From a virus: a stretch of DNA of 49,354 nucleotides. The notes beneath the pieces were generated by a model, which did not search any database, had not been told where the DNA came from, and saw nothing but the letters and a program-made list of their open reading frames with translations. The stretch spans positions 1-49,354 of the IMG/VR virus record IMGVR_UViG_3300047317_001192. One strand, 5' to 3'. A program made the translations under genes and the position numbers. The stretch's first letter is position 1; each line of letters begins with the position of its first letter. Positions 1 through 49,354 of this stretch are shown here, piece by piece.

Positions 1-525
1 GTGGACCTGATCACCCCCGCTCAACGTGACGAGCTGTTCAATGAGTTCGAACGGGACGCCTTCCACCTGGAGTTGAGGGACGACTACGGGTCGCCCATCG
101 AAGACACTCCGTATGTCCGCTGGAAGCGGGGCGAGCCTGACGACTACGCCTGGCTCGACGACTGGAAGACGTTGATCAAGCAGGTCACGGGCGAAGGCAA
201 GACCGTACGTCGCGTTCGTGTCGTCACCGAGCCGCACAGCGAGTACGTCACTTGGGAGCACTCGCTCACACATCTCAACATCGAGATCGGCGAGGACATC
301 CGCTGGCTGCCGCGTCACCTGTTGCCCGACGACATCACCTTCCCCTTGCAGGGGAATGACTGGTGGCTGTACGACAATCGACTCCTCGCCGTAGGCCACT
401 TCGACCCTGACGGCAGGGTGCTTGGGTCCGAGATCGTCGAGGCCCCTGATGTGGTGGCCGAGTGCATCCGCCTGCGCGACTTCCTCTGGTCCGTCGCCAT
501 CCCACACGCCGAGTACAAGCCCTGA
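1..525 (+). CDS. DUF6879 family protein
   Basis: A 174-residue acidic soluble protein starting with GTG at the first base of the window, so an upstream start cannot be excluded. The pattern (FERDAFHLELRDDY near the start, W-rich middle, LRDFLWSVAIPHAEY at the end) is that of the DUF6879 family, which is common in Streptomyces. These genes typically sit beside Scr1-type HTH regulators and DUF397 proteins, as here. The next gene starts 8 bases after the stop, which suggests an operon. The biochemical function of the family is unknown. No membrane segment or signal peptide is visible. Confidence 0.75.
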   Translation: MDLITPAQRDELFNEFERDAFHLELRDDYGSPIEDTPYVRWKRGEPDDYAWLDDWKTLIKQVTGEGKTVRRVRVVTEPHSEYVTWEHSLTHLNIEIGEDIRWLPRHLLPDDITFPLQGNDWWLYDNRLLAVGHFDPDGRVLGSEIVEAPDVVAECIRLRDFLWSVAIPHAEYKP

Positions 526-532
526 CCCAACA

Positions 533-1387
533 GTGAGCAGCCAAGCACAAGAGGCACGAGAGGCGCTGGGTGCCCGGCTCCGTGGATTCCGCAAGGACGC
601 GGGATTCGCGAGCGGTCGGGCATTCGCGCGCGTCACCGGGTGGCAGGAGTCCAAGGTCTCCCGGATCGAGAACGGCAAGCAGAACCCCAGCGAAGACGAC
701 ATTCGCGTCTGGTGCCGGAAGACCGACAAGCTGAGTCAGCTACCGGACTTGATCGCGACAGTGCGCCACATCGACGAGCTGTGGCTTGAGTGGCGCCGGC
801 AGTTCAAGGACGGGGCGGAACAACGGCAGCGCAAGGCCCTGCCGGTCTACGAGAAGACCAAGGTCTTCCGGATCTGGCACCCGACGCTGGTGTGGGGAAC
901 GCTCCAGACGGCGGCGTACGCGGCGGAGACCTTCAGACAGGTTGTTGACTACTACGAGATCCCTGACGATGCCGAGGCGGCCACAGCTAAGCGGCTGGAG
1001 CGCCAGCAGTACCTATACCAAGGCGACCGGCTCTTTGACGTAGTGCTTGGCGAGCAGGCGCTTTACACCAATTTCGGCGGCCCGGAGGTGATGAGGGGGC
1101 AACTTGACCGCCTGTTGGCGGTGATGCGGAACCCCCGGCTGGTGCTGGGCATAGTCCCCAGATCCGCCAACATCGCGATTTGGCCCGGCAATTCGTTCTC
1201 GATGTTCGACGACAAGCTCGTCCTCGTCGAGACCTACTCTGCGGAGTTCTCGGTCACGCAGCCGCGCGAGATCGAGCTGTACGCCAAGGCGTTCGCCCTC
1301 TTGCGGCAGTCCGCGGTTCACGGCACCGCAGTGCGCGACCTCATCTTCGAGGCGATTCACCACTTCGACCAGCTACCGAGCGACTAG
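533..1387 (+). CDS. Scr1-family HTH regulator (XRE domain plus DUF5753)
   Basis: A 284-residue cytoplasmic DNA-binding protein. Residues about 9-65 form an XRE-type helix-turn-helix (LGARLRGFRKDAG, then WQESKVSRIENGKQNPS). The remainder has the DUF5753 pattern, including the IPxxxN-like stretch GIVPRSANIAIWPGNSFSMFDD. The frame is open further upstream, but the GTG at 533 gives the normal N-terminus and lies just after the previous stop. A DUF397 gene follows 9 bases downstream. Such HTH/DUF397 pairs are described in Streptomyces as Scr1-type toxin-antitoxin-like or developmental regulators; the role here is inferred from that. Confidence 0.85.
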   Translation: MSSQAQEAREALGARLRGFRKDAGFASGRAFARVTGWQESKVSRIENGKQNPSEDDIRVWCRKTDKLSQLPDLIATVRHIDELWLEWRRQFKDGAEQRQRKALPVYEKTKVFRIWHPTLVWGTLQTAAYAAETFRQVVDYYEIPDDAEAATAKRLERQQYLYQGDRLFDVVLGEQALYTNFGGPEVMRGQLDRLLAVMRNPRLVLGIVPRSANIAIWPGNSFSMFDDKLVLVETYSAEFSVTQPREIELYAKAFALLRQSAVHGTAVRDLIFEAIHHFDQLPSD

Positions 1388-1396
1388 GAGAACAGC

Positions 1397-1591
1397 ATGA
1401 AGCCTGCGGCACCCAACTGGCGCACCAGCTCTTACACGGGCACCGAGAACTGCATCGAAGTAGCCGACAGTGACCCGAGGGCGGTCATGGTCCGGGACAC
1501 GAAGGACCGCGACGGCGGAACCCTGGCCTTCCCGCTGTCGTCGTGGATGCCGTTCGTGGAGTTCGCAGCGGAGGTCAGGCTGCCGGATTAA
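1397..1591 (+). CDS. DUF397 domain protein
   Basis: A 64-residue protein that is almost entirely a DUF397 domain: W-R-T-S-S-Y-T near residue 9, C-I-E-V, V-M-V-R-D-T-K-D, then L-A-F and W-x-x-F. It starts with ATG and has an AGGAG ribosome site just upstream (1386-1390). It is the small partner of the Scr1-type regulator ahead of it. Family members are small and soluble, often occur in several copies in Streptomyces, and are linked to sporulation control or toxin-like activity. Its last 17 bases overlap the convergent gene on the other strand. Confidence 0.85.
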   Translation: MKPAAPNWRTSSYTGTENCIEVADSDPRAVMVRDTKDRDGGTLAFPLSSWMPFVEFAAEVRLPD

Positions 1592-1847
1592 GGGCCACGA
1601 GGAGCGGACCCTTAGCCCCCGTCCAGCCCCGTCCGGCCTCCACGGCGTCCCTGCCGGCGGAAGCGATGGAGTCGCGGACGGGGGCGAGGAACGTAGCGCG
1701 CCAGTGCATCTGAGCGTCTTGATCCATGGGGCTCGCGGAGACGGCCGCGCCAACCTTCTCGTCCAGGACGGCAGCCGCCTGACTGAAGTCGTCGCCGGTC
1801 CATTCGTCTACATGCTCGGCGGCCAGCGCCCACGTCATCTTGAACAT
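1575..1847 (-). CDS. Hypothetical small protein
   Basis: A 90-residue protein starting with ATG, convergent with and overlapping the DUF397 gene by 17 bases. The sequence is helical and acidic to mixed (TWALAAEHVDEWTGDDFSQAAAVLDEKVG...), has no membrane segment, and matches no family I recognise. A perfect inverted repeat (1873-1905) lies directly upstream and may be its operator. Codon use suits a real gene, but its size and lack of known relatives leave doubt. Confidence 0.5.
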   Translation of the reverse strand: MFKMTWALAAEHVDEWTGDDFSQAAAVLDEKVGAAVSASPMDQDAQMHWRATFLAPVRDSIASAGRDAVEAGRGWTGAKGPLLVALNPAA

Positions 1848-1872
1848 GGCTACAGCTTAACGCCGGGCACGC

Positions 1873-1905
1873 AAGTTGGACCCTCCATTTCGGAGGGTCC
1901 AACTT
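1873..1905. repeat. Perfect 14-bp inverted repeat, probable operator
   Basis: The left arm AAGTTGGACCCTCC and right arm GGAGGGTCCAACTT are exact reverse complements around a 5-base centre (ATTTC). It lies in the divergent gap between the 1575-1847 gene (minus) and the 2030-3037 gene (plus), the position expected of an operator serving both. Read on the minus strand, the right arm with flanking bases gives TGTAAAGTTGGACCC (1895-1909), close to the phage stoperator motif. There is no T-run, so a terminator is less likely. Confidence 0.6.
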
Positions 1906-2029
1906 TACATTGTGGTACGGGAGTCGCCCGGTTGGGTGACGGCTGGAACCGGATGCCGGTTGCTGATCGTCTTCCCGTACAAGCGGCCTCGCTTCTGTAG
2001 CTGGGCCTGATTCCCCGCGGAGGTCAGCG

Positions 2030-3037
2030 TTGCCCAAGCCCGTAGGCAAGTACGTCTACTGGTCCGAGAGGCTCGTCGGCGAGGTGATCGACGACAACGG
2101 GATTCGGCTGGACTCTCGCGTCAAACCCGCCCTTACCCTCGGTCTGGCGGGTAACGGCGTCAACCTGACCGGCCGGGACCGGGAGAACACCACGTTCGAC
2201 ATCGCCGAAAAGCTGAAGAAGCGGCTGCGCGGTTCCATCGTCACGGACCTTGAGGCTCCGGTCGCCGGACACCTTGTCCAGGGGGCAGGCCAAGTCGAAG
2301 TGTCGGAGTTCCAGAGGTGGGGGTGGCCGCAGCACCCGCTTCCGGGGCGGACCGCCGTCATCCACACCCAGTCCGTCACTCAGCAGGGCCGCGTCGATCT
2401 TTGCCTATTCGGGAGCCTGAAGAACCTGAGGGGCTACAACATCCCGGAAGACGATGGAGTCGGCGGATGGACGTCGTCCAACGCCCCGGAGATCGAGGAT
2501 TTCATCGCCCGGCGTGGCATGGAAGTGAGCGCCAGGAGGGGCGGCGGGGTACCGCTGGATGACGAGGCGCTCGCCGTGGAGACGCTCAAGGTCGCAGTGT
2601 CACAGGGCATCTACACCAACGAGGCCGACCACGCGGGACGGCCCGAGACTCGCGCGTACACACTGATCGGCTTCGATGCCAGCGAGTATGTCGTCTTGGC
2701 CTACAAGGACGTGACGCTCACATCGGGCCGCTGGAACTTCGACGGAGAGCCGGAGATGACCGGCGTTCGCCGCATCATCATCGGGGCGCCGCTGTGGCTG
2801 CGTACCACGCGCCAGGATTCCATCCGGAAGTACTTCGGCGACAATCGGGTGGTGATCCCTCGCCGTTTGGGCACTTCGAGCGCTCCTGCCATTGCTCCCG
2901 CCCCAGGGCGGACAGTGAGGGCTCTTCCCCAGTCCACGCAGTTGGACCCAATGCCCGGTCAGGTCCCGCATCCTGATCTCGACCCTACAAACGTCACTGG
3001 ATCTCGACCCCGACGCTTTCGAAGCGACCCAGGCTGA
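2030..3037 (+). CDS. Conserved actinobacterial hypothetical protein (SAVMC3_10250-like)
   Basis: A 335-residue cytoplasmic protein beginning MPKPVGKYVYWSERLV; start codon TTG. The opening and the ...LCLFGSLKNLRGY... stretch resemble a Streptomyces family annotated SAVMC3_10250/DUF7019-like; this is from memory and no function is known. The last about 60 residues are Pro-rich and low in complexity. The 3' end overlaps the first minus-strand phage gene by 44 bases, unusual for two intact genes. The tail may therefore have been altered where phage and host DNA meet, but that is inference. Confidence 0.55.
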   Translation: MPKPVGKYVYWSERLVGEVIDDNGIRLDSRVKPALTLGLAGNGVNLTGRDRENTTFDIAEKLKKRLRGSIVTDLEAPVAGHLVQGAGQVEVSEFQRWGWPQHPLPGRTAVIHTQSVTQQGRVDLCLFGSLKNLRGYNIPEDDGVGGWTSSNAPEIEDFIARRGMEVSARRGGGVPLDDEALAVETLKVAVSQGIYTNEADHAGRPETRAYTLIGFDASEYVVLAYKDVTLTSGRWNFDGEPEMTGVRRIIIGAPLWLRTTRQDSIRKYFGDNRVVIPRRLGTSSAPAIAPAPGRTVRALPQSTQLDPMPGQVPHPDLDPTNVTGSRPRRFRSDPG

Positions 3038-3395
3038 GGCGGGCGATGGCCGCGAGCATCTCGGCCTGGCGGTTCGACTGTGCTGTGAGCGCGTCGACCT
3101 GTGCTCGCTCCCCTTCGTCTGTGAGGTCGGGCAGGGTGGCGAACGTGTTGTTCGAAGCGATGTCGCCGGACAAGAGTACGGTCATGCCCTTGATGCGGTC
3201 GACGAGGACGGCCCGGTTCGCGGCGGCGTCGGCCTGCTGGTTCTCCGCCTCGTTGTAGGGGCGGGTGATGACTGTGCCGTCGTCCTGGCGCTCGTAGTAG
3301 GTGCGGGCCTCGACGTCCCAATACTCGTAATCGTTCGGGCCCATGCCCGGCGGGGGCTCGACGGCGACGGGCGCCTCCGGTAGGGGTTCGCTCAC
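2994..3395 (-). CDS. Phage hypothetical protein
   Basis: A 133-residue protein with a Pro/acidic N-terminus (MSEPLPEAPVAVEPPPG) and a helical, probably coiled-coil C-terminal half (DALTAQSNRQAEMLAAIARLSLG). It is the last gene of the leftward replication operon; its start overlaps the stop of the preceding gene by 4 bases (3392-3395). The MSEPLP opening is shared with the small HTH protein at 5298-5504, perhaps a common leader peptide. No family recognised. Confidence 0.6.
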   Translation of the reverse strand: MSEPLPEAPVAVEPPPGMGPNDYEYWDVEARTYYERQDDGTVITRPYNEAENQQADAAANRAVLVDRIKGMTVLLSGDIASNNTFATLPDLTDEGERAQVDALTAQSNRQAEMLAAIARLSLGRFESVGVEIQ

Positions 3396-3775
3396 GCTGC
3401 GCTCTCCAAGTCGTCGTAACTGTCCACGTAGTCAGTGCCGTTGAGGTGGGCGGCGAGTTTGCCGACGCCTCGTTCGAGCCGGTAGCGGACGGCGCGGTCG
3501 GTGACCGCCTCGCGGGCCGCTATCCGGCGGTCGTCCCAGTCGAGGGCGAAGCGCATGAACAGCGCTCGCTTCTCGACGAGGGAGAGCGGGGCCGTCGCCC
3601 AGCCCCGCCGGATGTCGGCGAGGTGGGCGAACAGCGTGCCCGCGGCTTTCTTGTCGACGGTGCCTTTCGGCATGTCGGCGTCCGGGGCCTGCGGGTTGCG
3701 GATGCCGTACGCGGCCTCGGTGTCCCACACGGCCGGGAGGAGATGCTCGACGAGGCGCCGCTCGTACCCGCTCAC
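3392..3775 (-). CDS. Sigma region 4-like helix-turn-helix protein
   Basis: A 127-residue protein whose C-terminal half reads like sigma-70 region 4: an LSLVEKRALFMRFALDW helix, the pair DDRRIAAREAVTDRAVRYRLERG, then KLAAHL. This fits the usual 'L..E+..L.LR...G.s..EIA..L..s...V+.RL.RG..+L' layout. The GTG start (3775) overlaps the stop of the previous gene in a GTGA overlap. That previous gene looks like sigma region 2, so the pair could be a divided sigma-like factor. It may instead be an ordinary phage HTH protein. An upstream extension of the frame is low-complexity and was rejected. Confidence 0.6.
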   Translation of the reverse strand: MSGYERRLVEHLLPAVWDTEAAYGIRNPQAPDADMPKGTVDKKAAGTLFAHLADIRRGWATAPLSLVEKRALFMRFALDWDDRRIAAREAVTDRAVRYRLERGVGKLAAHLNGTDYVDSYDDLESAA

Positions 3776-4101
3776 ACACGCCCTTGCTCGGCCGCGTTGC
3801 ACGCCGCCTCGTACGAGGTATGCCGGATGCGGCGTCTGGCCTCGGTCTTGACTCGGTCGATCAGGTCCAGGACGAGGCGGTGATAGAGGACGCCGAGCCC
3901 GAGGTTCGGGTCGGACAGGCATTCGCTGACCATGGCGGGCTTGGTCGCCAGGATCAGAAGTGCTTCCTGGCGGGCGTCGTCGTACTCCATCGTCAGGGTG
4001 TCCTCGTAGCCGTCGGCGATCCGGCGGGCGGCCCGGCCGGTGAGGCTCACCACTTCGGGCAGGTCGAGGAACTGCCAGTCGGCTGCTGGGGAGTTGGTCA
4101 C
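3772..4101 (-). CDS. Sigma region 2-like protein
   Basis: A 109-residue protein starting with GTG at 4101 (GTGA overlap with the phosphoesterase stop). Two segments recall sigma region 2: YDDARQEALLILA, like the 'DLvQEa' helix that contacts core polymerase, and LYHRLVLDLIDRVKTEARRRIRH, like the 'aRN..iDxlRrerRRr' helix. There is no region 4 in this protein, but one appears in the overlapping downstream gene. Known precedents for divided phage sigma functions are T4 gp55/gp33 and SPO1 gp33/gp34. The assignment is by pattern only. Confidence 0.5.
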   Translation of the reverse strand: MTNSPAADWQFLDLPEVVSLTGRAARRIADGYEDTLTMEYDDARQEALLILATKPAMVSECLSDPNLGLGVLYHRLVLDLIDRVKTEARRRIRHTSYEAACNAAEQGRV

Positions 4102-5294
4102 CTGACGACCTCCTTCACCGGCACTGCGCCGTCCTTCGTGACCATGGCCATCAGGCCGGGGGCGCCCCGCGTGCCCCTCCTGTGCCGCCACCAGGTCGAC
4201 TCGGACTCCATCGCCGGCACCTGTACGAAGGTGCGCGGACCGTCCGTGTCCACGAACTCGTGGTGCAGGTGACCGGCGAGAAGCAGATCCGCGGTGTGCA
4301 TCGCCGAGGTCTTGTCGAAGGCTTGGCCGCGCCACCATTCGAAGTGCTTGCCCGCCTTCCACTGATGACCGTGGGCGTGGGCGACGACCGTTCCCGAGCA
4401 CTCGACGACGACCGTCAGTTCGTCCGTGTCGGGGACGTACACCTCGACGTGCGCGTACTCCTCCCCCGCCAGGGACAGGGCCTCACTGACCGAGATCAGG
4501 GCGTCGGTGTCGTGGCTGTCGTCGTAGCGGGTCACGCCCTTGCCGCCCGGCCGGACCGCCTCACCGTGGTTGCCTGGGACGGCGACGACCGTCAGGCGCG
4601 CGACCAGCGGGGCGATCCTGACGATTGCGTGCGCCATCAGCCGGCGGGTAAGGCGGATCTGCTCGGTGAGGGTGAGCTGTGTGCGCCAGGTGTTCGCGCC
4701 GCCCTGCGAGACGAAGCCTTCGACGTGATCGCCGAGCCAGGCGAGGTGAACGTGTTCGATGTCGAAGCGCTGCCGGTACTCGACAAGCAGGTCCACCGCT
4801 CGGTCGATGCACTGCATGGCCCGTACGAGGGTGCCCTCCGGGCCGTCGCCGTCCAGCTTGCCGAACTGCATGTCGCCCAGGGCGATGATGAGCGTGAAGT
4901 CGCCGTCCTGGCCGTCCGGCACGGTGCTGGGGGCGTAGTCCTCGAAGACGCGAAGCAACTCGTCAACGTTCGGCCGCTCGGTGACGGCGCCGCCCTTGCG
5001 GCGGCCGAAGGAGAAGCGGGCTGAGACCCCCGGCTCACCGTTCGCCATGGTCCACTCGCTCGACCGGAAACCGGTGACCTCCCACTCGGCGGGGTCGAGC
5101 TGGTGCGCGCGGAGCACGTCGGCGGCAGTGGACTCGGGGTCGATCCCCTCGGGGCCGCGAACGGTCACCTCGGCCGCGTCGCCGGTGACCTCGATCTGGC
5201 GGGTGAAGTCCTTGTCGGGGTCGGCCTGGCGGCCTGCGAGGGCCGGTGCGGTCGGGGTCGCGAGCAGGTCGTTCAACAGTTCAGACTGGTTCAA
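4098..5294 (-). CDS. Calcineurin-like metallophosphoesterase
   Basis: A 398-residue protein with the binuclear-metal phosphoesterase motifs in order: GDMQFGK (about 140-146), GDH (188-190), GNH (241-243), AHGH (307-310) and GHLHH (341-345). The first about 110 residues are a separate, less conserved domain. Such enzymes hydrolyse phosphoester bonds and are common in phage replication arms, possibly as nucleases or in nucleotide recycling; the substrate is unknown. The start is TTG, lying inside a stoperator-like motif (5288-5302), with GGAG just upstream. First gene of a tightly overlapped group with the two sigma-like genes. Confidence 0.85.
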   Translation of the reverse strand: MNQSELLNDLLATPTAPALAGRQADPDKDFTRQIEVTGDAAEVTVRGPEGIDPESTAADVLRAHQLDPAEWEVTGFRSSEWTMANGEPGVSARFSFGRRKGGAVTERPNVDELLRVFEDYAPSTVPDGQDGDFTLIIALGDMQFGKLDGDGPEGTLVRAMQCIDRAVDLLVEYRQRFDIEHVHLAWLGDHVEGFVSQGGANTWRTQLTLTEQIRLTRRLMAHAIVRIAPLVARLTVVAVPGNHGEAVRPGGKGVTRYDDSHDTDALISVSEALSLAGEEYAHVEVYVPDTDELTVVVECSGTVVAHAHGHQWKAGKHFEWWRGQAFDKTSAMHTADLLLAGHLHHEFVDTDGPRTFVQVPAMESESTWWRHRRGTRGAPGLMAMVTKDGAVPVKEVVR

Positions 5295-5302
5295 ACTTTA
5301 CA
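5288..5302 (-). promoter_or_regulatory. Stoperator-like site
   Basis: Reads TGTAAAGTTTGAACC on the minus strand, pointing with transcription. It contains the TTG start codon of the phosphoesterase gene. Confidence 0.6.
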
Positions 5303-5504
5303 CTCCATCGCGAAGGGAACGGCGGTACGTGCGGATGGTGGACGCCGATACGGTGTGCCCGTGCCTGCGCAGGACCAGGGCTAGGCGCTCGGCCGAGGAG
5401 CCGTCGAGGAGCCGGACGAGGACGGTCTCGCGAACGTCGGGCTCCAGCTCCTCGTACAGGCGCTTGAGCGTGGGGCCGGGGCTGCCCGGCAAGGGCTCGC
5501 TCAC
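5298..5504 (-). CDS. Small helix-turn-helix protein
   Basis: A 68-residue protein starting with GTG (GTGA overlap with the stop of the gene before it). After a Pro-rich MSEPLPGSPG leader it is all helix. The C-terminal ERLALVLRRHGHTVSASTIRTYRRSL looks like a DNA-recognition helix pair, with S-x-S-T-I-R-x-Y-R-R typical of phage HTH proteins. Likely a small regulator; the target is unknown. Its 3' end lies just before the stoperator-like site at 5288-5302. Confidence 0.6.
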   Translation of the reverse strand: MSEPLPGSPGPTLKRLYEELEPDVRETVLVRLLDGSSAERLALVLRRHGHTVSASTIRTYRRSLRDGV

Positions 5505-5866
5505 TTCACCCCCCTGTCGATCTGCTCGACGGCCGCCAGCGCGAGCGACGCCAGGCGGACGAGGCCCTCGCGGATGTCCTCGACCGTGCGCCCGCCGAAG
5601 GCAGAGAAGGCGACCTGCACGGCCAGGCCGTCAACGCCGAATGTCCCGGCATCCTGGCGGGCCTCGTTGATCGAGTCCCAGTCCTCGGCCCGCCTGCGGT
5701 AGGACTCCGCCCCGCGAGAGGGGAGGTCGCCGCCGACCAGGGCGGAGGGGAGATCGCCGACCTTGCGGGCCGCCGCGCTCACCTCGGAGAGAACGGCCGC
5801 GAAGGCATCAGCCTTCCGTGCCGGCGCCTTGCGTGGGGCGGCCTTCTTGGCGGTCGCCTCGGTCAC
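5501..5866 (-). CDS. Phage hypothetical protein with Lys/Ala/Pro-rich leader
   Basis: A 121-residue protein. Residues about 5-20 are AKKAAPRKAPARKA, a basic, disordered, histone-tail-like run. The rest is helical, ending REGLVRLASLALAAVEQIDRG, which faintly recalls MazG-like phage proteins; this is weak. It starts with GTG overlapping the primase stop (GTGA). Being between primase and phosphoesterase suggests a nucleotide or replication role, but none can be assigned. Confidence 0.55.
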   Translation of the reverse strand: MTEATAKKAAPRKAPARKADAFAAVLSEVSAAARKVGDLPSALVGGDLPSRGAESYRRRAEDWDSINEARQDAGTFGVDGLAVQVAFSAFGGRTVEDIREGLVRLASLALAAVEQIDRGVK

Positions 5867-6516
5867 TGGTCGTCCTCCTTGATCAGGGAAAGGAGGGCCT
5901 GAGCGCCCCCCTGCTTGTAGGTGTCCGTCACATCGCCGTCCCGCAGCCGTACGCCCTTGGCGGACCGCAGGGCCCGGCAGATCCGGGCCGTGAACTCGGC
6001 GCCTGCGTCGTCCGGATCGCCCCAGACGCGGACGCGGTTGAAGCCCGCGAGCATCCGCCTGTGTCGGCCCTGCCAGATCGAGGCGCCCGGAATGGCTACG
6101 GCGTGAAGGCCGATCTTCCGCAGGATGATCCGGTCGAGTTCGCCCTCGGCCACGTCGATCGTGTCCCCGGCCTGGTGAACCGAGTCGACCCCGTACATGC
6201 GGGGCGGGTCGTCCTTGATGGTGTTGTACTTGCCGTGCCCGAAGGCCCGGTGGTCGTGGTCTTCAGCCAGGCAGCGGAAGCGGACGGTCAGCGGGCTGCC
6301 GTGGCGGTCGAGGTACGGGATGGCGAGCATGCCCCGGTACTTCTCGTGACCGGGGAAGGGGTGGTCACCGACGACGCCAAGCCGGTACGTAGTTGCCTCG
6401 TCTCGCCCGATCCCCCGATCGAGCAGATACCTTGCGACGCCCGGCGTAAGAGCTGCCTGATAGGCCGCGGTCGCCTCCTCCAGCATTTCGCGTTGCGAAG
6501 GCGACAGAGGCTGCAA
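5863..6516 (-). CDS. DNA primase, TOPRIM-domain part
   Basis: A 217-residue protein that looks like the C-terminal part of a DnaG-type primase. LSPSQREMLEEATAAYQ...LLDRGIGRDEATTYRLG resembles the segment after the zinc finger in primases. The TOPRIM fold follows, with the acidic motif VAEGELD (about residues 122-128) and VWGDPDDAG (about 163-171) for metal binding. It would synthesise RNA primers for phage replication. The start is TTG inside the CHC2 gene, overlapping it by 152 bases in another frame. The two zinc-finger and catalytic halves are therefore made separately or joined by frameshift. Confidence 0.75.
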   Translation of the reverse strand: MQPLSPSQREMLEEATAAYQAALTPGVARYLLDRGIGRDEATTYRLGVVGDHPFPGHEKYRGMLAIPYLDRHGSPLTVRFRCLAEDHDHRAFGHGKYNTIKDDPPRMYGVDSVHQAGDTIDVAEGELDRIILRKIGLHAVAIPGASIWQGRHRRMLAGFNRVRVWGDPDDAGAEFTARICRALRSAKGVRLRDGDVTDTYKQGGAQALLSLIKEDDQ

Positions 6517-6784
6517 GACGCTTTGCTCCGACGAAATCGGTCTTCTCCTTCTTCATGATCAGCGTGTAGGAATCCCCGCCCTCGCCGCACGAGTGGCACT
6601 TCCACACCTGGCGGTCGGTGTTCCAGGAGAAGGACGGGTTGTCGTCCTCGTGTAGCGGGCAGTGCGCCATGCCGCTCGCCCGCTGCGAGTTGAAGTCGAC
6701 GCCGAAGTGTTCGAGGACCGCTTCGAGCGCGGGCTTCTCGTGCTCCTGGTCCTGGTGGTCGTTGTCGATCCGGCTGAACCTCAC
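6365..6784 (-). CDS. DNA primase, CHC2 zinc-finger part
   Basis: A 139-residue protein with a CHC2 zinc finger: C-P-L-H (CPLHEDDNPSFSW), then KCHSCGEGGDSYTLIMKKE, giving the C-H...C-x2-C ligand set used by primases to bind template DNA. The first about 100 residues are conserved. The last about 45 (ATRNAGGGDRGLSGSSYAGRR...) are low-complexity and lie where the TOPRIM gene reads in the +1 frame. This suggests that the true continuation is in that frame. GTG start at 6784 with GTGA overlap to the gene before. Confidence 0.75.
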   Translation of the reverse strand: MRFSRIDNDHQDQEHEKPALEAVLEHFGVDFNSQRASGMAHCPLHEDDNPSFSWNTDRQVWKCHSCGEGGDSYTLIMKKEKTDFVGAKRLAASVAFATRNAGGGDRGLSGSSYAGRRKVSARSGDRARRGNYVPAWRRR

Positions 6785-6933
6785 CGCACCCGGCTCCCGA
6801 CGAACCACCCCTTGTTGTCGTCGTAGCCGAGGGATTCGAGTCCTGCGCCGGCAGCCGTATCCAGGTCGAACCGGCCCAGCTCCGTGACGAGGCGCTCGTA
6901 CTCGGCGGCCTCCTCGAACGTGATCGCGTTCAC
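6781..6933 (-). CDS. Small hypothetical protein
   Basis: A 50-residue protein starting with GTG at 6933 and overlapping both neighbours by GTGA junctions, a strong sign of a translated gene. Sequence: NAITFEEAAEYERLVTELGRF..., helical, then GYDDNKGWFVGSRVR. No family recognised. The position between the resolvase-like nuclease and primase suggests an accessory to replication. Confidence 0.5.
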   Translation of the reverse strand: MNAITFEEAAEYERLVTELGRFDLDTAAGAGLESLGYDDNKGWFVGSRVR

Positions 6934-7304
6934 GCGTCGTCCAGCCCGAAGTACGTCTCGACCGTGGTCAGGACGAACGCCTTCCGCCATCCCTTGCCCC
7001 GGCGCTTCACGACGACGATCGAGTCCACGTCGAACGGGTCGAGGTCGCGGTGCCGGGCGAAGTTGAGGCGCTCGCGCTCGGCCTCGTCGAGGAACGGGCC
7101 GGGCTCGAACTTGGCGTTCTTCGCCTCAATGACGAGATACGCGCCGTCGGGCTCGCGGATGACGAGATCGCCCTCGTCCTCTGCGCCGGTCAGCCGCAGG
7201 CGCTCGGTGTCCTCGCCTGTGGACCGCAGGCCCGCGAGGAGTTCGGTCTCCCAGGCGGCGCCCTTGCGCTTGTTGGCGCGGTTCCGCTCGGTAATCCGGT
7301 CCAA
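6930..7304 (-). CDS. PD-(D/E)XK nuclease, Holliday-junction-resolvase-like
   Basis: A 124-residue protein with the compact resolvase/VRR-type nuclease layout: an early helix with the first acid (GAAWETELLAGLR), then GAEDEGDLVI (catalytic D), and YLVIEAKN, the E-x-K motif. This fits Hjc-like and other small phage endonucleases that cut branched DNA during replication or packaging. It starts with TTG inside a stoperator-like site (7298-7312). The 3' end overlaps the next gene by 4 bases. Confidence 0.7.
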   Translation of the reverse strand: MDRITERNRANKRKGAAWETELLAGLRSTGEDTERLRLTGAEDEGDLVIREPDGAYLVIEAKNAKFEPGPFLDEAERERLNFARHRDLDPFDVDSIVVVKRRGKGWRKAFVLTTVETYFGLDDA

Positions 7305-7312
7305 ACTTTACA
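7298..7312 (-). promoter_or_regulatory. Stoperator-like site
   Basis: Reads TGTAAAGTTTGGACC on the minus strand. It includes the TTG start of the resolvase-like gene and sits between it and the DnaB-like gene. Confidence 0.6.
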
Positions 7313-8180
7313 CCACTTTCTGGTTAAGGACGCTGGTCGGCGACCAGGGCTTCGAGGGAGAAGCGATCGGTACGACCCGCTCCAACTTCGAGAAGCGAGT
7401 CACTTCGGGGTGGCAGCGCATCGACGCGTACCGCTTGGCCGTGGGGTCGCAGGGGCCCATCCGCTGTTTGATCACCGCGACCCGGTACTCGTGCGAGGTG
7501 GGGTCGAGCGCCACGGAGAGAGACAGCTCCGGCTTCTCCGACAGGCCGCCCTTCACCTGATCGCGGGACGGCGGCGCCCACGGGTCGGACTTCGCCTCCC
7601 AGCTCTTGTCGCTCGCGTGGTGAAGAACGATCACGGTCGCGCCGGTCGCGCGGGCAAGCTCGGTCAGGCCGCTCATCACGGACATCTGCTCGGTGTAGTC
7701 GGACTCGGCGCCGTCGAAGTCCATGAGGTTGTCGAACACCATCACGGCCGGATAGGCGTCCCACAGTTCGATGTACGCCTCCAACTCCTCGTCCACGGTC
7801 TTCCAGTTGATCGGCGAACCGAAGGAGAAGGTGACGTTCAGAGGGGTCAGGGCGGCGAGGTACTCCTCGCGGTGCCGTCCGCCGGCACCCATACCGGCCT
7901 CGACCATCTCGGTCGTGTCGCCTGTCTGCATGGACGCGAGCCGGGACGACGCGGTGAAGGCCGACATGTCCGCCGAGAAATACAGGGTCGGCAGGTTCAT
8001 GGACGCCACCCAGAACAGAGCGAAGCCCGACTTCTGTGTCCCGCTCCTGCCCGCGATCATGATGACCTCGCCGTGACGCGGTCGGCACCCCATGCCGTAC
8101 AGAGCGTCGAACGCTTCGATCCTCGGCAGCTCCTTGCCGGACTCGGCGTGAAGCGCGAGGGACCTAGCGGGAGTCAGCAC
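7308..8180 (-). CDS. DnaB-like replicative helicase / RecA-fold ATPase
   Basis: A 290-residue RecA-type ATPase. Walker A is GRSGTQKS (about residues 44-51) and Walker B is AVMVFDNLMD (about 145-153). The sensor-like TVIVLHHASD follows, as in DnaB/RepA-type helicases. It is shorter than full DnaB because there is no N-terminal collar domain. It probably unwinds phage DNA together with the split primase encoded just downstream. GTG start. The gene order helicase, resolvase, primase, phosphoesterase recalls the right arm of mycobacteriophage L5-type genomes. Confidence 0.75.
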   Translation of the reverse strand: MLTPARSLALHAESGKELPRIEAFDALYGMGCRPRHGEVIMIAGRSGTQKSGFALFWVASMNLPTLYFSADMSAFTASSRLASMQTGDTTEMVEAGMGAGGRHREEYLAALTPLNVTFSFGSPINWKTVDEELEAYIELWDAYPAVMVFDNLMDFDGAESDYTEQMSVMSGLTELARATGATVIVLHHASDKSWEAKSDPWAPPSRDQVKGGLSEKPELSLSVALDPTSHEYRVAVIKQRMGPCDPTAKRYASMRCHPEVTRFSKLERVVPIASPSKPWSPTSVLNQKVV

Positions 8181-8274
8181 GTATGGGCTCCTCTCTGTAG
8201 ATGAAGAAGCGGCGGATTCCCGCAGCGCGGATCAGGGTTGTGCGAGTTCACGGGTCCTCCGGACCAGCGAGGGC

Positions 8275-8301
8275 GGGGGCCAGCTCTTTGACCGGCCCCC
8301 A
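8275..8301 (-). terminator. GC hairpin between SSB-like gene and helicase
   Basis: GGGGGCC and GGCCCCC arms separated by about 12 bases, in the 136-base gap between the SSB-like gene and the helicase gene. No clear T-run follows, so this may be an mRNA-stabilising hairpin rather than a terminator. Confidence 0.35.
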
Positions 8302-8316
8302 CCTCTTCGCGTGGGA

Positions 8317-8754
8317 TCAGTCGAAGTCGGGGGCCTCGGCTACGGCCGCACTCACGGCCGCCTCTCGGGCCTCCGCGTACTCGATGACCCGCTGCCGGAC
8401 TCCGGCTTCGTTGCAGGGGCGCCAGACCCATGCGGGGTGTGCGCCCGGCCGCTTCGGCGGTACCTGCGCCAGGGTGACGATGGTGGCTCCGCCGACGACC
8501 TTCTCCAGGTCCCGGGCGAGAAGCGTCTGCTCGATCCGCGTTCCCTTGTTGACCTCGGGGGAGAGCTTGTCGAGGCTCTCGCGGTCCTTGAACACGGTCA
8601 CGTCACAGAGGGCCGAGTCCTTCGGACCGTTCGGGGTGGGGCGCTGGTGCTCGTACGAGTTGACCTCGATGAGGAACGCGATGGCGTCCTTGACCTCTGC
8701 GGGCTTGAACCAGCCGCCGCCAGCGGTCGGGATCTCAACGAAGTTCAGGGGCAC
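8317..8754 (-). CDS. Phage SSB-like hypothetical protein
   Basis: A 145-residue protein beginning MPLNFVEIPTAGGGWFKPAEVKDAIAFLIE, with beta-rich middle (CDVTVFKDRESLDKL...) and a C-terminal acidic tail AVAEAPDFD. This pattern is common beside helicase genes in actinophages. The acidic Asp/Phe tail resembles the protein-interaction tip of single-stranded DNA-binding proteins. I infer an SSB-like role from tail, length and context; no OB-fold can be proven by eye. GTG start inside the end of a 39-codon frame. Confidence 0.5.
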   Translation of the reverse strand: MPLNFVEIPTAGGGWFKPAEVKDAIAFLIEVNSYEHQRPTPNGPKDSALCDVTVFKDRESLDKLSPEVNKGTRIEQTLLARDLEKVVGGATIVTLAQVPPKRPGAHPAWVWRPCNEAGVRQRVIEYAEAREAAVSAAVAEAPDFD

Positions 8755-8864
8755 TCGGTTTCTCCTTCAGTTCGGTAATAGGGGGTCGGCTCGGAGAGCC
8801 GTGGTGTGATCACTGAGCCCAGCGCGGAGACGGCCAGGACCAGGACGAGGACGACGACCGGCAT
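8745..8864 (-). CDS. Possible 39-residue membrane peptide
   Basis: An ATG start at 8864, 4 bases after the stop of the 8869-9360 gene, opens a 39-codon frame. It begins MPVVVLVLVLAVSALGSVI, a single strong membrane segment, and has a short polar tail. It overlaps the start of the SSB-like gene by 10 bases, the same tight packing seen through this operon. Small and unproven. Confidence 0.4.
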   Translation of the reverse strand: MPVVVLVLVLAVSALGSVITPRLSEPTPYYRTEGETECP

Positions 8865-8868
8865 CCGC

Positions 8869-9360
8869 TCAGCCGCCCTTCACGGCCCGGCCGCGGACCT
8901 TGTAGGCGGCCATCACGGTGGGGTCGGCGAACATCGACTGGTTCGCCGCCCACAGCTTCTTGAGATCGTCGATGGTCGTCTGCTTCTCGATCTCGCCGAG
9001 AATCCAGGCGGAGGCGTTGTCGCTCGCAGGCTCGGGCTGCGCTGCCGAAGCCGTTGCCCAGGGGTCGTTCGCCGGGGTCTGCACGGGAGCCTCGTCCGGG
9101 ATGATCCGGGCGTCGAGGATCGAAGCGATGTTCCCCTTCCCATGAGCGAGGTTCGTCGCGTTGACGACGAGATCACTCAGGGAGAGAATGGTTACATCTT
9201 TACGCTCGAACCCGAAGTAGTCGCAGACCAGTTCGCGGACCTGCCTCACAGAGCCACGGAACACCGCCCAGGTGTCCTCGTAGCTCTTGCCGTACTTGAT
9301 GGTGATCCCGATCGAGCCGTCCGGGTAGGACGTCACGAGTTCGGCCTGATCTGCCTTCAC
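8869..9360 (-). CDS. Phage hypothetical protein
   Basis: A 163-residue protein starting with GTG. The N-terminal about 85 residues are beta-rich (ELVTSYPDGSIGITIKYGKSYEDTWAVFRGS) and conserved-looking. The middle (PVQTPANDPWATASAAQPEPASDN) is a Pro/Ala linker, and a helical C-terminal segment follows. Similar proteins sit beside RecB-like exonucleases in actinophages, so a DNA-replication accessory role is possible. No domain name is supported. Confidence 0.55.
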   Translation of the reverse strand: MKADQAELVTSYPDGSIGITIKYGKSYEDTWAVFRGSVRQVRELVCDYFGFERKDVTILSLSDLVVNATNLAHGKGNIASILDARIIPDEAPVQTPANDPWATASAAQPEPASDNASAWILGEIEKQTTIDDLKKLWAANQSMFADPTVMAAYKVRGRAVKGG

Positions 9361-9379
9361 TTCACTCCCTCACTCTCTG

Positions 9380-9394
9380 GGTTCAAACTTAACA
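9380..9394 (-). promoter_or_regulatory. Stoperator-like site
   Basis: Reads TGTTAAGTTTGAACC on the minus strand, 20 bases upstream of the GTG start at 9360 in a short gap. Confidence 0.6.
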
Positions 9395-9406
9395 TACGGC
9401 CGACAG

Positions 9407-10339
9407 TTAAGCGGCCTTCGGGTTTGTGGGGCCGGTCACCCACGGAAGCATCGCGCCCTTCGTGCTGCGCATGGCGCGGATGTCGCGGGCGAGCTTGGCG
9501 GCAGCCCAACCGATCTCAAGGTCGACCCAGTACAGGGTGCAGTCGGCGGAGCCCGCAGGCAGGTTGATGATGATCCCCCACTTCTGGGACACCTCGGGCA
9601 GGGGCGTGTATGCCTGGGCCGCTTCGTCCGCCGGCACCTGCCGCTTCTTCCAGGCTGCGAACGCCTTCTTGTCCGCCGGGTCCACGGGGAAGCGGCTGTA
9701 GTCGTACAACTCGCCCCGGCTGTAGACCGCGAGCTGAGAAGCCATCTTCAGGGCGCCGTACTGGACGCTGCCCGTCTTCAGGTCACCGATGAAGTTGCCC
9801 TCGACGTGCTCGCCCTCTGGGCCAGGACCGGCGTATTCAAGGAGCCTGTCGAAGGTTCCGCCCGTGCCCAGCTCGGGGACCACGATGAACCGCTCAACGG
9901 CCTTCACGTCGAACTCGACCGTCGCGCCTAGGTAGGCGGCCATGTCGAGCTGGTCGCGTACGGAGGTGCCGGCGGGCAGAGGGTCACCGCGGTCTACGTG
10001 CTCCGACAGCACGTGAAGGTGGGTGCCCTTCTCGCGCTTCGTGTTGGCTCCGGCGATGTCGATCGCCTGCTCGGTCAGCGCGTTCAGCCTGCGCTTGTCG
10101 TCCGGCTCCTCGGGGTCGAGCTGCCTCACCACGTCCAGCATGGACGGACGCTTCGCCGCCCCTAGCAGGGTCATGCGCTTGTGCCAGTCGGACAGGGCAG
10201 TCTTGTCTTCGATGCAGTCGATGAACGTCGTCGTGCGGGTCAGTGGCACCGGCTTGCCGCCCTGCTTCGGTATGACGAGCGGCCGGTCCCAGCCGTCACG
10301 GGGGACGGTCGGCGTCGGTGTCAGGTCGACGATTCTCAA
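9407..10339 (-). CDS. RecB/Cas4-like PD-(D/E)XK exonuclease
   Basis: A 310-residue nuclease. The C-terminal half has the PD-(D/E)XK order: H in GTHLHVLSEH, D in GGTFDRLLEY, then NFIGDLKTGS (D-x-K) and the QLAVYSRGE helix typical of RecB/Cas4-type exonucleases. It probably processes DNA ends in phage recombination. TTG start at 10339 overlaps the previous stop as TTGA. The longer upstream frame is a repeat-rich shadow. A gene of this type lies near the repressor in L5-like phages, as here. Confidence 0.75.
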   Translation of the reverse strand: MRIVDLTPTPTVPRDGWDRPLVIPKQGGKPVPLTRTTTFIDCIEDKTALSDWHKRMTLLGAAKRPSMLDVVRQLDPEEPDDKRRLNALTEQAIDIAGANTKREKGTHLHVLSEHVDRGDPLPAGTSVRDQLDMAAYLGATVEFDVKAVERFIVVPELGTGGTFDRLLEYAGPGPEGEHVEGNFIGDLKTGSVQYGALKMASQLAVYSRGELYDYSRFPVDPADKKAFAAWKKRQVPADEAAQAYTPLPEVSQKWGIIINLPAGSADCTLYWVDLEIGWAAAKLARDIRAMRSTKGAMLPWVTGPTNPKAA

Positions 10340-10749
10340 GCGGCGATCTCCATCTCTTCGGCGGTGGTGGGAGTGTCTTCGAACGGGTCCTCGGGGTCGG
10401 TCGGCACCAGCCACATGCGGACCGAGCCGTCGTCGAGAAGCTCCGGTTCGTGCTCTTCGTCGGTCAGCGGCTCCAGGCCCGCGAGGCTCAGCTCGTACAG
10501 GGCCTCCCGTACGGGAGCGGCCGGGGTGTTCGGGGCGATGATCAGGGCGCAGTCCCAGTCGGCGGGGTTGCCGACAACTGACAGACCGGGCAGTAGGTTC
10601 AACTTAATACTGTGCAGCGGCTCGCCCGGCGAGTAGAGATCCGGCAGGGTCACCTCGGGCGGAACGTCTTCCCCGTCTCGCAGAAACGGGCCCGTGTCGT
10701 CGCGGTACTTCCCTGGCTCCACGCCTGCGTTGCGCGTGGTAAGCGACAT
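10336..10749 (-). CDS. Phage hypothetical protein
   Basis: A 137-residue acidic protein starting with ATG. There is a beta-rich middle (LHSIKLNLLPGLSVVGNPADWDCALIIAPNTP) and a very acidic C-terminus (DPEDPFEDTPTTAEEMEIAA). It begins the operon that continues through the exonuclease with a TTGA overlap. No family recognised. The upstream gap contains a plus-strand stoperator-like site. Confidence 0.55.
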   Translation of the reverse strand: MSLTTRNAGVEPGKYRDDTGPFLRDGEDVPPEVTLPDLYSPGEPLHSIKLNLLPGLSVVGNPADWDCALIIAPNTPAAPVREALYELSLAGLEPLTDEEHEPELLDDGSVRMWLVPTDPEDPFEDTPTTAEEMEIAA

Positions 10750-10998
10750 AGCCTGGCCCCCCTGGTGTAAACATGGAACTTACGACCACTGTTCTATGTG
10801 GTGTGCACGCAGAGTGTCAATCTGCGTCCGGTGCGCAAGTTGGCGATCCGGGGCGCGGTGCTTACGCACGCCCCTCACGCTTAGGTAAACCCTACGCAAC
10901 CCCAGGTCAGGGGCCTATGCGACCTGAGAATGAGAAAGCCCCCGCCTAGATCAGACAGGGGACTCATGCGAACAGTCGTTCGAGCGTTTGGGGTCGCA
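10750..10998. promoter_or_regulatory. Intergenic region between repressor and replication genes
   Basis: No convincing gene. It holds a plus-oriented stoperator-like site (10766-10780), a CAGGTC/GACCTG hairpin (about 10903-10926), and a CCCCC...GGGG hairpin (about 10939-10961) just past the repressor stop that could end its transcript. It probably also contains the promoter of the leftward replication operon, but no clear -35/-10 pair could be fixed. Confidence 0.4.
10766..10780 (+). promoter_or_regulatory. Stoperator-like site
   Basis: Reads TGTAAACATGGAACT on the plus strand, facing away from the leftward operon that begins at 10749. Confidence 0.5.
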
Positions 10999-11481
10999 TC
11001 AATCGCGGGCCTTGTTGCCGGTCTTGCTCGCGGGCTTCCGGATGAACTCGGCGTCGCCGTCCTCGCGGGGCACGTAGAAGAAGCCGTCCTCGGTGTCCGG
11101 GTCGTAGTGCACAACGAGGCTGTCGTCTTCGAGCATGCGCTTCCAGGACGCAAGGCGCTTCGCGTCGCGGTCCGAGATCGTGGCCCGGGGCTTCTTGCCC
11201 TCGGCCTCCGCCTGTTCCTGAGCCCGGCGGCGCCCTTCAGCGCGCAGCATGAGTGCCGGGTACAGATGTCGGTGCTCGTCCTTGACCTTCCAGGGAATCA
11301 GGTCATCGGCCCGGAGATTCCGCCGGTCAAGGCCCCTGCGGCGCCGGAAGGCTGACCACATGGGGATGGTCGTTTCGATGCCGTACTTCTCGCGGTACTG
11401 CTCCTGCATCCACGGGTACGTGCGGTCTTCCTCGAACCAGCGGATGACTTCCGATTCGTCAACGATCTTCGACTGCGCCAT
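10999..11481 (-). CDS. L5 gp71-like immunity repressor
   Basis: A 160-residue DNA-binding protein. The N-terminal half contains a helix-turn-helix-like stretch (about residues 10-50, EVIRWFEEDRTYPWMQEQYREKYG...MWSAFRRRRGL). The C-terminal half, DAKRLASWKRMLEDDSLVVHYDP followed by GFFYVPRED, matches the conserved pattern 'KRL-SW-ML-DD-LV--DP...F-YVPR' that I recall from mycobacteriophage L5 gp71-type repressors. Those proteins bind asymmetric 13-bp stoperators scattered through the genome, and a similar scattered 15-bp motif is present here. It stands alone between regulatory gaps, as expected of a repressor. ATG start. Confidence 0.7.
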   Translation of the reverse strand: MAQSKIVDESEVIRWFEEDRTYPWMQEQYREKYGIETTIPMWSAFRRRRGLDRRNLRADDLIPWKVKDEHRHLYPALMLRAEGRRRAQEQAEAEGKKPRATISDRDAKRLASWKRMLEDDSLVVHYDPDTEDGFFYVPREDGDAEFIRKPASKTGNKARD

Positions 11482-11590
11482 GTGTCCCCCTTCGGTGGCG
11501 TATTGGCCCCATCCCCGGGTGGTCTCATCCTCGGGGATGAGCCCGGAGCTTTGGTTGTCGGAGTAAAGGTTGACCTTCGGATGCTGGTCA

Positions 11591-11605
11591 TGTCAAGCTG
11601 AGACC
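11591..11605 (+). promoter_or_regulatory. Stoperator-like site
   Basis: Reads TGTCAAGCTGAGACC on the plus strand, upstream of the HTH gene at 11695. Confidence 0.5.
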
Positions 11606-11628
11606 CGACAGGAGCTGTCACTTAGCTA

Positions 11629-11643
11629 TGTAAATAGGTGACC
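11629..11643 (+). promoter_or_regulatory. Stoperator-like site
   Basis: Reads TGTAAATAGGTGACC on the plus strand, 38 bases after the start of the previous site and upstream of 11695. Confidence 0.5.
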
Positions 11644-11694
11644 CCGGCGGTGCGTCAACACCCCGGGGTCCGGCACCAGGAGCTAGCACTCCCA

Positions 11695-12645
11695 ATGCAG
11701 ATCCATCGTATCCCGACGCATGAGCGGGACTTCGTGATCATCGCCAATAAGGCGATCCAGGACCCGCGCATCTCCCACACGGCGCGCGGCATCCTCGCCC
11801 TTGTCCTGTCCCTGCCCAGCGGGGTCAAGGAGAACGTTCGCACCCTCTCCGACAACTACCCGCAGGGCCGATCTGCGGTGGCCAAGGCCGTCAAGGAGCT
11901 GCGCGAGTTCGGGTACTGGGTGACCAAGACCGCCCGCGACGAGGAGACGGCTCAGATCGTCTCGACCGTGGACGTGTACGAGCTGCCGCATCTGGCCTCT
12001 GTCCCGGTTCCCACCCGCCCGGTCACCGGCCGTCCGGCCACTCGTAAGGCGGGAACGTCCCCTTACGGGGAAAAGGGTCCTTCAAAGGACGGGGACAAGA
12101 ACCCTCCCTTCCCTCCGGCTGAGCCCGTCCAGGACGAGGCCGCGCCGTTCGGGGCTCAGGAGAGGGAGGGCTCCAGCGAGAAGCAGGACCAGAACGACAA
12201 GCAAGCTGCCGAGGCTGCCCGCATCCTGCGCCGCTTCGCCGCGATCGACACCCGCTTGAGGCTGTCCGACCGGCAGGTAAACAAGATCGTTCCGCAGGTC
12301 GCCGACTGGCTCGACCGTGGCGCCACCATTGCCGAGATCACTGACGCCGTGACGCAGGGCCTTCCCTCGAAGGTCTACTCGGCCTCGAAGCTGATCGCTG
12401 ACCGCCTCGACCGTAAGCGGCCCGATCGCAAGCGGCAGTGGAAGAGCTACGCCGAGTGCTCCGGCGGCTGTGGCGGGCTGCTGCCCGCTGGCCAGGACAC
12501 GGGTATTTGCGGCGACTGCGCCCTCGGCACCACCGTCTTCGAGATCGACTGCACCACGGGCGAAATCACTGACCACGCGCCGCTTCCCGTCATGCCCGAC
12601 GTGGCCGCCCGCGCTGCCGAGCTTCGCGCCGCCCTGCGGGCCTGA
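11695..12645 (+). CDS. Helix-turn-helix protein with C-terminal zinc ribbon
   Basis: A 316-residue protein. Residues about 1-85 form a winged-helix region (MQIHRIPTHERDFVIIANKAIQDPRISHTARGILALVLSLP...NVRTLSDNYPQGRSAVAKAVKELREFGYW). This is typical of HTH proteins found in Streptomyces chromosomes and integrative elements. A Pro/Lys linker follows, then a helical domain. Near the end a CSGGCGGLLP...CGDC cluster suggests a zinc ribbon. The role is probably in regulation or replication initiation. ATG at 11695 was chosen because family members start there; AGGAG lies 14 bases upstream. Confidence 0.6.
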   Translation: MQIHRIPTHERDFVIIANKAIQDPRISHTARGILALVLSLPSGVKENVRTLSDNYPQGRSAVAKAVKELREFGYWVTKTARDEETAQIVSTVDVYELPHLASVPVPTRPVTGRPATRKAGTSPYGEKGPSKDGDKNPPFPPAEPVQDEAAPFGAQEREGSSEKQDQNDKQAAEAARILRRFAAIDTRLRLSDRQVNKIVPQVADWLDRGATIAEITDAVTQGLPSKVYSASKLIADRLDRKRPDRKRQWKSYAECSGGCGGLLPAGQDTGICGDCALGTTVFEIDCTTGEITDHAPLPVMPDVAARAAELRAALRA

Positions 12646-12692
12646 CGCCTGCCCTCGACTTCACCCCTGCACTGCCCTTGAAAGGCACACCC

Positions 12693-13379
12693 ATGTCTAC
12701 GTCTGCCCGCCTGCCCTGGTACGCCTACATCGTCGGCGCCCTCGTCCTGGCCGTCGCCCTCGCAATGTCCGCCCCCGGCGAGTACCAGCTCGCCCGCGCT
12801 GCCGGATGGGGCGAGTTCGTCGCCGCCGGCATGCCGATCTGTATGAGCGTGTACGCCGTCGTCGCCGTGTGGTTCACCGAGAACCGCGCGAAGGGCGAGA
12901 AGGGTCGGGGCTCGGCCGTGGCGGGAGCCATCGGCGCCCTCGGGATGACCCTGACCGGTCAGGTGGTCGCCCACTGGATAGCGGCCGGATACATGACCTC
13001 CTCGAAGGAGCTGGTCGCCGCCGTCTCCGCCGTCCCGGCCATCGTCGCCGGTCACGTCGCGCACATGGTCATCCGCTCTACGCGCCCCGTGGAGGCCGAG
13101 GCACAGCAGGCCGTCGAGGACCAGGACCAGGGTGAGGCTGCCGTGCCGGTTCAGCCGACCCTCGACGGCACCGAGCCGCCGGTCGATGAGGTGGCCAAGC
13201 GTCGCGCAAGGCGCCGCCCCGGTCGCCCCGCTCCCAGCCTTGAGGAGATCCGCCAGGCCGCCGAGACCCTGGCCGCCAAGGGTGAGGAGGTGACGGGGCC
13301 CGCCCTGGCGAAGGTCATGGGCCGGGATCGTCGGACCGGCAGCCGCTACCTGAAGAAGCTCAACGCCAAGACCGCCTGA
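12693..13379 (+). CDS. DUF2637-like membrane protein with C-terminal HTH
   Basis: A 228-residue protein. The first about 125 residues contain about four membrane helices (YAYIVGALVLAVALAMSAPGEYQLA; FVAAGMPICMSVYAVVAVWF; AVAGAIGALGMTLTGQVVAHWIAA; LVAAVSAVPAIVAGHVAHMVI). A polar Arg/Pro linker follows, then GPALAKVMGRDRRTGSRYLKKL, a small HTH. This architecture resembles DUF2637/Spd-type proteins of Streptomyces plasmids and integrative elements. ATG at 12693 has AAAGG upstream. It is linked to the HTH gene by a 47-base gap. Confidence 0.55.
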   Translation: MSTSARLPWYAYIVGALVLAVALAMSAPGEYQLARAAGWGEFVAAGMPICMSVYAVVAVWFTENRAKGEKGRGSAVAGAIGALGMTLTGQVVAHWIAAGYMTSSKELVAAVSAVPAIVAGHVAHMVIRSTRPVEAEAQQAVEDQDQGEAAVPVQPTLDGTEPPVDEVAKRRARRRPGRPAPSLEEIRQAAETLAAKGEEVTGPALAKVMGRDRRTGSRYLKKLNAKTA

Positions 13380-13456
13380 CAACTGCGACCCGCACCGCGT
13401 CCGTGAGGGACAATCTTTACAGCGAGAGTCCCCACGGGCGAGGAGACAGCGGAGGA

Positions 13457-13810
13457 ATGGACGTAACGATCACAGTGCGCGTATGCGACATCTGTAAGCG
13501 ACAGGACAGGAACGCAACTCGCTACACCCTCACACCCGATGAAGGAGAGTCCCGTCAGCGGGACCTTTGTGACGAGGACGCGGCGGCCGTGCTCGCGATC
13601 TTCGTCGAAGACGTTGAAGAGGTGAGCGAAGGCGACTCCACGGACGCGCCTGCACCGCGCGAGCCTGCGGCGAAGAAGGCCGCTGCCAAGAAGACGCCCG
13701 CGAAGAAGGCCCCAGCGAAGACGGCCACCCGTCGACCCCGGCGTACCCCCGTCAGGACGATGGAGGAGATCGCGGCGGAGAAGAAGGCGAAGGCCGCCGA
13801 GCAGTCCTGA
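13457..13810 (+). CDS. Zinc-ribbon protein with histone-like Lys/Ala tail
   Basis: A 117-residue protein. The N-terminus has a CxxC pair (RVCDICKRQDRNATRYTL) and a later LCDED. The C-terminal half is AAKKAAAKKTPAKKAPAKTATRRPRRTP, a basic H1-like tail. It may bind DNA, recalling Lsr2-associated or HU-tail proteins. ATG at 13457 has GGAGG just ahead; an in-frame GTG at 13403 is less likely. A degenerate stoperator-like site in the opposite direction lies at 13407-13421. Confidence 0.55.
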   Translation: MDVTITVRVCDICKRQDRNATRYTLTPDEGESRQRDLCDEDAAAVLAIFVEDVEEVSEGDSTDAPAPREPAAKKAAAKKTPAKKAPAKTATRRPRRTPVRTMEEIAAEKKAKAAEQS

Positions 13811-13821
13811 GACGACAGAAG

Positions 13822-13861
13822 GCGCCCCCCTGCCGACCCGCGAGGGCCAACAGAGGGGCGC
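13822..13861. terminator. Bidirectional terminator between convergent operons
   Basis: GCGCCCC and GGGGCGC arms around a long loop fill the gap between the rightward gene ending at 13810 and the leftward late operon ending at 13866. Confidence 0.55.
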
Positions 13862-13865
13862 TGTG

Positions 13866-14075
13866 TTACTCAGTCTCGTCGGAGCCCGAGCCCTCGACCA
13901 GGCCGAGCGCGGTCGCTACCTGGACGATCAGGGCGACCTCGGGCCGGTCGGCGTAGACGATGGCGGCGACGCTCACGATCACGCCCAGGGCCGAGATGAC
14001 GGCCCCGACGCGCGAGCGGTAGCGGACGGGCAGGACGGACACGAGAACGGATGCGGGGCGGCGATGCTTGCTCAT
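13866..14075 (-). CDS. Putative holin
   Basis: A 69-residue membrane protein. A basic N-terminus (MSKHRRPASV) is followed by two hydrophobic segments (VGAVISALGVIVSVAAIVYA and VALIVQVATALGLV) and an acidic tail (EGSGSDETE). This is the size and topology of a small two-segment holin, which would make holes in the membrane to release the endolysin. It starts with ATG overlapping the endolysin stop (ATGA). Being next to the endolysin is the main support. Last gene of the late operon. Confidence 0.7.
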   Translation of the reverse strand: MSKHRRPASVLVSVLPVRYRSRVGAVISALGVIVSVAAIVYADRPEVALIVQVATALGLVEGSGSDETE

Positions 14076-14875
14076 CGGCGGCCCGCCTGCTTCTGGAGAG
14101 CTATGAAGCCCTGCGGCCCGATCTTCGGGTCGTGCAGGCCGCTGCGGTACTTCGGGTTCCGGTCGTGGAAGCGGGCCACAGCACGCTGGGTCTCCGGACC
14201 GTAGAGGTTCGTCACCGAGCCCTTGATCGGCCCGTACCCCGCCTTGATGAGGAGCTGCTGAAGCTCGGGCACCTGCTTGTGGTGCACGCCCGGCTTCACG
14301 GCCGAGTTGAGGGCGACGATCGAGGTCTTCACCGCAGTGGGCTTCGGCGTGGTCGCCTCGGCCTTGGGTGCCTTGTCCTTCCAGGCCGGGTCGGCCGACT
14401 TGATGCCCTCGGCGAAAGCCGGGTACCCGTAGCCGTAGACGTACGAGTCCTTGCGGCGCCGCTTCTTCTCGTACACGCCGTCGCCCTCGGCGCCGCCGTC
14501 GTCGTTGGTGTTGCCCTCGATCGTGTAGATGAACTCGGCGTCGTAGTCGTAGACCAGGCCGGTGTGAGTCCCGCCGCCGGCACCGAAGAACACCTGCGCG
14601 CCCACGGCCGGATACGTGCTGAACTGCTTGCGCTGCTTGAACCAGGCGACGCCGGTCTCGCACGACGCGGTACGCGGGTACAGGGCGGCGAGCCCGGCCT
14701 TCATCGCGCTCCAGGACACGAACGTCGCGCACCACGCCTGGAAGTCGCTCCACTCCAGGCCGGGCGTCTGGTCGCTGTACTTCTGGTCGTTGTTCCAGTG
14801 ACCGGACTTCCGGCCCTCGTGGTAGCCCTTCTCGGCGCGGGCGATGCCGAGGATCTTCTGAGCCTGGGTGGTCAA
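14072..14875 (-). CDS. Endolysin (CHAP amidase/peptidase plus peptidoglycan-binding domain)
   Basis: A 267-residue lysis enzyme. The N-terminal about 145 residues are a CHAP domain with the catalytic Cys in AWCATFVSW (about C49) and His in GGGTHTGLV (about H114). A charged, Pro/Lys linker follows. The C-terminal about 70 residues match a PG_binding_1 repeat (QVPELQQLLIKAGYGPIKG...YGPETQRAVARFHDRN). It cleaves cell-wall peptides. There is no signal peptide, so a holin is needed; a holin-like gene overlaps its end. A terminator-like hairpin lies just upstream. Confidence 0.88.
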   Translation of the reverse strand: MTTQAQKILGIARAEKGYHEGRKSGHWNNDQKYSDQTPGLEWSDFQAWCATFVSWSAMKAGLAALYPRTASCETGVAWFKQRKQFSTYPAVGAQVFFGAGGGTHTGLVYDYDAEFIYTIEGNTNDDGGAEGDGVYEKKRRRKDSYVYGYGYPAFAEGIKSADPAWKDKAPKAEATTPKPTAVKTSIVALNSAVKPGVHHKQVPELQQLLIKAGYGPIKGSVTNLYGPETQRAVARFHDRNPKYRSGLHDPKIGPQGFIALQKQAGRR

Positions 14876-14901
14876 GGGGTCGTTCTCCTTCGGGACATGC
14901 G

Positions 14902-14931
14902 AAAGGCCCCGTCCGTGGGGACAGGGCCTCG
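14902..14931 (-). terminator. Hairpin upstream of the lysis genes
   Basis: Read on the minus strand: AGGCCC...GGGCCT arms, followed by TTTC. One mismatch in the extended stem. It separates the tail genes from the endolysin and may lower read-through. Confidence 0.5.
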
Positions 14932-14947
14932 GGGAATGAGGGGGGTC

Positions 14948-15298
14948 TTAGGGGGTGGGGGTGGTCGTCGAGATGTGCGTGTCGAGACGTTCCGACACGG
15001 CTAGGCGCTCGATGCGCTCGTGGGACAGTTCGGCGCGCAGTTCGCGGATGTCCCGGCTGTGCTCGGCCTGGCCTTCGAGGACGCGGTCAAGTCCCGCGAT
15101 CACTCGGTCCAGGTCGTCTCGCAGGTTCGTGCTGTGCGTGTTGGACACCTGATCGCGGGCTTCCTGCGCGTGCTCGCGCACCTCGGCGATGGCTGTCCCC
15201 TGGCGCCGGACCAACTCGACGAGGACGCCGACGAGAGCCGCGGTGACCATTCCGCCGGCGGAGACCACCGCGACCTGAACGTCCGGGGTCATGCTCAA
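14948..15298 (-). CDS. DUF2746-like membrane protein
   Basis: A 116-residue protein with one N-terminal membrane segment (VQVAVVSAGGMVTAALVGVLVELV) and a long charged coiled coil (RDDLDRVIAGLDRVLEGQAEHSRDIRELRAELSHERIERLAV). Similar proteins lie between tail fibre and lysin genes of many actinophages and are called DUF2746 or holin-like. It may be a second lysis-associated membrane protein. It overlaps the fibre gene by 4 bases. Confidence 0.65.
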   Translation of the reverse strand: MSMTPDVQVAVVSAGGMVTAALVGVLVELVRRQGTAIAEVREHAQEARDQVSNTHSTNLRDDLDRVIAGLDRVLEGQAEHSRDIRELRAELSHERIERLAVSERLDTHISTTTPTP

Positions 15299-16605
15299 CG
15301 GGACAACTCCCGGAGCTTGTCCTCCAGACGCTCGATTCGATCGGCCTGGTCCTGCACGACGGACAGAAGCGCGACCCCGAGAAGGTCGTACCGCAGGGCG
15401 TCAATACGTCCCTCGTCGTCGTACGTGACGACCTCGGGAAGTGTCTCCGCGACCTCTTCGGCAATCAGGCCGAACTCGTCCCGCAGGTAGTCGTCCGAGC
15501 CCTCTTCCTTCGGGCGCCGGTCGTAGACGCGGGGACGCAGGGACAGAACTGCCTCGGGGTCGATATCGATGTCCCGGATGTTCTGCTTGAAGCGGCGCGA
15601 CGAGGTGTTCCGGGCGAAGGTTCCGTCCCCCTGCACCCACACCGCGTAATACGTCCCGGACCCGGACACTGAGTCGTTGTGCACACGCTTCGTGCCGTTG
15701 GCCCACGAGATCGTGTCCCCTGACTCCAGGTAGGACGAGTGCGTGTGGGACGCGGGGGTGAAGGTGCTCGGCTTCGAGGTGATGCTCGACCACGCGTGCG
15801 TGTGGGACGACGGGGCGAACGTGCTGGGGACGCCGGTCAGTTCCGTCCAGGCGTGGCCGTGAGCGCTCGGGACATAACTCGTCGGCTTGCCCGTGACCTG
15901 CGTCCAGTCGTGCGTGTGCGCGGACGGGGGCAGAGTCGAAGGGCGGTCGGTGATATCGGCCCACAGGTGCGTGTGCGCGGACGGCGCGAACGTCGTGGGC
16001 TTGCCGGTCAGGGTCGACCAGCTCACGTTGGAGATGAGCGCGGTCCAGGCCGTGTCGTTCCAGAACTCGAATGCGCTCGTGTCGGCGTTGTAGCCGATCT
16101 GTCCCAAGCGCGCGGACGTGGGACGAGTCAGCGTGTTCCACGCCAGGATTCGCGTCCCCACGAAGGGGCGCGTTCTCGATATGTCCGCCAACGTGATCGA
16201 GGTGACACTCGCGTTCACCGTGACCTGGGCCAGGGGCAGTTCGTAGACGGCGGTGTCCGTCTGCGTCAGCGCTGGAGGAGTCGTCGAGCCCGCGGTGCCC
16301 TGCTTCACAGCGAGGACGATGCTGTTCAGCGACGGGTCCAGTCGCAGAATTACCCGGTCGACGCGGACCGATGTGCCGGCGGCCGGGATGGTGACGACCT
16401 CGGTCGCGGTCGACTGCACCATGAAGCCACGGAGGAACGCCAGGCCGGAGGAGACGTTGAGTGTCATGCCGGTGTTGGCCGTGACGTTGAACCCGGACCC
16501 GCCGAACGAGGCCACGACGCCTGACTCCTGGAACTCCCGGAACATCTGGCTGAACTGGGTCTCGGTGACGGCCTGGGCGTCGAACGGGTACGAAGTGATT
16601 GCCAA
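15295..16605 (-). CDS. Tail fibre with S74 self-cleaving chaperone domain
   Basis: A 436-residue receptor-binding tail protein. The first about 190 residues are a beta-rich, baseplate-like region. Residues about 194-290 hold five about 19-residue repeats ending in PS-A/S-H-T-H (for example WSTLTGKPTTFAPSAHTH), known from phage fibre shafts. The C-terminus is a peptidase S74 intramolecular chaperone (NTSSRRFKQNI...EFGLIAEEVAETLPEVV...RYDLLGVALLSVVQDQ) with the Ser...Lys of the self-cleavage site. The last 25 residues are coiled coil. TTG start at 16605 with AAGGAG upstream; the longer frame is a shadow. Confidence 0.85.
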   Translation of the reverse strand: MAITSYPFDAQAVTETQFSQMFREFQESGVVASFGGSGFNVTANTGMTLNVSSGLAFLRGFMVQSTATEVVTIPAAGTSVRVDRVILRLDPSLNSIVLAVKQGTAGSTTPPALTQTDTAVYELPLAQVTVNASVTSITLADISRTRPFVGTRILAWNTLTRPTSARLGQIGYNADTSAFEFWNDTAWTALISNVSWSTLTGKPTTFAPSAHTHLWADITDRPSTLPPSAHTHDWTQVTGKPTSYVPSAHGHAWTELTGVPSTFAPSSHTHAWSSITSKPSTFTPASHTHSSYLESGDTISWANGTKRVHNDSVSGSGTYYAVWVQGDGTFARNTSSRRFKQNIRDIDIDPEAVLSLRPRVYDRRPKEEGSDDYLRDEFGLIAEEVAETLPEVVTYDDEGRIDALRYDLLGVALLSVVQDQADRIERLEDKLRELSR

Positions 16606-16616
16606 GAAGAGACTCC

Positions 16617-19091
16617 TTAAATGGCTGACCCGGCGTCCTCGATCGCGAGGTGCGAGCCGCCCGAGACGAGATATCGGACCTGCCCGTACGTGGCGGCAGC
16701 CCGGTTCACCTTCAGGCCGATACCGATGGTGACCGTGCCTGCGGCGGGGTTGTTGAGGTACCAGTTCGCGTTGATCCCGCTCGCGGTGAACGAGTCGTCG
16801 TCGAACAGCGTGCTGTAGAAGGTTCCGAGGAGCGGGCTCGTGTTGCTTACGGTTGTTCCGGCCCCCCACCGGCAGGCCGTGTAACCCGACTGCTTCGCGT
16901 ACCGGATGGTGGCGCTCGCGTTGTCGCCCGTCGCGTCGGTGTCGACGGCGGCCACCCGCAGGTTGATCCGGTAGCACCGGTTCGCCTCGGCCGCGAACGT
17001 CTGGGTGTAGACGATCGTCTCCGTGTCGCCGACGTACGCCGTACTGGCGAGGGCCTGCACGGCGATCACGCCGCGCGGGGTCTTCTCCACGTGCGCCGAG
17101 GATCGCCAAGCGGTCCAGCCCGCCACGTCGTTGCCCGAGCGCGTCCACTCCTCGGTGACGGTCGGGCTCAGTCGTAGCCACGCCTGGTGTGCGTATGTGG
17201 TGCCGGAGGGGCGGACTGTCCGGAGGACCCCGTACCTGCCACCGCTGCCGAAGTCCCATCCGCCGGCAGTTGCCTGCGTGTCGGTCATCGTCAGCGTCGA
17301 CAGGCCCTGTGGGTATGCGCTGGGCAGGGAGCTTTGGGTGTAGCTCGCCGCTACGAGTTGGCTGTCGAAACCGACCTGCCGCCACGGGCCCCAGCCGTCC
17401 GAGTCGCTTCCGCTGCGCTCCCACTCCTGGGTGCCATCGGCGACGCTCAACCGGCTCCACTTCTGATGGGCGAAGGTTCCGGCGGGGTTGCGGAAGGTGC
17501 GCAGCGTGCCATACCCGGCAGAGGCGAACGACCAGCCGCCCACGCTCGCCTGCGTGGTGTCCAGCACCAACCACGAGTCACCGTTCGGGTAGGTGGTCGG
17601 AAGCGAGGCTTGCGTGTAGTTCGCCGCGGTGAGCTGACTGTTGAACGCGACCTGCCGCCAGGGGGACCAGCCGCTTGCATTCCCGCCGCGTACCCACATC
17701 TCGTGTGGGGTGGTGTTCGCGTGAACCCGGCGCCATGTCTGGAACGCATCTCCGCCGGACCAGGCGCGGGTGGTGACGATTCCCCACTTGCCGCCGAAGT
17801 CCCAGCCGCCCGCAGTCGCAGCCGACGCGCTCAGGTAGAACTCGGTGTACTCGCCCTGCGGGTAGTTGATGGGCGGGGTCGCCTGCGTGATGCCGGTCGG
17901 AGTGATGACCCGGGCGCCGGGAGGGGTGGCCTCCGCTGTGCGCTCCAGTGAGGAGACCCGCGACTCCAAGTCCTTCTGCGCGGATGTGGCAGCGGCCTCG
18001 GCGGAGAGCGGGGTCGGGTCGCCCAGGGTGGCGCCGAGCCGGTACCCGTCCGAGTCGACCTTCAGGACCATGCCCGTGACGACGGCCGCCATCTCCGAGC
18101 CGCCGACGATGACGGACACCTTGTCGCCCAGGAACCAGTCACGCCCGAAGTCGAGCGCGGAGTCTTCCATGGGCACGGCCTGAGCCGCCTTGACCGTGGC
18201 GCCGCCATCGGCGAGAGCCTCCGTGCCCTTCTGCGTCAGCTCGGTTGTGTCCGTCGAGGACCGCTCGTCGATGAACGACTCGATCCGGCGTCCCCAGTCC
18301 GTCTCGGCCGCGATCGAGTCCACGCTGTCGACACCGACGAACAGCCGGTTGGAGCCGTCCCCGTCGCCGCCGACAATGACCCGCGTCTTCTGCGGAGTCG
18401 ACACCGACACACGCTGACCGGCGAGCGTGTTGTTCACGACGCCGAGCCGGGCTTCCTTCGTACGGTCCTGCACCGCGTACGTCTCGAAGACGAGGTTCGT
18501 ACCGCGCTGCACGATCCGGAAGCCCAGGTTGTTCGGCTCGGCGAGTGCCGCGCACAGTTCGCCGAGGGTCTCGAAGCGCGCGGACTTGCTGATGATCGAG
18601 CCCCGCGCGCCGTTCGTGCCCATGATGAGTCCGGCCCGGCGCCGGTTGGCCGGGGCGCCAGGCCCGCAGTTCGCGTTGACGTAGTAGTGCATGAGCGACT
18701 CGGCCGTGTCGGTCCGGTCGTCGTAGGCGAAGTTCTGCGTGGCCGCGTCCCCGTTGGCGGGGTCGGGCCAGGCGAGCATGTCGGACAGGATGATCGTGTC
18801 GTCGACACCCTCGACGGTCAGCGTGCCCAGGGGGTCAGTCGCGGTGACCGCGTTCTCGGTCTTCGTCACCGGCCCGGAGAACAGAACGTCCGAAGGGCCG
18901 GTGACGAGGATGCCGGCGCCCGGGGTCGACAGGACGGCGGCGAGCGGATGCTCCGCGTTCAGCGAGAGCTTCCAGGAGCCGACGTTGTTGTGTACGTCCG
19001 TCGCTTCCATGGTGAGGAGATCCGCGGGGATGGCTCCCACGCGCGTCAGGGTCTTGTCCCGGACCTCGACGAGAAGATCCTCTTGCCGCAC
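16617..19091 (-). CDS. Gp37-like minor tail protein with three knob repeats
   Basis: An 824-residue virion protein. The N-terminal about 380 residues match the Siphovirus ReqiPepy6 Gp37-like tail family (VEVRDKTLTRVGAIPADLLTMEATDVHNNVGSWKLSLNAEHPLA...). After a short coiled coil (DLESRVSSLERT) come three about 90-residue repeats (P-Y-P-x-G ... T-x-A-x-x-GGW-x-F ... W-R ... GW-PWRQV), like pyocin-knob/fibre modules that trimerise or bind cell surfaces. A beta-rich domain ends it. The start GTG at 19091 overlaps the previous stop by one base; GTG at 19106 is an alternative. Confidence 0.75.
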   Translation of the reverse strand: MRQEDLLVEVRDKTLTRVGAIPADLLTMEATDVHNNVGSWKLSLNAEHPLAAVLSTPGAGILVTGPSDVLFSGPVTKTENAVTATDPLGTLTVEGVDDTIILSDMLAWPDPANGDAATQNFAYDDRTDTAESLMHYYVNANCGPGAPANRRRAGLIMGTNGARGSIISKSARFETLGELCAALAEPNNLGFRIVQRGTNLVFETYAVQDRTKEARLGVVNNTLAGQRVSVSTPQKTRVIVGGDGDGSNRLFVGVDSVDSIAAETDWGRRIESFIDERSSTDTTELTQKGTEALADGGATVKAAQAVPMEDSALDFGRDWFLGDKVSVIVGGSEMAAVVTGMVLKVDSDGYRLGATLGDPTPLSAEAAATSAQKDLESRVSSLERTAEATPPGARVITPTGITQATPPINYPQGEYTEFYLSASAATAGGWDFGGKWGIVTTRAWSGGDAFQTWRRVHANTTPHEMWVRGGNASGWSPWRQVAFNSQLTAANYTQASLPTTYPNGDSWLVLDTTQASVGGWSFASAGYGTLRTFRNPAGTFAHQKWSRLSVADGTQEWERSGSDSDGWGPWRQVGFDSQLVAASYTQSSLPSAYPQGLSTLTMTDTQATAGGWDFGSGGRYGVLRTVRPSGTTYAHQAWLRLSPTVTEEWTRSGNDVAGWTAWRSSAHVEKTPRGVIAVQALASTAYVGDTETIVYTQTFAAEANRCYRINLRVAAVDTDATGDNASATIRYAKQSGYTACRWGAGTTVSNTSPLLGTFYSTLFDDDSFTASGINANWYLNNPAAGTVTIGIGLKVNRAAATYGQVRYLVSGGSHLAIEDAGSAI

Positions 19092-19936
19092 TAAATCACC
19101 ACCCACTTACGAGGACGCCACGAGCACACGACCTTGGAGGCGGTCGTGATGTTGAGGAGAGATGCCGTCGCCGTCGAGGCGCCCGGCGCGACGGACCAGA
19201 AGCGGGGAGCCGTGTTCAGTGCGGTGTACCGGTTGGCTCCGGTGCTGTCCTTGACCGTGCCCGCGCCCATGTCGACGACGAGCTTCTCCCCGGCCGCGAG
19301 CGTGCCTGTCCAGTGCAGTACCTCGCCGGTCGGGCTGACCGCCTTGAAGTTGTCGCCGGGCCCGGTCACCTCCCATACGGGGTAGGCCGGAACATCGCCG
19401 TCGTTGGACAGTTCCACGGTGCCGATCGCCTGCGACGAGGAGAGCGGCATCGCCGACATCGAGGACAGGAACGAGGCCGCTACGGTGCCGCCGATCGCGA
19501 CCGTCTGCGGTGACTCCGACAGGAAGTACGGACTCGGGGCCCGCAGTGTGATGACGGTCTGAATGTCCCGGCCGCCCGCGCCGGGGTCGATACTGCCTCC
19601 GCCGGTCCAGCGGACCGCCGTCGACCAGCGGACCCCCGGTTCGTCGATGTACGTCAGGGTGCACTCGTCGGCCAGGACCCGGGCGAGGCGAGTCACCAGC
19701 GCGGAGAGGTGAGCCCTGTCCCGGCCCACGATGTCGAGGGGGATGTCGATGTCGCGAGGGAGGACGCGTCGCCCACGGTAGGCGGCGCCGTCCCCTGCAC
19801 CTTCGAGCCACTGCACGGAGAGCTGGGGCAGGCCCAGACCGGTTATGCCGGCGAGAGCCTGGAACCCCACCCCATCCGTCTCGAACCCGGACAGGCTCAA
19901 CCTGTCCGACGCGGAACTCAGTTCGAGCTTTACCAA
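19091..19936 (-). CDS. Distal tail protein (Dit-like)
   Basis: A 281-residue tail-tip protein. The position right after the tape measure and the sequence (VQWLEGAGDGAAYRGRRVLPRDIDIPLDIVGRDRAHLSALVTRLARVL near residues 40-90) fit phage distal tail proteins, which form the hub linking tube and baseplate. A galectin-like C-terminal region with Gly/Thr turns follows. TTG start. It overlaps the tape measure by 7 bases. The opening GGTAAAGCTCGAACT partly resembles the stoperator motif, but this is coding and may be chance. Confidence 0.75.
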   Translation of the reverse strand: MVKLELSSASDRLSLSGFETDGVGFQALAGITGLGLPQLSVQWLEGAGDGAAYRGRRVLPRDIDIPLDIVGRDRAHLSALVTRLARVLADECTLTYIDEPGVRWSTAVRWTGGGSIDPGAGGRDIQTVITLRAPSPYFLSESPQTVAIGGTVAASFLSSMSAMPLSSSQAIGTVELSNDGDVPAYPVWEVTGPGDNFKAVSPTGEVLHWTGTLAAGEKLVVDMGAGTVKDSTGANRYTALNTAPRFWSVAPGASTATASLLNITTASKVVCSWRPRKWVVI

Positions 19937-22900
19937 CCGGCCATCCTTGCCCGCGAGGCAGCCGAGAACAGCTCCTCCTCGGACGAGAGGGAGCTGTTGG
20001 AGCCCGCGTAGTAGTTGAGAACCTTCGTCACGGACTGGCTGGAGCCAGCCGCCGACAGGCCGCCAGAGACGGCGGCCGTCACTTGGCCCGAGGCGCCCGA
20101 AACGGCGCTTGCAGCAAGGGCGTTCGTCGCGCTCTCCACCTGCGCTTGCTGGTCCTCGACGCCGAGGCCGAAGCCCTTGCCGACGAACGAGCCGAGCTTG
20201 CGGAACAGGCGCGAAGGGCTGTGGATATCCAGCGACTTCTTGATCGCCGCGACCATCGCGTCAGCGATCTTGAGCATCTGCTTCTCGATCGCGTCCTGTT
20301 GGGCTTCGAGACCGCGAACCAGCCCTTCGGCCGCCTGGATACCGGCGTCGTACATGTAGCTCGACGCGGTGGACCCGGCCTTGTTGGCGTACTTCTCCAA
20401 CTCGGCTTGCAGGTCGTTGATTTCGCTGACACCGCTCAGGCCCGCATTGGCGATGGCCTCGGCCGCAGCGAGACCGGCCTCGGGCCCGGCCGACGCGATC
20501 TGGTCGAACGTCGTGCTGTTCAGACCAAGGGTCTTGAGCTTCTTCAGGACCGCCGCGAACTTCTTCGCCTGCTCGACCGCGTTCTTCAGCCCCGACGAGA
20601 TCCCGGTGAACGAGGTGTCCTCGATCTTCGTGACGTCGCCCGTGCTGATGACCGTGTCCGCGATCTGCTGCGCGTAGTTGGCGGCTTCCTCGCGGATCTT
20701 GTCGAGGTTGTCCCGCGCGGCTTCCAGCTTCTTGCCGACCGACTCCCACTGGGCGGCCAGCTTCAGGAGCGCGGCCCGGTCCTTGGCGATCCGCTCCTTC
20801 AGGCCCTTCGAGGCGTTCTTTGGGATCTTCGCCGTCAGCTCGTTCAGCGACGTCTTGACGTTGTCGTACTGCGACTCAAGGCCCTTGATCAGGCCCTTGA
20901 TGATGAGCTGACCCGCGTTGTAGAGGAGCTTGGCGTCCTTGGGGGCCGGGCCCTTCCAGTCGGTGAGCTTGCTCGTCAGGTCGCCGAGGGTGCTCTTGAC
21001 CGAGCTGAACATCGACTTGAGGCCGTCGATCAGGCCGGTGATGATCTTCTTTCCGGCGTCCACGAGCAGGCTCTTCGCACTGCTGAAGATGGCCGTGACC
21101 TTGCCCGGCAGCTCCTTCACGAAGTCGACGCAGCCTTGCACCTTCGTCTTGAAGATGTTCACCACTGCGTCCCACGCCACGGTGGCCGCAGTCCGGATGT
21201 CCGCCCACGTCTGGCTGAAGAACTTCGTGATCGCGGACAGTGCCGCGCCCGGCGCCGCCCGCAGGTCGGCGAGGAACGTAGACCAGCGCGAGGTGAGCGA
21301 TGCCCACAGCTCCAGGCAGATCGTCTTCACGGCCTGCCATCCGGCCTTGAACATCTCGCCGATGCCCTTGAGGAGCTTCCCGCCGGCACCGAGGATTCCG
21401 ACGCCCAGGAAGACCTTGAAGGCTCCAACGACCGTGTCCCAGAGGCCCGAAAGGAACGTCCAGAGGCCGTTCCATATCTGCTTCAGGCCGTTGCCGAAGG
21501 TGCTCCAGTCGCCGGTAAGCGTGCCCTTGAAGAACCCGATGACCGTCTTGAAGACGCCGACGATGATGTCCCAGACACCGACGAAGATGTCCTTCAGGCC
21601 GGTGAAGACGTCCGCTACGCCTTCGATGGCGTCGACCAGCGCGCCCAGGAACAGCCCCGCAATGAACTCAATTGCCGGTGCCAGGATCGGCATCAGGAAG
21701 TTCACGAGAGCGAGGAGCGCTTCGAGGAGCGGCTGAACCGCCTCCATGACGGCGGCGAACGCCTCGGAAATCTGAGGCAGGAACTCGGCGGCGAGCTGCT
21801 GAACCACCGGGATCAGCGGCAGGATCGCGGCCGAGAGGATCTGCATCAGGATCTCGATCACGGGCTGAAGCGCGGCCGACATGACCGACAGTGCCTCGGT
21901 GATCAAGGGGATGACCGGGGCGAGCCCGGCGACGAGCGCCTCGATCAGCGGGGTGACCGCCTCGACGACGGTCATCAGGAGCGGGGCAAGCGCGGCAACG
22001 GCGCCGCCCAGGGCCTCGCCGAGGAGCCCGACCAGGGGCTCGATCGCGGGGGCGAGTTGAGTGAACGTTTCTGCAAGTGGCGTCAGGATCGACGCGACCA
22101 GCGGGCCGAGGCTGGTCAGCATGGAGCCGACCAGCGAAAGGAGTGCGCCGAGGGCCTGACCGACCGGGGCCATCGCGGGGGCGAGCGCATTCACCGCGGC
22201 CTGGATGCCGTCGAACAGGGCCTCGACGCCCGCGACCATGGCGGGCTGTGAGAGAGCGCCTGCGATGGCGCCGAGCGCCGTACCGATGACCGAGCCGACC
22301 TGCGGCAGGATCGTGGTCAGGAGCGAGCCGAGCGTCTTGAAGAGGTTCTCAACCGCCGGGCCCGACATGTCGGCGATCCGCTGCATCGCCTCGTGGGCGG
22401 CAGCGAAGACGTCCGTCATGCCCTTCTGGAAGCCCTCGCTGTCCACCGTCTTGTGGATGCGGTCGAGGGAGTCGGCCAGAGTGCCGAGCGTCGAACCGCC
22501 GGCAGCTGTAGCCGCCCGGGAGAAGCCCGCGAGAATGCCGCCCGTGTCCGCGAGGATCGACCCCAGATCCTTCAGGGCCTGGATGCCCTGGTCGATCATG
22601 TCCTTGAGGCCGTTGTCGCCCTTCTTCTTCAGCCAGGCTTCGAAGTTCTCGCTGATCCGGACGAACCAGTCGGCCAGGGAGGGGAGGTAGCTGGTGCCGA
22701 CCTTGCCGAGGGTGGCGATGATCGACGCGAAGGTGTCCGTGCCCTGCGTCGCGATGCCGATGGAGTCCGACAGGTCCTTGAACATCTGGTCCAAGGCCGG
22801 GGACAGGGAGGTGCCGAGGTTGGTCGCGAACGACCCGAAGAAGCCGCCGAGTTCGGTCGCCGTCTTGGAGACGCCCGCCGTGAACTTCGGAAGCAGGTCG

Positions 22901-24354
22901 TCGACCACGGCCCGGATGGGCTCCGCGGCCTTCGCCCAGAAGTTCTCGCTGATCGTGTCCTGAAGGTCGTGAAGAGCGGACTTGACCTCGGGGACGATCT
23001 TGTTGAAGTCCTTGAATGCGGCGATCGAGACGCCAAGGCCCACGGCCATGCCGCCCAGAAGTCCGGGCAGAAGCAGGGCTGTTGGGGCGATCGACGCGAG
23101 CGACGAGGAGAGGGCGGCGAGGTTACTCGTAGCCGCGATGCCCGATGCGCCCAGACCTGCGATGGCGGTCGCCAGGGTGCCGATGATCGGCGCCGACCGG
23201 TCGAGATTCTTGATCATGTTGCCCAGGCGCTCGAACATGTCGCCGATCACGCGTCCGCCGGACAGGGCCTTGAGCATCGCGGCGGCCGTGGCCGCAGCCG
23301 ACGCGTTGACCTTGGGGATGATGTCGACGACCCGGTTCCGGGTCAGGATCGCCATGTGCGCCAGGACGGCCGCGATCCCCGTACGGGATACCTCGGGCTC
23401 GATCTCCGACTTCAGCTTGTCGATCTTGTCTTGCAGATCGTCGATGTCCCGCTCGACCTTGCGCTTCGCGAGCGCGTCCAGCTCGGGCGTGATCTGGGCC
23501 CGCAGATTGCGCATCTGCTCGAAGGCCGCTTCGAGTTGCCGGCGGGCCTGCGCGACCTTCTGCGCGTCGAGTTCGGGCCGGATGGCTATCTCGTCGAGCT
23601 GGGCCTGAATCTCGTCAGCTGCCTGCTGCGAGGCGGCCCGGGATTCGGCGAGGAGATCCCGCTTCGCCTCTTCCAAGGACGCCTGGTCGAGCTTCACCTT
23701 CAGGTCGGTCTCGGCGAGCTTCTGAAGCTCCCGCTCGATCTCTGAGATAGCGGCCTGAACCGAAGCCTTGCTCTCCTTGTCGACCCGGAGGTCGATGTGC
23801 CCGATCTCGTCGAGGCGATCCTCGAACATGCTGATCGCGGCGTTCAGGCTCGGCTCGTTGAGGTCGACGTCGATGTCCGTCTCGCCGAGCGCGAGGAGGG
23901 CGGCCTTCACCTTGGCGATGGCCGCCATGACGGAGCCCTGGTTGTCCAGGTTCACGCCGAGGTGCAGGTCCGACAGCTCGGCCTCCGCCTGCCGGCGGGT
24001 CCTGCGGGCTTCCTGTACGACCTGGCGGCCGGTCGCCGAGAACGTGATGCGGTGCTGGTTCGCGCGGGCCTGGTACTCGCGGACGGCCTTGGTGACCTCG
24101 CCGGACATCCCCGCGAGGTCGAGCCTCGTATAGAAGCGGATCTTGCGGGTGTCGGTCTTCTTGTTGTCGTTGTTGATCGACCGGACCGCTTCGAGGACAT
24201 CCTTGCGAGCGCCGGTCGGATCGGCCTTCGTACGGATGGTGACCGCGATGTCGTGCTCAATCTTCTTGAGCTTTTCCTTCAGGTCATCCTTGAACCCGGA
24301 GGTATCCGGCATGACCTTGACCGCTACGCGGCCGACGACATTCGCATCCGACAC
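19930..24354 (-). CDS. Tail tape measure protein
   Basis: A 1474-residue protein, by far the longest gene, as expected for the ruler that sets tail length (roughly 0.15 nm per residue in the family). Residues about 1-330 are charged coiled coil. Then come many hydrophobic helices (about 390-1000, such as IIGTLATAIAGLGASGIAA and the Pro/Ala/Leu-rich APAMAPVGQALGALLSLVGSML series) that may insert in the host membrane during DNA entry. Amphipathic segments follow at the end, with KSLDIHSPSRLFRKLGSFVGKGFGLG. Plus-strand open frames across it are shadows. It starts 4 bases after the chaperone stop. Confidence 0.92.
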   Translation of the reverse strand: MSDANVVGRVAVKVMPDTSGFKDDLKEKLKKIEHDIAVTIRTKADPTGARKDVLEAVRSINNDNKKTDTRKIRFYTRLDLAGMSGEVTKAVREYQARANQHRITFSATGRQVVQEARRTRRQAEAELSDLHLGVNLDNQGSVMAAIAKVKAALLALGETDIDVDLNEPSLNAAISMFEDRLDEIGHIDLRVDKESKASVQAAISEIERELQKLAETDLKVKLDQASLEEAKRDLLAESRAASQQAADEIQAQLDEIAIRPELDAQKVAQARRQLEAAFEQMRNLRAQITPELDALAKRKVERDIDDLQDKIDKLKSEIEPEVSRTGIAAVLAHMAILTRNRVVDIIPKVNASAAATAAAMLKALSGGRVIGDMFERLGNMIKNLDRSAPIIGTLATAIAGLGASGIAATSNLAALSSSLASIAPTALLLPGLLGGMAVGLGVSIAAFKDFNKIVPEVKSALHDLQDTISENFWAKAAEPIRAVVDDLLPKFTAGVSKTATELGGFFGSFATNLGTSLSPALDQMFKDLSDSIGIATQGTDTFASIIATLGKVGTSYLPSLADWFVRISENFEAWLKKKGDNGLKDMIDQGIQALKDLGSILADTGGILAGFSRAATAAGGSTLGTLADSLDRIHKTVDSEGFQKGMTDVFAAAHEAMQRIADMSGPAVENLFKTLGSLLTTILPQVGSVIGTALGAIAGALSQPAMVAGVEALFDGIQAAVNALAPAMAPVGQALGALLSLVGSMLTSLGPLVASILTPLAETFTQLAPAIEPLVGLLGEALGGAVAALAPLLMTVVEAVTPLIEALVAGLAPVIPLITEALSVMSAALQPVIEILMQILSAAILPLIPVVQQLAAEFLPQISEAFAAVMEAVQPLLEALLALVNFLMPILAPAIEFIAGLFLGALVDAIEGVADVFTGLKDIFVGVWDIIVGVFKTVIGFFKGTLTGDWSTFGNGLKQIWNGLWTFLSGLWDTVVGAFKVFLGVGILGAGGKLLKGIGEMFKAGWQAVKTICLELWASLTSRWSTFLADLRAAPGAALSAITKFFSQTWADIRTAATVAWDAVVNIFKTKVQGCVDFVKELPGKVTAIFSSAKSLLVDAGKKIITGLIDGLKSMFSSVKSTLGDLTSKLTDWKGPAPKDAKLLYNAGQLIIKGLIKGLESQYDNVKTSLNELTAKIPKNASKGLKERIAKDRAALLKLAAQWESVGKKLEAARDNLDKIREEAANYAQQIADTVISTGDVTKIEDTSFTGISSGLKNAVEQAKKFAAVLKKLKTLGLNSTTFDQIASAGPEAGLAAAEAIANAGLSGVSEINDLQAELEKYANKAGSTASSYMYDAGIQAAEGLVRGLEAQQDAIEKQMLKIADAMVAAIKKSLDIHSPSRLFRKLGSFVGKGFGLGVEDQQAQVESATNALAASAVSGASGQVTAAVSGGLSAAGSSQSVTKVLNYYAGSNSSLSSEEELFSAASRARMAGW

Positions 24355-24358
24355 CGGC

Positions 24359-24763
24359 TCACCTCCGCTGGAATTGCTTGTAAATCTCCGCGACAGAGCG
24401 CCGCTTCCTGGCCTGCTTCTCCGGGGCCTTCTTCTTCGGCTCTGGCCTCGGAAAGGGCGGAATCTTGGGGGCCTTGCTCTTGCCCCACTGGCCGGTCGCC
24501 CGAGTGTTCTGGTTGATCGCGTCGAATAGGTCGGCGGTCAGATGCCGGTCCTGACCCCAGCCGAATAGCGCACGGCCGCCCGACGCGAGAGCGACCGTAA
24601 GAGAGGTGTCGGGAAGCCTCTGCACAAGCAGAAGGACGAGAGCGGGAGAAGGCCCCCGGCCCGCTATCACCTCGGCGAGATCAACGCCGAAGTGGAACAG
24701 TAGGTCCGGGTACAGGCCCTCTCCGTAGTCGTCGATCAGCCCTGCGAGGCCGAGGCTTCCCCC
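24359..24763 (-). CDS. Tail assembly chaperone, frameshift extension (gpT-like)
   Basis: This frame, read by a -1 shift from the upstream chaperone gene, encodes about 134 residues: ...GLIDDYGEGLYPDLLFHFGVDLAEVIAGRGPSPALVLLLVQRL..., then AINQNTRATGQWGKSK and a Pro/Lys tail. It is open back through the G-run at 24757-24763. The pattern is typical of the T part of the G-GT pair of siphoviruses, which coats the tape measure before tube assembly. The product would be a fusion of about 238 residues from 25074 to 24359. An independent GTG start at 24670 is possible but would lose conserved residues. Confidence 0.75.
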   Translation of the reverse strand, partial: GGSLGLAGLIDDYGEGLYPDLLFHFGVDLAEVIAGRGPSPALVLLLVQRLPDTSLTVALASGGRALFGWGQDRHLTADLFDAINQNTRATGQWGKSKAPKIPPFPRPEPKKKAPEKQARKRRSVAEIYKQFQRR

Positions 24764-25074
24764 GCCTGAGTGCTCTCGCCGTAGTGGCGGAAGACCTCGG
24801 CGAGGATCGCCAGGTCGCCGTCCACCTCGTCGAGGAGCTTGTCGGCCGCCTTCTCGGACTGCGCGACGGTGCGGATCGCCTTGGACAGAAGCTCCGCCTG
24901 ATCGCTGTCCTCCTTGCCCATCTGCTCCTGAAGGGCGAGCAGTTCATCGCGCCGGGTCTTCGGCAGGCGCAGCGGGTTGAGGAGTCGGACGGTCTCGCCG
25001 CCGACCTCGATGTCGGTCGAGCCGTACTTGCGCTCAGCGGCGGCGCGGATGTCGTCGAGGGAGTAAGAAGCCAA
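24736..25074 (-). CDS. Tail assembly chaperone (gpG-like)
   Basis: A 112-residue acidic helical protein (MASYSLDDIRAAAERKYGSTDIEVGGETVRLLNPLRLPKTRRDELLALQ...). Position between the major tail protein and tape measure marks it as the short tail chaperone. A G-rich slippery run near its 3' end (24757-24763 complement) lets a fraction of ribosomes enter the -1 frame to make the long form. It aids tape-measure folding and is not in the virion. Confidence 0.85.
   Translation of the reverse strand: MASYSLDDIRAAAERKYGSTDIEVGGETVRLLNPLRLPKTRRDELLALQEQMGKEDSDQAELLSKAIRTVAQSEKAADKLLDEVDGDLAILAEVFRHYGESTQAGEASASQG
24757..24763 (-). other. Predicted -1 programmed frameshift site
   Basis: Heptamer GGGGGAA on the minus strand, in the frame gcG-GGG-GAA of the chaperone gene, 19 bases before the gpG-like stop. 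The -1 frame is open here and stays open to 24359. The P-site codon re-pairs perfectly; the A-site codon less well than in lambda's G-GGA-AAG. Confidence 0.6.
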
Positions 25075-25137
25075 GGGGGTGCGGACCTCCAGAGAGAAGA
25101 CAGACAGGGGAAGCGGACCGAGGAGAGAAGAGGGAGG

Positions 25138-25174
25138 CCCGGCGCGGGCGGGTCCGCAATGCGCCCGCGCCGGG
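25138..25174. terminator. Perfect 13-bp GC hairpin after the major tail gene
   Basis: CCCGGCGCGGGCG and CGCCCGCGCCGGG arms with an 11-base loop, just past the tail tube stop (25180) and before the chaperone start (25074). No T-run follows on the minus strand, so it may stabilise the upstream mRNA end or attenuate downstream expression. Confidence 0.6.
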
Positions 25175-25179
25175 AGTCA

Positions 25180-25917
25180 TCACGCCTGGCCAGCCACCCA
25201 GGCAGTGCCGTTCCAGTACGCCTTCGAGGAGTCGCCCAGAAGCACGTGCTGACCGGTGGTCCACGCGGTCGTCGGGGTGGCGATCACGCTGGACATACCG
25301 GCGAGGGTGGTCGGGGCGGTGGCGCCCTCGGGGGTGAAGGAGCCCGGGGAACCGGCGGTCGCGCCGGTCGCCATGACGCCGCCCAGGGGCGTGATGGCGT
25401 AGGTCCAGGTGTTGTTGCCGTACGCCATGGGCTTCACGCCGAGCGGCAGACCGGCGAGGGACTCGGTGTCCGAGATCGCCATGTCGTCCGCGCGGTAGAT
25501 CTCGGCGCGCGGGGCGTAGAAGGCGAAGTGATTGTCCCCGTCGATGAAGATCGCCATGAAGGCCGCCTGCGTCGGCTCCGGCTCGGTAGGGACACCGACC
25601 GAACCGTCCGGCAGGATCGGAGCGTTGGCGCCGAAGTAGAGCTTCAGCGCCGCCGTGTCGAACTGCTGGAGCGTGAACGTCATGGTCTCGGTCCTGGCCG
25701 AGTACTTCGTCCGCAGGCTCTTGTTCTGAAGGCTGCCGATCGTGGTCGCCTCGCCGCCCTCGGAGGTGATTCCGAAGACGTCTTCCAGGCTGGTGTGCCC
25801 GACGTTCTGCCACGGGGAAGTGGGCGTCAGGAGATCCGCCGGCATCGCGGTGCCGGTCGGGGCGGTCAGGTAGTTACCGGACCCGACGACAAGGGTTGCG
25901 TCATCGTTGATCGCCAA
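25180..25917 (-). CDS. Major tail (tube) protein
   Basis: A 245-residue protein with the pattern of phage tail tube subunits: MAINDDATLVVGSGNYLTAPTGTAMP, beta-rich, with TMTFTLQQFDTAALKLYFGAN and GDNHFAFYAPRAEIYRADDMAISDTE. The C-terminal about 55 residues (GSFTPEGATAPTTLAGMSS...GQHVLLGDSSKAYWNGTAWVAG) look like a separate surface domain. It polymerises into the tail tube. TTG start. Hairpins lie directly before and after the gene, consistent with separate high expression. Confidence 0.88.
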   Translation of the reverse strand: MAINDDATLVVGSGNYLTAPTGTAMPADLLTPTSPWQNVGHTSLEDVFGITSEGGEATTIGSLQNKSLRTKYSARTETMTFTLQQFDTAALKLYFGANAPILPDGSVGVPTEPEPTQAAFMAIFIDGDNHFAFYAPRAEIYRADDMAISDTESLAGLPLGVKPMAYGNNTWTYAITPLGGVMATGATAGSPGSFTPEGATAPTTLAGMSSVIATPTTAWTTGQHVLLGDSSKAYWNGTAWVAGQA

Positions 25918-25940
25918 GAGGCTGAATCCTTACTCGCGCA

Positions 25941-25984
25941 CGCAAAAGGCCCGGCACCCCGCGAGCGGGAGACTGGGCCTTGCG
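25941..25984 (-). terminator. Terminator/attenuator upstream of the major tail gene
   Basis: Read on the minus strand: CGCAAGGCCC ... GGGCCTTTTGCG, with an inner CCCGC/CGGG stem. The T-rich end (TTTT) follows the stem, as in intrinsic terminators. Confidence 0.6.
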
Positions 25985-25996
25985 TGAATGGAACTG

Positions 25997-26491
25997 TCAG
26001 AGGGTGAAGGGACGAGTCCGCGGCTTGCGGATCTGCACGTCGAAGATCGACTCGTAGCGCCACACCCCCGTGGGGAGGTCGGCGTACTGGACCGGGCCCG
26101 TAGCGGTCGCCCAGTCCGTTGCGCGTCTCGGCGCCGAGTTCAGGTCCACGCGGATGATGTGACCGAGGCGCGGATAGACCTTCTGCTTCAGCCAGGCGTC
26201 ACGCATGACGACGCGGACGGCCTCGCCGAGAATCGCCGCGTCCTCGTCCCCGTTGTGGTCCGGCGCGAAGGTGTTGATCACGATGCGGGCCGCGTCCGTG
26301 AAGCGGGTGTCGCCCTGCCACTCACCCCATGTCGGATCGCGGCGGACCAGGACGAGGGGAAACTTCTCGTGCAGGTCGACGAGGGACTTCACCCGGATTC
26401 CCGGCAGGCCCTCGCGCAGCACGGCGAGAAGGAGATCCTCGACGGGGGACAGCTCCGCCATGGCCTTGATGTGGTCGGGGAGTCCTGCCAT
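25997..26491 (-). CDS. Probable tail terminator protein
   Basis: A 164-residue protein immediately ahead of the tail tube gene. Features are PVEDLLLAVLREGLPGIRVKSL, FPLVLVRRDPTWGEW, FTDAARIVINTFAPDHNGDEDAAILGEAVRVVMRDAW and a C-terminal YADLPTGVWRYESIFDVQIR. This layout matches minor tail or tail-terminator proteins, which cap the tube and join it to the head. The assignment rests mostly on gene order. It overlaps the gene before it by one base. Confidence 0.65.
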   Translation of the reverse strand: MAGLPDHIKAMAELSPVEDLLLAVLREGLPGIRVKSLVDLHEKFPLVLVRRDPTWGEWQGDTRFTDAARIVINTFAPDHNGDEDAAILGEAVRVVMRDAWLKQKVYPRLGHIIRVDLNSAPRRATDWATATGPVQYADLPTGVWRYESIFDVQIRKPRTRPFTL

Positions 26492-26877
26492 CAGTCGAGG
26501 TGCACCTTCCCCTTCCGCTTCTTGGGCAGGTTCGCGGCGCGGGCCAGGATGAACAGGCCGTCCATCGCGCCCACCGTGGCGAGGTAGGTCGTGCCGTCCT
26601 CGCGGGTGCGTACCTCGACCGAAGCGGCGCGGCCGTACTCGATCGACAGAGCGGCGGCCTTGCCGCGCTCGTCGTCCAGGACCACGTACTTGTCGACCTC
26701 GCCGTCCACCACGTCGATGCGGGCATGGCCTTCGAGGCGATGCTGAAGGAGCAACTCTTCGGCGCGCGCGGCGATTTCGAAGCGGGCCTCATCGAGGGCG
26801 GCCTGAACGCCGGGCATGGTCGCGAGGAACTTCTCCAGCTTGCCGCCGCCGGGAAGCCGGGAGTAGACGATAGCCAT
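26491..26877 (-). CDS. DUF5403-like / HK97 gp10-like connector protein
   Basis: A 128-residue protein (MAIVYSRLPGGGKLEKFLATMPGVQAALDEARFEIAARAEELLLQHRLEGHARIDVVDGEVDKYVVLDDERGKAAALSIEYGR...). The alpha-helical start followed by the beta-rich 'I-E-Y-G' stretch is typical of DUF5403/gp10-type head-tail joining proteins of actinophages. It overlaps both neighbours by one base. The exact place in the neck is inferred. Confidence 0.6.
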   Translation of the reverse strand: MAIVYSRLPGGGKLEKFLATMPGVQAALDEARFEIAARAEELLLQHRLEGHARIDVVDGEVDKYVVLDDERGKAAALSIEYGRAASVEVRTREDGTTYLATVGAMDGLFILARAANLPKKRKGKVHLD

Positions 26878-27212
26878 CAGGGCCGCTCCCTAATGTCGAT
26901 CGACCAGTGCCGCGTACGGCGGTCGCCGTGGTGGTAGGCCGGAGGGGTCACGATGTCCCACAAGCGGCCCTGGTACTCGACCCGCGACCACAGGGTCACG
27001 CCCTCGACGTGAGGGTCAACGACCATGCGGACGACGTTGATCTGTTGCTGACCGGGCACCTCGGCCTTGCCGCTGCGCTGCGGGATGAAGGCGGCCCTGA
27101 CGTCGACCGGGTTGTCCTCGTCCACGGAGATGACGGTGTTGCCCCGGTTGTCGACGACCTCCTTCGTCCGCCAGACGCGGGCGGGCTGGCCTCGCCTGCG
27201 CTGCACGCTCAC
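26877..27212 (-). CDS. Head-tail stopper / connector protein
   Basis: A 111-residue beta-rich protein (VWRTKEVVDNRGNTVISVDEDNPVDVRAAFIPQRSGKAEVPGQQQINVVRMVVDPHVEGVTLWSRVEYQGRLWDIVTPPAYHHGDRRTRHWSIDI...). This fits small head-closure proteins of the SPP1 gp16 type: 'V...R...G..WDI' motif, position third in the connector block. It overlaps the previous gene by 4 bases. Confidence 0.6.
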   Translation of the reverse strand: MSVQRRRGQPARVWRTKEVVDNRGNTVISVDEDNPVDVRAAFIPQRSGKAEVPGQQQINVVRMVVDPHVEGVTLWSRVEYQGRLWDIVTPPAYHHGDRRTRHWSIDIRERP

Positions 27213-27667
27213 CAGGGGCTCACCTCATCCCCGAACAGGGGGAACGGCGAAGCCGGGGAGTAGTCGACGGGTACGTGGCCGACATCGCGCGGGCGCCGCT
27301 TGGTGCCCCAGGCGGAGACGACCACGCTGGAGATGCCGCGCTTTCGGCCGGCAAGCTCCTCCAGGAGCCGGATCTCCTCGCGGGTGAAGTACACGGTGCC
27401 GGCGTCACGTCCGATGTCCGACCAGGCGAGCGTCTCGTCGCCTGCGCGGCTCTGGGTGTAGCCGTTGGGGTTGCGCACGTACCGTGCGGCTGCCTTCAGG
27501 ACGAGGGTCTTCACCAGGCGAGGGACCGTGGCCTCGGGCCACTCGCGGCCGTGTGTGGCTGCGAGGTCCGAGGCGTCGGTCAGTGCGCCCGAAGCAATGC
27601 GTTCCTCGTCCGCATCTAGCTCCCAGTCGAGACGTCCCTTCAGCTCTTCGAGCGTGGCGTACGACAA
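27209..27667 (-). CDS. Head-tail adaptor protein
   Basis: A 152-residue protein. YATLEELKGRLDWELDADEERIASGALTDASDLAATHG...VPRLVKTLVLKAAARYVRNPNGYTQSRAGDETLAWSD is the usual head-tail connector (gp6/gp15-like) pattern: an all-helical domain that binds the portal, then the 'R-N-P-G-x-x-S..GD' loop. It is the first connector gene after the capsid gene, interrupted by a reversed moron. GTG start. Confidence 0.7.
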   Translation of the reverse strand: MSYATLEELKGRLDWELDADEERIASGALTDASDLAATHGREWPEATVPRLVKTLVLKAAARYVRNPNGYTQSRAGDETLAWSDIGRDAGTVYFTREEIRLLEELAGRKRGISSVVVSAWGTKRRPRDVGHVPVDYSPASPFPLFGDEVSPW

Positions 27668-27760
27668 GCTATCGACCCCCTTTCGTTGCTAGGCGGAGGG
27701 GAGGAAACGACATCCGTTCAGTGGTGTTTGCAGGTCGCCTGCCGAGTGAATAATGGCAAG

Positions 27761-28315
27761 ATGAACGAATGGATTGCCGCCGCTTTCGGGTTGGGTGGAA
27801 CAGTTATTGGCGCCGGAGCTTCCTTTGCAGGGACCGCTTGGCAGCAACACAAGATGACGGAGGCGCAAAAGGGAGCTGCTGAGAACTCGGCGGCAGCCAC
27901 CCTTGCTGCCGAGCTGATTCGGATTCGCCAACACGTGAACGTATTGCCGGACGCCTTGGTTAGTCGGCAATCAGAAGATCCGCAAGCCGCAACTCAAGTC
28001 CTCGTGCAGGCTATTCAGAGCGAGTGGCATGCGATTCTTGAACAGCTCATCGTTCCCGCCGAAGTTGCCGCGCGCATCCTGCGGGATGAGGAAATTCGGG
28101 CTCGCGAGCTAGAAATCCTCGATCTGCTTGGAAAGTGGCCTGCCCTGAACCTACAAAAGGCGGCGCTCATGAATCGCTACTCAATGCGAGAGATTGTCAA
28201 CAATGCCCTGGAGTGCGTGGGTGCATGGCAACGGCAGGACGGCATTCCGCTCCCCGCCCAGTCGCTCATTGCGGCGCGCGAAGTCTGGCGCATACTCGGG
28301 AACAAGGGGCAGTGA
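27761..28315 (+). CDS. Reversed moron: membrane-anchored protein
   Basis: A 184-residue protein encoded against the direction of the late operon, between the capsid and adaptor genes. The N-terminus (NEWIAAAFGLGGTVIGAGASFAGTAW) is one membrane segment, followed by a long helical cytoplasmic part (KMTEAQKGAAENSAAATLAAELIRIRQHV...). Base composition is visibly less GC-rich than its neighbours. It ends just before a hairpin (28353-28387). Such reversed, compositionally odd genes are typical morons; host protection from other phages is possible but not shown. ATG at 27761 was chosen because it begins the membrane segment. Confidence 0.7.
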   Translation: MNEWIAAAFGLGGTVIGAGASFAGTAWQQHKMTEAQKGAAENSAAATLAAELIRIRQHVNVLPDALVSRQSEDPQAATQVLVQAIQSEWHAILEQLIVPAEVAARILRDEEIRARELEILDLLGKWPALNLQKAALMNRYSMREIVNNALECVGAWQRQDGIPLPAQSLIAAREVWRILGNKGQ

Positions 28316-28352
28316 GGAAGCCGTTCTCGTCGTGGTTCTGTGAGACGTGATA

Positions 28353-28387
28353 GGCCGCGTGCCTGATCTACCCCAGATCACGCGGCC
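28353..28387. terminator. Bidirectional terminator after capsid gene and moron
   Basis: GGCCGCG and CGCGGCC outer arms with an inner TGATCT/AGATCA stem and ACCCC loop. It lies between the converging moron (ends 28315) and capsid gene (ends 28400). Confidence 0.65.
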
Positions 28388-28399
28388 CGCCGTTCACGA

Positions 28400-29461
28400 T
28401 CAGGCGTTGGCCGGGTCGGTCTCGGCCTTCATGCCGGTGGGGGTCCACACCTTCGCGTCGGAGACGCCGGTGATGGTGGCCAGCTCGCTGCCGGCCGCCG
28501 GGTAGTCGGACTTGCCGTCGAGGGTGAGCTTTATGCCGCGAACGAAGTGCTCCTGCGTGGAGACGATCTCCTTCTCGTTCGCCTGGTCCCAGCCGACCAG
28601 CACGTCAGGCACCGAGCGGAAGCCCGCGTAGGTGTTCACGACGGAACGGTCCTGCATGTACAGCGGGTCGTAGTCGCGGACCCAGCGGAGCGCGATGTTC
28701 TCGAAGCTCGTGGTCGCGCCGTACGGAACCGACTGCGGCACCGAGGGGGCACCGGACAGGAAGATGAAGCCGGACTGCGCGAAGGCGTACGCGGCATCGG
28801 CCGGGATGGTCTGGTCGACCACGATCCGGAAACCGAAGCGCTCACCGATGCTCGCGGTGCGGAGAGCGGTCTCGGCCTCGGAGTCACCGACGTTCTGCGC
28901 GAAGTTCAGCGTCGGGTCGACCAGGAGCGCCGACTCGAACTCGGTACCCACCAGGAGGTACCGGCCCTCACGCGGAGCATGGAAGGCGTTCAGCACCCGG
29001 CGGGCCTCGATCAGGGCGCCCCGGAGGTTCTGACCGGCGTTGCCGATGGTGGCGTTGTACGTCTGGCTGGTCAGGAGGTTGACGGCCCGACGCTGAAGAC
29101 CGCGCGCGATGGCCTTCGACTGGGGGCGCAGGAGCTTGGACCAGTTGTCGATGTCGAAGTCGTTCTGCTCGTCGGTGAGCTTCACCGCGGAGTAGACGTT
29201 GCCGCCGAAGGTGACTGCGATGGTCCGCTCGCTGTACTCGTCGAAGACGATCGGGTTCGAGCGGTCGTTACGCCACGCGTAGTCGTGGAACGGCAGGATG
29301 CCTTCGACCTTCATGGAGATGGTGTCGTTCTCGGCACCCTTGAACTGGTCGACACCCTGCTTCTGGAACAGGTTCGGAATGATGAGTTCCTGCTCAAGCA
29401 TCCCGACAGCGGTGTTCACGAGCTTCTGGGGTTTGACGACCTGATGCTGTGCAGTGGGCAA
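28400..29461 (-). CDS. Major capsid protein (P22 coat-like, HK97 fold)
   Basis: A 353-residue shell protein. The pattern MLEQELIIPNLFQKQGVDQFKGAENDTISMKVEGILPFHDYAWRNDRSNPIVFDEYSERTIAVTFGGNVYSAVKLTDEQNDFDI is that of P22-type coat families common in actinophages. An HK97-like helical spine (SKAIARGLQRRAVNLL) and a GATTSFENIALRWVRDYDPLYMQDR loop follow. A small Ig-like C-terminal piece (ATITGVSDAKVWTPTG) may decorate the shell. It lies downstream of the scaffold gene, and terminator-like hairpins flank it on both sides. Confidence 0.88.
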   Translation of the reverse strand: MPTAQHQVVKPQKLVNTAVGMLEQELIIPNLFQKQGVDQFKGAENDTISMKVEGILPFHDYAWRNDRSNPIVFDEYSERTIAVTFGGNVYSAVKLTDEQNDFDIDNWSKLLRPQSKAIARGLQRRAVNLLTSQTYNATIGNAGQNLRGALIEARRVLNAFHAPREGRYLLVGTEFESALLVDPTLNFAQNVGDSEAETALRTASIGERFGFRIVVDQTIPADAAYAFAQSGFIFLSGAPSVPQSVPYGATTSFENIALRWVRDYDPLYMQDRSVVNTYAGFRSVPDVLVGWDQANEKEIVSTQEHFVRGIKLTLDGKSDYPAAGSELATITGVSDAKVWTPTGMKAETDPANA

Positions 29462-29483
29462 GGGGTGCTACCTCCGGGGCATG

Positions 29484-29512
29484 AAAAATCCCCCGGCTGG
29501 TCAGCACGGGGG
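29484..29512 (-). terminator. Intrinsic terminator just upstream of the capsid gene
   Basis: Minus-strand stem CCCCCG...CGGGGG with an inner GCTG/CAGC, followed by ATTTTT. It stands between scaffold and capsid genes, 23 bases before the capsid start, so it may act as an attenuator or processing signal. Confidence 0.7.
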
Positions 29513-29538
29513 TTGGGTAAGGGGGGTCATCGGAGGCG

Positions 29539-30039
29539 CTAGAAGCGCCTGGTACGCCGCGCGAGCTTGCGCGGGTCCATGTCTCCGTCGTCTTCGTCGG
29601 ACGGGTCGAGGCCGCCGCCCAGAGAAGGCGGAGCCGCAGGGGCGAGGAGCACCTGAAGGGCCTTGGCGTCGGCTTCCAGCTCCTCGGGGGTAGCGCCGCG
29701 CAGGCGCCCCGCCAGTTCCTCGGGCAGGTCGAACTTCCGTGCCACGGTGGTGACCAGGACGGAGTGTTCCAGCTCGGCGTTCTTCGTCTTCACCTCGGCG
29801 AGGGCGGCCTCGAACTCCTCCGGGCTCTTGGCATCGGAGAGCTTCGTCTCGGCGTCCCGCAGTCGTGTGCGGTACCCGGCCGCCTCGTTGCGGACCTTCG
29901 CGAGTTCCTTGCGTGCCCAGTCGGGCAGCTCGTCTTCCGGGCTGGTGGACTGGCCGCCGGCACCGGACTCCTCATCCGGCTTCTGGCCGGGCGGGGTCTC
30001 CTCGCTCGGGGTCTCCTGGTTGGGCTTCTCGTCAGACAC
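29539..30039 (-). CDS. Scaffolding protein
   Basis: A 166-residue, highly acidic and helical protein. The N-terminal 40 residues are Pro/Glu-rich and disordered. A coiled coil follows (LPDWARKELAKVRNEAAGYRTRLRDAETKLSDAKSPEEFEAALAEVKTKNAELEHSVL), and then a short basic end, DPRKLARRTRRF, that would contact the coat. Location just before the capsid gene and composition are typical of phage scaffolds, which guide procapsid assembly and are then lost. Confidence 0.85.
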   Translation of the reverse strand: MSDEKPNQETPSEETPPGQKPDEESGAGGQSTSPEDELPDWARKELAKVRNEAAGYRTRLRDAETKLSDAKSPEEFEAALAEVKTKNAELEHSVLVTTVARKFDLPEELAGRLRGATPEELEADAKALQVLLAPAAPPSLGGGLDPSDEDDGDMDPRKLARRTRRF

Positions 30040-30040
30040 T

Positions 30041-31138
30041 TCACGCCTCCGGGGCCGTGCTCGTGGACTGCCGCGCCTCCAGGGCTGCGGCTCTCTGCTG
30101 CTTGCGGATGAACCGGCGCCAGACGCTCACCGCGTCTTTGCCGGTGTGGCCCTTCGTGACCTCCGGCCACAGGGCCTCGTACTGCCGCGACAGCGCGGTC
30201 AGCTCGCTCGACTGGTACTGATCCCGGTTCCAGACCGGCATCGCGTAGCAGTGGCAGTTGTCGTGGTACTTGTCGCCGTCGTTGAACGTGGCGGACTCGC
30301 GGCTCTTGTAGACCGGGCCCCGACTGATCAACATCGCGCACCAGCCGCACGGGGTGCCCGTGCGCGACAGGCGCACGTACCCGAGGGCTCGCCGGTCGCG
30401 GGTCATGTGCGTCCAGTTCGTTGACCGGGCGCCGTTCATAGCGATGCGGGAAGCGGCTGCGGCCTGCTGTGAGCCTGCCTGCCGGTGTGCCTCGTCCGGG
30501 TCGGAGTCCTCGACGCTCAAGCGCCGGTCGAGGTTGGTCGGGCCGAGGGCTTCGAGCACGAGCCGAAGTTCCTCTTCGGCCTGGCGCTCGATCCGTTCCT
30601 CTTCCTCGCGGAGCCCTTCCAACTCCTCGACAAGGACGCGCTCCCAGTCGGGCTCGTCGTCCTGGCCGTCGTCCTGGTCCTCGTCGTCGGTGACGGGCCC
30701 CGAGTCGTCGCTCTCGGAGGTGTCCTCGACTACCTGCGCGGACGAGGCTTCCCCGGACTCGCCGGTCGCGGCATCGCCCGCAGGTTCTGAGGGTGGGCTG
30801 TGGGTGCCCGCTAGGGCGGCGAACTCGCGCCGTAGGTCGGCCAGGGTGATGTACGGCGGCTCGGGATGGTACGGGTCGGCCACCGTCGTACCGGTCTGGA
30901 GCGCTCGGGCAAGGCGGTAGTAGGCCCGCGCCAAGTCGCGAGACTGGCGACGACGGGACATGACGAGCGTGATCGCCTTACGCAGCCAGCCGCCAGCCGT
31001 AGCCGCGCGCTGGTCGACCGGAACGTCCGCCCACAGGGCCAGCGCCTCGGCTGTGGTCTTCGCGCCGAGCTGCGACAGCGCGACATGGAAGGCGGCCGAG
31101 ACCTCGTCGGTCTCGGCCTGCCTCGTCTGCTTCGTCAT
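30041..31138 (-). CDS. MuF/VG15-like minor capsid protein
   Basis: A 365-residue protein located between portal and scaffold. Helical N-terminus; a very acidic low-complexity middle (about 120-185); then RIAMNGARSTNWTHMTRDRRALGYVRLSRTGTPCGWCAMLISRGPVYKSRESA...YHDNCHCYAMPVW. The C-G-W-C and C-H-C residues suggest a metal site and are typical of VG15/MuF-type head proteins of actinophages. It overlaps the portal gene by 4 bases. The protein is probably packaged in the head; the specific function is unknown. Confidence 0.75.
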   Translation of the reverse strand: MTKQTRQAETDEVSAAFHVALSQLGAKTTAEALALWADVPVDQRAATAGGWLRKAITLVMSRRRQSRDLARAYYRLARALQTGTTVADPYHPEPPYITLADLRREFAALAGTHSPPSEPAGDAATGESGEASSAQVVEDTSESDDSGPVTDDEDQDDGQDDEPDWERVLVEELEGLREEEERIERQAEEELRLVLEALGPTNLDRRLSVEDSDPDEAHRQAGSQQAAAASRIAMNGARSTNWTHMTRDRRALGYVRLSRTGTPCGWCAMLISRGPVYKSRESATFNDGDKYHDNCHCYAMPVWNRDQYQSSELTALSRQYEALWPEVTKGHTGKDAVSVWRRFIRKQQRAAALEARQSTSTAPEA

Positions 31139-32553
31139 GCAGCCGCCGGCACTGTAGCCGCGGTGGTCGTCTCAGGCGTTGCGCGGCTCAGCGCGGAAGC
31201 GAGCTGCCCCACCGAGTCTTCCTCGTCGGCAAGGTCGTCCCACTCGTCCAACTCGGTCTGAGTGACGTTCGGGACGCGCTTCCACAGACCCTTCGCCGGG
31301 ATACCGAGCTGCTCGCGCAGCTTGCCCAGCGCGTCAGCGGCCTGTGCCAACGAGCGCTGTTCCATGTCACGCCAGATGACCTCGCCCTTGAAGTCGTCCG
31401 CCGATCCGCCTTCCAGCTCGGCGGCCAAGCGGAACACTCTCTCCCAGGCTTCGCCGAACACCGTCCGGAACTCCTGAATCTTGCGGCTGAGCGCCGTCTC
31501 GGCGGCCTGAAGAGCCTCCGCCGAGAGGTTGGCGATCTGCCCCAACAGATGGTGAGGGGGCACCTGCGCGACGGCGCTGAGGTGCCGGATGCTCATGTCG
31601 ATCGAGTCGATGAACCCGCCGAGCGGGGTCTCGTCGAGCGATCCAAAGCGAACGTCGGGGTCCTCGGCGAAGAGGAACCGCTTGGCGTTGTGGTTGATCG
31701 GCAGGGGGATCGCGTTGCCGTGCTCGTCGTAGACGACCTCGCCCGTCTCCGGGTCGCGCTGAACCGGCGGGGCCATGCCCGACACCGTGCGCACCTTCAC
31801 CGAGGCGTACGTCTGCGCGATCAACAGGTCAAAGATCGTCTGGTTGATGCGGTTCTGGAGCGGGATCATCGGTTCGATCACGCCGACCGTCCGGCCTTCG
31901 AGGTCCACAGACGCCGCGAAGCGGGTCACGGGGCACTCGCTCGCGCCGTGGCGCTTGCCCTTGGCGACCGTGACGCCCTCGCTGTCGTCCAACGCCTTGA
32001 ACGTGACCGCGTACTCGAAGCGGCCGTCCCACATGCGGGCCGTGCCGGGCTTCTCGGCCATGGGCCAGGCTGTCACCGTCAGCGCGGCGTACGGGGTGTC
32101 GTCGTTTGCCGGGTCCTCGTACAGCGCGGCCGTACGCAGCGCGGACAGGCCCTTCGTCAGGACCACGCCCTTCACGCGCTCGGTCAGTGTGAACGAATGC
32201 CCGTACGTCAGCGCGCCCTTGTAGATGGCGGACTGCCGGGCGTCGAGGCGGGAACGTTGCCAGTGCTCCCACTGCGGGGAGGACAGGTTGGTCGCCGAGC
32301 CCTGGCCGTCGTCGTCGCCCGCCCGGTAGCCGTCCACGTAGAGGGCCTGCGCCGGGGTGTTGACCAGGAGAGGCGTCCAGTTCGAGACGGCCCGCTTCGC
32401 GAGGAGCCGGTACTCGTCATCGGCCATCGCGGGCATGTACGGGTCGTCGTGGCGGCCGTGGAGATAGTTGTCGATCCGGGAGAGCCGGTCCTTGTCCCGG
32501 CCGAGGGTGGCGAGGAGCTGCACCGCCAGGGCGGTAGGCGTGGGTTCGGCCAT
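31135..32553 (-). CDS. Portal protein (SPP1 gp6-like)
   Basis: A 472-residue portal subunit, forming the dodecameric DNA gate of the head. Motifs include RLSRIDNYLHGRHDDPYMP, AVSNWTPLLVNTPAQALYVDGYR, and the later PMIPLQNRINQTIFDLLIAQTYAS and IRHLSAVAQVPPHHLLGQIANLSAEALQAAETALSRKIQEFRTVFGEAWERVFRLAAELEG, all conserved in gp6-like portals. An acidic/Ala-Thr tail follows. ATG start. A stoperator-like site lies 15 bases upstream (32568-32582), in the gap after the terminase. Confidence 0.9.
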   Translation of the reverse strand: MAEPTPTALAVQLLATLGRDKDRLSRIDNYLHGRHDDPYMPAMADDEYRLLAKRAVSNWTPLLVNTPAQALYVDGYRAGDDDGQGSATNLSSPQWEHWQRSRLDARQSAIYKGALTYGHSFTLTERVKGVVLTKGLSALRTAALYEDPANDDTPYAALTVTAWPMAEKPGTARMWDGRFEYAVTFKALDDSEGVTVAKGKRHGASECPVTRFAASVDLEGRTVGVIEPMIPLQNRINQTIFDLLIAQTYASVKVRTVSGMAPPVQRDPETGEVVYDEHGNAIPLPINHNAKRFLFAEDPDVRFGSLDETPLGGFIDSIDMSIRHLSAVAQVPPHHLLGQIANLSAEALQAAETALSRKIQEFRTVFGEAWERVFRLAAELEGGSADDFKGEVIWRDMEQRSLAQAADALGKLREQLGIPAKGLWKRVPNVTQTELDEWDDLADEEDSVGQLASALSRATPETTTAATVPAAA

Positions 32554-32567
32554 GGTTCACCGCCCTT

Positions 32568-32582
32568 GGTTACATGTTTACA
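32568..32582 (-). promoter_or_regulatory. Stoperator-like site in the late operon
   Basis: Reads TGTAAACATGTAACC on the minus strand, between the terminase stop and portal start. It is identical to the site at 46480-46494 on the other arm. Confidence 0.65.
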
Positions 32583-32585
32583 CTG

Positions 32586-34208
32586 CTACAGGAAGAAGCC
32601 CCGGCCAGTCCGCTTGCGAACCTTCCGGCCGCGGGCTCGAAGATCGAAGAGGGCCTCGTGCGCGAGCATCAGCGCGGCGTAGGCGTCCACCTTCTTCGGC
32701 GACTCGCGGCTCTCCTTGCCGAACGAGACGCCGTAGTTGTTCGTCCGGCGCCGTGCGTTGAGCACGTGCCGGCGGAGCTTGAGGTCGCCGTCGTGGGCGA
32801 GCTTGCGATCGAAGATCGTGCGCATCAGACGCTCGTTCGCCAGGGTCGACGCCTTCAGGCTGGTACGCATGTCCCAGCCGATCGCGTCCTTGCCGGGCGC
32901 CTTCACGGCCAGGCCCTCGCCGTACGCCTCGGACCACTCGCTGATGTAGCTCTCCCAGAGAGCCACGTCGGCGTACATGCCCTGCACCTCGAAAGCGGCG
33001 AAGGCTTCGTGGACGGCGGAGTCGACCTGAGCGCGGGGGACCTCCCAGTCCTTCCCGGCCGGGCCGTCCGGCTTCTCCCACAAACCCAATACGAAGGCGG
33101 CCGTGTCGCTGACGCGGAGCGCGACCAAGGCTGTGCTGTCGTCGCGGAGGCCGCCGTCGAAGCCGATCGTGATCGCGTCGCCGGGCTGGAGCGTCTTCGC
33201 GTCGTCCCGAAGTACGTCCCACTGAGCCGGGCCGAACAGGGCGTCCTCGGACGCAACGATCTGGTTCAGCCACATACGCCGCGAGCGGCTGGGCGCAATC
33301 GTCGTGTCGAGGATCGACTGAAGGATCGTCTCGACCCGCAGCCAAACCGCGTCACCGCGGATCTTCGGCAGGACGATACGAATCGCCTCGGGCGTCAACG
33401 GCGTTGCCGGATGCGCCTCGATGCTGTCGTACATGAAGCCGATGTCGGCCGCCCGACCTTCGAGGATCTTCTCGAAGGCTTCGCGCATTCGCTCGGCCAC
33501 GGAGTCTTCGCCGGGCAGGTAGGCGTTCGTGATCGCGAGGTAACGGCTGTCCTTCTTAGTGGCGTTGCCGTCGATCGTCTCGTACATGCGGTCGCCGTTG
33601 TTGCCGGTCACCCAGTGGTGCGTCTCGTTGAGTACCGTGAACGTGATGCGACCGCCCTCAAGGGCGCGGAAGGAGCTGGTGACTGCTTCGAGCCTTTGCC
33701 GGCCCCCGTTGGCACGGATCAGCTCGGCCCCGGCCTTGATGCCGTACGTCTCGATGAGCTTGTCCGACATCAGGGACGGCATCAGCGTCATCGTGTTGCG
33801 CGTCTGGTCGCGGCTGACGGCCGCGATCTGCACCCAGGCTTGCGGGTGCGGGACGCCGACCGGCTGCCCGTCCTCCCAGTAGGAGAAGCGGGAGGGGCCG
33901 ACGAACTCGACGAGTGAGATCACCGCGAGGAGTGGGTCCTTCCCCCAGCCCTTGAGGCGCTGCAACACGCCCTTGCGGTAGACGAATCGGCCGTTCTCGT
34001 CGACCGCGTACCACCACAGGACGAAGCGGAGCTGCTCGCGCGTGAAGCGCCACGGGCCGCCATCCTCGGCTTTGAGGAACTCGGCGCACCAACCGGCGAT
34101 CTGCCAGCCGAGCGTGTGCTCGGGGAGCTTCCATGAGCCGTCTGGCTCGCGCGCCCAGGTGGGGCCGAGAAGGCTCGGTTCGAGGTTGTCGATCTCTTCA
34201 GAGGTCAA
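32586..34208 (-). CDS. Terminase large subunit
   Basis: A 540-residue packaging motor ATPase/nuclease. Walker A is the variant LQRLKGWGKDPLLA (about residues 82-95), and Walker B with the catalytic Glu is ITFTVLNETHHW (about 188-199). The RNase-H-like nuclease domain has acidic residues in ITIGFDGGLRDDSTALVAL (about 345-365), MYADVALWES and KVDAYAALMLAHEAL (about 510). It cuts and pumps DNA through the portal. TTG start. A reversed moron separates it from the small subunit. Confidence 0.92.
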   Translation of the reverse strand: MTSEEIDNLEPSLLGPTWAREPDGSWKLPEHTLGWQIAGWCAEFLKAEDGGPWRFTREQLRFVLWWYAVDENGRFVYRKGVLQRLKGWGKDPLLAVISLVEFVGPSRFSYWEDGQPVGVPHPQAWVQIAAVSRDQTRNTMTLMPSLMSDKLIETYGIKAGAELIRANGGRQRLEAVTSSFRALEGGRITFTVLNETHHWVTGNNGDRMYETIDGNATKKDSRYLAITNAYLPGEDSVAERMREAFEKILEGRAADIGFMYDSIEAHPATPLTPEAIRIVLPKIRGDAVWLRVETILQSILDTTIAPSRSRRMWLNQIVASEDALFGPAQWDVLRDDAKTLQPGDAITIGFDGGLRDDSTALVALRVSDTAAFVLGLWEKPDGPAGKDWEVPRAQVDSAVHEAFAAFEVQGMYADVALWESYISEWSEAYGEGLAVKAPGKDAIGWDMRTSLKASTLANERLMRTIFDRKLAHDGDLKLRRHVLNARRRTNNYGVSFGKESRESPKKVDAYAALMLAHEALFDLRARGRKVRKRTGRGFFL

Positions 34209-34370
34209 CGAAGGAACGTCCTCACCCCCAAGGCCAGACCGGACTACGCCTTGCCGTCCAATGCGGCTTGAGGAGCTGCGCTACGGTCGCTCGTCGGCGG
34301 GCAGACGATCGATTCGGCTGGCTGTACAACGCCGGGTACGGTGGGCGCCGCAAGCCAACGAGGGGGCAGG

Positions 34371-34919
34371 ATGGACGCCGCAGACTGGATCGCGATATCG
34401 GCCACGACCGTCAGCGTTTTCGCTGGAGTGTTCTCGTGGTCCCAAGCCCGCAGTGCTAAGGAGTCCGCCCTTTACGCCCAACGGCAAACCGTGGCGGCCG
34501 AAGAGCAGTTGCGTCTCGCAAGGGATCAATTCGCGGCTGAAACTGCTGACCGGCATGAGGCCAACGGCCCTGAATTTGAGCTGGAACCTGGGTCTATCTA
34601 CTACGACGAGCAGCGCTTCGCGAAGATGACGCTGCGCCAGACCGCAGGCCCGGCTCTGCGGTCTATCGTTGTCTCTCATCCCGATGACCATGATCAACTC
34701 TCTGGCCTCGACGGGCGGGAGCTGGGCCCCTCCTCCCCAGGCGCGCCGATCCTGGTGGAGTGCGACGCGGAGTACAACATGCCAACACCGATCACCGTGT
34801 CTCTCACACTTACGTGCACGGGGCGCCAAGGGGAGACGTGGATTCGCGCTGCCGGGTGCCTGTTGGACAGTGAGCCTGATCCGGAACCTTCATGGCGTAC
34901 GCGAGGGCGTCGCTCCTGA
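34371..34919 (+). CDS. Reversed moron: membrane-anchored protein
   Basis: A 182-residue protein on the opposite strand to the late genes, between large and small terminase genes. The N-terminus DWIAISATTVSVFAGVFSWSQAR is a single membrane anchor followed by a short coiled coil (SALYAQRQTVAAEEQLRLARDQFAAETADRHEA). The rest is a beta-rich domain (FELEPGSIYYDEQRFAKMTLRQTAGPALRSIVVSHPDDHD...). Topology resembles the other moron at 27761-28315, though sequences differ. ATG at 34371 with GAGGGGGC upstream; a TACGGT -10-like box lies near 34336. Possibly superinfection exclusion or defence; unproven. Confidence 0.65.
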   Translation: MDAADWIAISATTVSVFAGVFSWSQARSAKESALYAQRQTVAAEEQLRLARDQFAAETADRHEANGPEFELEPGSIYYDEQRFAKMTLRQTAGPALRSIVVSHPDDHDQLSGLDGRELGPSSPGAPILVECDAEYNMPTPITVSLTLTCTGRQGETWIRAAGCLLDSEPDPEPSWRTRGRRS

Positions 34920-34933
34920 CCAGCCATAGAGGC

Positions 34934-35365
34934 TCATGACTCGGCGAGCCCCAAGTCCTTCTTGTAGTCGGCGATGGCGAGCACAGCCGCGGACTGCTTC
35001 TCGGGCTCGGGCTCGTGCAGCTCGATGCGCACGCGGCGACGATCCCCCTCGGCGACGAGGAGTCGCTCGAAGGCGCTGTAGATGGTCTGGAGCATCTGTC
35101 CCGACCGCTTCCCCGACTTCTTGTAGAAGGACAGGTCTTCGCACAGCGAGTAGGCCAAGGCCCAGTCGCTGGCCTGGTAGAAGTCGGCCTGGCCAGACTC
35201 CTTCAGGGAGTCCCACAGGCGCTTCGCGATCGGGTGCCAGGTCCGGTCGCCGTTCGGGATCTTCGTGGGCCGGGCGACGCCTCGCGTCACCGACTGAACA
35301 TCGCTGCCCTTGCGTTCACGCGGGCGGGCGAGGTCGGCCTCGCGGTTCGGTACAGGGCCGGGCAT
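34934..35365 (-). CDS. Terminase small subunit
   Basis: A 143-residue protein that would recognise the packaging site. Sequence MPGPVPNREADLARPRERKG...PNGDRTWHPIAKRLWDSLKESGQADFYQASDWALAYSLCEDLSFYKKSGKRSGQMLQTIYSAFERLLVAEGDRRRVRIELH matches small terminases of actinophages: a basic N-terminus, the W-H-P-x-A-x-x-x-W-D-S helix, and a helical oligomerisation core. An AGGAGGTGA ribosome site precedes the ATG at 35365. An HNH gene lies upstream, a common pairing in cos phages. Confidence 0.85.
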   Translation of the reverse strand: MPGPVPNREADLARPRERKGSDVQSVTRGVARPTKIPNGDRTWHPIAKRLWDSLKESGQADFYQASDWALAYSLCEDLSFYKKSGKRSGQMLQTIYSAFERLLVAEGDRRRVRIELHEPEPEKQSAAVLAIADYKKDLGLAES

Positions 35366-35376
35366 GGGCTCACCTC

Positions 35377-35694
35377 CTAACCGATCAGGCCGGGGTGAGC
35401 CTCCGTCCGCCGGAACCTGTTGTTGATGCGTCGCCGCTGAGCGGCCAGAGCGAGGGCTCCCTCGCGCGAAGACTTGGCCCGGTGATGAAACCCGCAGAGT
35501 GCACGAAGGTTGGTCTCTCGATGGTCATCACCAGGCACGAGGTGGTCCACGTCCGTGGCCAGCTCCTCGCAGCGCTCCCCGTACTGATCGCGGTGAGTGC
35601 AGCGGTGGCCGTCGCGGCGCAGGATGCGCACGCGGATGCGCGGCCAGTCCGCCGGCAGACGTTCGCGCCTGTCCGACCCGGACCAGTTCGGCAT
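35377..35694 (-). CDS. HNH endonuclease
   Basis: A 105-residue nuclease. Motif residues: RDGHRCTHR (first Cys), CEELATDVDHLVPGDDHRETNLRALCGFHHRAKS, i.e. the D-H ... N-L ... C-x2-H of the HNH beta-beta-alpha-metal fold. It is next to the small terminase, where HNH proteins often assist cos cleavage in packaging. ATG at 35694; its stop is 11 bases before the small terminase start. It touches the methyltransferase end by one base. Confidence 0.88.
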   Translation of the reverse strand: MPNWSGSDRRERLPADWPRIRVRILRRDGHRCTHRDQYGERCEELATDVDHLVPGDDHRETNLRALCGFHHRAKSSREGALALAAQRRRINNRFRRTEAHPGLIG

Positions 35695-36383
35695 TACACC
35701 TCCAGGTCGAGGAGCGCGGCGAACGCGAGCGCGGCCTGCTGGGGCACGACGCCGTTGCCGAGGATCTGGAGCTGCTGTCCGCGCGTGAGGCCGGGGACGG
35801 CCGTGACGTGACCAAGGGGGAGGCCCATGAGCCACTCGACCCACTCGGCGGTCACGCGCGGACCGCCCTTACGTCCGGCCTCCGTGGGCGGAGGGGCGGC
35901 GCGTCCGGTCACGTCCTCCCACTGCCGGATAGCCGGGAGGTACTCGCCCCACCAGTGCCCTGGTGAGTGCGGTCCGGGCACCGCGGATTCAGGCTCGCGG
36001 CCTTCGAGGATCGCCTCCGAGTACGGCAGCGAGTAGCAAGCCTCGTCGTCGAGGGTCGGCCCGTGACCTCCAGCTCGGCGTTCGGCAGGCGGCCGGGCAC
36101 CGCCGTTAGACCCCAGATTCGAGGTCGGAGTCTTCAGGGGTCGCGATACAGAACCACCGGTCACGGAGGTGAGGGGCTTGAGCTGCGGTAGCTCGTATGC
36201 AGACCCACTGAGCGCGGTACCTGATCGCGGCCAAGTCACCGAGGACGACTTCGAGGCCGCGCGTCCGGATATTCGAGACGTTTTCCAGGAAGAGGATTCG
36301 AGGTCGAATGACGCGAACTGCGTCAAGGACATGTGTCCAAATTCCAGAGCGAGTTCCTCGTATGCCAACCCGGTTCCCCGCAA
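35694..36383 (-). CDS. C5 cytosine methyltransferase, C-terminal part
   Basis: This frame holds the end of a C5-cytosine DNA methyltransferase: WGEYLPAIRQWEDVTGRAAPPP..., VTAEWVEWLMGLPLGHVTAVPGL and the motif X-like LQILGNGVVPQQAALAFAALL. The upstream part (SSWKTSR...VTWPRSGTALSGSAYELP...LKTPTSNLGSN) also reads like a DNA methylase segment. The catalytic N-terminal half lies in another frame and overlaps it by 278 bases. The shown start (36383, GTG) is the frame limit; the real product may begin later or be joined by frameshift. Confidence 0.6.
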   Translation of the reverse strand: MRGTGLAYEELALEFGHMSLTQFASFDLESSSWKTSRISGRAASKSSSVTWPRSGTALSGSAYELPQLKPLTSVTGGSVSRPLKTPTSNLGSNGGARPPAERRAGGHGPTLDDEACYSLPYSEAILEGREPESAVPGPHSPGHWWGEYLPAIRQWEDVTGRAAPPPTEAGRKGGPRVTAEWVEWLMGLPLGHVTAVPGLTRGQQLQILGNGVVPQQAALAFAALLDLEV

Positions 36384-36615
36384 TCGAAATGTCTTGGCAG
36401 GGGAAACCTGCGGTGATCACGTCGACCTGGCCGACGAGTTGGGCCCAGTCGATTTCACGGATGTCTCCGAGGTTGGGGGAATCCGGGTACCTCTCGGCGA
36501 GGACAGCACTTGGGCCTGGAGCACTCTCCGCCACGTAGACGACGCGCCCTTCGACCAGGGGTGCAACAGCCATTCCCAGGCCGCCGTACCCCGCGCAGAG
36601 TTCGAGGATCTTCAA
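36106..36615 (-). CDS. C5 cytosine methyltransferase, N-terminal catalytic part
   Basis: A 169-residue fragment carrying motif I (LELCAGYGGLGMAV, SAM binding), motif IV (TAGFPCQDIS, with the catalytic Cys), motif VI (ENV) and an approximate motif VIII (HLRDRWFCIAT). Motif X is missing here but present in the overlapping frame downstream, so the enzyme is split. TTG start at 36615 with GAGGGGG upstream. It could protect phage DNA from host restriction. Frameshift mutation, programmed frameshift or a two-subunit enzyme are all possible. Confidence 0.7.
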   Translation of the reverse strand: MKILELCAGYGGLGMAVAPLVEGRVVYVAESAPGPSAVLAERYPDSPNLGDIREIDWAQLVGQVDVITAGFPCQDISIAGNRVGIRGTRSGIWTHVLDAVRVIRPRILFLENVSNIRTRGLEVVLGDLAAIRYRAQWVCIRATAAQAPHLRDRWFCIATPEDSDLESGV

Positions 36616-37059
36616 GGAGACCCCCTCGCACGCGAAGTACGTAAAGACTGCGTACGAACTTCGTCTTCTCTCAGGTGGGCCCCTTCGGGCCCTAGCCTGC
36701 AATTCGCCAACGCGCGACTTACGCAAGGCGTCTTCATACCGGCGAGCCCCGCCAGGGGCTCAAGCCTCGCGAGCCTTGCGACTTACGTACTTACACTTAG
36801 AAGTCGCTAGTTGATCTTGAATCCGGAAAGGTGGAAGCCTGTGACATCAGTCACAACTCGACGGCGCCCGAAGGGCGACGGCGGAAGAAACGGCGGCGAA
36901 GAGCAGAGCCGCCCGGAGGGCGGACAGAGCGAAGGCCGCAAGCGGCTGCGGCGGCCGGTAGGCCGCCCCTTTACGAAGACGCCGTACGTAAGGGCGCGGC
37001 CAAGGCCGCCCGAGAGGCCGGCGCTTCGGCAAGTCTGTGCGAAGGATGTGAGACGTACT
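36616..37059. other. Intergenic/uncertain region upstream of the methyltransferase
   Basis: Contains AT-richer sequence (36640-36810) with repeated ACTTACG-type words (36717, 36780) and a GGGCC-CTTC-GGGCC hairpin (about 36677-36690). The leftward late promoter may be here, but no clear -35/-10 pair was found. A possible small plus-strand gene begins at 36831. Confidence 0.35.
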
Positions 37060-37157
37060 TCAGCGAGGCGGCTCGGCGGAGCTGCGCGGCGCACCTTTTG
37101 GTTCAGCGGATTCGAACCGGTACCAGCTCTGGAGTGGATCGTATGCGAGCCCGGTAG
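36831..37157 (+). CDS. Possible small zinc-finger protein
   Basis: A GTG-initiated 108-residue frame. A basic Arg-rich start (EGRRRKKRRRRAEPPGGRTERRPQ) is followed by KAAREAGASASLCEGCETYFSEAARRSCAAHLL, giving a CxxC...CxxH set that could bind zinc. Third-position GC is moderate and another plus frame is open over the same stretch, so it may be spurious. The 3' end overlaps the convergent 37060-37932 gene by 98 bases. Confidence 0.3.
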   Translation: MEACDISHNSTAPEGRRRKKRRRRAEPPGGRTERRPQAAAAAGRPPLYEDAVRKGAAKAAREAGASASLCEGCETYFSEAARRSCAAHLLVQRIRTGTSSGVDRMRAR

Positions 37158-37932
37158 TTCCACCTGGTGACGGGAAGAGCCAGAGGTGAGTGATCGGCGT
37201 AGGGAGTGCGGGGAGCGTTGTCGGAACCACTTGAGTCCCGTAGTGATCGATCAGCGCCCGCCACACCGGCCATGACACTTGGGTCATGTGGGCATAGACG
37301 GCGAGGTGACCTTCAGTGGCACCTGCAACGGTGAGCTTTTTGAGATTGTCGGCGCATCGGGGGGAGGCCACGAACTCGTTGATCCACTCAACGACCAGCT
37401 CCGCCGAGCCGTCCCAAGAGCCACCGCCAAGGGCCGGGAGCACTTCGATCCTTGTCTCCGATCGACCAGGCGATGAGACCGCTCGCTCAACACCGCAGTC
37501 GGCCAGTTTGTTGGCCGCGTCGCTCACCGCCTGGTCACCCGCTCGCCAGCGATGCACTTGGGCTTCGAACTGGGTGAAGCCCGCCTGTTCCAACACGCGC
37601 AGGCTCTTTTCCGCGTGCGCCTTCAGCTTCTTGAGGTTGAGGCCCATCACGGTCTGGAGCGACCAGTTCCGCTCCAAGGACGGAGCAGCCCAGGCGCCCT
37701 TCTCGTCCATCTTGTAGAGCGTGTTCAGGGTTGCGGCGGCCTTCTCATCCACGTCTGACGTCACCTCGGCGGGGGCTACTGGCCGATCGTTGTAACGGAT
37801 CTCCAGGTCGTACATCCCATCTTCGGAGTTGTCGTCGTGGGCGCAGACCGGGACGCCGAGGGCCCTGGCGATACAGACACGGACGAACTCTTCCTCCCGG
37901 CGCTTGCACGGAAGGCACGCTTCTATCGGCAC
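37060..37932 (-). CDS. Conserved actinobacterial hypothetical protein
   Basis: A 290-residue protein. KRREEEFVRVCIARALGVPVCAHDDNSEDGMYDLEIRYNDRPVAPAEV near the start, WSLQTVMGLNLKKLKAHAEKSLRVLEQAG in the middle and VVEWINEFVASPRCADNLKKL...LPTPITHLWLFPSPGGTTGLAYDP...SWYRFESA at the end match a family often seen in Streptomyces and its phages; function unknown. The 'G-M-Y-D-L-x-I' and 'W...L...V..A' patterns resemble restriction-related nuclease folds, but this is weak. GTG at 37932 fits relatives; the frame opens from 38052. Confidence 0.6.
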   Translation of the reverse strand: MPIEACLPCKRREEEFVRVCIARALGVPVCAHDDNSEDGMYDLEIRYNDRPVAPAEVTSDVDEKAAATLNTLYKMDEKGAWAAPSLERNWSLQTVMGLNLKKLKAHAEKSLRVLEQAGFTQFEAQVHRWRAGDQAVSDAANKLADCGVERAVSSPGRSETRIEVLPALGGGSWDGSAELVVEWINEFVASPRCADNLKKLTVAGATEGHLAVYAHMTQVSWPVWRALIDHYGTQVVPTTLPALPTPITHLWLFPSPGGTTGLAYDPLQSWYRFESAEPKGAPRSSAEPPR

Positions 37933-38348
37933 ACGGAGGAGAGTAGTTGGGCGTCGGCCAAGTTGCGGCTGATTGGGGATGGCGGCTCCGGTCCAAGGCC
38001 ATTCTCGTGCACGCCCTGAAGGCTGCAGCGGCCTGCCTGAGGTGGCTCTCACCTGTGGGAATGCGGCTGGTCGGCGCCGTCGCCCAAGATCCTCGTCGAC
38101 CTTGGAACCGTGGCGGAATCCGAGCTGCTAAGACCTGGCGGCCCCTCTTTCAACGCCGGCGGGGTCATACCCCCACCCATCCGTACGGGTCGGCGTGAGG
38201 GAGGGCGAGAGCGCACGCACGTGCATCGATCTGGCCAATCGGATGAATGCAGGCATGTGTGCTGTACGCGGTGATGGCGTGTGTATCAGAGCGCATGAGC
38301 ACATAGCGGGGCATGACATGACGGGCCAGGCATGGCGGACGTTGGTCA

Positions 38349-38407
<59 letters not shown>

Positions 38408-38481
38408 ACGCGTACGCATGCGCGCGGAGGAACGGGCAGGCAGCGCGTACGGGCCGGATTGGACGGACACCCCAGGGAGCG

Positions 38482-38496
38482 TGTTAAGGTGTAGCC
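38482..38496 (+). promoter_or_regulatory. Stoperator-like site
   Basis: Reads TGTTAAGGTGTAGCC on the plus strand; identical to the next site, including the preceding AGCG. Confidence 0.65.
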
Positions 38497-38596
38497 ACAT
38501 CGCACCGAACAGACCGGCAACGGGATGGGCGGAATGACACGCAGGACCGAGAAACCGCAGCTCACGCAAGGGGGTTGCGAGATGGATCGGAAAGCG

Positions 38597-38611
38597 TGTT
38601 AAGGTGTAGCC
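38597..38611 (+). promoter_or_regulatory. Stoperator-like site
   Basis: Reads TGTTAAGGTGTAGCC on the plus strand. CGCACCGAAC follows in both this site and the one at 38482. Confidence 0.65.
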
Positions 38612-38731
38612 ACGCACCGAACGGGCCGCACGGTCCGGGAGGGGACGCGATCGGCCAACGGTCCGGGTGGTAGGACAATGGGAGTGCCTACCGCTGACCA
38701 GGCCAAACGCGAAACCTCGAACGGTGGGCAT

Positions 38732-38746
38732 GGTAAAGTTGGAACC
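38732..38746 (+). promoter_or_regulatory. Stoperator-like site
   Basis: Reads GGTAAAGTTGGAACC on the plus strand, 55 bases before the next site. Confidence 0.6.
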
Positions 38747-38786
38747 AAGCCGAACCGGAAACGGGGCGGCGAAAAAAAGCGGCTGG

Positions 38787-38801
38787 TGTAAACTTGAGAC
38801 C
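38787..38801 (+). promoter_or_regulatory. Stoperator-like site
   Basis: Reads TGTAAACTTGAGACC on the plus strand, 26 bases upstream of the first early gene. Confidence 0.65.
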
Positions 38802-38826
38802 AGCTCGGATCGAGAGATAGGGTCAC

Positions 38827-39231
38827 ATGACCGAGTACGTGTTCAGTGACATTGATCGCCAGTACGGCAAGGCGGTCGGAGTCAAGAAGTCGGACGGCGA
38901 CTTCAGGTGCTACGAGTGTGTGGACTTCAGCTTCTACGAGCGGAACGTCGCTGAGCGGGACGCCAACGAGCGGTGCTCTTACTGCGGGGGGCTCGTCTTC
39001 ATCCTCGCCGGAACGATCGCGGCGATGGAGGCCCCGAAGGTGGTCCGGCCGGTCAACCTGGCAAAGCCAGATGTGCAGCGGTTCGACCTGCTGTCCATCG
39101 CGTACAACCTGCGGACCCGACTGGATGAAGTGTCGTACGCCTACGACAAGGCTCGTCATCGGATCGCGGAGCTGGAAGCCCAGCTCACCGAGCGGGAGGA
39201 CGTCAGGGTCGCCGAGACCGTCGACGTCTAG
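38827..39231 (+). CDS. Early zinc-ribbon / coiled-coil protein
   Basis: A 134-residue protein, first gene of the rightward early operon. Two CxxC pairs (FRCYECVDF and ERCSYCGGLVF) form a likely zinc ribbon in the N-terminal half. The C-terminal half is coiled coil (FDLLSIAYNLRTRLDEVSYAYDKARHRIAELEAQLTERE). Such early phage proteins often bind host factors or nucleic acid, but no specific role is supported. A stoperator-like site and a conserved hairpin follow it. Confidence 0.65.
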   Translation: MTEYVFSDIDRQYGKAVGVKKSDGDFRCYECVDFSFYERNVAERDANERCSYCGGLVFILAGTIAAMEAPKVVRPVNLAKPDVQRFDLLSIAYNLRTRLDEVSYAYDKARHRIAELEAQLTEREDVRVAETVDV

Positions 39232-39238
39232 GCCCTGA

Positions 39239-39253
39239 TGTAAACATTGTACC
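39239..39253 (+). promoter_or_regulatory. Stoperator-like site
   Basis: Reads TGTAAACATTGTACC on the plus strand, just after the first early gene and two bases before a conserved hairpin. Confidence 0.65.
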
Positions 39254-39254
39254 T

Positions 39255-39293
39255 GGCCGCCCCTTCCCACACAGGGAGAGGGCAGGGGCGGCC
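39255..39293 (+). promoter_or_regulatory. Conserved leader hairpin, copy 1 (CACAGGGAGAG loop)
   Basis: Stem GGCCGCCCC/GGGGCGGCC (9 perfect pairs) encloses a 21-base loop containing CACAGGGAGAG. It ends 22 bases before the ATG at 39316. A TCCC-ACACA-GGGA inner stem is also possible. The loop is shared by three other leaders while the stem sequence differs. Confidence 0.75.
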
Positions 39294-39315
39294 CCTCTCT
39301 CGAATGCGAGGACAC

Positions 39316-39942
39316 ATGTCTGCGATCGTCGCCCCCTCCGAGGCCCGCTGGTACCTGATGCTGATCGTTGAGGACGCCGCAGGCGAGACGACGTACATCG
39401 ACCACTACCTCGACGACGAGCCCGCCGATGTATGGGAGTTCATCCCCGAGGGCTGGGACCTGCTCGAAGACGAGTCGCAAGAGATCATCCGAGGCGCGCA
39501 CGACTGCGAGTGCTGCGGCATGCACATCATGAACGCCCACGAGTGCGAGTCCTGCCGCAATGAAGACTGCGACCCGGCCAACTCGTGGCACTGCTTCACC
39601 GGGTACTGCGACGGCTCCGGGTGCACCTTCGAGAGCGAGTGCGAGCCGAACCACGAGGTCCGGGTCTGGCGTGAGAACGGCGACTTGGTGGGCCTGTGGG
39701 AGGTCGAGGCTCAGGCGACCGGCCGAGTCCTGGTGACGCAGCGCGAGGGGTACGAGCGCGACGCGGAGTCCCGCTTCACCTCGCTGTGGTCGGCCTGGCA
39801 ATACGCCCAGGGCTGCGCCGAGATGCACGCACAGATGCTCCGCGACGAGTGCGAGTGCGACGAGGACGACTGCGGCGTGATTCACGAGCACGGGATCTCC
39901 GTGCAGGAGGTCACCGGCAACTCGGACCTTGCTCGGGCCTGA
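39316..39942 (+). CDS. Cys-rich early protein
   Basis: A 208-residue acidic protein with a dense Cys cluster (about residues 70-115: CECCGMHIMNAHECESCRNEDCDPANSWHCFTGYCDGSGCTFESEC) and a second one, CECDEDDCGVIHEH, near the C-terminus. These would bind zinc. Between them is a beta-rich domain (EVRVWRENGDLVGLWEVEAQ). No family recognised. ATG at 39316 with GAGG upstream was chosen; the longer frame runs through the leader hairpin. Confidence 0.65.
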   Translation: MSAIVAPSEARWYLMLIVEDAAGETTYIDHYLDDEPADVWEFIPEGWDLLEDESQEIIRGAHDCECCGMHIMNAHECESCRNEDCDPANSWHCFTGYCDGSGCTFESECEPNHEVRVWRENGDLVGLWEVEAQATGRVLVTQREGYERDAESRFTSLWSAWQYAQGCAEMHAQMLRDECECDEDDCGVIHEHGISVQEVTGNSDLARA

Positions 39943-39960
39943 CCTCCTCCCCACCCCCAA

Positions 39961-40032
39961 CGCAAAGGCGAAACACCCCACTTGGGGTGTCAGCGGCAGG
40001 CGGGACCTGCCCTCTGAATGAGCCATCCGGCG
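39961..40032 (+). ncRNA. Type II hammerhead-like ribozyme, copy A
   Basis: All hammerhead core elements occur in type II order. GGC (stem II) is followed by GAA, then stem III ACACCCC/GGGGTGT with ACTT loop, U90-C91 as the UH cleavage dinucleotide, stem I (AG-bulge C-GGCAGG / CCTGCC-CT, CGGGA loop), then CTGA, ATGA, and GCC closing stem II. An outer CGC/GCG pair extends stem II. Cleavage is predicted after C39991. The deviation from the CUGANGA consensus is one extra base before GA. It lies 18 bases after one stop and about 33 before the next start. Confidence 0.75.
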
Positions 40033-40064
40033 TTCAGCACATCTACCTCGAACGCGAGGAATCC

Positions 40065-40556
40065 ATGAAGCGCGTAGTCCGATCCGCGGTGGAGTCTGCC
40101 GCCGGCATCGTCGACCAGCACCGCGAGGTTGTTGTTCTTGCCCTGACCTCCGACAGCGAGGAACTGCGCCTCTCCGCCCGTAAGGCCCGAGAGAAGGCAC
40201 TGCACTCCTTCGCCAACGAGCGCGACGACGAGTCCGGGCTCGTCAAGCACGTGGCCACCGCCCTTTCCAACCGAGTCGCCACCCCGGCCTTCTGGATCGA
40301 GCACCACTGGCAGGCGATTCTCGCGGCCGTCATCCGCCGAGAGGCCACGGACCGAGCACTCGCCAAGGCGGTCCTGAAGTGGCTGGAGACGTACGAGGGC
40401 GCGACCGACACCCCCGTCTTCGGGGTGCAGTCCTGGCAGTACAAGTTGGCCACCGCTCGGGCCCAGGCCCTCGCCGAGGTCAAGGCCGCGCTGACCGCCG
40501 TACGCGACGCACTGCGCGAGGTGGGCGAGCTGCCCCCGTACGAGTCCGCCGCCTGA
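40065..40556 (+). CDS. Early hypothetical protein
   Basis: A 163-residue all-helical protein (MKRVVRSAVESAAGIVDQHREVVVLALTSDSEELRLSARKAREKALHSFANERDDESGLVKHVATALSNRVATPAFWIEHHWQAILAAVIRR...). No membrane segment, no Cys cluster, no family recognised. The ATG at 40065 has CGAGGA ahead. It lies just downstream of hammerhead copy A, so its mRNA would have a cleaved 5' end about 73 bases upstream of the start. Confidence 0.6.
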   Translation: MKRVVRSAVESAAGIVDQHREVVVLALTSDSEELRLSARKAREKALHSFANERDDESGLVKHVATALSNRVATPAFWIEHHWQAILAAVIRREATDRALAKAVLKWLETYEGATDTPVFGVQSWQYKLATARAQALAEVKAALTAVRDALREVGELPPYESAA

Positions 40557-40569
40557 CCATCCGCTCTTC

Positions 40570-40604
40570 GGGCCTCCCTGCACACAGGGAGAGCGGGGAG
40601 GCCC
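40570..40604 (+). promoter_or_regulatory. Conserved leader hairpin, copy 2 (CACAGGGAGAG loop)
   Basis: Stem GGGCCTCCC/GGGAGGCCC (9 perfect pairs), 17-base loop TGCACACAGGGAGAGCG. It ends 23 bases before the ATG at 40628. Confidence 0.75.
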
Positions 40605-40627
40605 ACCCTCCGAGAAAGCGAACGCAG

Positions 40628-40873
40628 ATGCTCACGCCTGACGACAAGATCGCCTTCATCGCCCCCGAGTGCGGTGCCCTGTCCCTCATCCTGCGCATCG
40701 GTGACGTGGTGGTCGCCGGGTTCTTCAGCCCCGACCTGACCGAGCCCATGGGCGAGGTGGTGTCGACCTTCGACCTGCCGACCTACGCCGAGCGGGAGTC
40801 TGCCGCGAAGGCCCGGATCGACGAGTTGGCCATCGTCCACATCCTCGACGGCTGGGACCTGATCTCCGCCTGA
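40628..40873 (+). CDS. Small early hypothetical protein
   Basis: An 81-residue protein (MLTPDDKIAFIAPECGALSLILRIGDVVVAGFFSPDLTEPMGEVVSTFDLPTYAERESAAKARIDELAIVHILDGWDLISA), beta-rich then helical. The GWDL ending is also seen in the Cys-rich gene's N-terminal half, perhaps a shared fold. ATG at 40628 was chosen because the leader hairpin sits right upstream. It is flanked by two RNA elements. No function assigned. Confidence 0.6.
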   Translation: MLTPDDKIAFIAPECGALSLILRIGDVVVAGFFSPDLTEPMGEVVSTFDLPTYAERESAAKARIDELAIVHILDGWDLISA

Positions 40874-40884
40874 CAGCGCCGGAT

Positions 40885-40949
40885 GCAAAGGCGAAACCTT
40901 CCGAAGGGAGGTCGGCGGTAGGTGGTCCCTACCCCCTGACGATGCCAGC
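40885..40949 (+). ncRNA. Type II hammerhead-like ribozyme, copy B
   Basis: Same architecture as copy A with different stem sequences. GGC-GAA is followed by stem III ACCTTCC/GGGAGGT (GAA loop), U912-C913, stem I (GG-bulge C-GGTAGG / CCTACC-CC, TGGTC loop), then CTGACGA, which matches CUGANGA exactly, U, and GCC. An outer GC/GC pair extends stem II across an AAA/A internal loop. Cleavage is predicted after C40913. Stem I differs from copy A at paired positions in a compensating way (GGCAGG/CCTGCC versus GGTAGG/CCTACC). It sits 12 bases after a stop and about 33 before the next start. Confidence 0.78.
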
Positions 40950-40974
40950 CCGCGTCGGTACCCACTACCCAAGG

Positions 40975-40989
40975 TGTAAACATGAAGCC
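40975..40989 (+). promoter_or_regulatory. Stoperator-like site
   Basis: Reads TGTAAACATGAAGCC on the plus strand and contains the ATG start of the DUF2786 gene. Confidence 0.65.
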
Positions 40990-41701
40990 AAAGAGCGACA
41001 AGCTCGCGAAGATCCGTGCACTCCTGGCGAAGGCTGAAGACCCAGCCGCCACCCCTGACGAGGCACAGATGTTCTTCGCGAAGGCGGCCGAACTGATGGC
41101 GAAGTACGGGATCGAGAGAGCGATGCTCGCTGACTCCGACCCCCGCCACGACAAGCCCGGCGACCGCGTGATCGTCGTCGAGGGCAACTACGCCAATGAC
41201 CGCATAATCCTCCTCGGCTACGTCACCGACGCTCTGAACTGCCACGGCATCACGAAGGATCAGAGCCGGGGGAGGACCGAGGTTCACCTCTTCGGCTACG
41301 AGTCCGACCTCGACCGGGTGGAGCTGCTGTTCACCTCGCTTCTCCTTCAGATGTTCAACGGCATGCGTCAGGGCCGCCCCGCCTTCGGCGAGAAGCTGAT
41401 CACCTATCGGAAGTCGTGGATCGCGGGATTCGTCGTGACCATCTATGAGCGGCTTCAGGAGATCGAGGCCCGCGCACGGCAGGAAGCCCCGGCAGCCGCC
41501 TCGGGGCGCTCCGCTGAGTTGGTCGTCGCCGACCGCAAGGCCGTGGTCCTGGCGCAATTCGACGCCGCGTACCCCAACGCCCGGACGAACGACCGCAAGA
41601 CCAGCCGGGCCGGGACCGGCGTCGCCGCCGGGAAGGCAGCGGGCCGCCGAGCTGACCTCGGACAGACCCGAGTCGGCGGACGTCGAGCCATCAGCGCCTG
41701 A
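40982..41701 (+). CDS. DUF2786 family protein
   Basis: A 239-residue protein. The N-terminal DUF2786 domain is clear: KLAKIRALLAKAEDPAATPDEAQMFFAKAAELMAKYGIE. A second conserved region follows (GNYANDRIILLGYVTDALNCHGI...FGYESDLDRVELLFTSLLLQMFNGM). The C-terminus is basic, Ala/Gly-rich and flexible. Family members occur in many phages and hosts, and their activity is not established. The start codon lies inside a stoperator-like site, so repressor binding would cover it. Confidence 0.85.
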   Translation: MKPKSDKLAKIRALLAKAEDPAATPDEAQMFFAKAAELMAKYGIERAMLADSDPRHDKPGDRVIVVEGNYANDRIILLGYVTDALNCHGITKDQSRGRTEVHLFGYESDLDRVELLFTSLLLQMFNGMRQGRPAFGEKLITYRKSWIAGFVVTIYERLQEIEARARQEAPAAASGRSAELVVADRKAVVLAQFDAAYPNARTNDRKTSRAGTGVAAGKAAGRRADLGQTRVGGRRAISA

Positions 41702-41717
41702 TCCACCTCTCATCACC

Positions 41718-41754
41718 GGCCGCCCTCTGCACACAGGGAGAGCGGAGGGCGGCC
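41718..41754 (+). promoter_or_regulatory. Conserved leader hairpin, copy 3 (CACAGGGAGAG loop)
   Basis: Stem GGCCGCCCT/AGGGCGGCC (9 perfect pairs), 19-base loop CTGCACACAGGGAGAGCGG. It ends 26 bases before the ATG at 41781. Confidence 0.75.
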
Positions 41755-41780
41755 CCCTTCGAACACAGGAAGAGCCGGAC

Positions 41781-42068
41781 ATGATGCCGTCCATCACGAA
41801 CGCCGAGTCGATCGGGTTCGAAAGGATCAAACAGCTCGTCGCCGCAGTACTCAAGACCACGCGAGAGGTCGACGCGTGGCGCAACGACTACGACCCCGGC
41901 ACGCAGGAGTGGTACACGCTCTGCAACCTCGCCGAGACCGCCGAGAGCCTGGCCATCGCCCTGCCGGTTGAGATGCTCCCCGACGAGGAGTGGCGTTACG
42001 TCAGCCCCGGCGAGTACGCGGCCTGCGACGACATCCTTGCCACGCTCAAGGAAGCGGAGGGCAAGTGA
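41781..42068 (+). CDS. Small early hypothetical protein
   Basis: A 95-residue, mostly helical protein (MMPSITNAESIGFERIKQLVAAVLKTTREVDAWRNDYDPGTQEWYTLCNLAETAESLAIALPVEMLPDEEWRYVSPGEYAACDDILATLKEAEGK). Its stop overlaps the next gene start as GTGA. No family recognised. ATG at 41781 follows the conserved leader hairpin. Confidence 0.6.
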   Translation: MMPSITNAESIGFERIKQLVAAVLKTTREVDAWRNDYDPGTQEWYTLCNLAETAESLAIALPVEMLPDEEWRYVSPGEYAACDDILATLKEAEGK

Positions 42069-42304
42069 AGCTCGCCCGCGCCATCGCCGCCGGACTCGCC
42101 GCCGCCGTCTTCCTGATCCTCGCCGACTCCGTGGGCGTCCACCAGGAGCCGCAGCCTGCCCCGTCCGCCCCCACCTTCGACGAGCGAATGCAGGACGAAG
42201 GCCGCGTGCTCTGGGGCGAGATCGACGGACACCCCGACTGCTGGGCCCTGATCGGCGACACGTCGTACGTCACCTGCCGCGACGGCTACAAGACCACGTC
42301 CTGA
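42065..42304 (+). CDS. Small exported or membrane-anchored early protein
   Basis: A 79-residue protein with an N-terminal signal/anchor (KLARAIAAGLAAAVFLILADSVGV) and an outer domain with two Cys (HPDCWALI...SYVTCRDGY) that may form a disulfide. GTG start overlaps the previous stop by 4 bases. An early, surface-exposed phage protein could affect host surface or superinfection; this is inference. Confidence 0.6.
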   Translation: MKLARAIAAGLAAAVFLILADSVGVHQEPQPAPSAPTFDERMQDEGRVLWGEIDGHPDCWALIGDTSYVTCRDGYKTTS

Positions 42305-42311
42305 CGCAAGC

Positions 42312-42342
42312 GGTCCCCTCCCACAGGGAGAGGGAGGGGACC
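42312..42342 (+). promoter_or_regulatory. Conserved leader hairpin, copy 4 (CACAGGGAGAG loop)
   Basis: Stem GGTCCCCTC/GAGGGGACC (9 perfect pairs), 13-base loop CCACAGGGAGAGG, the shortest copy. It ends 19 bases before the ATG at 42362. Confidence 0.75.
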
Positions 42343-42361
42343 ACCTCGAAAGGCTACTCCG

Positions 42362-42691
42362 ATGCACAAGCTCGTCTGTGCCGCCTGCGGGATCGGCCAC
42401 TTCCGGGCCCGCGCCGACCAGGGCTTCCACTGCGACCACTGCGAGTCGCTGGTCTACCCCCGATGCCTGAGCCTCGACGGCTCCGAGGCGTGGGCCGTCG
42501 ACTCCGCCGGCACCCTCGGCAAGGTCACCGACCCGGCCGCCAGCCTCGAAGACATTGAGGCCGCCCTCGACGACTTCTTGTCCGAGGAGCCCGGCACGTA
42601 CGGCGCCCGCGCCGCCCTCCGAAGCCTCCGCGACGCCGCCTCGCAACTCCGTGACGCCCTCGACGCGGGCCTCCCCCTTCCACCTGCCTGA
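42362..42691 (+). CDS. Zinc-ribbon early protein
   Basis: A 109-residue protein. The N-terminus MHKLVCAACGIGHFRARADQGFHCDHCESLVYPRC gives two CxxC pairs, a zinc ribbon. The C-terminal half is an acidic helix pair (ASLEDIEAALDDFLSEEPGTYGARAALRSLRDAASQLRDAL). No specific family. It lies in the run of small early genes with a 19-base leader after hairpin copy 4. Confidence 0.65.
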   Translation: MHKLVCAACGIGHFRARADQGFHCDHCESLVYPRCLSLDGSEAWAVDSAGTLGKVTDPAASLEDIEAALDDFLSEEPGTYGARAALRSLRDAASQLRDALDAGLPLPPA

Positions 42692-42707
42692 CCCGAAGGA
42701 CTCCGCC

Positions 42708-42932
42708 ATGAAGAACCTGCGCGACCACATCGAGCTGACCGAGGAGAAGGAGCAGATCGAGGCCGACATGCAGCACGCCGTGACCTTGGACTTCGGCCCC
42801 TTCCTCGGCTACCTCGGCGCCTACGGCCAGAAGCTCGACCGCATGGCGGGCGAGTACCGGCAGCACGAGATCGCCCGCCGAATCCTGACCAAGCACGCCG
42901 ACGAGGCCCTCGACCGCGCACGCGGCAAGTGA
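42708..42932 (+). CDS. Small early coiled-coil protein
   Basis: A 74-residue helical, charged protein (MKNLRDHIELTEEKEQIEADMQHAVTLDFGPFLGYLGAYGQKLDRMAGEYRQHEIARRILTKHADEALDRARGK). ATG at 42708, with CCGAAGGA upstream, 16 bases after the preceding stop. No family or motif recognised. Confidence 0.6.
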   Translation: MKNLRDHIELTEEKEQIEADMQHAVTLDFGPFLGYLGAYGQKLDRMAGEYRQHEIARRILTKHADEALDRARGK

Positions 42933-42961
42933 CTCCCCAACTCCCTTGAAAGGGCGACCAC

Positions 42962-43372
42962 ATGACTACCGGCCCGTTCCTGTCCTCGTTCCTGCCCGAC
43001 GTCAAACGCAACCGCGATTCGCTCGCCGCCGCCTGGCTGCGCATGCTCGAACTCGGCTACACCACCCGCGCTGAGCCGGTCGACGAGCCCGAGGGCTGCA
43101 CGCGTACTCGGTGCGCTGGGGTCCACGAGGGCTACCCCGGCAGTGAGCACCGATGGGCCCTGCACTGCCTGTTGTGCGCTGTCGACATCGAGGTCTTCTA
43201 CAGCCACATGCGGGAGCGCAAGGGAGCCAACCCGGCGCCGCCCCGCCGTCACAAGGGCTGCAAGTTCTCCGGGCCCAGCCACGCCAAGGCGCGCGCCGCC
43301 CGCTACGTCGAACTCGGCCTCGCCCTTCCCGCCTGGGATCTGGACGCTCGCGCCGCCCACCTCGCTGCCTGA
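42962..43372 (+). CDS. Early Cys/His-containing protein
   Basis: A 136-residue protein. Cys and His residues are spread as C-T-R-T-R-C-A-G-V-H, H-C-L-L-C-A-V and RHKGCKF, consistent with a small metal-binding fold. The C-terminal KARAARYVELGLALPAWDLDARAAHLAA is helical. ATG with AAAGGG upstream. Function unknown. Confidence 0.6.
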   Translation: MTTGPFLSSFLPDVKRNRDSLAAAWLRMLELGYTTRAEPVDEPEGCTRTRCAGVHEGYPGSEHRWALHCLLCAVDIEVFYSHMRERKGANPAPPRRHKGCKFSGPSHAKARAARYVELGLALPAWDLDARAAHLAA

Positions 43373-43392
43373 CGCACTCGAAGGAGACCAAC

Positions 43393-43977
43393 ATGTCTGC
43401 CGACGTTCTCGCCACCACCGACGACGGTCGCTTCCACGTCCGCATGGTCCGCGACGACCACCCCGAGAACCCCCGCAACGACGACGAGACGCTCGTCCAC
43501 GTCATCACGATCGACACCCACGCCGGGCAATACCACCCCGTCGACAAGGACGGCGGCCCGCTCGTCGAAGCGTGGGAGCGCCTGAAGTGGAACCGCTGGA
43601 CTGGTGTGGACACCTTCACCCGCTACGTCTCGACCATGCATGGCGGGATCGTGCTGGAGTCCAGTCCAGAGAGAGGCCCGCGCTCCCTCTGGTACGTGAC
43701 CGGCGAAGAGGCCCGAGCCATTGACGGCGGCCTCCTCACCGAGGGGTACGTCGAGGCAGAGATGCAGGAGTACGAGGCGTGGGCCACGGGCGATGTGTGG
43801 GGTTTCGTGGTCGAGGAGCGCGTCGGCTGGACCCGCGACGACGATCCCGACGAGTCCATGGAGACCTGGGAGCACGTCGACTCTTGCTTCGGCTTCTACG
43901 GCAAGCCGTACGCCCGAAGCCAGGCCCGCGAGGCCCTCCGCTTTTACGCGGGCCGCTCCGCCGGCACCGCAGCCTGA
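43393..43977 (+). CDS. Early hypothetical protein
   Basis: A 194-residue protein, beta-rich and acidic. FHVRMVRDDHPENPRNDDETLVHVITIDTHAGQYHPVD is near the start, and later WGFVVEERVGWTRDDDPDESMETWEHVDSCFGFYGKPYARSQAREALRFYAG. No recognised domain. AAGGAG precedes the ATG at 43393. Confidence 0.6.
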   Translation: MSADVLATTDDGRFHVRMVRDDHPENPRNDDETLVHVITIDTHAGQYHPVDKDGGPLVEAWERLKWNRWTGVDTFTRYVSTMHGGIVLESSPERGPRSLWYVTGEEARAIDGGLLTEGYVEAEMQEYEAWATGDVWGFVVEERVGWTRDDDPDESMETWEHVDSCFGFYGKPYARSQAREALRFYAGRSAGTAA

Positions 43978-44015
43978 CCCATCCGCACACCCCCTCAGCA
44001 CACGAGAGAGCCACC

Positions 44016-44708
44016 ATGACCAGCACGCTTACCCTGTCCTTCGGCTCCGTCACGGTCGAGCGCGTGGAAGTCCCGAAGCCCTGGATCACTGCCTACGAGC
44101 TGACCGGCCCCCGCGTGAAGGGCGTCGTCGAGATCGCCCCCGAGTTCCACGAGCCTTACGTCGCCGAGTCCGAGCGCACGTGGGAGTTCCTCCCCACCGC
44201 CTTCACGGTCGCCTACGGCCGTAGCACCTGGAACCATGCCGGGGCGGCCGGGACGCTCGAAGTGTGCGGCTCCCGCCTCGCGGAGTACGCCGTCGTTCGC
44301 CCCGGCCAGACCGACTGGCGCTTCAGCGTCCGCCGCGTTCAGACCGGCATCGGCGACTACCCGGCGCCCGAGGGTGCCACCGCGCGGACCCGCGAGATCG
44401 TTCAGGCCCTTGTCGACCTGCACAAGCGCGATCAGAAGAACGTGCACGCCATGGCCGCCCTGTTCCTCCGCAGCCGCCGGAGCGACCGCCTGAACGCGAT
44501 CGAGCGTGAGTACCGCAAGGTCGACACCGAGCTTCGCGCGCTCCAGGCTCGACACGCTGAGCTTCAGATGCGCAAGTCCCTGATGGCGGGGGAGTGGTCC
44601 TTCGAGACGGCCCTCGAAGAGGCCGCCGCCGAGACCGAGCGTAGGTCCACCGCCACGTGGACCTTGGGCGAGGCCCGCCCCGCCTTCGCCGAACCCGCTG
44701 TCCGATGA
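44016..44708 (+). CDS. Early protein with C-terminal coiled coil
   Basis: A 230-residue protein. The N-terminal half is beta-rich (STLTLSFGSVTVERVEVPKPWITAYELTGPRVKGVVEIAPEF...). The C-terminal half is helical and charged (REIVQALVDLHKRDQKNVHAMAALFLRSRRSDRLNAIEREYRKVDTELRALQARHAELQMRKSLMAGEWSFETALEEAAAETERR). No family recognised. Its stop overlaps the next start as ATGA, so the two are translationally linked. Confidence 0.6.
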   Translation: MTSTLTLSFGSVTVERVEVPKPWITAYELTGPRVKGVVEIAPEFHEPYVAESERTWEFLPTAFTVAYGRSTWNHAGAAGTLEVCGSRLAEYAVVRPGQTDWRFSVRRVQTGIGDYPAPEGATARTREIVQALVDLHKRDQKNVHAMAALFLRSRRSDRLNAIEREYRKVDTELRALQARHAELQMRKSLMAGEWSFETALEEAAAETERRSTATWTLGEARPAFAEPAVR

Positions 44709-44935
44709 CCGCCGACGAGTGGAACGCCCGGCATCCGGTCGGGACGCCGGTCATCGCCTACCCGCTGACCCGGCCCGAGGACGGTTTCCCGAGCGTCTTC
44801 GAGCGGCTGGAGACCACCACCCGCACCCCGGCGTGGACCCTCGGCCACGGAGAGCCTGTCGTCTCCGTCCATGGCTACGCGGGCGGCATCTGCCTCACCC
44901 ACGTTGACCTGATCGAAAGGACACCAGCGCCATGA
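44705..44935 (+). CDS. Small early hypothetical protein
   Basis: A 76-residue protein (MTADEWNARHPVGTPVIAYPLTRPEDGFPSVFERLETTTRTPAWTLGHGEPVVSVHGYAGGICLTHVDLIERTPAP) with the short beta-rich look of an SH3-like or early accessory fold. The W-N-x-R-x-P-V-G-T-P-V motif is frequent in small actinophage proteins. Both ends overlap neighbours by ATGA. Confidence 0.6.
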   Translation: MTADEWNARHPVGTPVIAYPLTRPEDGFPSVFERLETTTRTPAWTLGHGEPVVSVHGYAGGICLTHVDLIERTPAP

Positions 44936-45495
44936 ACGCCCCCCTGATCGGACTTGCCGGCGCCGCGCGCTCGGGCAAGGACACCGCAGCTCAGGCCCTC
45001 CTCGACGCGGGCTGGACCCGCCGGGCCTTCGCCGACAAGGTTCGCGACATGCTGTACGCGCTCGACCCGATCATGGTCGAGAAGGAGTACCGCGACGGCA
45101 TCACCAGCCTGCGGTACGAGATCGACAACTACGGCTGGGAGATCACGAAGGAGCTGTACCCGGAGGTCCGTGGATACTTCCAGCGTCTTGGTACCGAGGG
45201 CGGCCGGGGTGTCCTCGGTGAGGACATGTGGATCGACGCGCTGTTCCGCGACTTCCAGTTGTGGGGCGCGACCGTCATCACGGACGTGCGGTTCCCCAAC
45301 GAGGCCGACGCGATCCGGTCGCACGGCGGTCTGGTCGTCGCGATCCAGCGCCCCGGGCAGGAGCGCATCCGCGAGGCGGGTCACGTGAGCGAGAACGCCC
45401 TCGCCGGGTACCTGTTCGACGACGTGATCCTCAACGACGGCACGATCGAGCAGCTCCACGACCGCGTTATGCAGCTCACCCCGCTCCTCGTGTAA
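44932..45495 (+). CDS. Deoxynucleoside monophosphate kinase
   Basis: A 187-residue P-loop kinase. GLAGAARSGKDTAAQ (about residues 7-21) is the Walker A. The LID-like region (RRAFADKVRDMLYALDPIMV), ITDVRFPNEADAIRSHGGLVVAIQRPG and the C-terminal FDDVILNDGTIEQLHDRV match phage dNMP kinases (T4 gp1 and similar). It phosphorylates dNMPs to dNDPs for phage DNA synthesis. It overlaps the preceding gene by 4 bases. Its stop codon lies within a stoperator-like site. Confidence 0.8.
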   Translation: MNAPLIGLAGAARSGKDTAAQALLDAGWTRRAFADKVRDMLYALDPIMVEKEYRDGITSLRYEIDNYGWEITKELYPEVRGYFQRLGTEGGRGVLGEDMWIDALFRDFQLWGATVITDVRFPNEADAIRSHGGLVVAIQRPGQERIREAGHVSENALAGYLFDDVILNDGTIEQLHDRVMQLTPLLV

Positions 45496-45505
45496 ACATG
45501 GGACC
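45491..45505 (+). promoter_or_regulatory. Stoperator-like site (tandem, first)
   Basis: Reads TGTAAACATGGGACC on the plus strand; includes the stop codon of the dNMP kinase. The next site starts 19 bases later. Confidence 0.65.
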
Positions 45506-45509
45506 AGCG

Positions 45510-45524
45510 TGTTAAGGTGAGACC
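45510..45524 (+). promoter_or_regulatory. Stoperator-like site (tandem, second)
   Basis: Reads TGTTAAGGTGAGACC on the plus strand, directly touching the ATG at 45525; its AAGGTG may also be the ribosome site. Confidence 0.65.
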
Positions 45525-45953
45525 ATGCGAATCACCCCGCGCAAGGAAGAGATTGAAGCGGTCAAGGCGCTCTTGGAGGACCCCACTTTCGAGAGCGCCG
45601 ACCAGATGGCCAAGGCCCTGCTCAAGGAGATGGGGGAGATCCTCCAGATGCGTGAGTGGGTGGCCCTCGTTCACACCTGGAAGGACGGGAGCCGGGGTCT
45701 GAACTGGGCGCCGTTCGGCAACACGGCCGAGGCTGAGTCCTTCGCGAAGAAGCTCGCGATCGGAGGCACCGGCCGCCTCGTAAAGCTCTACGCGCCCGGC
45801 GTCATGCTCGCCAACGTGGACGGCAAGAAGGGCTGGAAGGGCTGGTGCCTGCACCCCGAGTGCGGCCATTCCCCCTTCACTCACTCCCTCGCAAGCGCCG
45901 CCCGAGGGGCCTGCCAGATACCCACCTGTCCGTGCGACAAGTTCCGCAAGTGA
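45525..45953 (+). CDS. Early hypothetical protein with C-terminal Cys cluster
   Basis: A 142-residue protein. A helical N-terminus (KEEIEAVKALLEDPTFESADQMAKALLKEMGEILQMREW) precedes a beta-rich domain (VALVHTWKDGSRGLNWAPFGNTAEAESFAKKLA). The end has CLHPECGHSPFTH...GACQIPTCPCDKFRK, which could bind zinc. It starts directly after a stoperator-like site. No family recognised. Confidence 0.65.
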   Translation: MRITPRKEEIEAVKALLEDPTFESADQMAKALLKEMGEILQMREWVALVHTWKDGSRGLNWAPFGNTAEAESFAKKLAIGGTGRLVKLYAPGVMLANVDGKKGWKGWCLHPECGHSPFTHSLASAARGACQIPTCPCDKFRK

Positions 45954-45971
45954 CCAAGAACGGAGGCCGAC

Positions 45972-46220
45972 ATGGCCGAGATCATCGCCCCCAAGCTCAC
46001 CGAGTCCGACATCGCGGAACTGCTGGCTCTCCGAGGTAGCGGCCCGGTGGCCAACGCCTTCCTCGCCCGCCTCGCTGCTCACTACCTGACCGCCCAGTCC
46101 GAGGGCGTTATCAACCCCGCCCGCCACCTCGCCGCCTACCTCGGCGTACAGCGGGAGACCGTCCAGACCTACATGCGGATGGCCCGGAACCGCGGCGTGA
46201 TCGACACTCGCCGCCCCTGA
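45972..46220 (+). CDS. Small helix-turn-helix protein
   Basis: An 82-residue protein. ARHLAAYLGVQRETVQTYMRMARNRGVID near the C-terminus is a helix-turn-helix of the kind used in small phage regulators. The preceding helices (ESDIAELLALRGSGPVANAFLARLAAHYLTAQSEG) could form a dimer. It may be an early transcription regulator (Cro-like or excision control). ATG with CGGAGG upstream. Confidence 0.65.
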   Translation: MAEIIAPKLTESDIAELLALRGSGPVANAFLARLAAHYLTAQSEGVINPARHLAAYLGVQRETVQTYMRMARNRGVIDTRRP

Positions 46221-46235
46221 CCCAAGGAAGCCCCC

Positions 46236-46478
46236 ATGAAGACCGTCGACTTCCACGCCTGCGAGTGCTCCGACAAGCGCGCCTTCCCCGACCGCCGGTC
46301 CGCAGAAAAGGCCCTCGGCCGAGCCCAGGCCAAGCGTGACCGCCAGGCCCAGCGCTGGGAAGGCCGCCACCCCATGAACCGCGAGAACCGCGTCTACCAG
46401 TGCGATTACGAGATGTGGCACCTCACGAAGCAGAGCCGGCGCTCGTACGAGGGCCACACCGCGCGCATCGCGGCTTGA
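46236..46478 (+). CDS. Small early Cys/His-containing protein
   Basis: An 80-residue protein. FHACECSDKRAFPDRRSAEKALGRAQAKRDRQ and NRVYQCDYEMWHLTKQSRRSY contain C-E-C, C and H that could bind a metal; very basic. This pattern ('...C.YEMWHLT') is common in small actinophage proteins of unknown role. ATG with CAAGGAAG upstream. A stoperator-like site follows the stop. Confidence 0.65.
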   Translation: MKTVDFHACECSDKRAFPDRRSAEKALGRAQAKRDRQAQRWEGRHPMNRENRVYQCDYEMWHLTKQSRRSYEGHTARIAA

Positions 46479-46479
46479 G

Positions 46480-46494
46480 TGTAAACATGTAACC
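46480..46494 (+). promoter_or_regulatory. Stoperator-like site
   Basis: Reads TGTAAACATGTAACC on the plus strand, overlapping the region just after the stop at 46478; identical to the site at 32568-32582. Confidence 0.65.
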
Positions 46495-46548
46495 GGAAGG
46501 GGCTGTTCCGATCAGCGCTATCAACCTCCGAACCGCCGTAGTCGTGCT

Positions 46549-46731
46549 GTGACGGCTGGGGGGAGTAACCGGCTGCTGACGCCGGAAGAAGTGGCCGAAT
46601 GGCTGAAGGTCAGCGACACCACAGTTCGGAATAAGTATCGCGCTTGGGGCTTGCCTGCCCAAAAAGTCGGACGACTTCTGCGATTCCGCGAACGCGACAT
46701 CGTGACCTACCTGAACAGCAACTACGGCTGA
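46549..46731 (+). CDS. Excisionase-like HTH protein
   Basis: A 60-residue protein: LLTPEEVAEWLKVSDTTVRNKYRAWGLPAQKVGRLLRFRERDIVTYLNSN. This is the MerR-like winged helix of phage excisionases and HTH-17 proteins. Located 69 bases before the integrase, it is probably the directionality factor needed for excision, or a regulator of int. GTG start. Confidence 0.8.
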   Translation: MTAGGSNRLLTPEEVAEWLKVSDTTVRNKYRAWGLPAQKVGRLLRFRERDIVTYLNSNYG

Positions 46732-46800
46732 GACTGACTCTCCTGAATTTCGACCACAGGTGAAGTCTGTCCAGAATTCCACGATTAGGAAGGGGGCCGC

Positions 46801-48039
46801 ATGGCCACCGTATTCCAGCGCTGCAAGGAAGATAAGCGCAGCCCGCTTTACCCGTGCGAGAAGATCCGCTGCGGCCACGACTGGACCGTGCGATACCGCG
46901 AGCCGGGTGGGCGGACTGGCCGACAGCGCGAGTCGAGCTTCCCCAAGAAGACGCAGGCCGAGGCTCACGGAAACAAGATGGAGGCCGACAAGGACCAGGG
47001 TGTCTACATCGACCCGAATGCCGGGAAGATCAGCCTGCGGGCATACGCCGAGGACTACCTTGCACGTCGAATAGTCTCCGACGCCACCTTCTCGAACTAC
47101 AAGGCTTTCATAGATAATCACCTGATACCCCACCTGGGCAGGAAGACTCTGGCCGGTGTCACCAAGCGGGACATCGAGCACTTCAAGGCATCCATCAGTA
47201 AGGTCCTGGCGGAGAGCACCGTCTACGACCGGATGAAGCTCGTCAAGCACATCTTTTGGACAGCGAAGGAAGACAAGCTGATCCAGGAGGACCCCACCAG
47301 GGAAGTGAAGAACACACCGGCGAACAATGCCGTGGATGAAGACGAGATCCCCGAGCTGTTCGAGGTGAATCTCATCCATCAGCATATCTCGCCGCAGTAC
47401 AAATTTACGATTCCCCTCCAGGCGGGCGCGGGACTACGTATTAGTGAGGCGCTGGCATTCCATACCGGATGCTTGCGTGGTGACTTCATTCGAGTCCGGT
47501 GGCAGATCAGTGCGAAAGCGCATCGTGATGACTGCAAGACAAGGCTTGTTCCGCTCAAGCACAGGCAGGAAGGTGAATACCGCGACGTCCCGGTGGCGCC
47601 TTTTATCGTCGACGAGTGCCATTCTCACGCGGCAGAGTGGACGCCGATTCCCCTTGGATTCGAGGACAAGGGCGGACGGAAGCAGATGGTCGAGGTCTAC
47701 TTCGCGCCTCGCGAGCGAGGCAAGGGCATCATGCCCACGGCCAACACGTACTCCTACCACTTCCGGAAGGCGTGCAAGGCCGCCGGTCTCGTCAAGCCGG
47801 ACGGGTCCGCGAAGTACACCCCTCACAGCCTCCGCCACTTCTTCGCCTCGACCGCCCTCGCCAACGGGGTACCGATCCATGAGGTCTCCCGCTGGCTCGG
47901 CCACAAGTCGATCAAGACGACAGTGGACATCTACGGCCACCTCGTCCCGGAGGCGTGGGACCGCTGCCGTGACATCATGCAGATGGCCATGCGTCCGGAG
48001 GCGCCGCAGGACCCATCCAACTACGGGTCCGCAGCCTGA
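46801..48039 (+). CDS. int: Tyrosine integrase
   Basis: A 412-residue site-specific recombinase. An N-terminal about 75-residue arm-binding domain precedes a core-binding SAM-like domain (about 76-175: LRAYAEDYLARRI...DRMKLVKHIF). The catalytic domain carries R213 (GAGLRISEALAF), H342-x-x-R345 (HSLRHFF), H368 (GHKS) and Y378 (DIYGHL), the standard R-H-R-H-Y set. It integrates and excises the prophage. ATG start. Base composition is less GC-rich than the early genes near the middle of the gene. att-like sequences lie just downstream. Confidence 0.93.
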   Translation: MATVFQRCKEDKRSPLYPCEKIRCGHDWTVRYREPGGRTGRQRESSFPKKTQAEAHGNKMEADKDQGVYIDPNAGKISLRAYAEDYLARRIVSDATFSNYKAFIDNHLIPHLGRKTLAGVTKRDIEHFKASISKVLAESTVYDRMKLVKHIFWTAKEDKLIQEDPTREVKNTPANNAVDEDEIPELFEVNLIHQHISPQYKFTIPLQAGAGLRISEALAFHTGCLRGDFIRVRWQISAKAHRDDCKTRLVPLKHRQEGEYRDVPVAPFIVDECHSHAAEWTPIPLGFEDKGGRKQMVEVYFAPRERGKGIMPTANTYSYHFRKACKAAGLVKPDGSAKYTPHSLRHFFASTALANGVPIHEVSRWLGHKSIKTTVDIYGHLVPEAWDRCRDIMQMAMRPEAPQDPSNYGSAA

Positions 48040-48040
48040 T

Positions 48041-48089
48041 GTGCTGGATGTGCTGGATGAGTCCCGACGGTGCTGGATCGGTGCTGGAT
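48041..48089. repeat. Four GTGCTGGAT direct repeats (possible integrase arm sites), set 1
   Basis: GTGCTGGAT starts at 48041, 48050, 48070 and 48081 (offsets 0, 9, 29, 40), right after the integrase stop. This spacing is repeated exactly 855 bases later. Short direct repeats beside a tyrosine integrase are typical of arm-type binding sites. Confidence 0.6.
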
Positions 48090-48132
48090 GCGACCCCCGG
48101 ATACCCCGTTTTCGCAGGTCGCAGCCCTGTAC

Positions 48133-48155
48133 TACACGTTCCGCTTCAACGTGTA
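48133..48155. other. Candidate integrase core site (att)
   Basis: TACACGTT and AACGTGTA are exact inverted 8-base arms flanking a 7-base centre, CCGCTTC. This is the geometry of a tyrosine-recombinase core site with a 7-bp overlap. It lies 94 bases past the integrase and 92 bases from the start of the first GTGCTGGAT. A degenerate copy occurs at 48988-49010. No matching site was found near the left end of the window. Confidence 0.55.
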
Positions 48156-48206
48156 ATCGAGTGTTTACTGCTCGTGACTTCCGTGGTCGAGCGTGAAGGT
48201 CGGAAG

Positions 48207-48232
48207 GGGGTGGACTCCATCGAGTCCACCCC
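48207..48232. terminator. Perfect 11-bp hairpin after integrase
   Basis: GGGGTGGACTC and GAGTCCACCCC with a CATC loop, between the integrase and the convergent relE gene; likely a bidirectional terminator. Confidence 0.65.
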
Positions 48233-48289
48233 TCCGCCGTTGTCACCGTGCTGCTGCGTGCTGGAAATTCTGACGTGGGTCAGTGCCGG

Positions 48290-48553
48290 TCAGGTCTCGT
48301 AAACGGTGGACCGGTGTGCCACGTGAACAACCCAGACCACCAGTTCCCCGTTGTCGATCGTGTAGACGACGCGGTAGTCGCCGACGCGCAGGCGGCGACG
48401 TTCGGGCTGGGACACGAGTGCGGTGGTGTTGAAGCCGAGAGGGTCGGTCTCCAACTCCGTCAGCTTGGTCAGGATGCGCAGCGCCATGTTGCGGGGGATC
48501 TTCCGGAGTTCGGCCTGTGCCTCGGGGCGGAAGACGGTTCGGTACTCACTCAC
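48290..48553 (-). CDS. RelE/ParE-type toxin
   Basis: An 87-residue mRNA interferase-type toxin: YRTVFRPEAQAELRKIPRNMALRILTKLTELETDPLG...RRLRVGDYRVVYTIDNGELVVWVVHVAHRSTVYE. The 'LRVGDYRVVY' and 'H-R-S-x-x-Y' residues are the RelE core. It overlaps the antitoxin gene by 8 bases. GTG start. A shortened second copy lies 855 bases away (49145-49354). It may be host or prophage-borne. Confidence 0.85.
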   Translation of the reverse strand: MSEYRTVFRPEAQAELRKIPRNMALRILTKLTELETDPLGFNTTALVSQPERRRLRVGDYRVVYTIDNGELVVWVVHVAHRSTVYET

Positions 48554-48815
48554 TCCGCGCCAGCGTCTCCTTCATGATGTCCTCGATCGGGATGCCGGAC
48601 GCGGGGTTGGCCATGCGCTCGTCGATGATCCGATTGATCTCGCGCTCTTCCCACTCCTGATACTTGCGCAGCACCTCGATGGAGACAACGGCGGCGACTT
48701 CCTTGCCTCGGCGTGTGATCACTGTGGGCACGTCGTCGCGGTCTGCGCGCTCTACAACGTCCGCCAAGTGTGCGCGGACATCGCGGATGGACTCTATGGG
48801 CAGCGGCTGCGTCAT
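48546..48815 (-). CDS. Phd/YefM-type antitoxin
   Basis: An 89-residue antitoxin: PLPIESIRDVRAHLADVVERADRDDVPTVITRRGKEVAAVVSIEVLRKYQEWEE, the Phd/YefM DNA-binding fold, followed by a helical toxin-binding tail (REINRIIDERMANPASGIPIEDIMKETLARSE). It neutralises and co-regulates the RelE-type toxin encoded downstream, with 8-base overlap. ATG at 48815; the longer frame is unlikely. Confidence 0.85.
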   Translation of the reverse strand: MTQPLPIESIRDVRAHLADVVERADRDDVPTVITRRGKEVAAVVSIEVLRKYQEWEEREINRIIDERMANPASGIPIEDIMKETLARSE

Positions 48816-49144
48816 GCGCTCAAGTGTATCGAGTGTTCCATGTGTACACAATGGATGTCGTGGCGGTGGACAGGCCCTCGTCGCTGCGGTCGCGCGTGCT
48901 GGATGTGCTGGATGAACCCGCACTGTGCTGGATCGGTGCTGGATGGAAGCTTCGAAAACGGTGTTTTTGCAGGTCGGAGTGCTGTGCTAAACATCCCGGT
49001 TCAACGTCTGAGGAGTGGAATCAGCACCACGTTGCCGGCCTGGCAAACATGCAGGTCAGGAGAGTCGAATCCGATCGGATTCGCCCCTCGGCTTTTTCCC
49101 GGGATGGATTGGTGCTGGATTTTCTGACACCGGGTCAGGGGGAG
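48816..49144. repeat. Intergenic stretch with second copy of the att/arm-repeat unit
   Basis: No gene. It has the antitoxin promoter side (TGTGTACACA palindrome at 48841-48850), then GTGCTGGAT at 48896, 48905, 48925 and 48936, an att-like degenerate core (48988-49010), and a GAATCC/GGATTC palindrome (about 49066-49081) followed by a TTTTT run. From 48896 it parallels 48041-48289 base by base in layout, with the same offsets. Confidence 0.7.
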
Positions 49145-49354
49145 TCAGGTGTCGTGAACCGTGGAGCGATGGCCAACCGGTACGACCCAGACCACCAGAT
49201 CGCTGTTGTCGATCGTGTAGACGACGCGGTAGTAGCCCGACGGATCGCTTTCCAGCTCCGTCAGCCTGGCGAGGATACGGAGGGCCATATCCCGAGGGAC
49301 CTTGCGCAGCTCGGCTTGCACTTCGGGCCGCACAACCGCGCGGTACTCACTCAC
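49145..49354 (-). CDS. Second RelE-like copy with internal deletion
   Basis: A 69-residue frame ending exactly at the window edge with a possible GTG start. It matches the 48290-48553 toxin (SEYRAVVRPEVQAELRKVPRDMALRILARLTELESDPSG, then YYRVVYTIDNSDLVVWVVPVGHRSTVHD) but lacks 18 residues in between, including the RRLRVG part of the toxin core. It is probably inactive or altered. Its antitoxin, if any, lies outside the window. Confidence 0.65.
   Translation of the reverse strand: MSEYRAVVRPEVQAELRKVPRDMALRILARLTELESDPSGYYRVVYTIDNSDLVVWVVPVGHRSTVHDT

Follow-up and report, generated by a model that had tools for sequence, protein, structure and literature searches.

Type II hammerhead ribozymes, collected in Rfam as RF02276 (Hammerhead_II), combine the hammerhead core with a stem II that is open, stems I and III that are closed as hairpins and a pseudoknot between loop I and the 3' tail. 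They lie at intergenic sites of phage and prophage operons, where genes are flanked by two or more copies (Perreault et al. 2011, PMC3088659). In tandem prophage sets of Agrobacterium tumefaciens, Azorhizobium caulinodans and Clostridium scindens, several copies surround single operon genes; all three sets were shown to cleave in vitro, and that of Agrobacterium did so in E. coli as well (PMC3088659). The (+) hammerhead of chrysanthemum chlorotic mottle viroid carries one unpaired base between A9 and G10.1 (PMC3705267). A 2017 review (PMC6155905) regarded the role of hammerheads in bacteria and phages as still open.

Here we analyse two elements, A and B, of a 49.4-kb IMG/VR viral contig from a Streptomyces virus (49,354 nucleotides, the window). 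Both share the features of RF02276 elements listed above, but they score below the curated cutoff, carry one extra core base each and possess a covarying outer helix beyond the pseudoknot strand that lies outside the Rfam model. They resemble the prophage sets in their arrangement around operon genes, whereas the hosts and genes differ. B has its extra base where the viroid hammerhead does; the latter, however, belongs to a viroid RNA, has A as its natural extra base and uses a loop-loop contact with no Watson-Crick pseudoknot (PMC3705267).

The early operon and the anatomy of the two elements

The contig terminase is 82% identical to those of the Camvirus phages Sitrop and Alsaber. Late genes (terminase, portal, tape measure) are on the minus strand and the early block is on the plus strand, with an integrase (46801-48039) at its end. 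The virus is a temperate Streptomyces siphophage, and A and B lie on the coding strand of its early operon. A tandem CTGC repeat (CCTGCCTGCCTG...) occupies 38332-38494 (plus strand) in the long gap preceding this operon. The genes flanking the two elements are:

39313-39942, plus strand: gene upstream of A, kept in relatives
40065-40556, plus strand: gene downstream of A, start codon 73 nt past the predicted cut, gene order conserved
40628-40873, plus strand: gene upstream of B, 81 aa
40982-41701, plus strand: gene downstream of B, a DUF2786/DUF7168 protein (phrog_421), start codon 68 nt past the predicted cut

From 5' to 3', each element consists of an outer helix strand, AAA, GGC of stem II and GAA (positions 12-14), followed by the stem III hairpin (A15.1 first, U16.1 last), C17 and the stem I hairpin with its bulged C, and then by CUGA, four bases including GA, GCC of stem II, a five-base strand and the second outer helix strand. 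The parts of A are:

39959-40034, plus strand: entire type II hammerhead with the outer stem II helix (39959-39963 with 40030-40034); basis RF02276, our own covariance model, alignment and pair counts
39967-39972, plus strand: 5' strand of stem II (GGC) and core G12-A13-A14, read from the sequence and invariant across 20 relatives
39973-39991, plus strand: stem III (ACACCCC/GGGGTGT), which covaries, then C17 at 39991
39992-40013, plus strand: stem I with bulged C39994; its loop CGGGA (40001-40005) is the pseudoknot partner
40014-40024, plus strand: core CUGA, inserted A (40018, 'A6a'), U7 G8 A9 and GCC of stem II
40026-40029, plus strand: pseudoknot strand UCCG, pairing with CGGG of loop I (40001-40004)

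The corresponding parts of B are:

40882-40956, plus strand: entire type II hammerhead with the outer stem II helix (40882-40886 with 40952-40956); basis RF02276 and our own model
40890-40895, plus strand: 5' strand of stem II (GGC) and G12-A13-A14, read from the sequence and invariant in the alignment of relatives
40896-40913, plus strand: stem III (ACCTTCC/GGGAGGT), supported by covariation, then the predicted cleavage-site C17 at 40913
40914-40935, plus strand: stem I with bulged C40916 and loop 40923-40927
40936-40946, plus strand: core CUGACGA, extra U (40943) after A9 and GCC of stem II
40948-40950, plus strand: pseudoknot strand GCC, pairing with GGU of loop I (40924-40926)

C3-U4-G5-A6, G8-A9 and G12-A13-A14 occur in this order in both copies and are kept in 20 relatives. 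The A15.1-U16.1 pair and H17 are present and invariant (A39973-T39990 and C39991 in A; A40896-T40912 and C40913 in B). Loops close stems I and III, stem II is open and G10.1-C11.1 lies within it. The placement of the cut after C17 is predicted from hammerhead numbering.

A previous sequence-only reading of this DNA had described the same sequences, stems, paired changes and predicted cut positions, and re-reading the sequence bears it out on all of these. It had set the limits of the elements at 39961-40032 and 40885-40949, but stem II continues in an outer helix (AACGC/GCGTT in A, GATGC/GCGTC in B), and this extends them to those listed above. The identical GCAAAGGCGAA that it had taken to be unpaired does occur exactly twice in the window, but its GC pairs in this continuation. 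It had missed the pseudoknot, which the sequence allows over 4 bp in A and 3 bp in B.

Type II identity and covariation in related phages

At its gathering threshold, Rfam gave nothing over the window; in an E-value search, RF02276 matched B with 30.9 bits (E 0.00048) and A with 21.3 bits, both below the cutoff of 37, a limit set on score rather than on anatomy. The cutoff was passed by five relatives of the same subgroup (L072, L036, L060, L011 and L037). Sub-threshold Rfam matches to HgcC, snoRNA and miRNA families were set aside as chance. Our own covariance model, whose training set includes both copies, gave 88.6 bits for A and 89.9 bits for B and matched nothing else in the window, so that no third copy was found there.

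A blastn search of the A/B region against named phages returned no match, and relatives were therefore gathered by pattern scans of viral contigs and genomes. Most of the 64 matches of the first scan were chance strings lacking the stems and were discarded; the relatives obtained in this way came from Streptomyces and Actinacidiphila. Aligning 20 distinct related phage and prophage copies (A1) showed 95% of structure cells to be paired, with two-sided changes at nine pairs. Its covariation score was 0.290 versus 0.118 in shuffles (none of 500 as high), and covariation collapsed once the pairing partners were slid. Stems I, II and III were 100% paired in the 20 relatives, with compensatory changes in I and III, and the catalytic core was invariant while the stems varied.

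The pseudoknot, a common but not universal feature of type II hammerheads, by itself reached a clade score of 0.237 versus 0.096 (2 of 500 shuffles), and one of its positions shows the pair types UG, UA, GU and CG. We compared loop I with native and swapped tails in 117 distinct type II elements from the retrieved loci; in each of the three core classes described below, the native tail matches better (0 of 500). The outer stem II helix also passes the covariation test separately. Approximately 5% of the sampled Streptomyces genomes (20/393) match the model at E <= 0.001. Streptomyces genomes L101, L102, L104, L108 and L110-L113 hold another type II subgroup with stem II GCC/GGC, in which loop I pairs with AGGCC-type or AGCC-type tails.

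The RF02276 matches, the covariation in relatives and the type II pseudoknot thus support the identity of A and B as new members of the known type II hammerhead family. The sequence-only reading had arrived at the same family, and both the Rfam model, sub-threshold here and above cutoff in relatives, and the significant covariance in homologous phages strengthen its proposal.

One extra core base in each copy

An insertion-free CUGANGA strand and stem II junction, a typical rather than a defining feature, is absent from A and B. The sequence-only reading had regarded one extra base near G8-A9 in each copy as its main doubt. The two copies differ in its location: in B, it is a U after A9 (CUGA-CGA-U-GCC), a position known to be tolerated; in A, the extra base is an A that follows A6 (CUGA-A-UGA-GCC). 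Of the 117 elements, 47 had a canonical core, 60 one more base after A9 and 10 one more after A6; these proportions depend on the search patterns used and do not amount to a census.

The base after A9 was U in 50 of the 60 elements, A in nine, C in one and G in none. In the viroid hammerhead with an extra base after A9, U raised trans-cleavage 3-4-fold, and C and G were strongly harmful (PMC3705267). The dominance of U agrees with these mutational data, and copy B has U. The base after A6 was always A (10/10 distinct elements of several phages: L124, L125, L135, L144, L160, L162, L166, L016, L068 and the window at 40018), and stems and pseudoknot were retained; in these ten, the pseudoknot averaged 4.9 bp compared to 3.4 bp with swapped tails. 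An insertion after A6 is a rare natural variant, for which low activity was measured in one natural ribozyme (PMC3088659). Both insertion positions are known from natural hammerheads that retain some activity or more. A is thus probably a real ribozyme and possibly a slower one, and cleavage is probably faster in B than in A.

A 21-nt stem I segment was found in 20 of the 47 canonical elements, 6 of the 60 with a base after A9 and none of the 10 with a base after A6 (counts uncorrected for relatedness). With the same reservation, this is a lead that an extra core base goes with a longer stem I segment.

It is possible, if rather doubtful, that only B is active in the usual sense and that A is slow, switchable or inactive as a result of its A6 insertion, a reading compatible with the explanation that we prefer below. 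The low activity of the published A6a insertion (PMC3088659) points in this direction, as do the lower Rfam score of A and a competing hairpin on its 3' side that can sequester the core. Against it stands the recurrence of this insertion, invariably an A, in 10 distinct ribozymes whose stems and pseudoknots are intact, a pattern that argues for selection on a functional RNA.

Conserved gene boundaries and hammerheads in named phages

In relatives, A lies between homologues of the genes starting at 39313 and 40065, and B lies ahead of the DUF2786 gene at 40982. Intergenic placement, coding strand and gene boundary of the copies are maintained in most relatives. In L038, L068 and L099, B does not precede the homologue of the DUF2786 gene, and the gene ahead of that homologue is a different one as well; B is thus not essential there.

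Type II hammerheads above the Rfam cutoff were also present in four named Streptomyces phages of the Arquatrovirinae: eight in Janus (L180), 10 in Alvy (L182), nine in R4 (L185) and 11 in Issmi (L183). Counting weaker matches to our own model, Janus and Alvy have approximately 11 copies each. The hammerheads of the four phages belong to the same family as A and B and likewise occupy an early operon on the integrase side, with one per gap; they differ from the window in that each phage has 8-11 above-cutoff copies, mostly with other stems. As mapped in Janus, Alvy and Issmi, almost all copies are in early intergenic gaps: ribozymes sit in 10 of 11 gaps of at least 79 nt in Janus, and a comparison of coordinates places them in 10 of the 11 early-block gaps of 80 nt or more in Issmi. 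The listed host of the R4 isolate is S. coelicolor A3(2); three very small genes in the R4 annotation (gp60.1, gp67.1 and gp75.1) coincide in position with ribozymes. Our search of the open-access literature found no paper on hammerheads in these phages.

Predicted processing of the early RNA and alternative explanations

Very probably, A and B are self-cleaving RNAs of the type II hammerhead kind, which would split the early operon RNA. This explanation takes sequence, core, covariation, pseudoknot and conserved intergenic position as observed, and from them we infer cleavage, its rate and its benefit. Each ribozyme would fold co-transcriptionally in the nascent early RNA, with stem II as the open end and loop I docking onto the 3' tail through the short pseudoknot. 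A single cut of its own strand after C17 (C39991 in A, C40913 in B) would then give the upstream mRNA a 2',3'-cyclic phosphate end directly beyond the stem III hairpin, and the downstream mRNA would begin with a 5'-OH on the stem I hairpin, 73 nt (A) or 68 nt (B) ahead of the following start codon. In this way, the operon would be divided into gene-sized messages with hairpin-capped ends. Such a role, which the sequence-only reading had proposed, fits the conserved intergenic positions and the abundance of these ribozymes in the early operons of the named Streptomyces phages, which suggests that polycistronic early RNA is cut between genes by such elements in these phages.

It is unlikely that the ribozymes are mainly selfish or neutral passengers of phage operons instead of processing sites. 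The relatives lacking B at the same boundary, with the downstream gene unharmed, could be read in this way, but coding strand, intergenic placement and gene boundary are constant across relatives, most early gaps of related phages are filled with ribozymes, and no transposase or repeat context was seen.

Nearest-neighbour energies calculated without the pseudoknot favoured rival local hairpins by 9.2 kcal/mol in B and 7.2 kcal/mol in A, and the minimum-energy folds kept stems I and III and broke stem II. Evaluated as a structure of their own, these rival hairpins showed covariation no higher than shuffles. Such folds, the strength of the GC-rich stem III and stem I hairpins, and the low activity reported for A's type of insertion in another ribozyme (PMC3088659) would suit structured intergenic elements that lack catalysis and persist solely on account of their hairpins, whether as degenerate hammerheads, as terminators or as stabilisers of mRNA ends. 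We consider this very unlikely: it is the hairpins that vary while the catalytic residues stay invariant, and conservation or covariation extends to the weak stem II, the pseudoknot and the outer helix, none of which would be of use to a stabiliser. Variants with the A-type insertion elsewhere also retain longer pseudoknots than swapped tails give. The conserved core residues, stem II and pseudoknot led us to reject the terminator reading.

Chance resemblance is a negligible prospect. Simple hammerhead motifs do turn up randomly in large databases (PMC3088659), but a scanner demanding the core, stems III and I of at least 5 bp each and a stem II of at least 2 bp found two matches in the window (A and B) versus none in 300 dinucleotide-preserving shuffles, and covariation in relatives is strong.

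Other elements in the early gaps

The remaining four early gaps of the window longer than 55 nt (up to 42361) all hold a fixed-loop hairpin with a 12-15 bp GC-rich stem and the loop ACACAGGGAGA(G):

39255-39293, plus strand: fixed-loop hairpin
40570-40604, plus strand: fixed-loop hairpin
41718-41754, plus strand: fixed-loop hairpin
42312-42342, plus strand: fixed-loop hairpin

Hairpins with the ACACAGGGAGA loop stand approximately 20-45 nt upstream of early genes, their stems varying with compensation, and recur at the same boundaries in L016, L037, L038, L043, L060, L068 and L074; those of L070 have loop variants with CACAGGGAA. They had no match in Rfam. Janus and Alvy, the two phages checked, contained no such CACAGGGAGAG hairpins.

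Sitrop and Alsaber yielded no type II hammerheads. Their early regions carry tRNA-like elements:

Sitrop (L181, NC_054676), 10153-15085, minus strand: nine tRNA-like acceptor/T-arm minihelices
Alsaber (L184, NC_054677), 10825-16034, minus strand: nine tRNA-like acceptor/T-arm minihelices

The minihelices are of the type GGGTG-N12-CNNGG-TTCGAGT-CCNNG-G-CACCC-ACT, with compensating stems such as GGGTG/CACCC, GCGTG/CACGC, GCCTG/CAGGC and GGGAG/CTCCC. They are mostly in early intergenic gaps (in Alsaber, eight of nine inside listed gaps), and one weakly matches mascRNA/menRNA (E 0.04). It is possible that they serve as RNase P-type punctuation.

It may well be, although we stop just short of calling it probable, that Streptomyces siphophages belonging or related to the Arquatrovirinae punctuate their early operon after each gene with RNA-processing elements, of interchangeable kinds that differ between lineages: self-cleaving type II hammerheads in R4, Janus, Alvy and Issmi, tRNA-like minihelices that could be cut by RNase P or a tRNA 3' nuclease in Sitrop and Alsaber, and hammerheads alternating with fixed-loop CACAGGGAGAG hairpins in the family of the window.

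A and B are thus ordinary in kind and informative in setting, and lead to a testable generalisation on early-operon punctuation. The 60 distinct elements with a base after A9 and the 10 with a base after A6 make available a natural series of core variants. With a ribozyme at the same gene boundaries in many phages and 8-11 above-cutoff copies in the early region of each of the cultured Streptomyces phages, the segmentation idea is directly testable. If it is true, the role of phage hammerheads would be message segmentation, and the hairpins and minihelices would be new processing elements.
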